Under the pieces are notes generated by a model. It saw nothing but the letters and a program-made list of their open reading frames with translations. It had not been told where the DNA came from and did not search any database. Both the position numbers and the translations under genes were made by a program. Below are positions 1 to 34,777 of a DNA stretch of 34,777 bases, in pieces. Within the stretch, counting starts at the first letter, position 1. Each line of letters opens with the position of its first letter. Source of the DNA: Deltaproteobacteria bacterium (GTDB lineage: Bacteria; Desulfobacterota; BSN033; UBA1163); assembly GCA_016874935.1 (NCBI GenBank), contig VGSS01000020.1:1-34777 (forward strand), written 5' to 3'.

Positions 1-1633
1 TGATCGCCTCTTTCTCATCGCTCCTCATCCGTCCGTGCAGAAGTCCGATCCGGAAAGCCGGAAAAACATCCTTCTGCAAATGTTCCGCCATCCGGGTCGC
101 ATCTCTGAGGTCCAGCTTCTCAGACTCCTCCACCAAGGGATAGACAACGAAGACCTGCCGGCCTTTCTTCACCTCCTCTTCAACGATCCGGTAGATCCTA
201 TTTCTCCCAGATTCGGGAAAGACCTTTGTCTCCACAGGCATCCTTCCCGGAGGCATTTCGTCAATCAGCGAGATGTCCAGATCTCCGTAAAGGGTCATGG
301 CCAGAGTTCGGGGAATGGGAGTGGCGGTCATCACCAGGACATCAGGGTTCTCCCCCTTCTTCTTCAATAATCCTCTCTGAACCACACCGAACTTATGTTG
401 TTCATCGATGATGGCCAGGCCCAGGCGATGGAACTCGACCTGTTCCTGAATCACCGCATGGGTTCCGATCACGATCTGAACTTCTCCCTCCCGGATGCGG
501 CTGTAGATCCCTTCTCTCTCTGATCCTTTGATGTTGCTCGTCAGCAGGGCTACCCGGAAACCCAGGGGTTCCACCCAGCGGTGGATCGTTAGATAATGCT
601 GTTCAGCCAGCACCTCGGTGGGCGCCATGATGGCAGCCTGATAGCCGCACTCCACCACTCTCAGGCTGGCTAAAAGGGCCACGATCGTCTTTCCGCTTCC
701 CACATCCCCCTGGATCAAACGGTTCATGGGGTGAGGCTTTCCCATATCCTCCACAATTTCGGATAAGGCTTGTTCCTGGGCACGCGTTAATTGAAAGGAC
801 AGTTGATTGAGTAATCTTTTTGAAAGAGTGCCTTCGGTTTTAAAAGAAATGCCTGTTTCAAGGGCCACCCCTCTCTTCTTCAAAGCAAGCCCTAACTCCA
901 AGAAAAAGAATTCATCGAAGATGATCCTCCGGTGCCCGTCGGAACGTTGGAGATTGAGCTTTTCGATCGATTCTCCATCAGGCGGGAAATGGACTCTCCG
1001 AAAGGCCTCGGAAAAATCGATGAGATCCTGCCGTTCCACGATCTCCTCAGGGATGGGGCTTGTCAGTTCATCAGAATATCCATCCACAATGCTCTTCAAC
1101 AAACGGCGCAACGTCCTCTGATAGAGGCCTTCCGTTTCGGAATAGATGGGAACGATCCGTTTGAAGTTGAGGTAATCCTCTTCGATATCGCCTTCCACGA
1201 TCTCCACATCAGGATGATGGATCTCCTTCTGGTAATTGAACCGCCTCACCTCGCCGGAGAAGATCAATCTTCGTCCTTTTTTAAATCGCTCCTTAAGATA
1301 TTGTTCGTTTCCATGAAACCACTTCAGCGTGATCATCCCGCTTCCATCGCCCACCAATACTTCAAAAACCTTTTTTTTCCTATTCTGGAAGAAAGCCGTT
1401 CCCGAAAGCATGATCTCACCGAAACCTGTCTCTTTTCCTCCTGCTCTGAGTTCTGAGATCTTCTTCAAATGCCTCCGGTCTTCATAGGCTCGTGGAAGGA
1501 AGTAGAGGCCGTCCTCAACCGTCCGTATGCCCTTCTTCTCAAAGAGCCTGGCCAGCTTCGGCCCCACTCCTTTGACGTACTGAATAGGAGTGAGAAGGCG
1601 GTTCTTAAAGTGAGAAGTTGATAGTCTTTCCAT
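1..1633 (-). CDS. recG: ATP-dependent DNA helicase RecG, 3' end outside window
   Basis: RecG unwinds branched DNA and remodels stalled forks and recombination intermediates. The minus strand is open for 544 codons from an ATG at 1633 to the window edge. An N-terminal HhH-like segment (about residues 15-35, with KGVGPKLARLFEKKGI) and an OB-like wedge domain (about 65-150) precede helicase domain 1. Walker A is GDVGSGKT at 309-316, the RecG-type DEQH box is at 410-413 (DEQHKFGV), and TATPIPRTLAMT starts at 436. The last motifs (V, VI) lie beyond the window. The start is well fixed: an in-frame TAG directly precedes the ATG, and AAAAGG lies just upstream. Full RecG is usually 680-800 residues, so roughly the last fifth to quarter is missing because of the window edge, not mutation. 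Confidence 0.96.
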   Translation of the reverse strand, partial: MERLSTSHFKNRLLTPIQYVKGVGPKLARLFEKKGIRTVEDGLYFLPRAYEDRRHLKKISELRAGGKETGFGEIMLSGTAFFQNRKKKVFEVLVGDGSGMITLKWFHGNEQYLKERFKKGRRLIFSGEVRRFNYQKEIHHPDVEIVEGDIEEDYLNFKRIVPIYSETEGLYQRTLRRLLKSIVDGYSDELTSPIPEEIVERQDLIDFSEAFRRVHFPPDGESIEKLNLQRSDGHRRIIFDEFFFLELGLALKKRGVALETGISFKTEGTLSKRLLNQLSFQLTRAQEQALSEIVEDMGKPHPMNRLIQGDVGSGKTIVALLASLRVVECGYQAAIMAPTEVLAEQHYLTIHRWVEPLGFRVALLTSNIKGSEREGIYSRIREGEVQIVIGTHAVIQEQVEFHRLGLAIIDEQHKFGVVQRGLLKKKGENPDVLVMTATPIPRTLAMTLYGDLDISLIDEMPPGRMPVETKVFPESGRNRIYRIVEEEVKKGRQVFVVYPLVEESEKLDLRDATRMAEHLQKDVFPAFRIGLLHGRMRSDEKEAI

Positions 1634-1729
1634 CTACCTTTTCTGCCCTAAGATTTCAAATTGATCCTTGTGAAATCCGAAGCACGAAATCCGAATTTCG
1701 TATTTGTTAATTCTCAGGCATCGTTCCCC

Positions 1730-1945
1730 TTAACCCTTTGTCTCCCAGTCATCAAGAACTACCTTAATATATTTCTTCTTACAGGAAGGGCACACGATCA
1801 TATTCTCCCCCGCCTTTAATCTGATTTTCTCATAAGAAACCTCTTGATCACAATAAGGACATCGATAAGGAAACTCCTGAACCACCAATTCTTCCAATCG
1901 TTTTTTCATAAAATCATTCTTGATGATCTCGTAAAAAGTCGTCAT
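1730..1945 (-). CDS. small zinc-ribbon protein of unknown function
   Basis: A 71-residue protein with two CxxC knuckles, CPYC at 29-32 and CPSC at 52-55, separated by about 20 residues, followed by a lysine-rich strand. This is a typical single zinc ribbon; no further domain is seen. It could bind nucleic acid or a protein partner, but the family is not recognised. It lies upstream of recG on the same strand with about 95 nt between them. The ATG at 1945 sits inside a dispersed repeat (the repeat's GGAATGAC end supplies it) and has only a weak AGGA in front. An internal ATG at 1909 would give a 59-residue protein that keeps both knuckles and lies outside the repeat. Real gene likely; start uncertain. 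Confidence 0.6.
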   Translation of the reverse strand: MTTFYEIIKNDFMKKRLEELVVQEFPYRCPYCDQEVSYEKIRLKAGENMIVCPSCKKKYIKVVLDDWETKG

Positions 1946-2076
1946 TCCTGTGAAAACGCCTGCCTGCCGGTAGGCAGGGGAATCCAGGGAATTCTAACCA
2001 CCTGAAAATATCCCGCTAAGAGCGGGACTTGCGCAGGAATGACAAAATTTTCTTTTTTCAGACTTTTTACGAGACC
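1926..2076. repeat. composite inverted-repeat element of the GTCATTCC/GGAATGAC type
   Basis: Outer arms TCTCGTAAAAAGTC (about 1927-1940) and GACTTTTTACGAGA (2061-2074) are complementary. Inside them GTCATTCCTGTGAAAAC and CTTGCGCAGGAATGAC form the second pair. Each inner arm is interrupted by its own hairpin: CCTGCCTGCCGGTAGGCAGG near 1959-1978 and CCCGCTAAGAGCGGG near 2012-2026. A simpler relative occurs at 26022-26090. The remainder of the gap to 2228 shows no gene. Confidence 0.75.
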
Positions 2077-2228
2077 ATCATTCTACCCTAATTGGTAACG
2101 ACTTATTCTTCTGCCCACTGATCACTCTGTTCTGCTTTCTGCTTCCTATCTTCTGTCTTCCCTCTTCCCTCGCTCCCTATCGTTCCCAAAGGACTATACT
2201 AAAAGTTAACTGAATAATCAAAAGGTTT

Positions 2229-2257
2229 TTGACATCCGGGATAAAATTTGACATAAT
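2229..2257 (+). promoter_or_regulatory. sigma70-type promoter of the mla operon
   Basis: TTGACA at 2229-2234, a 17-nt spacer and CATAAT at 2252-2257 (five of six matches). Transcription would start about 2263-2265, which coincides with the mlaE ATG at 2264. No Shine-Dalgarno sequence precedes that ATG. Confidence 0.7.
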
Positions 2258-2263
2258 TTTCTA

Positions 2264-3031
2264 ATGATATGGATTAGAAAATTAGGCGGGATTACGTTTT
2301 ATGGTTTGCGGGGAATGGGGCGGATGGGCCTTTTCCTTGCTCAAACCCTCTTCTGCGCTGCCACTCCTCCCTTAAAATTTTCCTGGATCATCAAACAGGT
2401 CTGGTTCATCGGATTTCAATCCACCCTGGTCATTCTCCTGACCGGAGCCTTTTCTGGAATGGTTCTCGGCCTTCAGGGGTTCTATACCCTTAACCGATTC
2501 GGCTCCACTGCACTCCTTGGCCCCATGGTCGCCCTCTCCCTCATCAAGGAACTGGGGCCTGTTCTCACCGCCCTCATGGTTACGGGAAGGGCCGGCTCGG
2601 CCATGACGGCCGAAATCGGGATCATGCGGACCAGCGAGCAGATCGATGCCCTGGAGTTGATGGGGCTTAACCCTTTTCGATATCTCATCGTTCCCAAACT
2701 GATCGCAGGAATCATTGCCCTGCCTCTTCTGACCGCCATCTTCGACGTAGTCGGCATCTTCGGCGGATATTTCGTGGGAGGAAAGCTGTTGGGAGTCGGC
2801 GAAGGGACCTATTTCGGTGAAATGGCCAACTACGTGAGGATCGAGGATGTCCTGGAGGGAATTTATAAATCTCTCAGCTTCGGCGTCATCATCTCCTGGG
2901 TCTGCTGTTATAAGGGGTTTAATTCTGGATTTGGGGCCGAAGGTGTAAGCAAGGCAACCACCCAGGCCGTGGTCCTCTCGTCGGTCCTGGTCCTTTTCTG
3001 GGATTACATAATGACTTCTCTTCTCTTCTGA
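2264..3031 (+). CDS. mlaE: MlaE-family phospholipid ABC transporter permease
   Basis: Inner-membrane permease of the Mla (maintenance of lipid asymmetry) ABC transporter, which moves phospholipid between the inner membrane and the periplasmic carrier. The 255-residue length and the family core are typical: an N-terminal amphipathic stretch, a first membrane span near residues 48-68, the conserved segment LGPVLTALMVTGRAGSAMTAE around 100-120, then EQIDALELMGLNP, and further spans up to the C-terminus. It is first in the operon and followed 9 nt later by the ATPase. The start at 2264 matches the family N-terminus, but it lacks a Shine-Dalgarno sequence and coincides with the predicted transcription start, so leaderless initiation is plausible. 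Confidence 0.93.
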   Translation: MIWIRKLGGITFYGLRGMGRMGLFLAQTLFCAATPPLKFSWIIKQVWFIGFQSTLVILLTGAFSGMVLGLQGFYTLNRFGSTALLGPMVALSLIKELGPVLTALMVTGRAGSAMTAEIGIMRTSEQIDALELMGLNPFRYLIVPKLIAGIIALPLLTAIFDVVGIFGGYFVGGKLLGVGEGTYFGEMANYVRIEDVLEGIYKSLSFGVIISWVCCYKGFNSGFGAEGVSKATTQAVVLSSVLVLFWDYIMTSLLF

Positions 3032-3040
3032 GGCGATAAA

Positions 3041-3787
3041 ATGATACGGATCGAAGAGATCCATAAATCGTTTAATGGATTTCCTGTGCTTAAAGGCGTC
3101 TCCTTTGAAGTAAAGAAAGGAGAGATACTCGCCCTGATCGGCGGGAGCGGCAAAGGGAAAAGCGTTATCCTGAAGCATGTGGTCGGATTGATCACACCCG
3201 ACCAGGGCCATGTCTATATCGACGGCAAGGATATAGGCCATCTGAAGGGAAAGGAACTCGAAGAACTGAGAAGCCGTTTCGGCTTTCTCTTCCAGGGCGG
3301 AGCCCTTTTCTCCTCCCTGACTGTCTTTGACAATCTGGCCTTTCCCCTCCGGGAAAAAACAAACCTGAAAGAGGAAGAGATCAGGGATCGGGTTCTTCAA
3401 GAGTTGGATCAGGTGGGACTGGCCGGGGCGGAAAATAAGTTTCCGGCCGAGCTCAGCGGAGGGATGCTCAAGCGGACCGCCTTTGCGCGGGCTCTGGTGA
3501 CCAAACCTGAAATCATCCTTTTCGACGAACCCACCACAGGGTTAGATCCTGTTATTGCCCATACGATCCTCGACCTCGTCAAATCGGTCCATCAGCATCG
3601 TGGATTTACCGCGATCATCGTCAGTCATGAGTTGTCGAGACTGTTTCAGATCGCCCAAAAGGTGGCAATGCTCCATGAGGGAGTTATTCTGACGATAGGA
3701 ACTCCGGATGAATTCCTCTCTTCCGATAACCCTGTCGTCCGGCAGTTCGTCAGCGGAAGTCTGGAGGGACCCATCAAACTCTATTAG
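3041..3787 (+). CDS. mlaF: MlaF-family phospholipid ABC transporter ATPase
   Basis: Cytoplasmic ATPase powering MlaE. The 248 residues contain Walker A GGSGKGKS at 34-41 (the middle Lys is less common than Ser, Cys or Thr but fits GxxGxGKS), Q-loop Gln85, signature LSGGM at 138-142, Walker B IILFDEP at 158-164, the D-loop GLDP and switch His196 in VSHELSR. LSGGM instead of LSGGQ is characteristic of the MlaF branch. It follows mlaE by 9 nt. The stop codon TAG lies at the left end of a dispersed repeat (3781-3868), so the last codons may have been fixed by repeat insertion. Confidence 0.94.
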   Translation: MIRIEEIHKSFNGFPVLKGVSFEVKKGEILALIGGSGKGKSVILKHVVGLITPDQGHVYIDGKDIGHLKGKELEELRSRFGFLFQGGALFSSLTVFDNLAFPLREKTNLKEEEIRDRVLQELDQVGLAGAENKFPAELSGGMLKRTAFARALVTKPEIILFDEPTTGLDPVIAHTILDLVKSVHQHRGFTAIIVSHELSRLFQIAQKVAMLHEGVILTIGTPDEFLSSDNPVVRQFVSGSLEGPIKLY

Positions 3788-3868
3788 GAAGCCATCCTGC
3801 GGCAGGGGCAGGAAATAATTCAAAAAAGATTTTTTGAATTTTCCTAAATTCCTGAATTCCTGGTTTCC
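3781..3868 (+). repeat. dispersed repeat, copy 1 (inverted relative to copy at 9942-10015)
   Basis: Begins with CTATTAGG, which includes the mlaF stop, and continues with AGCCAT, GGCAGGG, an A/T hairpin and TTCCTGGTTTCC. The perfect 11-bp inverted repeat AATTCAAAAAA (3817-3827) / TTTTTTGAATT (3830-3840) lies in its centre. The same order of blocks occurs on the other strand at 9942-10015. It fills the mlaF-mlaD gap and might attenuate transcription there. Confidence 0.75.
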
Positions 3869-3897
3869 ATATTTTCCTTATAATGAGGGGGGACGAG

Positions 3898-4338
3898 ATG
3901 AAAAAATTTGATATTGAATTAGCAGTGGGATTATTTGTGCTCGCAGGAATTCTCTGCCTGGGCTACCTCTCGGTCAAATTGGGAAAGATGGAGATTGTGG
4001 GAGGAAAGGGTTATGAGATCTATGCCATTTTCTCCAATAGCGGGGGGGTCAAGGAAGGATCGAATATCGTCATTGCAGGCGTTGAGGTGGGCCGTGTGAA
4101 AAGCATTGTCCTTGAGAATTATCAGGCCAGGATCGTTCTGAGCCTGCCCCGTGAGATAAAAATCCATGAAGACGCCATCGCCTCCATCAAGACAAAAGGG
4201 TTGGTGGGAGAAAAGTATATCGAGATCACGCCGGGAGGATCTGAAAAAGTTATTGCTCCGGGAGGAAAAATTAGGGAAACTCAGCCTTCTGTCGATCTCG
4301 AAGAGCTGATCTCCAAGCTTGTCTTTGAAAAAATCTAA
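3898..4338 (+). CDS. mlaD: MlaD-family MCE-domain lipid transport protein
   Basis: Membrane-anchored periplasmic MCE protein that forms the hexameric lipid channel on the MlaFE complex. Of 146 residues, 9-27 form one transmembrane helix and about 38-116 the MCE domain, with the typical FSNSGGVKEGSNIVIAGVEVG stretch (about 45-65) and GLVGEKYIEI near 101-110. A short helix follows; the length fits single-MCE MlaD. The ATG at 3898 was chosen because GGGGGGACGAG directly precedes it; an in-frame ATG at 3883 would add MRGDE without a ribosome site. The gap to mlaF holds a repeat; mlaC follows after 20 nt. Confidence 0.93.
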   Translation: MKKFDIELAVGLFVLAGILCLGYLSVKLGKMEIVGGKGYEIYAIFSNSGGVKEGSNIVIAGVEVGRVKSIVLENYQARIVLSLPREIKIHEDAIASIKTKGLVGEKYIEITPGGSEKVIAPGGKIRETQPSVDLEELISKLVFEKI

Positions 4339-4358
4339 CCTTGCCGAAGGGGATATCT

Positions 4359-4961
4359 ATGAACCGAATCGGTCTTGCCAAATGGCTTCTCTCTCTTTCA
4401 CTCACGTTCGCAATGCTCGGTATTGCAATTGCCGGAGAACCCCAGGAGCAACTTAAACAAACCACGGACAAGGTGCTATCCGTCCTGAGTGACCCTTCCC
4501 TTAAATCCCCGAATAAAACGAAGGAGAGAAAGGGGCTGATCTTAAAAATAGTCGATGAACGTTTCGATTGGGAAGAGATGGCCAGGCGCTCACTTTCAAG
4601 ACACTGGGCACAGAGGACCTCTGAAGAAAAGAAAGAATTTGTTACCCTCATCAAAGGGCTGCTCGAAAGGGTCTATATGGATAAGGTCGAGGGCTATTCC
4701 TGGGATAAGATCATCTATGAGGGAGAGCGTATCGACGGAGATTATGCGACGATAAAGGTCAAAATCTATACCGAAAAAGACCAAACCATTTCTGTAGAAT
4801 ATCGGACCTGGAAAAAAGGAAACCAATGGCTCGTCTATGACTTCTTGATCGAAGGGGTGGGAATGGTCAATAATTACAGGACACAGTTTAACGAGATCAT
4901 TGCCAAATCCTCCTATCAGGAGCTCATAAAGAGGCTTAAGGCCAAATCAACTCAAAACTGA
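4359..4961 (+). CDS. mlaC: MlaC-family periplasmic phospholipid-binding protein
   Basis: Soluble periplasmic shuttle that carries phospholipid between the MlaA complex and the MlaFED complex. The 200-residue product has a signal peptide over about residues 1-25 (ending near GIAIAG) and the MlaC/Ttg2D fold, recognised by IVDERFDWEEMARRSLSRHW and, near the end, VYDFLIEGVGMVNNYRTQF. The ATG at 4359 is preceded by GAAGGGG at good distance; a TTG at 4341 in the same frame would add six residues and is less likely. It lies between mlaD and mlaA. Confidence 0.92.
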   Translation: MNRIGLAKWLLSLSLTFAMLGIAIAGEPQEQLKQTTDKVLSVLSDPSLKSPNKTKERKGLILKIVDERFDWEEMARRSLSRHWAQRTSEEKKEFVTLIKGLLERVYMDKVEGYSWDKIIYEGERIDGDYATIKVKIYTEKDQTISVEYRTWKKGNQWLVYDFLIEGVGMVNNYRTQFNEIIAKSSYQELIKRLKAKSTQN

Positions 4962-4999
4962 GCCACCCATTCCTTAATGCGACGGCCACTGCTCATTAG

Positions 5000-5833
5000 A
5001 TGAAACGAAATCAGGTGATGAGAACGCTTTTCAAACGATTTCTGTTATCCGCCTTTTGGCTCTTATTATTTTACGGCCTCGCCTCTGGAGAACCTGATCT
5101 TCCAATAGGGTCTTCCCTTGACTCCTCTGTCTGTTATCAGCCCCCTGACCTCCCTGTTATAATTGCACAGTTCTCTAAACCATCTTTAAAGGAGGAAGAA
5201 CTGGAATTGGAGGAAACGCTCGATACCTTAGCCGACCCCCTTGAACCCGTGAACCGAATCTTTTTTCATGTCAATGATAAACTCTATTTCTGGGCCCTTA
5301 AACCTTTGGCCTCCGGATATAAGGCAGTGGTCCCTGAAGATTTGAGACTGGGCGTTAAACATTTCTTCTCCAATCTCACGACCCCTGTCCGTCTGGTCAA
5401 CTGCCTCCTTCAAGCCAATTTTAAAGGCGCTGGAAATGAAACCGTCCGCTTTCTTTTGAATTCCACGCTCGGTCTTGCCGGTTTTCTCGATCCCGCAAAA
5501 ACAGAGCTGAAGATCGAAAAGAGGGATGAAGATTTCGGTCAGACCCTCGGTTTCTGGGGCATAGGACCGGCATTCTATATTGAGTGGCCGATCCTGGGAG
5601 CCTCCAGTTTACGCGACACCTTTGGTTATGCCGGCGACCTTCTCCTTGATCCAAAGACCTACCTCATCAAGTCCGTGTCTCTTGGCCTCGCCATTAGAAC
5701 CTATGATCAGGTCAACGGAACCTCCTTCAGGATCGGAGAATATGAGGACTTTAAAAGAAATACTCTCGACCCTTATATTGCCAAGAGAGAAGCTTATCAC
5801 CAGAACCGTAAACACAAGATCAAAAATAGATAG
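5000..5833 (+). CDS. mlaA: MlaA (VacJ)-family outer-membrane phospholipid removal protein
   Basis: MlaA removes misplaced phospholipid from the outer leaflet of the outer membrane and passes it to MlaC. Signature elements are DPLEPVNRIF at 79-88, GNETVRFLLNSTLGLAGFLDPA near residues 144-165, DFGQTLGFWGIG, and GYAGDLLLDPKTYL. A hydrophobic N-terminus (about 12-28) looks like a signal peptide ending near GLASGE, but no lipobox Cys follows it; the first Cys is residue 45 in a non-hydrophobic context. Most proteobacterial MlaA proteins are lipoproteins, so this is unusual. About 277 residues, with a longer N-terminal linker than E. coli. An ATG at 5018 is an alternative start; neither has a strong ribosome site. 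Confidence 0.9.
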   Translation: MKRNQVMRTLFKRFLLSAFWLLLFYGLASGEPDLPIGSSLDSSVCYQPPDLPVIIAQFSKPSLKEEELELEETLDTLADPLEPVNRIFFHVNDKLYFWALKPLASGYKAVVPEDLRLGVKHFFSNLTTPVRLVNCLLQANFKGAGNETVRFLLNSTLGLAGFLDPAKTELKIEKRDEDFGQTLGFWGIGPAFYIEWPILGASSLRDTFGYAGDLLLDPKTYLIKSVSLGLAIRTYDQVNGTSFRIGEYEDFKRNTLDPYIAKREAYHQNRKHKIKNR

Positions 5834-5860
5834 ATATTTAATTGGGGGGCTTTTTTCTTT

Positions 5861-5980
5861 CTGATTATACAGATTCAAAAAAATGATTTCACAGATTTTT
5901 TTTTATGAATACATATTTAATCTGTGTAATCGGCTCCTAATCGATGTAATCGGAGATTTCTGTATTTTTTCAGAAATCTC
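5861..5980. repeat. stem-loops after the mla operon
   Basis: GATTATACAGATT (about 5862-5874) is complementary, with one mismatch, to AATCTGTGTAATC near 5921-5933. GAGATTTCTG (5953-5962) and CAGAAATCTC (5971-5980) form a perfect 10-bp hairpin with an 8-nt loop. No T-run follows on the plus strand, so calling it a terminator is not justified, but it closes the mla transcription unit. Confidence 0.5.
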
Positions 5981-6064
5981 ATAAAAACGGTTGACTTTTT
6001 TTTCTAAAATGTTTAGCCTTTTTAAGTCCTCTTGAAATACGTCTGATGCAATAAGGAGGCCCTC

Positions 6065-6499
6065 ATGAGTCCTGGAAAACCTGTTTTGCCAAAAAATAAT
6101 GAGAAAAAAGAGGAGAAAGCTCTTTCTCGAAGAGGGGTACTAGCCATTGAAAAAAGAAAAAATCCAAGGTTCTTTGTCGAACTTCCCCTCGATTACTCGC
6201 GCAAAGGGAAAAAAATCGATTTCGGCGGAATCGTTAAGGATGCGAGCGAAGGCGGCATCCTCGTCTATCTCCCCGAAAAAATAGATGTGGGAGAACTGCT
6301 CAAAATCGAAATCTATTTTGCAAAGGGTCTTGAACTAAATACCGTCCAAGGAGTGGCTAAAATTGTCTGGGCTGATCTGGCTGCAAGAGAGACCTGGAGA
6401 GAACACCGGTATGGGCTGGAATTCCACTCCATGCCAAAAGGGATGATTCAGAAACTGAAAAACCTGCTGAAAGATGTGGGAGAAACTCACAAGTCTTAA
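6065..6499 (+). CDS. PilZ-domain protein, probable cyclic-di-GMP receptor
   Basis: A 144-residue protein made of a lysine-rich leader (about 1-28) and one PilZ domain. Both c-di-GMP-binding motifs are visible: RxxxR as RKNPR at 31-35 and DxSxxG as DASEGG at 59-64. The remainder (VGELLKIEIYF, VQGVAKIVWAD, YGLEFHSM) follows the beta-barrel pattern. No effector domain is fused, so it would act through a partner. The start is well supported by AAGGAGG eight bases upstream. It stands alone between mlaA and the signal peptidase gene, so context does not reveal the output. Confidence 0.88.
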   Translation: MSPGKPVLPKNNEKKEEKALSRRGVLAIEKRKNPRFFVELPLDYSRKGKKIDFGGIVKDASEGGILVYLPEKIDVGELLKIEIYFAKGLELNTVQGVAKIVWADLAARETWREHRYGLEFHSMPKGMIQKLKNLLKDVGETHKS

Positions 6500-6613
6500 G
6501 TGGCGGAGTTATCACAGACAACTTCTCCCCTCCACCGGGTTTTTCATATAAATCACTCCGTCCTTTTGCGGTTCCCGCGACATTAAGTTATATTCCATTG
6601 GATTTGAAGACCC

Positions 6614-7114
6614 ATGGTTGTCAATAAAGGAATCCGCCAATTCCTTTTTCCATCATTGACCCATTCTTTCCTGATCCGGGCAGGCTGTGTCGCGCTCCTC
6701 GCCTATCTCGTCTTTGGGCATCTGTTGATCCCCTTCCGCATCAAAGGGCACAGCATGGAACCCGCCTATCAGAATGGGGAGTTCAATTTCTGCTGGAGGT
6801 TTCGACACCTCTTTTCCAAACCCAAAAGAGGCGATGTCGTGGTGATCCGTTTCACAGGGCAGAGGGTGATGCTTCTTAAACGAGTGGTCGCTTTGGAAGG
6901 TGAAGTGGTTGAATTTCGAGATGGAAGGCTCTTCATCAATGGAAAAAAGCTGGATGAACCTTACATCCATAAGCCTTACGACTGGAACCTTTCGCCCCGT
7001 CAGGTGGAGTCCGATTCGGTCTATGTGGTGGGAGACAACAGGAGCGGCCCTATGCAGAACCATTTTTTCGGGCAGGCATCCCTCTCACGCATCTTGGGAG
7101 ACCCTCTATGGTGA
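6614..7114 (+). CDS. lepB: signal peptidase I (S26 family)
   Basis: Cleaves signal peptides of exported proteins at the periplasmic face of the inner membrane. The 166-residue protein has one membrane span (about 20-42) followed by the catalytic region: Ser47 in GHSMEP, general-base Lys89 in LLKRVVALEG, and GDNR at 140-143. After GDNR the usual DSRxxG becomes QNHFFG, still ending in the ILG box. It is short, as in the compact single-span S26 proteins, and lacks the large insert of E. coli LepB. The stop overlaps the ATG of the next gene (ATGGTGA), suggesting coupled translation. A second, longer signal peptidase may exist elsewhere in the genome. Confidence 0.87.
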   Translation: MVVNKGIRQFLFPSLTHSFLIRAGCVALLAYLVFGHLLIPFRIKGHSMEPAYQNGEFNFCWRFRHLFSKPKRGDVVVIRFTGQRVMLLKRVVALEGEVVEFRDGRLFINGKKLDEPYIHKPYDWNLSPRQVESDSVYVVGDNRSGPMQNHFFGQASLSRILGDPLW

Positions 7115-7707
7115 ACCCCGTTCGAAATTCCAGATCTCCATTAAATCCTACTGGATTGGGATCAAAACGTAACCCCGCTTCAGGGCAGCGGTCCATTATT
7201 TCTAACAGGCGGAAGGTCAAATATGTCCTGATCGCCCTGATCCTGATTGCGGTTGGGATAGGAGCTTCACTCACTCTTTTCCAAAGCGAAGAGAAGAGGG
7301 TGAAAAAGCAGTTTCACCTGCTCTTCGAGGGGGTCTTGAAAGAACCCGGTGAAAACATCTTCACCATGGATCAAAAGATCAAGAAGATTGGCTCCCTTTT
7401 CCGCGAATCTTGCGAAATAAATATCCCGGCCTATTCCGTTTCGGGCCGATTGACCCGTGATGAAATAACCGGCTATGCGGCTCGCAGCCGCCTCCATTTT
7501 ACACAACTCCATTTAAAGTTCTACGATTTTAATATTGCCTTCCCACAAGAGGGCGAGGCTAAGGTCCGGCTGACCGCCCGGCTCACCGGAAAGACAACCG
7601 CCGGAGAGATGGTCAATGAAGCCCACGAGCTGGATTGCCTCCTGAAAAAGATAGAGAAGAGATGGCTTTTTGATCGGATCGAAGTGGTTGAAGTTCTAAG
7701 AAGATAA
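7108..7707 (+). CDS. membrane-anchored protein of unknown function with repeat-derived N-terminus
   Basis: A 199-residue protein: a polar, Pro/Asn/Ser/Arg-rich leader (1-36), one membrane span (about 38-57, VLIALILIAVGIGASLTLF) and a soluble, presumably periplasmic domain of about 140 residues. I do not recognise the domain; alternating strands and the size suggest a small alpha/beta fold, perhaps NTF2-like, without firm support. The first 4 bases of ATGGTGA overlap the lepB stop. The leader is encoded by a repeat element (7115-7209), and no other ATG exists before the membrane span, so the repeat has become coding. No terminator is visible before the next promoter. Confidence 0.7.
   Translation: MVNPVRNSRSPLNPTGLGSKRNPASGQRSIISNRRKVKYVLIALILIAVGIGASLTLFQSEEKRVKKQFHLLFEGVLKEPGENIFTMDQKIKKIGSLFRESCEINIPAYSVSGRLTRDEITGYAARSRLHFTQLHLKFYDFNIAFPQEGEAKVRLTARLTGKTTAGEMVNEAHELDCLLKKIEKRWLFDRIEVVEVLRR
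7115..7209 (+). repeat. repeat element inside a coding region (relative at 16744-16802)
   Basis: Starts AACCCCGTTCGAAATTCC and ends GTCCATTATTTCTAACAGG. The 16-mer GTCCATTATTTCTAAC is found again at about 16784-16799, and both copies have outer ends that can pair (CCC.TT.GAAAT with ATTTCTAAC.GG). It is translated in the frame of the 7108 gene without stops. Confidence 0.55.
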
Positions 7708-7743
7708 GCAGACCGCTTCTTCTTAACCAGGGACAACAAAGGG

Positions 7744-7771
7744 TTGACAGAACTAATTTTTAATTTATAAT
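7744..7771 (+). promoter_or_regulatory. consensus sigma70-type promoter of the GMP synthase domain gene
   Basis: TTGACA at 7744-7749, a 16-nt spacer, and a perfect TATAAT at 7766-7771. The expected start near 7778 leaves a leader of about 25 nt carrying AAAGGGG before the ATG at 7803. Confidence 0.8.
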
Positions 7772-7802
7772 CCACGGTCAAATCACCAGAAAGGGGTAAA
7801 AC

Positions 7803-8735
7803 ATGGACTACAGGGCTTTTGTGGAGGAACAAATTGCGGATATCAAAAAATCGGTGGGAAATTATCCTGCCATCAATGCGCTCAGCGGAGGAGTCGATAG
7901 TTCGGTGGTGACCGCTCTCGGCCATAGGGCGATCGGCGATCGGCTCAAAACCGTCTTTATCGACAACGGGCTGATGCGACAGGGCGAATCTGAAAGGGTG
8001 GTTGAAATTTTTGCCGATATGGAAATCCCTGTCCGGCTGGTCGACGCAAAGAAAGAATTTCTCAGTGCGCTGAAGTGTTTGACCGACCCGGAAGAGAAGC
8101 GAAAGGCCATCACCCGGACTTTCTATTCGACCGTCTTCGGGAAACTGGTTCGGGAGACCGGTGCAAAATACCTCCTTCACGGCACCATTCTCACCGATAT
8201 CGAAGAGACCGTGGCCGGCATCAAGCGTCAGCACAACATCCTTGCCCAGATCGGCATCGACCCGGAAAAAGAATACGGCTATCAGGTGCTTGAACCCCTC
8301 AAGACCTTGCGGAAAGATGGGGTGAGAGAGGTTGCAAAACTATTAGGCCTGCCCCAGGAGATTACCCGGAGGATTCCCTTTCCTGGTCCAGCCCTTGCGA
8401 CGAGAATCGTGGGAGAAGTGACAGAGGAGCGAATCGCCACCGTCCGTGCGGCCACTGCAATCGTCGAGGAAGAACTTGTGGACTCGGGTGCTTTCCAGTA
8501 TATGGCAATCCTCTTAAGTGACAGGGCAACTGGAATGGTCAACGGAAACCGTGAATTTGGACAGATCATTGTGGTGCGATGCATCCATAGCCTCGACGCC
8601 AGAACGGCGACACCTGTCGAACTTCCCTGGGAAAAACTGACACGGATATGCGAACGGATCACCGCCATCCCGGACGTGAATCGTTGCCTTTACGATCTGA
8701 CACCGAAACCACCCGCAACCATCGAATACATCTGA
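7803..8735 (+). CDS. GMP synthase ATP-pyrophosphatase subunit without glutaminase domain
   Basis: Activates XMP with ATP and aminates it to GMP. The 310 residues match only the ATP-PPase and dimerisation domains of GuaA: the PP-loop SGGVDSS is at 28-34, followed by VFIDNGLMRQGE, IKRQHNI, RIPFPGPALATRI and the C-terminal KPPATIEYI, where most GuaA proteins end in TIEWE. The class I glutamine amidotransferase half that precedes the PP-loop in normal bacterial GuaA (about 525 residues) is absent, as in archaeal two-subunit enzymes (GuaAb). The start is firm (AAAGGGG, consensus promoter), so this is not a truncation at the 5' side. No glutaminase gene lies nearby; free ammonia or a distant subunit could supply nitrogen. 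An XMP-unrelated role is possible. Confidence 0.85.
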   Translation: MDYRAFVEEQIADIKKSVGNYPAINALSGGVDSSVVTALGHRAIGDRLKTVFIDNGLMRQGESERVVEIFADMEIPVRLVDAKKEFLSALKCLTDPEEKRKAITRTFYSTVFGKLVRETGAKYLLHGTILTDIEETVAGIKRQHNILAQIGIDPEKEYGYQVLEPLKTLRKDGVREVAKLLGLPQEITRRIPFPGPALATRIVGEVTEERIATVRAATAIVEEELVDSGAFQYMAILLSDRATGMVNGNREFGQIIVVRCIHSLDARTATPVELPWEKLTRICERITAIPDVNRCLYDLTPKPPATIEYI

Positions 8736-8745
8736 AAGGATAGGA

Positions 8746-8955
8746 ATGGAGGGGAAAATGGATGAAAAGGAAAAGCTCTCGCTCGTCATCGACCACTGGA
8801 TAGAACATAACGAAAGCCATATGGCTGAGTATAGGAAGTGGGCTCAAAAAGCGGAAGAACTGGGATTGGGCGCCGTGAAGACTGAAATCGAAGACGCTGT
8901 CGAAAAACTCGCTCAGTGCAATGACAGCCTCCAAAAAGCCCTGAAGGGACTATAA
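8746..8955 (+). CDS. small helical protein with HWIEHNESH motif
   Basis: A 69-residue (or 65-residue) soluble protein, predicted all-helical, Glu/Lys-rich, with a His cluster HWIEHNESH near residues 17-25 that could bind metal. I have the impression of a family in anaerobic bacteria and archaea but cannot name it with confidence. It starts 10 nt after the GMP synthase domain gene and is surely co-transcribed, so a functional link is plausible. Two in-frame starts are possible: 8746 (AAAGGA upstream) and 8758 (GGAGGGG upstream). Confidence 0.7.
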   Translation: MEGKMDEKEKLSLVIDHWIEHNESHMAEYRKWAQKAEELGLGAVKTEIEDAVEKLAQCNDSLQKALKGL

Positions 8956-8958
8956 ATT

Positions 8959-9165
8959 GGATATCAGGATATCAGGGTACCGGGAAGCAGGATACCAGGT
9001 TATTAATACAAACGCATTAAATAAGATGCTGAAACGAGTTCAGAAGCATGACAAGATAAAGTCTGTCATTCCGAACTTGTTTCGGAATCTCAAATTTAGA
9101 AATGATAAATTAATTGAGTTTGTATTAGGAAATCAGGTTCTATCTGATACCCAGATATCCTGATG
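8959..9165. repeat. large nested inverted-repeat region
   Basis: CAGGATATCAGGGTACC (8965-8981) pairs, with two mismatches, with GATACCCAGATATCCTG (9146-9162). Further in, AATACAAAC (9005-9013) pairs with GTTTGTATT (9118-9126). Between them lies a GTCATTCC half-element (about 9065-9090). The open frame across it (8957-9163) is not a gene. Confidence 0.65.
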
Positions 9166-9199
9166 CCCATAACCTGACATTCTGATTTTCTGATAACCT

Positions 9200-9769
9200 C
9201 TAAGACGTGGCTATCTTTCTCCCTAACCCATAAGCCTCCTTTTTAGCCTTCTCATTCCGTTCGATCTCCCCCTTTCCAGCGGCGGAGGCCTGAACCACAG
9301 GGAATAATTTAAGCCCGGAGAACTTGCAGGTTTCCCTGAAACTATGGACAATGGGATCTGCCGTATGGACATTGGGATCGCCGCAGACGGTCATCAGACC
9401 GATCCTCTTTCCTTTCATCTTTGGAAGATAGGCTTTATGCCATCTCCAGCTCCCATCAAAGAAAGCGCACCAGCGGTCCAGATAGGCTTTCATCTGGGAG
9501 GTCATCGCCCAAAAATAGAGAGGAACGCTGTGGATGACGGCATCCGATTTAAGGATCTTTTGATGAATCTCAAGCATGTCATCCCGGATCACGCAAATCC
9601 CTGTCTCATTGCACTTCGTACAATCGAGACACCCTGAGATTTTTTTTCGGCTCAGGATGATCTTCTCCACCTTTGCCCCCATCTCCTTTGCCCCTGCCAG
9701 GGCTTGATTCAGAAGAATATCGCTGTTTCCACCCACCCTCGGACTCCCAAGTATTCCCAAAACCTTCAT
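9200..9769 (-). CDS. flavodoxin-fold NAD(P)H-dependent FMN reductase / iron-sulfur flavoprotein-like
   Basis: A 189-residue flavodoxin-like protein. The FMN phosphate loop GSPRVGGNSDIL lies at residues 8-19, and SVPLYFWAMTSQMKAYLDRW near 80-100 is the typical NADPH-dependent FMN reductase/WrbA-ISF segment. A compact Cys motif, CLDCTKCNETGIC (about 47-59), matches the Cys cluster of iron-sulfur flavoproteins that carry a 4Fe-4S cluster next to FMN, so an electron-transfer role in an anaerobe is likely. The ATG at 9769 was chosen because GGGAGAAGGAAC precedes it; a 14-residue upstream extension starting at 9811 has no ribosome site. Monocistronic. Confidence 0.85.
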   Translation of the reverse strand: MKVLGILGSPRVGGNSDILLNQALAGAKEMGAKVEKIILSRKKISGCLDCTKCNETGICVIRDDMLEIHQKILKSDAVIHSVPLYFWAMTSQMKAYLDRWCAFFDGSWRWHKAYLPKMKGKRIGLMTVCGDPNVHTADPIVHSFRETCKFSGLKLFPVVQASAAGKGEIERNEKAKKEAYGLGRKIATS

Positions 9770-9941
9770 GTTCCTTCTCCCATTACTCTTTTTTACCTGC
9801 TTATATATCATTAACTTATCGAAGTCAATTTTTTAATAATGCGGTTGTGTGGTGGTAGTCGAATGATCATTTATGGAAAACCCCTTGACACTCTGTTCTG
9901 TATTTAGTACGCTTCATTCAAAGCTCAAGAACCTATGAATA

Positions 9942-10015
9942 AGGAAACCAGGAACTCAGGAAAACTCATAAATTCTTTTTTTGAATTATTCCCTGCCCTC
10001 ATGGCTACCTAATAG
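9942..10015 (-). repeat. dispersed repeat, copy 2 (opposite orientation to 3781-3868)
   Basis: Read on the minus strand it gives CTATTAGG, AGCCAT, GGCAGGGAATAATTC, an A-run and TTCCTGGTTTCC, the same blocks in the same order as at 3781-3868. It fills much of the gap between the flavoprotein gene and the next small gene. The rest of the gap (9770-9941) shows no gene. Confidence 0.75.
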
Positions 10016-10036
10016 GTCCATCCGGGGTGAGCGGGT

Positions 10037-10201
10037 ATGAAACGAACGGCAAAGGTGAAGAAAAACAAAAAGGGGAGGCCGAAAAGCCCTCCATTAGCGA
10101 TCATCGGCTTAGGTGAGCTGTTGGAGAAGGTCAAGGAGATCAAAAAGAGGAAAACGGGTATTTACCACAGGTTGGAAAAGAGGTTACGAAGAAAGATTTA
10201 G
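10037..10201 (+). CDS. 54-residue very basic protein with AT-hook-like motif
   Basis: A short open frame starting MKRTAKVKKNKKGRPKSP. KGRPKSP resembles an AT-hook, and a predicted helix (about 28-52) is again Lys/Arg-rich. The composition suggests nucleic-acid binding, but such short basic frames can be fortuitous. A GGGGTGAGCGGG stretch precedes the ATG. It is followed by the gene at 10324 on the same strand. Confidence 0.45.
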   Translation: MKRTAKVKKNKKGRPKSPPLAIIGLGELLEKVKEIKKRKTGIYHRLEKRLRRKI

Positions 10202-10323
10202 GTTTAAGCTGAGATTCAGGCTTAATAAGAATGAAAAAAACCAGGAGACAGGAAGGGGCTTCAAAAAACAATATCTCACAGAAGCAGGGAGGGTGTTCCT
10301 TCGGCTGGGAGAAATTGATTGAG

Positions 10324-10596
10324 ATGAAGAATAGTAAGATCCAATTTTTTGCCGGCGATGGGTTTAAACGATTGCAAATATTGGACATCGATGTGAAGAC
10401 AAAAAATATCCATATGATCTGTGAGTTAGGGAAGAAGACCTGGCCTTTAAATTTCAGCAAGTTAGAGGAATTACATGATATGATTCACGACGGAAAGATA
10501 AAACTGATCCCCTATGAGATCGATCGACTGATGCCCACCTGGGGAAACTTCATCACCGGCCTATTCAAACACCTTGGCTGCGATCAACGGAGATAG
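10324..10596 (+). CDS. conserved-looking small protein of unknown function
   Basis: A 90-residue protein beginning MKNSKIQFFAGDGFKRL, with a beta-rich first half and helices in the second (LNFSKLEELHDMIHDGKI, IDRLMPTWGNFITGLFKHL). The regular mix of hydrophobic and charged residues argues for a real protein; no catalytic motif or membrane span is seen. The frame is also open upstream to an ATG at 10231, which would add 31 polar residues of low quality. A GGGAG lies about 12 nt before the ATG at 10324, which is long. The following 10597-10816 shows no gene. Confidence 0.55.
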   Translation: MKNSKIQFFAGDGFKRLQILDIDVKTKNIHMICELGKKTWPLNFSKLEELHDMIHDGKIKLIPYEIDRLMPTWGNFITGLFKHLGCDQRR

Positions 10597-10816
10597 TCCT
10601 TCGACCCCATCCTGTTTTCCTTAAAAAAGTTTCGCTCGTTTTTGAAAACACCGAAGATTTTATTATTAAAGGGCCGCCTTGGATGATCAATGGATCGGTG
10701 AAATCAAGAAGAATCCTAGGGCAGAGATAAATGACCTTTCTGTCAATCTTTTCATTTCAGTCGAAGATTTCAATGGGCTAACCCATTTTGTTTGACTCTC
10801 TCCTCGATTCATCTCC

Positions 10817-11710
10817 TTAATCGTTTCTCTGACCTCCTTTTGCGTACCAGTCTGGATCTTTGGCCAAATTTGCACGCGCTTCCTGGATCATCAATTCTAA
10901 TGCTGGGTGAGTCGTTTCCCAGGCCCGACTCCTGAACAAACCGTCACGCATCTTTTCAACCTCATTCTTGACATCTTCTAAATATCTGCCGTAAAGATGC
11001 AGCGAATCGCTTATATCCACATAACGCCCCACGCCGATCGGTTTACCGATCTTTTTCGATATTCGTTCCGCAATCACCCGCTGTAAATCCGTCAGCGCAT
11101 AAGCATTCATAAACCATGCCTTGTACAAATCTCTGCTTCGCCAATGCGTATTCATGTTCAGCATCAATCCTCCCGTCCCATCCGCTACCAACCTGCACCA
11201 TATCCGTTGCAGGCATGGCGGATCTTCCGTGTAAATATCTGCCGTCGGCATCCATGTAATGGCCTGTGCTCGCCTGGTATACTCCACCTTCGCCAGCGAA
11301 TGGATCATATATTCAATCTGATCCACCGCCGCAAACGCGTGGATGGGGCTTTTTCGGTCCTTCAAGCGATGCACCGGGCAATATGCAAAAAGCCTCTCAT
11401 GATAGGTATAGGTCCATTTACCCGCCGCGGGGTCAATCCAGTGATCATGGATCCCATCCACCACCTCCTGCCGATAGACCTCCAGCTCGACAGGGCCGCC
11501 CGGAAAATTCTTATGAATTCGAGGCTCGGCAAAGGGGTCATGAACGGTGATGATGACGGTGGCATCTTTGCTTGGCGCATCCCCTTCCCTGTCATACTGC
11601 GTATTTATATCCAACCCATCATCCCAAACGGCTAAGACGGCCTTCTCCCATGCTTCCGGCAAACACTCTGCGTTCACCGACAATGTGGGAAGATTCCCTG
11701 CCCCTTTCAT
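10817..11710 (-). CDS. thymidylate synthase family protein, methanogen type
   Basis: Folate-dependent dUMP methyltransferase or a related pyrimidine hydroxymethyltransferase. Of 297 residues, three blocks match the ThyA fold: the nucleophile Cys166 in DPPCLQRIWCR (ThyA has PPCH), the phosphate/dUMP segment HWRSRDLYKAWFMNAYAL from 189 (RSRD 191-194, Asn202), and SLHLYGRYLEDV from 237, equivalent to DxHxYxNH. The N-terminal 120 residues differ from E. coli ThyA, and the overall sequence resembles the divergent archaeal/methanogen branch. His after the catalytic Cys is replaced by Leu, so the exact substrate and cofactor are uncertain. The start is supported by AAGGGGG six bases upstream. The leader is interrupted by a mobile-looking element at 11726-11991. 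Confidence 0.75.
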   Translation of the reverse strand: MKGAGNLPTLSVNAECLPEAWEKAVLAVWDDGLDINTQYDREGDAPSKDATVIITVHDPFAEPRIHKNFPGGPVELEVYRQEVVDGIHDHWIDPAAGKWTYTYHERLFAYCPVHRLKDRKSPIHAFAAVDQIEYMIHSLAKVEYTRRAQAITWMPTADIYTEDPPCLQRIWCRLVADGTGGLMLNMNTHWRSRDLYKAWFMNAYALTDLQRVIAERISKKIGKPIGVGRYVDISDSLHLYGRYLEDVKNEVEKMRDGLFRSRAWETTHPALELMIQEARANLAKDPDWYAKGGQRND

Positions 11711-11725
11711 CTCAGACCCCCTTAA

Positions 11726-11991
11726 TCAAATGTTGGTTTAACCTTGCAGTTGCGTAAATATCATACAAAAAGGGAGGTGGGTATGCTGGGCGGATACGGG
11801 AAGCGAAACTTCCCAAGCCTTTACAGCGGCACCTTTTATCGTTTTGCTGCTCAGGTTTCAAGCATACGTCCAAGGCCACCTCAGGTGACATCGACTGTTT
11901 CCCATAAAACATATAAATGATCCGCAATTGTAAAGGATTGGAAGCATGCCCACCTCCCTTTTTATTGCAACGTTAAGGTTAACTCAAATGT
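11726..11991. mobile_element. MITE-like element or structured RNA with long terminal inverted repeats
   Basis: An about 250-bp segment (11734-11983) is flanked by the exact 8-bp direct repeat TCAAATGT (11726-11733 and 11984-11991), as expected of a target duplication. Its ends are imperfect inverted repeats of about 45 bp: GTTTAACCTTGCAGTTGC and, after a short insertion, AAAAAGGGAGGTGGG on the left against GTTAACCTTAACGTTGC and AAAAAGGGAGGTGGG on the right (reverse complement). The interior holds the hairpin GGGAAG/CTTCCC and the pairs CCTTTACA/TGTAAAGG and GCGGAT/ATCCGC. No transposase is encoded. It lies 16 nt upstream of the thymidylate synthase ATG. Confidence 0.65.
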
Positions 11992-12286
11992 CTCCTTGAA
12001 TGGTCGATTCCTATCTTAGGTGGGAAGGGAGGGTAAATGATCAACCTTTTGGGTATCGGAGGCAGTAATCCCTTCATCTCTTCAGAATAGGCCCACTGAC
12101 AAAGGGGGTAAACCCTTCAAGATTTTGACCTCTTCATTGCCTCCCCTACTGCTTCCCGAGTTTATCTTCTCAACATTTTTTTAAAATTTACCATTTTTAG
12201 CAAAATATCTCAATAACCGAAATTGGACCATGTCATCCGCAAATCCGTCTATTTGTGTCGATATCTGCGTGGTCTAATAAAGTTTA
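11992..12286. other. intergenic stretch without recognised gene
   Basis: About 295 nt between the inverted-repeat element and the tRNA-Leu terminator. It has short self-complementary blocks (GGAGGCA near 12058 with TGCCTCC near 12140; AAGGGGGTAAACCCTT near 12099-12114) but no open frame with gene-like properties and no RNA family I can name. Confidence 0.3.
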
Positions 12287-12323
12287 ATAAAAAAGGGATT
12301 GACCTACGGATGACCAATCCCTT
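12287..12323 (-). terminator. Rho-independent terminator after tRNA-Leu
   Basis: On the minus strand AAGGGATTG and CAATCCCTT form a 9-bp stem (12293-12301 / 12315-12323) followed by a T-run, just downstream of the tRNA-Leu 3' end. Confidence 0.85.
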
Positions 12324-12331
12324 CTGATGTG

Positions 12332-12420
12332 TGGTGCCTAGGGCCGGACTTGAACCGGCACGGTGGGGGACCACCGAGGGATTTTAAGTCCCTTGCGTCT
12401 ACCAATTCCGCCACCCAGGC
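12332..12420 (-). tRNA. tRNA-Leu (anticodon TAA)
   Basis: A class II tRNA with long variable arm. The acceptor strand GCCTGGG at the 5' end pairs with CCTAGGC, CCA is encoded (12334-12332), the T-loop is GGTTCAAGTCC, and the anticodon loop is in GGACTTAAAATCC, giving TAA. A terminator follows directly. Confidence 0.97.
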
Positions 12421-12466
12421 GAATTTCGTGATCTGTGACTCGTGATTCGTGAATGGTAAGTCATCA

Positions 12467-12493
12467 TTTATACTCTTTGACGAATTTTGTCAA
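12467..12493 (-). promoter_or_regulatory. candidate promoter of tRNA-Leu
   Basis: TTGACA on the minus strand (12493-12488), a 15-nt spacer and TATAAA (12472-12467), about 45 nt upstream of the tRNA. The spacer is two bases shorter than optimal. Confidence 0.45.
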
Positions 12494-12575
12494 GATATGT
12501 TATTCATTGATTGCAGTGATTAAAAAATCAGATTACACTGATTTTAAACCCTTTATTAAAATCAAGGAGAGAACC

Positions 12576-14231
12576 ATGCGATCGGACCAGATGAAAAAGG
12601 GATTGGAAAGGGCACCTCACCGATCTCTCTTTAAGGCTCTTGGATTAACAGATCGGGAGATCGAACAGCCCATGATTGGCATTGCCAACTCTGCAAACGA
12701 GGTCATTCCGGGCCACCTCCACTTACAGCAACTCTCCGATGCCGTTAAAGCTGGAATCCGTATGGCAGGAGGAACCCCTCTCGAATTTTATACCATCGGC
12801 ATCTGTGATGGGATCATCATGGGACATGAGGGAATGAAGTATTCTCTCGGCTCAAGAGAATTGATTGCCGATTCGGTAGAATCCATGGCCATGGCTTACC
12901 CTTTTGATGGCCTGGTCCTGATTCCGAATTGTGACAAGATCATCCCCGGAATGATGATGGCAGCAGCTCGTCTCAATATTCCTACCATTCTGATCAGCGG
13001 CGGCCCAATGCTTGCAGGACAATTCCAGGGAAGAGAGATCGACCTGGCCACGGTCTTTGAGGCGGTAGGCAGAGTGAAAACAGGAGGGATGACCCCAGAT
13101 GAGCTGGAGGAGATGGAAGGATGCGCCTGTCCAGGGGTCGGGTCTTGTGCCGGAATGTTTACGGCCAATTCCATGAACTGCCTTGCGGAAGTCCTTGGCC
13201 TTGCCCTTCCCTACAATGGCACGATTCCGGCCATTTCTGCGGATCGGATTCGCCTCGCAAAAGAATCTGGCATCCAGATCATGGACCTGGTCAAGAATCG
13301 TCTTTTCCCTTCCAGGATTTTAACCAGGAAAGCTTTTGAAAACGCCATCACTGTGGACATGGCGTTTGGCGGCTCGACCAACACCTCCCTGCACCTGCCG
13401 GCCATCGCTAATGAAGCGGGAATCTCCCTTCCTCTCCAGACCTTCAATAAAATCAGTGACCGGACGCCTCATCTGTGCAGCATGTCCCCCGCAGGTCCCT
13501 ATCATATCCAGGACCTTCACCGTGCTGGTGGTATCCCTGCCCTCATGACAGAACTGAGCCGGAAAAAGTTAATTCACGAGAATGCCATCACAGTCACGGG
13601 GAAAACAGTCGCAGAAAACATTAAGGAGAAAAAACGACTCGACCCTGAAGTCATACGCCCTCTTGAGAGGCCATACCATTCGGTCGGAGGATTAGTCTTT
13701 CTTTTTGGAAACCTCGCTCCTGAAGGTGGTGTGGTCAAACGATCGGCTGTTGACGAGACCATGCTTAAACACCAGGGCCCTGCACGGGTCTTTGAATCCG
13801 AAGAGGAAGCTCTGAAAGCCATCCTTGGTAAAAAGATCCGGAAAGGAGAAGTCCTTATTATTCGTAACGAGGGACCTAAGGGTGGACCCGGAATGCGGGA
13901 GATGCTCGCACCCACCTCTGCTGTCGTGGGAGTGGGAATGGATAAAGAGGTGGCACTCCTCACCGATGGCCGTTTCTCAGGTGCAAGCCGCGGCGCAGCC
14001 ATTGGCCATGTCTCACCAGAGGCTGAAGCAGGAGGTCCTATTGGTGTTGTACGAAACGGAGACCTTATCGAAATAGACATCCCGGGGAAAAAGCTCAACC
14101 TCCTCATCTCCGCCAAAGAGCTGAAGAAGAGGTTATCTCAGTGGAAACCCAGAAAGAGAGAATTAAAAGGCTATCTCAGAAGGTATGCCAAGCTGGTCAC
14201 TTCGGGCCATACAGGCGCAATATTTGAGTGA
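12576..14231 (+). CDS. ilvD: dihydroxy-acid dehydratase
   Basis: Dehydrates 2,3-dihydroxy-3-methylbutanoate and its homologue to 2-oxo acids, the third step of valine, leucine and isoleucine synthesis; iron-sulfur enzyme. The 551 residues are full length. Visible are GICDGI with Asp78, IPNCDKI with Cys119 and Lys121, [16 protein letters not shown] with Cys191, [27 protein letters not shown] and [10 protein letters not shown]. The segment before the first metal ligand is PGHLHL, as in E. coli IlvD, rather than the PCNxHL form seen in plant-type enzymes. The ATG at 12576 follows AAGGAG; a longer frame from 12453 runs through the tRNA-Leu promoter region and is rejected. No other ilv or leu gene is near. 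Confidence 0.96.
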
Positions 14232-14281
14232 TGAACAGGATAGGGCCTCACTCTCTAAGGGAGAAAATTGACAAAGTATTA

Positions 14282-14369
14282 TCCTCCCCCTTGATGGGGG
14301 AGGATTGAGGTGGGGGTGAAAACTGTTTCGTCCCCCTCACCCCTACCCTCTCCCACCAAGGGAGAGGGA
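14282..14369. repeat. double-hairpin repeat between convergent genes
   Basis: Hairpin CCTCCCCC-TTGAT-GGGGGAGG (about 14284-14303) and hairpin CCCTCTCCC-ACCAA-GGGAGAGGG (about 14347-14368), with GGTGGGGGTGA and TCACCCCTACC as complementary middle parts. This G/C-rich repeat type is widespread in bacterial intergenic regions. Lying between ilvD and larA, which converge, it may end transcription from both sides. Confidence 0.75.
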
Positions 14370-14371
14370 GA

Positions 14372-15805
14372 TTATAAATTCTTTCGAAGGATAGGTACAG
14401 CATACGGGCCTTCTCGGATGAAGGCCATAGTGGGTTCGATCCCCTTTTCCCGGTAGCGATAAACCGAAAAGAGGACCGCTTTCTGAACCATTTCATGAGC
14501 CTTTTCAAGAGAGGGTTTGATTCGTTTGCCTTTTAAAAAGTCGAGACCGCAGACCCCTGGAAGAAGGCAATAGTTCTTCCTCTCAATTTCAAGAGAGCAG
14601 TAGATCAATCCTTCCTCACCCACTTTTCTTAAAACTTTTCCCCAGACCTCGGGTTCCCATTGATCTTTAGTAAATTTCCAGCTAGGCATTTTCAATAGAT
14701 TAAGATATCCGTCCGGCCCCTGTAATTTGAGCAGGTGGATCAGACTTCGATATTCCGGAGACCCGATGGGTTCGATCAAGTCCCTGTTGTTGGCCGCGAT
14801 GATAATGACACCGCCTTCTTTCACCGCAGGAAGAGCCCCGACGCCGGCCTTTGCAGTCTGGTAATGATCCCTTCCCACATATCCGCTATGGGTGAGCACG
14901 ATATCGAACTCCTCCTTCAGAAGGATCTCCGCATAGCCCTTGATCATTTCAAAGGCCTTCAGGTTTGCCTCCTCCATATCCCCTGTGAAAATGCGGATGA
15001 GTTGCAAATCCTTGTTGAGATTGACATTGATCACAAAATCCACTCCAACCGTCCGGGCAACCTCCAGGGCCTCTTCATGGCAGGGATTTCCTTCGAGGAC
15101 GAGGTTCGTCGCATTGGGGTCTTCCAGATAGGTGGGGCCATGAAATTTCTGTATGGTCTTCACATCGACCAATCCGGGGCAGACCGATTTTCTTCCGCCT
15201 GAGATGCCGGTGAAAAAATGGCTTTCGACCAGTCCTGTGGCAATCTTCAAATCCGCAAAATAAAAGTCCCGGTTGACATAGACGTGGGTCCCTCTTCGGG
15301 TCGTCCCGATGCTCTCCAGAAGAGCCTGATTCTCGCAGTCGTGGTCCAGGATCGTATACTGGCGAACGACCTCCTCTCCATACATCTCCACCTTCTCTTC
15401 ATCAGTGCTCGGTCGGTGCATCCCGGTCGCCACAATGATCTTGACTTTCTCTCTCTTGATTCCAGAAGCCTCCAAGCGTCTCAATAATGGCCGAAGAATA
15501 CCGGCTTCCCCTTTATAAGGGACGGGCCGTGTGATGTCAGAAACCGCAATAGCAACGGAAATCCCCTCTGGAACCTTTCCTTTTTTTCGGATGATCTCCT
15601 CAAGAGAAGGACAGCCGATGGGATTTAAGAATGCCTCTTCAATCGCTTTCTGAGGATCGGATAATACATCCACCTCCTTCATGGTCAATTCAACACAATT
15701 CGGAGGCAATAAAACCTCAATGGCATTTCTACCGAATTCGACAGAGATTTTCTTCCAGCCCTGGGTATCAAATTTTTTAATTATCTTTTGGATGTCGGAT
15801 CTCAT
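14372..15805 (-). CDS. larA: LarA-family nickel-pincer-dependent racemase/epimerase
   Basis: LarA proteins use a nickel-pincer nucleotide to racemise lactate or related 2-hydroxy acids by hydride transfer. Residues match Lactiplantibacillus LarA with identical spacing: His130 in GMHRPST and His196 in VESHFFTG (catalytic pair, 66 apart, like His108/His174), Lys206 in SGGRKSVCPG (pincer attachment, like Lys184) and His222 in KFHGP (nickel ligand, like His200). DITRP at 90-94 is also conserved. At 477 residues it is about 50 longer than LarA, mainly at the C-terminus, as in several non-lactate LarA homologues, so the substrate is open. No larB, larC or larE is in the window. The ATG at 15805 follows GGGGAGGGAGG almost directly. 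Confidence 0.88.
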   Translation of the reverse strand: MRSDIQKIIKKFDTQGWKKISVEFGRNAIEVLLPPNCVELTMKEVDVLSDPQKAIEEAFLNPIGCPSLEEIIRKKGKVPEGISVAIAVSDITRPVPYKGEAGILRPLLRRLEASGIKREKVKIIVATGMHRPSTDEEKVEMYGEEVVRQYTILDHDCENQALLESIGTTRRGTHVYVNRDFYFADLKIATGLVESHFFTGISGGRKSVCPGLVDVKTIQKFHGPTYLEDPNATNLVLEGNPCHEEALEVARTVGVDFVINVNLNKDLQLIRIFTGDMEEANLKAFEMIKGYAEILLKEEFDIVLTHSGYVGRDHYQTAKAGVGALPAVKEGGVIIIAANNRDLIEPIGSPEYRSLIHLLKLQGPDGYLNLLKMPSWKFTKDQWEPEVWGKVLRKVGEEGLIYCSLEIERKNYCLLPGVCGLDFLKGKRIKPSLEKAHEMVQKAVLFSVYRYREKGIEPTMAFIREGPYAVPILRKNL

Positions 15806-15903
15806 CCTCCCTCCCCTTCGGGCAGTTCAAGATTTAAATGCGTTCACTGCTGGATTATTCCAATTTTGATAAAGATACGTCAAGGTCTTACATCTTTGGG
15901 TAG

Positions 15904-16292
15904 TCATGATAGAATGGCTTGAACCGCTTCGCCAGCGATCATTAACGCCTCTTCTACCTCCTCTTCTGAAGGCTCCACAGGCTCCCCCGGATAACGAAAA
16001 AGCCAGGCATATTCTGTAAGGGGTGCCGCTCTGTCAACAAAGGGCTTGAGGGTTATATCTTTGTCAAGACATTGCTCGCCGATTTCTTCAAGACTGTGCG
16101 TTTTTCTGAAAGGGATGTTGTGCCAGACAAGAAAAGCTTTAAAAGCCTTTTCTGTGCCTGTTGACAATGGTAGGCCACATCTCCAAGTAATGGCGGTAAA
16201 GCGGTCAGAGCATGCTCGGCAGATCTAAGATCCTGTGTTGCTTTGTTCAGCCATTCTTTGGTCTCTGAGATCAAAACAGGATCATGAGGCAT
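15904..16292 (-). pseudogene. HEPN-domain gene broken by a frameshift
   Basis: The first frame begins at the ATG at 16292 (MPHDPVLISETKEWLNKATQDL...) and runs to CQQA; the family continuation EKAFKAFLVWHNIPFRKTHSLEEIG appears in another frame and continues to a stop at 15904. HEPN proteins normally read CQQAAEKAxKAFL here; the DNA has GCACAG where GCAGCAG is expected, a one-base loss near 16152-16157. The product would be about 129 residues, the usual size. The start overlaps the nucleotidyltransferase stop by 11 nt, the usual MNT-HEPN arrangement. HEPN partners are RNase-like toxins or binding subunits; here the gene seems dead unless the shift is a sequence error. Confidence 0.8.
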
Positions 16293-16635
16293 ACAGTAAG
16301 ATCCCTTCCCGGATAACGGTTGCTGGTAGTGAGGCTTTGAGGTGCAATCGGCTCTCAAACGATTGATGAGGTAAGACCAACACATCTGCTGCAACTCGGG
16401 TACCTCGAAGCACCTGATAGGCCAAGCGGTTACGTCGTTTCTCAGGTGGAGCATTATCCGGAACAACGATCATTAAATCATAGTCGCTATCTTTGCTTTC
16501 ATCGAATCGAGCCTTCGATCCGAAGAGATAAATCCGCTCAGGTTGGAAGGCCTCAACCAGGCGATGAACGATTCCGGTTAAAATAGGGTCGTCTTGAAAT
16601 CGATTTGGACCCAACTCTTTGACGTTCTTTTTCAA
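16282..16635 (-). CDS. MNT-type nucleotidyltransferase (antitoxin-like partner of HEPN)
   Basis: A 117-residue minimal nucleotidyltransferase with the pol-beta signature GS(x)10DYD: GSKARFDESKDSDYDL at 39-54 supplies Asp51 and Asp53, and ADVLVL supplies the third acid, Asp84. Such proteins AMPylate and silence HEPN toxins in MNT-HEPN pairs. The frame starts at TTG (16635) with no clear ribosome site, and no ATG lies upstream of the domain, so initiation is doubtful. Its HEPN partner directly downstream is frameshifted, so the pair is probably decaying. Confidence 0.8.
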   Translation of the reverse strand: MKKNVKELGPNRFQDDPILTGIVHRLVEAFQPERIYLFGSKARFDESKDSDYDLMIVVPDNAPPEKRRNRLAYQVLRGTRVAADVLVLPHQSFESRLHLKASLPATVIREGILLYAS

Positions 16636-16743
16636 GGATTGAATTTCTCTGTTCTGATCTCTATGTAACGATCTTTTTTTCCTATATCATAAGGGATTCA
16701 ATTGTAAAGTCAAGTAATTTCAATCCATTTCATGGCAAACAAT

Positions 16744-16802
16744 CCCATTAGAAATTTCAGCCGCTGCGATTCAAAACCGATCTGTCCATTATTTCTAACG
16801 GG
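16744..16802. repeat. 59-bp inverted-repeat element (relative of 7115-7209)
   Basis: CCCATTAGAAAT (16744-16755) pairs with ATTTCTAACGGG (16791-16802) apart from one position. The inner part holds ATTCAAAACCG and GTCCATTATTTCTAAC, shared with the element inside the gene at 7108. Next to it GAAATTGGTCAA (about 16804-16815) and TTGACCATTTC (about 16843-16853) form another stem. The gap 16636-17072 otherwise holds only a terminator and a tRNA fragment. Confidence 0.55.
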
Positions 16803-16914
16803 AGAAATTGGTCAAAAAAGGTCTCGGTGAGAATGTTTGTGGTTGACCATTTCATCAGAGAAGATAAACTTTTTGTCTTTTAAACGGATGATGTTCAAAC
16901 AATGGCAAGAACGA

Positions 16915-16944
16915 AAAAAGGATCAGGTCAAAAAACCTGATCCT
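16915..16944 (-). terminator. Rho-independent terminator behind the tRNA-Cys fragment
   Basis: GGATCAGGT (16920-16928) and ACCTGATCC (16935-16943) form a 9-bp stem; on the minus strand six T residues follow. It lies just downstream of the tRNA-Cys 3' fragment, as the second terminator (17702-17736) lies behind the intact tRNA-Cys. Confidence 0.8.
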
Positions 16945-16956
16945 TCTATTTTACAT

Positions 16957-16985
16957 TGGAGGCGGAAACCTGATTTGAACCGGTG
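16957..16985 (-). repeat. tRNA-Cys 3'-end fragment, probable attachment-site scar
   Basis: 29 bp identical, except at two positions, to 17746-17774, the 3' end (T-arm, acceptor strand and CCA) of the intact tRNA-Cys, in the same orientation. The remaining part of a tRNA is missing. The two copies bracket about 760 bp containing vapBC and a terminator. Such direct repeats of a tRNA 3' end are typical of site-specific integration into a tRNA gene. Confidence 0.75.
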
Positions 16986-17072
16986 GCATTGAGTCTAAAT
17001 TTATGCTACCAATTCCTTAATGAGTGTGATATTATGTCAATAAATTCTTTTAAGAAAGGGAGTGGGAAAGGC

Positions 17073-17279
17073 ATGGAAGACATCGGGAAAATGATTCAAG
17101 AATTACCTCCTGAACTTCAAAAGGAAGTGGAGGATTTTGTAGTTTTTTTGAAGGGAAAAAAGGCGCGAAAACATGGCAAAAAGCTTCGCCAGGACTGGGC
17201 TGGTGCGTTAAGGGATTACCGTAACAAATACACTTCTCTTGAACTTCAGCAAAAAGCATTTGAATGGCGGGGTGATTAA
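17073..17279 (+). CDS. VapB-like antitoxin, DUF2281 type
   Basis: A 68-residue protein beginning MEDIGKMIQELPPELQKEVEDFVVFL, the pattern of DUF2281/VapB-like antitoxins, with a Lys/Arg-rich middle (KGKKARKHGKK) and a C-terminal ALRDYRNKYTSLELQQKAFEWRGD tail that would wrap the toxin. GGGAAAGGC precedes the ATG at 17073; in-frame ATGs at 16986 and 17034 would give longer forms that run into the tRNA scar. The stop is 3 nt before the toxin start. Its job is to neutralise the PIN toxin and probably to repress the operon. Confidence 0.8.
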   Translation: MEDIGKMIQELPPELQKEVEDFVVFLKGKKARKHGKKLRQDWAGALRDYRNKYTSLELQQKAFEWRGD

Positions 17280-17282
17280 ATC

Positions 17283-17678
17283 ATGTATCTGGTTGATACA
17301 AACGTCTGGCTTGAACGACTCCTGGATCAAGCAAGGGCTGAGGAAGTGGGTCAATTCTTTGATCGCATATCGTCAGATCAGGTATTTATAACAGATTTCT
17401 CATTTCACTCAATCGGAATAATATTGAGCAAATTGAACCAAAAAGAGGCATTGCTGCGTTTTGTTCAAGATGTCTTTTTAGATGGAGCTACCGGATTATT
17501 ACATCTTGAACCGGGTGACACTCAACGACTGGTTCGTACCATGGAAGATTACAACCTTGACTTTGATGATGCCTACCAATGTGTCGCTGCTGAAATACAT
17601 AATCTTACAATTGTTAGTTTTGACAGCGATTTCGACCGCACCCCACAAACAAGAAAAATCCCATCCGAAATCTTTTAA
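17283..17678 (+). CDS. VapC-like PIN-domain ribonuclease toxin
   Basis: A 131-residue single PIN domain, a metal-dependent RNase that usually cuts tRNA or rRNA. Acidic residues are Asp5 in VDTNVWLE, Asp93/95/96 in NLDFDDAYQ and Asp114/116/118 in VSFDSDFDRT. The Glu that most VapC proteins carry in the helix near residue 42 is replaced by FHSIGIIL, a variant I associate with a subgroup of PIN proteins, so activity cannot be taken for granted. It is 3 nt downstream of the antitoxin. The pair lies between two copies of the tRNA-Cys 3' end and is probably imported. Confidence 0.85.
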   Translation: MYLVDTNVWLERLLDQARAEEVGQFFDRISSDQVFITDFSFHSIGIILSKLNQKEALLRFVQDVFLDGATGLLHLEPGDTQRLVRTMEDYNLDFDDAYQCVAAEIHNLTIVSFDSDFDRTPQTRKIPSEIF

Positions 17679-17701
17679 GAGACTACAAAACTCCCCCTAT
17701 G

Positions 17702-17736
17702 CTAAAAAAAGGGATAAGGTAATCACCTTATCCCTT
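17702..17736 (-). terminator. Rho-independent terminator of the tRNA-Gly/tRNA-Cys unit
   Basis: AAGGGATAAGGT and ACCTTATCCCTT (about 17709-17720 / 17725-17736) form a 12-bp stem with a 4-nt loop; on the minus strand a run of T follows. It is placed 10 nt after the tRNA-Cys CCA end and may also stop vapC transcripts on the plus strand. Confidence 0.85.
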
Positions 17737-17745
17737 TCATTTTTC

Positions 17746-17820
17746 TGGAGGCGGCAACCGGATTTGAACCGGTGAATAACGGTTTTGCAGACCGTCGCCT
17801 TACCACTTGGCTATGCCGCC
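17746..17820 (-). tRNA. tRNA-Cys (anticodon GCA)
   Basis: Acceptor GGCGGCA at the 5' end pairs with TGCCGCC, followed by discriminator T and encoded CCA. The anticodon loop lies in GGTCTGCAAAACC, giving GCA; the T-arm has GGTTCAAATCC. Complete and apparently functional. Its last 29 bases recur at 16957-16985. Confidence 0.97.
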
Positions 17821-17823
17821 TTC

Positions 17824-17898
<75 letters not shown>

Positions 17899-17984
17899 TT
17901 TTTCTAAGGTAAAAATTAAAAGATTTGGGATTTAAAGTCAAGAGTTGAAAATAAGATGGGGAGATGGGGGAATAACAAAAAGAT

Positions 17985-18023
17985 AGTTCGGAGTGGGGAG
18001 TTCGGAGTGGGGAGTTCGGAGTG
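17985..18023 (+). repeat. 14-bp tandem repeat, 2.8 copies
   Basis: The unit AGTTCGGAGTGGGG occurs at 17985-17998 and 17999-18012, with AGTTCGGAGTG at 18013-18023, just downstream of the pgsA stop. A related, diverged stretch in the opposite sense (ACTCCGAACT) is seen near 32763-32795. Confidence 0.85.
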
Positions 18024-18033
18024 AAAAAGAAAG

Positions 18034-18597
18034 CTAAACGAGGATGGTTTTTAAAAACTTTCTAAAATAATCGATGCCCGAGAGAACGGCCAAAACCAGC
18101 GCCACCCAGAGTAGGATCATTCCGACCAGATGAAAGTCTATCCCTAAGTAGGAACCACCTAATATCAGAAAGAAGATGGAGGTCATCTCAAAGGCAGTTT
18201 TATACTTCCCGATCAGGCTTGAGGAGATAACAATCCCCTCGGAGATGGCGATCCCTCTCAATCCGGTCACTGCGATCTCCCTCCCAACGATGACAATCAC
18301 CATCCAGGAAGGAATCCCCCTTGCGGAGATCAGGGCGATCAGGGCTGTGACAATGAGGAGTTTGTCGGCAAGGGGATCCAGAAACTTTCCCAGGGTTGTC
18401 ACCATCTTCCAGCGTCTGGCCAAATATCCGTCCAGCGTATCGGTTAATGACACCAGGAGAAAGACAATGGCTGTGATGATCTGAAAGGTTTTACCTGTGG
18501 TGTAGAGAAGCAGGAGGATAACGGGAATAGCCAAAATACGAATGGCCGTCACCCCATTTGGGAGGCTTAACAGTTGCTGGTAACTCATTTTTCCCAT
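18034..18597 (-). CDS. pgsA: CDP-diacylglycerol--glycerol-3-phosphate 3-phosphatidyltransferase
   Basis: Makes phosphatidylglycerol phosphate from CDP-diacylglycerol and glycerol 3-phosphate in the inner membrane. The 187 residues have several membrane spans and an exact CDP-alcohol phosphotransferase motif DxxDGxxAR(x)8GxxxDxxxD: Asp53, Asp56, Gly57, Arg61, Gly70, Asp74, Asp78. The PgsA-type opening SLPNGVTAIRILAIPVI and the length agree with PgsA rather than cardiolipin or phosphatidylcholine synthases. The ATG at 18597 may be replaced by an ATG at 18588 (MSYQQ). It stands alone; the IS200/IS605-like remnant lies directly upstream. Confidence 0.92.
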   Translation of the reverse strand: MGKMSYQQLLSLPNGVTAIRILAIPVILLLLYTTGKTFQIITAIVFLLVSLTDTLDGYLARRWKMVTTLGKFLDPLADKLLIVTALIALISARGIPSWMVIVIVGREIAVTGLRGIAISEGIVISSSLIGKYKTAFEMTSIFFLILGGSYLGIDFHLVGMILLWVALVLAVLSGIDYFRKFLKTILV

Positions 18598-18603
18598 TGA
18601 ATT

Positions 18604-18765
18604 GAACTACCACCAGCTACAAGCGGGTGGATTCTCTACCGACTGAAGTCAGCTAAAGAAAAAACAAATCAGCACAGGAATTCTCACGAGGGAAAACCTG
18701 AAAAACCTGCACACAGTGTGAATACTAATATCTTCGCCTAAAGGCGAGGGTTTTCCTCCCCGAGT
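18604..18765. mobile_element. IS200/IS605-like palindrome-ended remnant (PATE-type)
   Basis: The left end has the imperfect hairpin CCACC(AGCTACAAGCG)GGTGG at 18610-18630 followed by ATTCTCTACCGACTGAAGTC. The right end has CGCC(TAAA)GGCG at 18735-18746 followed by GAGGGTTTTCCTCCCC. Subterminal hairpins instead of terminal inverted repeats, and the TAAAGGCGAGG block, are what I expect of IS605-group ends. GAGGGAAAACC (about 18688-18698) can pair with the right-end GGTTTTCCTC. No tnpA or tnpB fits in 160 bp, so it would be a non-autonomous or deleted copy. Confidence 0.6.
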
Positions 18766-18785
18766 GAGACAATAAGGCTAATAAA

Positions 18786-19382
18786 TCAGGGCTTATAGGA
18801 TTGGTAATAGCTCAATACTTTCCTCACATAATCTATTGTCTCTCGGTAAGGCGGGATGGATCGCAATTCAGAAACAATATTCTCGCCCGCATTGTAGGCG
18901 GCAAGCGAGAGGCGGAGGTCGTTATTAAAGAGAGAGAGGAGATGCCTGAAATAGCGAACCCCGCCATCAATATTCTCTCTTGGACTGAAGACATTTGCAA
19001 CATTCATTCGGAGGGCCGTCTCCGGCATCAATTGCATCAATCCCTTTGCCCCCTTTCTGGAGACCGCAAGGGGGTTAAATCCTGATTCGGCTTTGATCAT
19101 CGCCTTGACCAGGGCGAAATCGACATTATGTTTCTTGGAGAATTCCTCGATCAGTGAATCAAATTGGCTCTGATTCCTTATGGGTGTTACGTTGGAGCGG
19201 TTCTCCTCTCCCCTTACATCATCCCTGCTCTCCCTGATGTAGAGTTTAAACCTGGCGTCCCTCGGACAATTGGTAAAATGGATCACTCCATTTTCATCCA
19301 CCCAACGATAGATTCCCGCATAGGAAGTCCCCGCAAGCAAAACTAGGTGAATCAGGAAAATAGTGGCGATAATCAATTGCAC
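18786..19382 (-). CDS. lytic transglycosylase, SLT domain with DUF4124-like N-terminus
   Basis: Cleaves peptidoglycan glycan strands, forming 1,6-anhydro ends, in the periplasm. The proposed 198-residue product starts with a signal peptide (VQLIIATIFLIHLVLLAG), then a short DUF4124-like block (IYRWVDENGVIHFTN, about 24-38), then the SLT domain (about 75-190) with the catalytic Glu (about residue 99) in KAESGFNPLAVS, GLMQLMPET and the NAG-binding SLAAYNAGE. The GTG at 19382 was chosen because it gives a clean signal peptide and lies downstream of a probable promoter. The frame is open further to a TTG at 19457, but those codons overlap the promoter. Confidence 0.85.
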   Translation of the reverse strand: MQLIIATIFLIHLVLLAGTSYAGIYRWVDENGVIHFTNCPRDARFKLYIRESRDDVRGEENRSNVTPIRNQSQFDSLIEEFSKKHNVDFALVKAMIKAESGFNPLAVSRKGAKGLMQLMPETALRMNVANVFSPRENIDGGVRYFRHLLSLFNNDLRLSLAAYNAGENIVSELRSIPPYRETIDYVRKVLSYYQSYKP

Positions 19383-19425
19383 TGAATTTATATCCCCGAT
19401 CACTACTGTCCAAAAATTGATAAGA

Positions 19426-19454
19426 AACTTACCAGAACTTGCCTGTTCTGTCAA
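19426..19454 (-). promoter_or_regulatory. candidate promoter of the lytic transglycosylase gene
   Basis: On the minus strand TTGACA (19454-19449), a 17-nt spacer and TAAGTT (19431-19426, four of six matches). It implies transcription from about 19419 and so excludes the TTG start at 19457. Confidence 0.5.
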
Positions 19455-19574
19455 CAAGCGCTAAAGCTTCAACTTTTCTAAAAATTGTTTAACTTGTTGA
19501 TATATTTCGCTTATTCCTAAAATGCCTCCTAATTATTAATCAATAATTATGCAATCTCTATGCCTCATTGAGGC

Positions 19575-22500
19575 TTAAGTTGAAATTTCACTCCCTTTCT
19601 CCATCCCAAAGACCCTTCTCACGAATAATCGTATGTCATCCATAAGAGTATAAGCCACTGGTATAACGAAGAGGGTGAGGAGCGTTGAAGCGAACATCCC
19701 TCCGAAGGTTGCCCGGCCCATTCCAGCCCTCAGCTCTCCTCCTGCGCTATAACCCAGGGCCACCGGAAGAACCCCAAGCATTGTTGTCACAGCCGTCATC
19801 AGGATGGGCCGAAGCCTCACCGGCGCCGCTTGAAGCACGGCTGAATTCCTCTCCATTCCTTTTTCTCTCAAGGTATTCGTATAATCGACCAGCAGGATGG
19901 AATTTTTAACGACCAGGGCCGTCAGGGTGATCATGCCGATCATGCTGATGATGGAGATGGTATCACCGGTCAGATAGAGTGCGCCAAAGGCTCCTGCCGT
20001 ACTTAGGGGAAGGGCCAGCATCACGGTGAGGGGATGGAGAAAGCTATTAAATTGAATCGCCAGAACCATATAGATAATGATGATGGCCTGGATCAGGGCA
20101 TTGATCAGGTAGTGGAACGATTCTTTAAACGCCTCTGCCTGACCGAAAAAGCTGTGGGAATATCCTGAGAGAATCATCTTTTTCGCCAAATCCTCCATCT
20201 CTTCGATTGCGTCACCCAGGGTCTTTCCGCCAGAAGTTTCAGCATAAATTGTTGCGCTTCTCTGCCTGTCTTTGCGGTTGATCAGATTGGGACCGATTCC
20301 CTCTTCCACCCTGATGACCTGAGCCAGTTTGATCAACCCCCCTCTCGGAGTGCGAATCGAGATCTGTGCGATGTCTTCAGGACTCATCCTTTGATCCTTA
20401 ATCAACCTGAGCCTTACATCATAGCGCTTGGCCCTCTCCGCATCCTTAAACTTGGAGACCTCCTGCCCTCCGATCATCTGTCGGACGGCGGAAGATATTT
20501 CGCGGACATCCACGCCTGCATCGGATGCCTTATTCCGGTCGATAAAGACCCTCACTTCAGGCTTCGTCAATTCGAGATCGGAGCTGACATCCACAAACCC
20601 CGGACGCTTCATCATCTCCGCCATAATCTGATTGGATATCGCCTCCAGTTCCTTCACTTCCGGGCCTTTAATGTCAAACTGCAGGGGGGCCCCACGCCTT
20701 CCCCCCACGGCAACGGGCTCGAAGTCTTCGATATAGACTTTACATCCTGGGACTCCCCGAACCTCCTCCCTCAGGCCGGCCATAACCTCATGCTGTGTGC
20801 GCTTTCTCTCCCCGCGGTCTTTCAGGGCAATCAGCAATATCCCTTTGTTCACCTCTTTCCGAGCGCCCACACCGATCGTGGAAAAGATATTTTTAACCTC
20901 GGACAAGTTAAGGGCCAGGTCCTCCACTTTCCTCATTTTATCATCCGTGTAATGGAGAGTGGATCCCGTAGGGGTCTCCAGATGAATGAGGAAACGGCTT
21001 TCGTCCGATTTGGGGACAAATTCCTTCTTCAGATTGATGAGGATGCCCACGCTCCCGAAAAAAATCAATGTGGCGATGGCCACAATAACCCACCGGTGAC
21101 TCAGACAGAAACCCAGAGCCTTCCGGTATTGGTTTTCAAGCCGTTCATAGCCGCGCTCAAAAAAGAGGGTCAGCTTGCTCCTCTTCTCTTCCACCCTCAG
21201 GAACCGGGAACAGAGCATTGGGATCAGAATCAGCGCAATGACAAGTGAGGCAATGACGGAGGTGGCTACGGTGACGCCGAACTGATAGAAGAACCGTCCG
21301 ATAATCCCTCCCATGAAGGCAACAGGGATAAAGACAGCGGCAATGGAGAAGGTCGCGGCCGCGGCCGCAAAGGCAATCTCTGAAGCTCCTCCCTTTGCGG
21401 CGGACATTCGATCCCCCCCCTCTTCCATGTGACGGTAGATATTTTCGAGGACGATGATCGCATCATCGATGACCACCCCTACCATCATCGAGAGGGCCAG
21501 CATTGTCATATAGTTTCGCGTAAACCCCATAAAATGCATGATGCCGAAGCTGGCGATCAGAGAGGCGGGGATCGCAAGGGCTGTGATGATCGTGCTCCGG
21601 ACGCTGAGTAGAAAGAAGAACATCACTCCAGCGGCAAGAATCCCGCCCAGGAAGACATCATACCCCACATCGGAAATTGCATCTTCGATGAAAAAAGAAC
21701 TGTCAAAGGAAACGGAGACCTCGACCCCAGGAGGAAGGGTTTTATTCATCTCAACGAGCTTTGATTTGACCGTGCGGGCCACCTCCACCACATTGGCTCC
21801 GGAACGGGGAATGATGCTCAATCCAATCGCAGGGATCCGATTAAACCGGGCAATCGATCGGACCGGTTCTGTCCCATCCTCGGTCCAACCGACATCCTTC
21901 AGGCGGATGGGCGCCCCATTCTGATAGGTAATGATCAGGTTGTTGAACTCCTCGATATTACGGAGTTCACCTAAATTCCGGACAGTAAACTCACGATCAA
22001 CGCTTTCAATGATCCCGCCGGGCAGTTCCACATTCTTCGTCAGAAAAGCCTTGGCGACATCATTCGAGGTCAGCCGGTGGGCTTCCAGCTTCTTTCCGTC
22101 AAGCCAGACCCGAATCTCCCTCTTCGCATAGCCATCTAAGTTGATGGTTCCAACACCATGGATCGACTCCAACTGAGGCCTCAACACCTCATCGGCAATC
22201 ATTCCCAACCGCTGAAGGGGAAGGTTGCCCCTCATGGAAAGCCAGAGAATGGGAATGGCATTGATGTCGAGTTTATCGATGACAGGCGGATCAATATCGG
22301 TCGGCAGTTTCCTTCTTGCCAGATCGACTTTGGCCCTCACATCCTGAACCGCGGAATCGATATCGCGGAAGAGTTCGAATTCAACCACGACCTGTGAAAA
22401 ACCATAACCGCTTGCGGAGGTGATATGTTTGACGCCCTCGATGGTGTTGAGCTGTTCTTCGATGGGATCGGTCACATCGGTATCCATCACTTCCGGTGCA

Positions 22501-22661
22501 GCGCCGAAAAGGGTTGTGGTGACGGTGACATAGGGAAAATCGACCTGGGGAAAGAGATCGATGCCAAGGCGCTGGTATCCGAGGATTCCAAAAAAGACAA
22601 GGGCTAACGTGATGATCGTGGCCACGACAGGCCGCTTCACGGATGTATCGGAAAGGAACAT
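19575..22661 (-). CDS. RND efflux transporter inner-membrane pump (HAE1/AcrB type)
   Basis: Proton-driven pump subunit that exports drugs, solvents or other amphiphiles through a tripartite complex. At 1028 residues with 12 predicted spans it is full length. The N-terminus FLSDTSVKRPVVATIITLALV is typical. Proton-relay residues are present: Asp399-Asp400 in VGVVIDDAIIVLENIYRHME and the Lys in LTALVVKNSILLVDY. The large periplasmic loops follow spans 1 and 7, and FFGQAEAFKESFHYLINAL precedes span 8. The start at 22661 was chosen for GGAGTAATA before the ATG; a longer start at 22685 adds eight residues. Last gene of the tetR-tolC-MFP-RND unit; the 145-nt gap before it is A/T-rich. Confidence 0.95.
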   Translation of the reverse strand: MFLSDTSVKRPVVATIITLALVFFGILGYQRLGIDLFPQVDFPYVTVTTTLFGAAPEVMDTDVTDPIEEQLNTIEGVKHITSASGYGFSQVVVEFELFRDIDSAVQDVRAKVDLARRKLPTDIDPPVIDKLDINAIPILWLSMRGNLPLQRLGMIADEVLRPQLESIHGVGTINLDGYAKREIRVWLDGKKLEAHRLTSNDVAKAFLTKNVELPGGIIESVDREFTVRNLGELRNIEEFNNLIITYQNGAPIRLKDVGWTEDGTEPVRSIARFNRIPAIGLSIIPRSGANVVEVARTVKSKLVEMNKTLPPGVEVSVSFDSSFFIEDAISDVGYDVFLGGILAAGVMFFFLLSVRSTIITALAIPASLIASFGIMHFMGFTRNYMTMLALSMMVGVVIDDAIIVLENIYRHMEEGGDRMSAAKGGASEIAFAAAAATFSIAAVFIPVAFMGGIIGRFFYQFGVTVATSVIASLVIALILIPMLCSRFLRVEEKRSKLTLFFERGYERLENQYRKALGFCLSHRWVIVAIATLIFFGSVGILINLKKEFVPKSDESRFLIHLETPTGSTLHYTDDKMRKVEDLALNLSEVKNIFSTIGVGARKEVNKGILLIALKDRGERKRTQHEVMAGLREEVRGVPGCKVYIEDFEPVAVGGRRGAPLQFDIKGPEVKELEAISNQIMAEMMKRPGFVDVSSDLELTKPEVRVFIDRNKASDAGVDVREISSAVRQMIGGQEVSKFKDAERAKRYDVRLRLIKDQRMSPEDIAQISIRTPRGGLIKLAQVIRVEEGIGPNLINRKDRQRSATIYAETSGGKTLGDAIEEMEDLAKKMILSGYSHSFFGQAEAFKESFHYLINALIQAIIIIYMVLAIQFNSFLHPLTVMLALPLSTAGAFGALYLTGDTISIISMIGMITLTALVVKNSILLVDYTNTLREKGMERNSAVLQAAPVRLRPILMTAVTTMLGVLPVALGYSAGGELRAGMGRATFGGMFASTLLTLFVIPVAYTLMDDIRLFVRRVFGMEKGSEIST

Positions 22662-22806
22662 TATTACTCCGATTGAGAATGTCAAATTTCAAAGCTCAAA
22701 TGCCAAATCAAATTCAAAACTCAAATTTCTAAAATTTTGGAATTTGGAATTCATTTGATATTTTGATTTTGGGCTTTGTTTGAACTTCGGGTTTTGACAT
22801 TTGACA

Positions 22807-23913
22807 CTATTTTTTACTTATCCTGACTTTCATTCCTTCGTTCAATTGTTCGTGTCCGACCGTGACAACCTTTTCCCCTTTTTGAATCCCTTTGACAACC
22901 TCCACCTTTCCATCGAACCGGCTTCCGGCTTCAACTTCTCTCCGAAGGGCAACCCCTTCCTTCACCACAAAAGCGAACATCTTTCCCTCCTGGCTAAAAA
23001 GGGCTGATTCCGGGACGGTGATGCCATTGGGGTTGCCTCCTGCCGGGAGTGTCACTTCAGCGAAAAAACCGGGTTTCAATCGGTAATGGGGATTCGGAGC
23101 CATGGCTTTCATCTTCACATTTCGGGTGGCCGGATCAGCCGTCGGACTGATAAACTGAAGGGTGGCTGAATACTTCTCCTCGGAGAACGCCTTGGCTGAA
23201 AATTGAATCTGGCTTCCCGGGCGGACCCTTCCTGCCCAGATTTCAGGGATATAAAATTCAAGTTCCAGTGGATCCATCTGGACAATCGTCAGGATTTCAT
23301 CCTTGGGCGCCACATTGACGTGCTCGCCGATTGAGGCGATCTTGAGGTTTACCACCCCTTCAATGGGAGAGAATATCTGATGGTCCAAAAGGTTCTGCCG
23401 GGCTAAATTGAGATCCGCCCTGGCCAGATCCAATCTGGTCTCATCCAGTTTCACCCTCAGGTTGATGTCATCATGGGTCTGCTGAGGAATAACCTTCGAT
23501 TCCAGAAGTTTCTCATATCGGCTGAGTATGATTCTGCTCGCTTCGAGTGAAACCCCTGCCTCCCGAACCCTCGCTTCGGCCCTTTCCACTTGGAGTCTGG
23601 CATCCGTATCATCCAATTGGACCAAAACCTGCCCTTTCTTCGCTCGGTCACCTTCTCTGACGAGGATCCTGTTGATGATCCCTGCCTTCTTCGGGCTGAT
23701 CGTCACATGTTCAGGAGTCTTTAGACTTCCTACAGCCGAAAGGGTGTAAGAAATCGGACCGGGAATAACTTCCACTATCTCCACCGCTCTCTCCTCTGAT
23801 GTTTGGGCCAGAGCATTGGAAGGCTTCTCAACACTCGCCGATTCCTTCGACCCGCACCCTCCAAGAAAGGCTATCAATAGTATAAATATTAAAAAAAAGT
23901 ATCTCATCTTCAT
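22807..23913 (-). CDS. RND periplasmic adaptor (membrane fusion protein), lipoprotein
   Basis: Links the inner-membrane RND pump with the outer-membrane channel. The 368-residue protein starts with a lipoprotein signal peptide and lipobox LGGC with Cys20. Next come the barrel-sandwich half (ISPKKAGIINRILVREGDRAKKGQVLVQLDD), a coiled-coil hairpin (about 105-170, VERAEARVREAGVSLEASR...), the second lipoyl half (FSPIEGVVNLKIASIGEHV), the beta-barrel and a membrane-proximal domain (VPESALFSQEG). It lies between tolC and the pump gene, 40 nt after tolC. HlyD_D23/AcrA family; substrate not deducible. Confidence 0.93.
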   Translation of the reverse strand: MKMRYFFLIFILLIAFLGGCGSKESASVEKPSNALAQTSEERAVEIVEVIPGPISYTLSAVGSLKTPEHVTISPKKAGIINRILVREGDRAKKGQVLVQLDDTDARLQVERAEARVREAGVSLEASRIILSRYEKLLESKVIPQQTHDDINLRVKLDETRLDLARADLNLARQNLLDHQIFSPIEGVVNLKIASIGEHVNVAPKDEILTIVQMDPLELEFYIPEIWAGRVRPGSQIQFSAKAFSEEKYSATLQFISPTADPATRNVKMKAMAPNPHYRLKPGFFAEVTLPAGGNPNGITVPESALFSQEGKMFAFVVKEGVALRREVEAGSRFDGKVEVVKGIQKGEKVVTVGHEQLNEGMKVRISKK

Positions 23914-23953
23914 CCTCTTCCATTTTCCATTTTACATTTCCTATTTCCCATTT

Positions 23954-25279
23954 TCATTGCGGATACATCCTTCCCATTGCCCGTTCCAGTCTTGCTTTGG
24001 CGACATTAAAATCGCTTAAGGCTCCATAGTAATTGACCCTTGCCTGGGCCAACAAGGTCACGGCATCGAGAACATCCGTGGCTGTCGCCACCTGATATTT
24101 ATACCGTTCCTCGTTCATCCTCAAATTCTCTTCGGCCTGCTCGATTGCTTTCTCCGCCACGTTGATATTTTTTTCGGCTACCAGCATGATCTGATAACCG
24201 TTCTTAATATCGAGGGTGATCCCCTCGATCAACTGAATCTTCGCATTCTCAGACTGGGTCACCTTCACCTTGCTCTCTCCAAACTTATAGGCGGTCTTCC
24301 CCCAGTCTCCGAGGGTGATCGTAGCGATGCCCTGAATCGTCCATCTTTCCCCTCGATGGCTGCCCATGAGCAAAGGGTCATCCGAAATTCGGGAATAGTT
24401 GCCAGAGAGGTTAATGGTTGGAAAAAACCCGCTTTTCACAATCTTTACTCCCTCCTTGGATTGCTCGATCTTTAAATTTGCGGTCTTTATCTCAGGCCTT
24501 CTCTCTAATGCCTCTTTTAGGGATGCTTCAAATGGGAGAGGAAAGGGGGTATATCCGAGGATATCGACAACCTGAAGGGGGGTTTCTATTCCGTTGCGGA
24601 GCAAAGAATTAAAGTAAGATTTGGCTAACACGACATCATTTTCCGCCCTGACCAGCCCCTGTTTTGCATTGGCAAGCCTCACCTCTGCCTGGAGGACATC
24701 GTTCTTTGGGACAATGCCAACTTCAAAGAAGGCTTTGGTCACCTCCAACTGGGCTGAAAATTGTTTGACTGTCTGGCGGGCCACATCCAGAAATTTCTCC
24801 GCCCTTAAAATATTGAAGTATCCTTCTCTCACCTGGAGGACGATGTCCCTTTTGACCGTCTCCACATCCGTTTTCGAGACATCCACGCCCAGCTTCTCAA
24901 GACGGTAATTTGAAAGGATGGACCCTCCTGCAAAGAGAGGCTGACTGATGGTTGTGCCCAGGCTGTAAATATCTTTGTCGGTGTTGATCACTTTTCCCGT
25001 TGGAAGCGTGATGGCCGAATACCCAACGGTCACAGGGTTATTATAATGGGTATATCCATACTGACCTGTCCACCTGGAAAAGAAATCGGTCATGGCGGCC
25101 TTTCTTCTGAATTCGGAACCCGCCACTCCTTCCATCGAAGAATGAAGTTTTAAATTGCGATCCAAGGCGATCTTGATGCTCTCCTCAAGGGTCAGTGGCT
25201 TTTGAGATTCCTGAGCCAGGGCCACTCCTGCAGAGAGGAGGATCCAAAAAATCAATCCAACGCGCCATCTCTTTCTCAT
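23954..25279 (-). CDS. TolC-family outer-membrane efflux channel
   Basis: Outer-membrane exit duct of the tripartite pump. 441 residues: a signal peptide (about 1-22, ending GVALAQE), then two internally repeated halves, each with long helices. KPLTLEESIKIALDRNLKLHSS starts repeat 1 and LPFEASLKEALERRPEIKTANLKIEQSKEGVKI starts repeat 2; both match the OEP domain. The closing helix ATDVLDAVTLLAQARVNYYGALSDFNVAKARLERAMG is characteristic. GGAGGAAATAGATCG precedes the ATG. It starts 4 nt after the tetR stop. Confidence 0.93.
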   Translation of the reverse strand: MRKRWRVGLIFWILLSAGVALAQESQKPLTLEESIKIALDRNLKLHSSMEGVAGSEFRRKAAMTDFFSRWTGQYGYTHYNNPVTVGYSAITLPTGKVINTDKDIYSLGTTISQPLFAGGSILSNYRLEKLGVDVSKTDVETVKRDIVLQVREGYFNILRAEKFLDVARQTVKQFSAQLEVTKAFFEVGIVPKNDVLQAEVRLANAKQGLVRAENDVVLAKSYFNSLLRNGIETPLQVVDILGYTPFPLPFEASLKEALERRPEIKTANLKIEQSKEGVKIVKSGFFPTINLSGNYSRISDDPLLMGSHRGERWTIQGIATITLGDWGKTAYKFGESKVKVTQSENAKIQLIEGITLDIKNGYQIMLVAEKNINVAEKAIEQAEENLRMNEERYKYQVATATDVLDAVTLLAQARVNYYGALSDFNVAKARLERAMGRMYPQ

Positions 25280-25283
25280 CGAT

Positions 25284-25910
25284 CTATTTCCTCCTTTCCA
25301 TCTTTTCGGTTCCTTTTAAAAAGATCTCCAGAATGGTCTCCACCTTTGAAATGAGCGGATAGGATTCCGGACTGATCAGCCATTCAAAGATAAAAGAATG
25401 GACGATCCCTTCGAAGGCATGCGCTAAATCCAGGGGGGCAAAAGGTTTTAACTCGCCGGCCTTCATCCCCTGTTTTAAAACCTGAGCAAGCAGTTGGATA
25501 TAGTCCACCATCTTATCGTGAATCTTTTTCCCGCAGTCATCCTTTACCGACCACTCGAAACGGCTTCCTTCCGAGGTATAGATCCTGAAAAAATCCCGGT
25601 TCTGTTCCATGAATTCCAGCTCGAGGATCAAGACTTTTTTGATTCTTTCGATGGCGGAAGTCTTCCGGGAGAGTTCGTCTTTGACCAGACGGTTGATTTC
25701 ACCCGTCTTCTCATCGATAAGGGTGAAATAGAGGTCCTCTTTCGATTTGAAGTATTTATAAAGGGTTCCCGTACCAAACTCCGCCCCCTGGGCGATTTCG
25801 CTCATCGTGGTCTGGAAAAACCCCTTTGCGGCAAAGATCTTTTCCGCCGCTCGAAGGATCTCTTCGCGATGAGCCAGATGCTCTCTCTCCTTCCTTCCGA
25901 TCTTTTCCAT
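25284..25910 (-). CDS. TetR-family transcriptional repressor of the efflux operon
   Basis: A 208-residue regulator with an N-terminal helix-turn-helix (about 15-60: REEILRAAEKIFAAKGF, TTMSEIAQGAEFGTGTLYKYFKSKEDLYF) and an all-helical ligand domain. It is the first gene of the operon and so autoregulates; drug or envelope stress ligands would release it. A palindromic candidate operator overlaps the promoter at 25943-25991. The ATG at 25910 has GAGGAGG directly in front, closer than usual. Confidence 0.93.
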   Translation of the reverse strand: MEKIGRKEREHLAHREEILRAAEKIFAAKGFFQTTMSEIAQGAEFGTGTLYKYFKSKEDLYFTLIDEKTGEINRLVKDELSRKTSAIERIKKVLILELEFMEQNRDFFRIYTSEGSRFEWSVKDDCGKKIHDKMVDYIQLLAQVLKQGMKAGELKPFAPLDLAHAFEGIVHSFIFEWLISPESYPLISKVETILEIFLKGTEKMERRK

Positions 25911-25942
25911 ACCTCCTCTAAGGGTAATGTAAATTGCAATTC

Positions 25943-25991
25943 ATTTTATGAACTTATATTCATTCTTAATATAATAAAATGGCATTGTCAA
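25943..25991 (-). promoter_or_regulatory. tetR-efflux promoter with palindromic operator
   Basis: On the minus strand TTGACA (25991-25986), an 18-nt spacer and AAGAAT (25967-25962). Overlapping and following it, ATGAA-(6)-TTCAT (25948-25963) is a palindrome, and TTCAT-TTT-ATGAA (about 25940-25952) adds a third half-site. The position over the -10 and start region fits TetR repression. Confidence 0.6.
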
Positions 25992-26021
25992 CTTAAGGGA
26001 ACCTCTAATAATTCCAAATTC

Positions 26022-26090
26022 GTCACTCCGGTGAAAACCGGAGTCCAGTCATATCAAGAACTTCTGGATTCCGGCTTGCGCCGGAATGAC
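26022..26090. repeat. GTCATTCC/GGAATGAC inverted-repeat element
   Basis: The left arm GTCACTCCGGTGAAAACCGGAGTCCAG contains a hairpin (ACTCCGGT/ACCGGAGT), and the right arm CTGGATTCCGGCTTGCGCCGGAATGAC another (ATTCCGGC/GCCGGAAT); the arms are mutually complementary over most of their length. Same family as the core of 1926-2076, here without nested insertions. Confidence 0.8.
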
Positions 26091-26183
26091 ATTTTTAGAA
26101 GTAGCCTTAATTAATTCTTGGAGTTTTCTGGTTTTTTTTCAATCGAAGTCAAAGCATAGCTGAAAATCGTCAAAGTTATTTTA

Positions 26184-26246
26184 TTATTCGTGCCGCAAAG
26201 CCTCGATTGGGTCAAGCCGGGCAGCTTTTAGGGCCGGGGGACAGGT
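26184..26246 (-). pseudogene. C-terminal relic of a MacB/FtsX-type ABC permease
   Basis: The minus strand encodes PPALKAARLDPIEALR-HE followed by TAA. This is the highly conserved tail of MacB/LolC-type permeases (PAxxAAxxDPIEALRxE-stop). The rest of the gene is missing: the PhoU-like gene ends at 26250 in the same reading frame directly before it. The relic lies upstream of the tetR promoter and marks the junction of a deletion. Confidence 0.75.
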
Positions 26247-26249
26247 CTT

Positions 26250-26864
26250 TCAGGATTTGCGTGAGAGGGAGACAATCTTGCCGCTCACCTCCAGGGTATG
26301 GGCGATGATCCCTTTCAGGGACTCGATCAGGCCCAGATAGAGAGGAGAAGATCTGGGTATACAGACCCCCTGGACCAAACGCTCTTCGTGTTCTTCCGAA
26401 TATCCGTTGGCGATCATTAATATGGACCTCACCTGCTCTCCGATGTGCTGGGCCAGTAGTTTATTCCTTGTCTGGATCAGGTTTGGAACGCTTTCCAAGA
26501 GGTCCATCGCCTCCTGGAAGATATCATTCACCTCCTTCACGGCACGATCGCTGAAAAGGATGCGGTCTTTTTCCATTGACGTCAGTCGGTCCACCATTGC
26601 CTCCATGTTGTAACCCATCCTGTCGAAACTGGAGGCCATGGAGAGGTAGGGTTTCGCCCATTCCTTCCCCTTTGCCCCGGGTGAGCTCTTTTCGATCACA
26701 AATCTGGCCAGCTCCGCCGAATTCCCTCGAACCTCCTCCTTTACCCTATCCGCTTCCTTGATCGACTTTTCAGTAAGCTTCCGAAAACCCTCGAAGATCA
26801 GTTCCAGCATCTTGATCTCGCTCCGGCAGACCAGAATGAGCCTCTCCTCCACATCCTTTTCCAT
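26250..26864 (-). CDS. helical PhoU-like domain protein
   Basis: A 204-residue, entirely helical protein with the look of two PhoU-like three-helix bundles: LIFEGFRKLTEKSIKEADRVKEEV, SMASSFDRMGYNMEAMVDRL, and IFQEAMDLLESVPNLIQTRN. PhoU-like modules occur in phosphate signalling and in Na/phosphate cotransporters; no membrane part is present here. Family assignment rests on helix pattern and spaced acidic residues, so it is tentative. It is the last gene of the cluster, 22 nt after endQ, and ends 4 nt before the MacB relic in the same frame, so its original C-terminus may have been altered. Confidence 0.55.
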   Translation of the reverse strand: MEKDVEERLILVCRSEIKMLELIFEGFRKLTEKSIKEADRVKEEVRGNSAELARFVIEKSSPGAKGKEWAKPYLSMASSFDRMGYNMEAMVDRLTSMEKDRILFSDRAVKEVNDIFQEAMDLLESVPNLIQTRNKLLAQHIGEQVRSILMIANGYSEEHEERLVQGVCIPRSSPLYLGLIESLKGIIAHTLEVSGKIVSLSRKS

Positions 26865-26886
26865 CTCTTTCTCCCTGATTGAGAAC

Positions 26887-28137
26887 TCAAAACAACTTCA
26901 ACTGTCCCTCCGGTGCATTGGCCGCCTTCTTTTCAGGAAAGAGATCGATCTTTCCGTAAACGCCGTCATGGCCTGGAACGATCGAAACCTTTCCCTGCCT
27001 CATCCGGATGATTCCTTCCAGAATCCTGGGCAGAACAAAGGAGGTTAACTCATCCTGTGCAGCATCGAGAAGGATATGAAATTCTGACCCTCCCCTTTCG
27101 ACCAGTCGGTCATATTCCGCCTCTACCGCCTTCGTCCCAACCCGAACCCCCAGCCCTCCGGCGATGATTTCTTCCAGGGGAATGAGGTGGATGGAAGGGA
27201 CGGCGTTCTTCGGAACGAAACCCTCAGGCCGATCTGAGAGCTCTTCGACGCGGTGCATCACCCCAACGGTCAATTTCTTCTCACATCGGGGGCAAAAGTA
27301 CTGATGCGATCTGGTTTCAGCGGGAGAGAAGATCACCCCGCACTGGCGATGACCATCGTAATGATATTTTCCCTCCTCTGGAAAGAATTCAACCGTGAAG
27401 AGGAATTTTCTTCTGTCCTTCTTTCGGAGAACATCAACCACTTCTTGATAATTGAGCTCACAGTCAAAACCATTCGCCTCTCTTCCCAACCGATGGGGTG
27501 AGTGAGCATCGGAATTGGAAATGAGGGTAATGGCATCAAGGCTTGAGAGTCTCCAGTTCATCTCCGGATCAGAGGAGAGACCGGTCTCAATGGCTCGGAT
27601 ATGAGGAGTCATCTCTTCAAAACATTCCTCAATCGAGTCGAACCCTGAATGGGCTCCGAAGATCGAAAACCAGGGCGTCCAGGCATGGGCAGGAACGATG
27701 AGGCAGTCCTCGGAGATATCGAGGATCATCTTAACGAGTTCTTTTGCGGCAAAGCCGAAGATAGGTCTTCCATCGGAAGAAAGCTTTCCAAGATTCCCCA
27801 GCTTTGCATTAATCTTCTCCACCACCTCAAAAGAAGGGGCAAAGATGAGATTATGCATCCGTCTTACCCTACCCTTATGGGAGTAAATGTTGCTGACCTC
27901 TGCGGTCAAAATGTAACGGACCCCCTCATCTCCTTTTTTCAACTGAAAGAGTCCATTGTCTGATGGAACCAGTTTCGTTCGTAATTCCGCATAATAGGTG
28001 GGATGGGTAAAATCTCCTGTCCCGAGAAGGGCAATCCCTTTCTTCTTTGCCCAGCGGCCGAGCGTTTCCACCTCCATATCCCTGCTTGTGGCCCGACTAT
28101 ATTTCGAGTGGAGATGGAAATCAGCGATGAACCGCAT
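26887..28137 (-). CDS. endonuclease Q (PHP domain, deaminated-base repair)
   Basis: EndoQ nicks DNA 5' of uracil, hypoxanthine, xanthine and AP sites. The 416-residue length is that of archaeal EndoQ. The PHP metal residues are visible: ADFHLHSKYSRATS (His8, His10), GTGDFTH (Asp42, His45), LTAEVSNIYS (Glu80), His95, PAHAWTPWFS (His151) and SNSDAHS (Asp210, His212). A zinc site is formed by residues around Cys266, Cys282 and Cys285 (QYFCPRCEKKLTVGV). The C-terminus is QLKLF at 412-416, matching the bacterial beta-clamp-binding consensus QL(S/D)LF. Bacterial EndoQ is rare; transfer from Archaea is a reasonable inference. Confidence 0.87.
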   Translation of the reverse strand: MRFIADFHLHSKYSRATSRDMEVETLGRWAKKKGIALLGTGDFTHPTYYAELRTKLVPSDNGLFQLKKGDEGVRYILTAEVSNIYSHKGRVRRMHNLIFAPSFEVVEKINAKLGNLGKLSSDGRPIFGFAAKELVKMILDISEDCLIVPAHAWTPWFSIFGAHSGFDSIEECFEEMTPHIRAIETGLSSDPEMNWRLSSLDAITLISNSDAHSPHRLGREANGFDCELNYQEVVDVLRKKDRRKFLFTVEFFPEEGKYHYDGHRQCGVIFSPAETRSHQYFCPRCEKKLTVGVMHRVEELSDRPEGFVPKNAVPSIHLIPLEEIIAGGLGVRVGTKAVEAEYDRLVERGGSEFHILLDAAQDELTSFVLPRILEGIIRMRQGKVSIVPGHDGVYGKIDLFPEKKAANAPEGQLKLF

Positions 28138-28162
28138 AGAAAACCAAAATTCCGAAGGCTGA

Positions 28163-28212
28163 GGTTTAGGTTGAGGTTCAGTAAAAAGATTTACTAAACC
28201 TTGACCTAAACC
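28163..28212. repeat. 23-bp-arm hairpin
   Basis: GGTTTAGGTTGAGGTT-CAGTAAA (28163-28185) and TTTACTAAACC-TTGACCTAAACC (28190-28212) are complementary apart from three positions, with a 4-nt loop. It lies between the EF-Tu-like gene and endQ on the transcribed strand and would form a strong RNA hairpin in their 95-nt spacer. Confidence 0.8.
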
Positions 28213-28232
28213 TTAACCTACCTCATAAAGGA

Positions 28233-28490
28233 TTACGTCACGATCTTATACACGGTGTCGTGTTCCCTTACCTTATCCTTTACCTTGATCCCGATGTCGG
28301 CGCCCGATCCCGCCTCCTGGACATTGCTGTTCTCAATCTGCATCGAGTCAACCGTCAGAGTGATGTCGGTCGTATGGCCGACGATGTGGATCTGGTCTCC
28401 CACTTTCAAGGAACCTTCAGAGATCCGGATGGCAGCCACACCGATCTTTCCAAAATACTTGATCACCTGCCCCACTTTCTTCTCTTCCAT
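28233..28490 (-). CDS. stand-alone EF-Tu domain-2-like protein
   Basis: An 85-residue beta-barrel: VGQVIKYFGKIGVAAIRISEGSLKVGDQIHIVGHTTDITLTVDSMQIENSNVQEAGSGADIGIKV is the typical second domain of translational GTPases, with the central GHTTDI in place of the usual loop. Such proteins are often labelled translation elongation factor-like in anaerobes; no GTPase domain is present, and function is unknown. AAAGGAGGAAGAAG precedes the ATG. It is between the GT9 gene (22 nt) and endQ. Confidence 0.85.
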   Translation of the reverse strand: MEEKKVGQVIKYFGKIGVAAIRISEGSLKVGDQIHIVGHTTDITLTVDSMQIENSNVQEAGSGADIGIKVKDKVREHDTVYKIVT

Positions 28491-28512
28491 CTTCTTCCTC
28501 CTTTCGCAAGGG

Positions 28513-29553
28513 TTAAACCTCCGCTTCCATACTCCTCAAACTTTTTAAAACATCTCCCAACTCGATCCGATTCAAGCACTCAAATTCTTTGCACAGGAAA
28601 AATCTTTCTTCAGCGCAGGGCGAACATGGAATCCCTCTTCGAACGACTTCGACTTTCTCCCCTCTTGGAGACCAGACTCTGTGATCGGTTGGCCCGAAGA
28701 TGGCTATCGTCGGCAATCTTAGAGCAACCGCCATGTGAGAGATGCCCGAATCGTTTCCGATGAAGAGCCGGCACCCTTCCATCACGGAAGCAAGTTGAAC
28801 CAGTGAAAGTCCTTCTGCCGGAATCAGATGCGGAGAGGTCAGTTCTTCAAAAGCCTGTTGAATCTCCGGCCCCTCGGCAGGACCGAGGACGATGAGGAAT
28901 TTTCCGCCGAGTTGAGTTTGAAGATGACGAAAAAGGTCTAAATATTTTTTCAAAGGCCATACTTTCTTTCTGCTCCCACTCCCAGGATGGAGTATGATCA
29001 CATTCGATCTCTCCTCAGGGTTAAGCCCCCTCTTCATCCAAAAATTTCGTCCCCACTCCCGGTCCGACTCTCTTAGGTGAAGTCTGGGATTCGTCTCCGA
29101 AAGGGAAATTCCGTATCGGGTCAGCTGTTTCAGAAGATGATCGGACAGATGGACCCCTTCGTCCCAATTTGGCAAGGGATTGATATGAAAGATTCGGCCC
29201 TGACAGACCCTTTTCAAATTTCCGATGAGCGTTCCCGCTCCATCCTTTCCGAAAACGACAATGAGTTCAAAGGTACTGAAGAACTGGGAGAGGGCCCAGT
29301 CCAGCGGTCCCTGCCGGACGAAGAAGGTGGCCATTCCTTTCTGGTCGATGGAAAAAATCTCCTCGGCATAAAAACGCTCTTCCACCAGCTGAAGAATTCG
29401 GGGATACCCCATCATGACCGGTCTTGCTTCCGGGAAAGCCCCTCGAAGGGCTGAAAGCACCGGCAAGGCTAAGATGAAATCACCCAGGGCGCCCTGATGG
29501 ATCACCAGCATCGATTGAATCTCAGGAATCTTTTCTTTCTCAGAAAGGATCAT
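28513..29553 (-). CDS. glycosyltransferase family 9 (heptosyltransferase-like)
   Basis: Transfers heptose or a related sugar from an ADP/NDP donor onto lipopolysaccharide core or another glycan at the cytoplasmic face. 346 residues in two Rossmann-like halves: the N-terminal LVIHQGALGDFILALPVLSAL (acceptor side) and the C-terminal donor site with IILHPGSGSRKKVWPLKKY and GNDSGISHMAVALRLPTIAIFGPTD. The length and motifs match WaaF/WaaC-type GT9. Four Cys close together near residues 312-330 (CSPCAEERFFLCKEFEC) are seen in many GT9 proteins. GGGGGAAAAGA precedes the ATG; an internal ATG at residue 15 also fits. Exact acceptor unknown. Confidence 0.87.
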   Translation of the reverse strand: MILSEKEKIPEIQSMLVIHQGALGDFILALPVLSALRGAFPEARPVMMGYPRILQLVEERFYAEEIFSIDQKGMATFFVRQGPLDWALSQFFSTFELIVVFGKDGAGTLIGNLKRVCQGRIFHINPLPNWDEGVHLSDHLLKQLTRYGISLSETNPRLHLRESDREWGRNFWMKRGLNPEERSNVIILHPGSGSRKKVWPLKKYLDLFRHLQTQLGGKFLIVLGPAEGPEIQQAFEELTSPHLIPAEGLSLVQLASVMEGCRLFIGNDSGISHMAVALRLPTIAIFGPTDHRVWSPRGEKVEVVRRGIPCSPCAEERFFLCKEFECLNRIELGDVLKSLRSMEAEV

Positions 29554-29568
29554 TCTTTTCCCCCTCTG

Positions 29569-30648
29569 TCAACGTGATATCCTTTCGAGACGTTTCCGCA
29601 CATGTTCATCCTCCGGTGTGATCTTGAGGATCTTCTCATACTCTCTTTTGGCCTCCTTCCATTTTTTCTGTTCTTCATAGAGAACACCCAGATTGATCCT
29701 GGCAAAGAGATAGTTGGGGTTGATGCGGATCGCCTTCTTCAACTCGGAGATCGCCTCTCGATGCCGCTTTTGATCACTGTAGAGGAGAGCAAGGTTATAA
29801 TGGAGATCTGCATATCGAGGATTTAACCGAACAGCCTTTTTCATCAGCCGGAGCGCCTCCCGGGTCTCCCGGGTCCGCCTCGTCAAGGCATTGATATAAC
29901 TGAGGTAGGCATATCCCATTCCATAACGGGGATCGATCTTTAATGCCTTTTTAAATTCCTCTACCGCCCTTCCATAGGATCCATAGTGGTAATAGACCAA
30001 TCCCAGGTTGGAATGCAACTGGAATGCGTCGGGTATCAGTTTTGCCGCCTTCTTCAATTCTCGAATGGCCTGAGATGATTTTCCTTGTCTGGCAAGATAG
30101 AGGCCGACGAAGTTGTAAAATTGCGCATAAAGGCGATGAAGAGCCATCTTTCCGAAATCCTCTCCGATCTTCTCGCTCAGGTGGACTCTTCCCTTTTTCC
30201 AGATCCCTTGCTTCCGGTAATACTTTCTATAGGTAGGATCGCTTCGGAAGGCCTTCTCGATTCTCTGAACAGCCTCTCTTCTATTTCCCATTTGAAAGTG
30301 AATCAAGCCCAGGAGATGATGGAAAATACCTTCCTTCGGCTCCCGCCTCACTTCGGATAGAAAGACCTCTTCAGCCTCTCTCCACCTCTTCATCTCAAGA
30401 TAGAGGCACCCTAAATGGAGAACGGCCTCCCGGTACTGAGGGTTGAGTCGAATGGCAAGGACGAATTCCCTCTCCGCCCCCTCCTGATCTCCCTCCATCA
30501 TAAGAAGCAACCCCATCTGGTTGCGGAGGTCCGCATAGTTCGGATGGGCCTGGATCTCCTTTTCAATCTCCTTAAAGATTCGCCTATAAACCGGAAGCCG
30601 TTTTTTCTTCATCCTTCTCTTCCTCTTCATTTTGCCTTTGCTCTTCAT
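29569..30648 (-). CDS. tetratricopeptide-repeat protein
   Basis: An about 359-residue protein with at least eight TPR units (for example AEREFVLAIRLNPQYREAVLHLGCLY, AVEEFKKALKIDPRYGMGYAYLSY, AISELKKAIRINPNYLFARINLGVLYEEQ), split by a less regular segment near the middle. TPRs are protein-binding scaffolds; no signal peptide is evident. The N-terminus is a Lys/Arg/Met-rich run made by an 18-bp tandem repeat, giving several in-frame ATGs (30666, 30648, 30630, 30612). 30648 is the first with AAAGG five bases upstream. The 5' end overlaps the BON gene in a different frame. Confidence 0.88.
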   Translation of the reverse strand: MKSKGKMKRKRRMKKKRLPVYRRIFKEIEKEIQAHPNYADLRNQMGLLLMMEGDQEGAEREFVLAIRLNPQYREAVLHLGCLYLEMKRWREAEEVFLSEVRREPKEGIFHHLLGLIHFQMGNRREAVQRIEKAFRSDPTYRKYYRKQGIWKKGRVHLSEKIGEDFGKMALHRLYAQFYNFVGLYLARQGKSSQAIRELKKAAKLIPDAFQLHSNLGLVYYHYGSYGRAVEEFKKALKIDPRYGMGYAYLSYINALTRRTRETREALRLMKKAVRLNPRYADLHYNLALLYSDQKRHREAISELKKAIRINPNYLFARINLGVLYEEQKKWKEAKREYEKILKITPEDEHVRKRLERISR

Positions 30649-30988
30649 TTTGCCTTTGCTCTTCATCTGGTTTTTGCTTTTGTTCTTCCTTTTTCATTGT
30701 TCTGGTCGGAATCCAATGCCCTTTCTCTTTCTTCCAATTAGCGAATTGGAAGATCACATCGGAAACTCCAGAAATGCTTCTAATTTTCTTCTCGAAAGCA
30801 AGGAGTGTTTTGACAGTATAGGCCCTCATTGCATTCTCACCCGTAGTAGGGGCATGGATAGGCCGGAATATTCCCCGCAGGTAAACCACTCCCCTCACCG
30901 TCCCAAAATCGATCTTTGTGTAGTCGACGTCAGCGCGGATCAGCATCCTTCGAACTTCAGACTGGATCACGAAATCGTTTTTGTTCAT
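30584..30988 (-). CDS. BON-like domain protein with acidic repetitive tail
   Basis: A 134-residue protein. Residues 8-85 resemble a BON domain (VIQSEVRRMLIRADVDYTKIDFGTVRGVVYLRGIF, then KTLLAFEKKIRSISGVSDVIFQF), a fold that binds lipid or peptidoglycan-associated partners; the match is by pattern. The tail (about 100-134) is Glu/Gln/Asn/Lys-rich (PDEEQRQNEEQRQNEEEE) and comes from the 18-bp tandem repeat that in another frame makes the basic start of the TPR protein. No signal peptide. Starts 3 nt after the response-regulator stop. Confidence 0.72.
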   Translation of the reverse strand: MNKNDFVIQSEVRRMLIRADVDYTKIDFGTVRGVVYLRGIFRPIHAPTTGENAMRAYTVKTLLAFEKKIRSISGVSDVIFQFANWKKEKGHWIPTRTMKKEEQKQKPDEEQRQNEEQRQNEEEEKDEEKTASGL

Positions 30989-30991
30989 CTT

Positions 30992-31381
30992 TCAACCACT
31001 GGAAGGTTTGGTCTCCAACGCTCTCCGCACAGCATCCAATAACTCTCCCGGGTCATAGGGCTTCTTGATAAAATAACGGGCGCCCAGATCCCGGGCTCTT
31101 TCCTCGGCGCTCTTCTCCGGACTTCCCGTTACAAAGATGATGGGAATACGGCTCATCCGTTTTGACTCTTTTAACTTCTCCGCCACACTGAATCCGTCGC
31201 CTGCCGGCATCCGGATATCGAGAATGATCAGGTGCGGTCGCTCCTTATGGGCCATAAAAACGCCCTGAGCACCGTCAAAAGCCACAACCGTATTGTATCC
31301 GCTCGACTGGAGTCGAATGGTCAATGCCTTTACAATATCCCTCTCATCATCGACGATCAGAATCTTCTTTTTAGGAGCCAT
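30992..31381 (-). CDS. single-domain response regulator
   Basis: A 129-residue receiver domain without output domain. Key residues: acidic pair in IVDDERD (Asp10-Asp11), phospho-acceptor Asp54 in LIILDIRMPAGDG, Thr in FVTGSPEKS and the Lys in FIKKPYDPGEL. The ATG at 31381 overlaps the TGA of the M23 peptidase gene by one base (TGATG), so translation is coupled; GTG at 31384 is also in frame but unneeded. With no kinase nearby, its partner is unknown; an output through protein interaction with the TPR or BON proteins is possible. Confidence 0.92.
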   Translation of the reverse strand: MAPKKKILIVDDERDIVKALTIRLQSSGYNTVVAFDGAQGVFMAHKERPHLIILDIRMPAGDGFSVAEKLKESKRMSRIPIIFVTGSPEKSAEERARDLGARYFIKKPYDPGELLDAVRRALETKPSSG

Positions 31382-32703
31382 CACCCGCCCCCCCTCGCCT
31401 TCTCTCTTTGGGGGTTCCCGTCTCTTGTGTTTCCCTGAAGCCAGGCCATCATCTCATCCCTCCTCTTCTCAAACGCTTCCATCTTTTCTTTTTCGATTGG
31501 AAACCCCGCGGAAAAACTCTCCTTCAGTGGGTTTCTGAACCGTCCGTCTTTTGCCATCCGGTAATCCAGATGGGGTCCCGTGGAGAGGCCGGTCGATCCC
31601 ACATACCCGATGACCTGCTTCTGCTTAACCCGGACTCCCTTTCTGATCCCTGGGCCGTAACCGGAGAGGTGGCCATAATAGGTCATATATCCGTTCGGAT
31701 GCTGGAGGACGACCTGTTTTCCGAATCCTCCTCCCCACCCGCAGGAGACCACGGTTCCACCCGCCACCGCCCATACAGGGGTTCCGGAAGGCGCCGCATA
31801 GTCGATGCCATAATGGGGAAAAACCCCGCCGAGGATGGGGTGCTTCCTCGCCCTGCTGAATTTCGAACTGATGCGAGTAAAACGGAGAGGGGTTCTTAAA
31901 AAGGCCTTCTTCAAAGCAAGCCCTTTCTCATTATAAAAACCGCCCTGGAAGTGAATCCCCTGGATCACTTTCTCTCCTCGCCGGTACTCTACCGCATGAA
32001 TTGGACCATATCGGATAAACTCCTTATCCTTATAAACCTTCTCCACGACCATTTGAAACCGGTCTCCCTCCCTCACATCTTTATAAAAATCGATCTCCGC
32101 GGCGAGGATTTCCGCAAAGGAGATTACCAACTGTTCTTTTTCTCCTATGACCTCCACGGCCTCAAAGAGAGACGATCGAATCACCCCTTCCACCTTGACG
32201 AGGTAAGTTTCGAGAGGGACTTCCTTCCTTCGGGCAATATATCCCTGTGAACCTTTTTCAATCTCATAGACTTCGGCGGGACCCGCCTCAAAAATAAATC
32301 TTACCAGTTCTCCCTTTTCGTCAGCAATAAAACGGAATTGCCCGCCCTTCAACTTCTTGAAATCGACAAAAGGCTTTAAGGTAGAAACGATCCGTTCAAT
32401 CCAGAATTGAGAAATATTCCTCTCCGCCAGCGATTTTGAAAAGGTGCTCTTCTCTTTGATCGTGCCTTCGATGATTTGATATTCGGGTTCACGGGGTGAA
32501 ACTTCTTTTGACGGAGGGCTGATTTCAGCGGGACCCCCTTTGGAGGGAATTGGTTTGTAAGGCAAAATGAAGAAATACCCGATCAATAATAAGATGACGA
32601 CCCCAAAAGAGCCCGAGAGAAGAAACCACTTTTTCTTCTTTCCCCGAACCTCTGAAAATTGCTTTGCAAAACGATTGGATCTTTTAAAACTAACCTCCAA
32701 CAT
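31381..32703 (-). CDS. M23-family metallopeptidase (murein endopeptidase), membrane-anchored
   Basis: A 440-residue periplasmic enzyme or enzyme-like regulator of peptidoglycan cross-link cleavage. One membrane span near the N-terminus (about 27-47), a proline-rich linker, an OapA/LysM-like and beta-rich middle, and a C-terminal LytM domain with all zinc and catalytic signatures: HYGIDYAAPSGTPV (HxxxD), YYGHLSGY and GPHLDYRM (HxD/H). The overall arrangement resembles MepM/YebA. The ATG at 32703 was chosen, with GAGGG upstream; the frame also allows a TTG at 32709. After the LytM domain a Glu/Lys/Arg-rich tail extends about 45 residues. Confidence 0.92.
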   Translation of the reverse strand: MLEVSFKRSNRFAKQFSEVRGKKKKWFLLSGSFGVVILLLIGYFFILPYKPIPSKGGPAEISPPSKEVSPREPEYQIIEGTIKEKSTFSKSLAERNISQFWIERIVSTLKPFVDFKKLKGGQFRFIADEKGELVRFIFEAGPAEVYEIEKGSQGYIARRKEVPLETYLVKVEGVIRSSLFEAVEVIGEKEQLVISFAEILAAEIDFYKDVREGDRFQMVVEKVYKDKEFIRYGPIHAVEYRRGEKVIQGIHFQGGFYNEKGLALKKAFLRTPLRFTRISSKFSRARKHPILGGVFPHYGIDYAAPSGTPVWAVAGGTVVSCGWGGGFGKQVVLQHPNGYMTYYGHLSGYGPGIRKGVRVKQKQVIGYVGSTGLSTGPHLDYRMAKDGRFRNPLKESFSAGFPIEKEKMEAFEKRRDEMMAWLQGNTRDGNPQREKARGGG

Positions 32704-32772
32704 TTTCAACCCTCAACCCATGCCTTGGGCCCGTGTCACATGTCTGCATAAAATCAATAATAACTCCGAACT

Positions 32773-33777
32773 CTAAACCCCGAACTCCGAACTTCCGACC
32801 TCCCTCAGATAGGCTGCCGCATCTTCCGGAGGAGTGGGGTTAACGAAGAAACCCGTCCCCCATTCAAACCCTTCTCTCAATCCAATCCGCAAACGGGTCT
32901 CAATATGCCAGTGGTATTCCGGACGGTGAAACCGCTCCTGAACCGGTGAGGTATGAAAGGTCAAACCGTAAGGAGGATCGGAGAGCAACCTGTGAAACTT
33001 CAAAAACAGGGGTTGAATTGCGACAGAGAGATCCTCTACCTCCTCCTCTTGAAGTCGATGAAAATCGGGGCGATGCGCCTTGGGGACGATCCAGGTCTCG
33101 AAAGGATAGCGTGAGGCAAAAGGGGAGAAAACCAAGAAATGGACCGTCTCCAGGATGACCCTCTTCCTCGCCGATATCTCCTCCTTGAGGATATCGCAAA
33201 AGATACATCGCTCCTTCCGCTGATAATAATCCAATATCCCCCAGATCTCTTCGTCGATCCTCCTGGGGATCACGGGCATGGCCATGATGTGAGAGTGGGG
33301 ATGGCGGTTAAATAATCCCGGATAATTCTTTAAAATGAGAAACTGTTCAAAACGGCGGTCCTTCTCCAGATCGATGAGCCTCTCCTGGTATGCCTGAAGA
33401 ATCTTCCTGATCTGAGAGGGATCCATGAAGGCAAGGCTCTGATGATGTTCGGGAGATTCGACGACGATCTCATGGGCGCCGATCGCCTCCATCACATCGT
33501 ACATCCCATCGGGCCTCCGATCGAATTCTCCCTCGATTCGGAAGAAGGGAAATTTGTTGGGGATGACTCGGACCGACCATCCTTTTCCTTCCCGTTTGAT
33601 TGAGAAGGTTTCCGGGGGCGTCATCCCTTCGTTTCCCGGGCAGAAGGGACACGGCCCCTCGGTTTCCTGAACTTGATAGGGTGGTTTAAAGGGAAGATAA
33701 TCGGAGGGTCCTTTGGGGTGATCGGTGGTGATGACCACCCACATCCTGGTAATGGGATCTCTTCTCAGTTCGGCCAC
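32773..33777 (-). CDS. galactose-1-phosphate uridylyltransferase family protein with HPHSH active site
   Basis: GalT-family (HIT superfamily) nucleotidyl transfer enzyme of 334 residues. Zinc-type ligands Cys43, Cys46 (CPFC), His111/112 and His159 are present, followed by the N-terminal active-site motif NRHPHSHIMAMP at 157-168; a second CIFC lies at 191-194 and HWHIETRLR near 297. In classical GalT the motif is HPHxQ; here the last position is His163, as in HIT hydrolases and phosphorylases. It may be a sugar-1-phosphate or ADP/UDP-hexose phosphorylase rather than a true GalT. It is 9 nt after the DUF4325 gene. Confidence 0.8.
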   Translation of the reverse strand: MAELRRDPITRMWVVITTDHPKGPSDYLPFKPPYQVQETEGPCPFCPGNEGMTPPETFSIKREGKGWSVRVIPNKFPFFRIEGEFDRRPDGMYDVMEAIGAHEIVVESPEHHQSLAFMDPSQIRKILQAYQERLIDLEKDRRFEQFLILKNYPGLFNRHPHSHIMAMPVIPRRIDEEIWGILDYYQRKERCIFCDILKEEISARKRVILETVHFLVFSPFASRYPFETWIVPKAHRPDFHRLQEEEVEDLSVAIQPLFLKFHRLLSDPPYGLTFHTSPVQERFHRPEYHWHIETRLRIGLREGFEWGTGFFVNPTPPEDAAAYLREVGSSEFGV

Positions 33778-33786
33778 GAAACCTCC

Positions 33787-34374
33787 TCATGCAAGAAGGG
33801 ATTGGTAAACATACTGCCTCCCGCGGTGAGTTGCCTCTCTGTTCGAATCGTTCACTCCCTCTATTCTCAACACCAGCCGCTTCCTATAGAGGTTAAGCAA
33901 CCGCGTGCCGCTCGTGTTCATCCCGATCTTTTCCTTCTCGGATAATTCCCTTAAGGTCAATCGCCTCGTATTCATCACCTGGTTCAAGGTCTGGACCAGA
34001 TAATTGTTCAGAGAACCGATGATCCGCCATCCTCCTGGTCCTGTGATGAGAACCGCCAGTTTCTTCCTCTCCAGAGCTACGCCGATGTTCTCCTCCTGGG
34101 AGGGATTGAGGCCCTTCAAAACGAGATGCTTTTCGCCGTACTCATCGCCCCAGAGTCGCGACACCATCTTGGCCACCACCTCATCGGCCCATGAAAAATC
34201 GATGGAGCCCATTCCTGAAAAATCGATGACGAGGCAAGGCTCCTCGCCTTCCCTGAGGATCTTTTCGATGGCCCCGCGGAGACGTGCGCCCCGTGAACGG
34301 CCGGCCATCTCCTTCTTTCCGTTTTTGAACAGGTCGTGTGTGAGCTTCTTCAGGGAGAGGGTTCTCTTATTCAT
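33787..34374 (-). CDS. DUF4325 (STAS-like) regulator with C-terminal winged-helix
   Basis: A 195-residue protein in two parts. Residues about 30-110 match the DUF4325/STAS-like pattern (EEPCLVIDFSGMGSIDFSWADEVVAKMVSRLWG, KHLVLKGLNPSQEENIGVALERK). The remainder (about 120-185) looks like a winged helix, with LTLRELSEKEKIGMNTSGTRLLNLYRKRLVLRIEG as helix-turn-helix and wing. A regulatory role is inferred; ligand and targets are unknown. First gene of the minus-strand cluster, directly before galT. Confidence 0.75.
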   Translation of the reverse strand: MNKRTLSLKKLTHDLFKNGKKEMAGRSRGARLRGAIEKILREGEEPCLVIDFSGMGSIDFSWADEVVAKMVSRLWGDEYGEKHLVLKGLNPSQEENIGVALERKKLAVLITGPGGWRIIGSLNNYLVQTLNQVMNTRRLTLRELSEKEKIGMNTSGTRLLNLYRKRLVLRIEGVNDSNREATHRGRQYVYQSLLA

Positions 34375-34488
34375 TCTTTCACTTCAATTGATTCAGTTGA
34401 AATGATTTAAATCAGAGATTTTACTTTTTGTCAAGATGTTTTTAATTGGGGTCGGGTCGGACCAAGTCAAGTCATTGATATTCAAGTT

Positions 34489-34550
34489 GATTCGCAAGTG
34501 GGGACGTTTGATTCGCAAATGGGGACGTTTGATTCGCAAGTGGGGACGTT
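34489..34550. repeat. three 21-bp tandem repeats beside the transposase gene
   Basis: The unit GATTCGCAAGTGGGGACGTTT occurs at 34489-34509, with one change at 34510-34530, and with a changed end at 34531-34550. On the minus strand the units read AACGTCCCCACTTGCGAATC and lie about 30 nt beyond the transposase stop. Confidence 0.85.
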
Positions 34551-34582
34551 GGTTCAAATGCAACTTATGTATGCCCTCTCAG

Positions 34583-34777
34583 TTAAGGAGAATCATCCGA
34601 ACTGGATGCTGCATACCGATTCACCAACGAAGTCGTAACTCCCAAGAATTGTGCAACACTCGCCCCTGGATGCCCATATTTCTGCACTGCCAGTTGACAA
34701 AATATCTTGAGCGCCGCTGATACTTCTCTCCTTCGCCTGACCTTCTTCAATTCCTCCTCGTCCAGCCCTTCTCTTCC
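34583..34777 (-). CDS. REP-associated tyrosine transposase (IS200-like), C-terminal part
   Basis: The minus strand is open from the window edge to TAA at 34583 (64 residues): LDEEELKKVRRRREVSAALKIFCQLAVQKYGHPGASVAQFLGVTTSLVNRYAAS. This resembles the C-terminal helix-turn-helix extension (DnaA/Xre-like) of RAYT-type Y1 transposases in Desulfobacterota. The catalytic HUH and Tyr parts lie outside the window. The tandem repeats just downstream fit a RAYT-served element. Confidence 0.75.
   Translation of the reverse strand, partial: GREGLDEEELKKVRRRREVSAALKIFCQLAVQKYGHPGASVAQFLGVTTSLVNRYAASSSDDSP

Follow-up and report, generated by a model that had tools for sequence, protein, structure and literature searches.

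The vap regions of Dichelobacter lie at tRNA genes. Elements that lack integration and transfer genes and keep both attL and attR have been described as CIMEs, decayed forms of ICEs or IMEs, with an example at the tRNA-Lys gene of Streptococcus agalactiae; in S. salivarius, classical CIMEs span 1.2–13 kb and microCIMEs, which carry no genes, 130–220 bp, and toxin–antitoxin pairs are described as common on integrated elements (PMC5704250, PMC7563491). The rules given for Islander call for an integrase gene inside the island and a length of 2–200 kb (PMC4383910), and the islands described at ssrA in Dehalococcoides are integrase-less and bounded by the 3′ end of an RNA gene (PMC3146451).

Here, we examine an insert in a window of 34,777 nucleotides, which is one contig (C20) of the 3.05-Mb draft genome of a Deltaproteobacteria bacterium (G000, 'the host'; 206 contigs, estimated contamination 4.8%). 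The insert, 789 bp at the 3′ end of a tRNA-Cys gene, is an island of a known kind that is unusually small, and its recurrence deserves a count. It shares with CIMEs, as these are described, an integrated state, att-like flanking repeats, the lack of any integrase or transfer gene and a retained cargo; recombination of its ends is putative, and the likeness is one of structure, a phage ancestor being as possible as an ICE or IME. Unlike the CIMEs described in S. salivarius, it measures 0.79 kb with one gene pair and so falls between both size classes. A complete tRNA gene and, downstream of it, a displaced 3′ fragment of like orientation is also the plan of the islands in Islander, which, by the rules given in that source, would reject the window island because it is too short (789 bp against 2–200 kb) and holds no integrase ORF, leaving such small islands outside its view. 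The described Dehalococcoides ssrA islands are similar in being integrase-less, in being bounded by an RNA gene 3′ end and in their insertion at the T-loop, and differ in their tmRNA target, serine recombinase system, tandem arrangement and many genes. Among the titles and beginnings of abstracts listed in a literature search, which is weak evidence, none dealt with sub-kilobase toxin–antitoxin islands at tRNA genes. The case shows how small a tRNA-bounded island can be and what survives in it: in the window, as in an unrelated genome described below, the remaining content is only a toxin–antitoxin-looking gene pair.

Boundaries and gene content of the insert

The tRNA-Cys(GCA) gene (17746–17820, minus strand) was called in tandem with a tRNA-Gly gene (17824–17898, minus strand). 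Its last 29 nt (17746–17774, the regenerated, attL-like 3′ end) recur in the same orientation at 16957–16985 (minus strand, the displaced, attR-like old 3′ end) with a spacing of 789 bp and 27 of the 29 positions identical, just as the original prediction had described them; the best match in 100 mononucleotide shuffles of window positions 15001–19000, both strands, was 18/29. Identity runs from one base before the T-stem to just past the CCA, and alignment revealed no clear similarity between the flanks of the two copies on either side. Across the host genome, a search allowing up to 2 mismatches, with the two differing positions left free in the pattern, returned just these two places. Such an arrangement, a complete tRNA gene followed by its displaced 3′ fragment in the same orientation, is that of a site-specific tRNA island. 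The insert is also poorer in GC (40.2%) than the window (48.4%), with 18 of the 680 windows of equal length reaching so low a value. Both changes of the displaced copy sit beyond the T-loop on its 3′ side, where function was lost, and the tRNA-Cys copy is identical to the 29-mer of all 14 family relatives with a match, a pattern that fits a new copy at the tRNA-Cys end, a presumed crossover in the T-loop and a displaced host end free to drift.

As candidate arm-type integrase sites, we considered a 12/13 direct repeat within the insert (17043–17055 and 17668–17680), which in a circular form would lie on either side of the att core; because 5 of 150 Markov-shuffled pairs equal it, the repeat is a lead at most and was rejected. 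Outside the insert, between the tRNA-Gly gene and a pgsA-like gene, lie three 14-bp tandem units (AGTTCGGAGTGGGG; 17985–18026, the last at 79%), a stretch to which other family genomes also show short matches.

The two adjacent ORFs of the insert, both on the plus strand, form a VapBC-like pair with predicted antitoxin and toxin roles. The vapB-like antitoxin ORF (17073–17279, 68 amino acids; DUF2281, PF10047) can also be read in a longer form (16983–17279), on which the PF10047 match, above its cut-off, was found; for most relatives listed, the alignment starts at the ATG at 17073. The vapC-like toxin ORF (17283–17678, 131 amino acids) holds a PIN domain (PF01850, E = 2.6 × 10−14; 54.3 bits against a cut-off of 23.6). 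With its DUF2281 ORF immediately preceding the PIN ORF, the pair resembles VapBC type II toxin–antitoxin systems and is a putative toxic RNase with its antitoxin; the scores fall below the NCBIfam cut-offs for TA_VapB (30.6 bits against 60) and Mtu_PIN_fam. The 87 bp between the displaced tRNA end and vapB (16986–17072) presumably contain the vapBC promoter region, and a motif scan of the window reported no promoter-like site there. In the 789 bp, the ORF list and a Pfam profile search recognised nothing besides the two ORFs and no remnant of an integrase or of any other mobile gene, which agrees with the expectation that some 0.79 kb would hold little but vapBC.

Within a search that finds only VapC relatives sharing one of six exact peptides, the closest relatives (66–70% identity) were in Anaerolineae, Thermoflexus and Dadabacteria assemblies. 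VapC matches were present in only 3 of 39 relative genomes, at 42–48% identity, and the host genome holds one; judged by sequence, the pair looks foreign to the host family. Exact peptide patterns gave no confirmed match on viral contigs, and plasmids gave none. Of the 73 other VapBC loci, 1 (L139, with a partial VapC match) has a tRNA called in the sequence covered, a tRNA-Cys whose 5′ side faces the VapC match and which has no fragment. A 22/29 match to the tRNA end 2.2 kb from VapC at another locus (L091) reads as chance, not as a tRNA, and was rejected. Three VapC relatives (L089, L093 and L095, around position 3001) have early in-frame stops when read from the start of the match, two of them after 15 residues. 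A literature search found no report of VapC acting on tRNA-Cys.

An empty site in the same genus

The original prediction proposed integration at the tRNA 3′ end, with the old end displaced to 16957, and named relatives without the insert as the check. Such a relative exists: in G006, of the same genus, tRNA-Cys runs directly into the terminator found at 16916 in the window and into the flank beyond it. Positions 612–1732 of the G006 locus (L038) align in one piece (88%) to window positions 16985–15866, and positions 1–683 to window positions 18380–17706, that is, the tRNA pair and its upstream side. This is the empty site expected of a site-specific tRNA island, and it identifies the insert as a genomic island of a known general type and very small size. 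In an RpoB tree (15 genomes; G005 was excluded because its sequence is a misframed fragment, and G002 had no match), G006 groups with the host and G007 (98/96), the order among the three being open. G006 is the single relative with an exact empty site, which precise excision could also produce.

Absence of the second copy extends beyond this genus. Of 17 family genomes, 15 hold the tRNA-Cys end with no more than 3 mismatches, the host alone having it twice (one copy in 14 of the 16 relatives, none found in 2). At class level, 18 of 23 genomes hold it, again with two copies in the host only (one copy in 17 of the 22 others, none found in 5). A full second tRNA-Cys at 16957 in relatives, the finding that would have spoken for a decayed tandem tRNA, was thus seen in none of the 22.

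The flank that the host has in common with G006 contains an MNT nucleotidyltransferase and a HEPN gene (15904–16635, minus strand). Among 14 family loci, several of which are on contigs that end shortly past tRNA-Cys, this block downstream of the tRNA is common to G006 only, and larA lies downstream in 7. The HEPN gene (15904–16466, minus strand) is split into two frames in the window and is a single ORF in G006 (L038, 1143–1718).

Terminators on both sides

Each copy of the tRNA end had been said to be followed by its own minus-strand terminator. For the displaced copy, the terminator scan bears this out (16916–16947, minus strand, read 16947–16916), and the same terminator follows tRNA-Cys in G006. 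For the regenerated end, the hairpin lies inside the insert (17708–17737) and has a perfect 13-bp stem; the scan reports it on the plus strand only, and a separate simple finder accepts it on the minus strand (17737–17708), where TTTT follows. An own terminator for the new tRNA end is therefore supported by this finder, with a T tract that is short by the rule of the scan tool; the hairpin could also serve the convergent vapC on the plus strand.

At 56% identity when aligned, neither terminator is a copy of the other: the old one matches G006 (0.87) and the new one is nearest to G009 (0.73). The exact 9-bp stem of the new terminator occurs in 3 of 17 family genomes (the host and two other members of its genus, G004 and G009), once each and always just behind tRNA-Cys, suggesting that the incoming piece carried a genus-type tRNA-Cys terminator. 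An integrated end can, it appears, bring a terminator along with the tRNA end and leave the terminator of the host on the far side, and this signature of a terminator at both ends could help to find decayed islands.

The same arrangement recurs in other genomes and is not universal. In nine fragment-bearing genomes of the phylum, the same simple finder placed a hairpin scoring at least 13 behind the complete tRNA-Cys gene in 5 of 9 instances and behind the displaced fragment in 5 of 11, compared with 28 of 1099 positions chosen at random. Terminators behind complete tRNA-Cys genes are usual in the family anyway; it is the fragments that are telling. A hairpin was found behind both tRNA and fragment in the host, G245 and G027, in G140 behind the tRNA and just one of its two fragments, behind the fragment only in G315 and behind the tRNA only in G150; the simple finder passed none behind either in G166, G362 and G213. 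In G150, the terminator lies between the regenerated tRNA end and an integrase, which suggests that the incoming end brought it, as in the window, and its absence behind the tRNA in G362 and G213 indicates that a terminator-bearing end is not the rule.

Phage DNA gave mixed results. A prophage contig (L150) adjoins tRNA-Cys with a terminator between them and is no proof of a phage-borne terminator, since its other end is missing. On a phage contig (L180), a terminator follows the 3′ half of tRNA-Cys and no tRNA was called; as this could be either a site on a free phage or the displaced end of a host, it was not counted as support. Two more phage contigs (L181 and L185) hold tRNA-Cys fragments without a terminator. 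Compared with phage records, the tRNA end plus terminator gave 3 matches, covering at most 35% of the query. A literature search on terminators carried by integrating elements found none, and we make no claim that such terminators are unpublished.

Integrases and other islands at tRNA-Cys

By our reading of the match table, at least 263 of 395 phylum genomes match the tRNA-Cys end and at least 13 match it two or more times. Fragments outside a called tRNA were present in nine (G000, G027, G140, G150, G166, G213, G245, G315 and G362), on contigs other than that of tRNA-Cys in G027, G140, G245 and G315. The second matches in G058, G247 and G390 are tRNA-Thr and that in G345 is a second tRNA-Cys, and these were rejected as fragments.

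A search for integrases with tRNA-Cys sites, suggested for the host genome, succeeded elsewhere: tyrosine-integrase (PF00589) islands bounded by the tRNA-Cys 3′ end occur in G362 (7298 bp), G150 (10976 bp) and G213 (6128 bp, with a ParE/Phd pair beside the integrase), each with its integrase next to tRNA-Cys, and on phage contig L181, where no tRNA was called, 47 bp separate the end of a PF00589 integrase ORF from the 3′ end of a tRNA-Cys. In the host, a PF00589 profile search of the genome found no integrase beside tRNA-Cys, its six matches all being on contigs other than C20. The blocks that the G362, G150 and G213 islands have in common with the tRNA exceed 29 bp, reaching back to the anticodon stem or loop, so these integrases are not assignable to the window island; on L181, by reading, the similarity to the tRNA-Cys of the host genus seems to begin at the T-stem, as in the window. 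In G213 (L189, 745–2715), the integrase ORF itself contains a second, microCIME-like tRNA-Cys fragment, 72 bp behind the tRNA.

Other vapBC cassettes flanked by the 29-mer, which the original prediction had hoped for, were not found; the 29-mer led instead to a different PIN-like pair in an island of almost the same size. In G166, an independent interval of 798 bp between tRNA-Cys and a perfect 29-bp copy contains a DUF433 ORF (81 amino acids) and a DUF5615/PIN_10 ORF (122 amino acids), with nothing else recognised; we take such DUF433 and DUF5615/PIN-like pairs to be toxin–antitoxin modules. The pair had no match in the defence library, and neither G139 nor G295 gave an empty site for the island. 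At the corresponding place, G276, a congener of G166, carries an interval of 1.1 kb that is delimited by a 20-bp copy and contains one ORF of 316 amino acids without a Pfam match; the outer flank is common to both genomes (91% over 2.2 kb). In G140 (L207 and L210; contig C203, 914–2768), two tRNA-Cys fragments, at a distance of 1.83 kb from each other, enclose a single SLFN_AlbA_2 ORF.

A survey of 145 tRNA-Cys genes, reaching up to 3.6 kb downstream (at least 3 kb for 112 of them), found a same-strand fragment in 4 (the window, G166, G213 at 72 bp and G276) and opposite-strand fragments in 0. The set surveyed is biased: G166 and G213 were chosen because they hold more than one copy, G276 because it is a congener of G166, and the host is the source of the window itself; the 117 other survey regions, taken from among the matches listed, held no same-strand fragment. 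Three loci were dropped, L225 and L281 with no tRNA-Cys called and L232 with no CCA.

Origin of the insert

Taking together the repeat and its boundaries, the empty site, the absence from relatives and the integrase islands at the same tRNA end elsewhere, we favour, with a probability of roughly 0.7, a CIME-like, site-specific island at the tRNA-Cys 3′ end that was stripped to vapBC by deletion. The island would have entered by site-specific recombination at this end, the incoming end giving the tRNA a new T-arm and acceptor end together with a terminator, and the end and terminator of the host would have moved to the far side (16957 and 16916), where the idle copy drifted. Most probably, what inserted was a larger island, or a prophage, encoding a tyrosine integrase, and later deletion left its two ends and vapBC; both the former integrase and its loss are inferred. 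The pair may have been kept through addiction, since losing a toxin–antitoxin pair is costly, and the present form, with two att-like ends and no recombinase of its own, may still behave as a cis-mobilizable element.

The G166 island, equal in size and holding a gene pair only, is a tidy outcome for random deletion and counts against such a history. Its near-identical size and plan, though without a terminator, would favour instead a 0.8-kb mobile unit of tRNA end, terminator and toxin–antitoxin pair, moved in trans by a phage or island integrase; the different insert of G276 at the same site and outer flank, and the integrases beside tRNA-Cys ends in phage and island DNA, point the same way. 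We nevertheless hold this to be rather unlikely, as no second copy or close relative of the cassette was found in the host genome, among plasmids or, with exact peptide patterns, on viral contigs, and the host has no integrase beside tRNA-Cys. In its broader form, which we put forward tentatively and with as much doubt, the tRNA-Cys 3′ end would be a landing site for non-autonomous cassettes of about 0.8–1.1 kb, each a tRNA-end module (here with its own terminator) plus a single toxin–antitoxin-like pair or gene; integrases from phages and larger islands with this tRNA as their target would move them in trans, and congeners would exchange them.

The remaining two readings have very little probability. 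A decayed tandem duplication of tRNA-Cys, with vapBC lodged between the copies later, would account for a tRNA-Cys-type terminator behind both, and is highly improbable given that no other class genome holds a second copy (0 of 22, 5 of them without any match), that G006 has one tRNA-Cys and an exact empty site, and that the fragment begins sharply at the T-stem. That the structure arose in assembly, or by illegitimate insertion beside an accidental similarity, is conceivable for a draft in so many contigs and with some estimated contamination, and scarcely credible in view of the 27/29 match, the same plan in G166 and a longest exact run between the copies of 14 bases, presumably too short for the usual assembler word.

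The six PF00589 matches of the host comprise two genes that we read from their sequence as XerC-like, one long integrase ORF and three short pieces. The two XerC-like recombinase genes (L070 and L071, on contigs C19 and C117) are very similar and may be paralogues or reflect a strain mixture. The long ORF, a tyrosine integrase of 433 amino acids on contig C18 (L072, 1295–2679), ends 6 bp from the 3′ end of a tRNA-Met(CAT) gene and probably marks a separate island.
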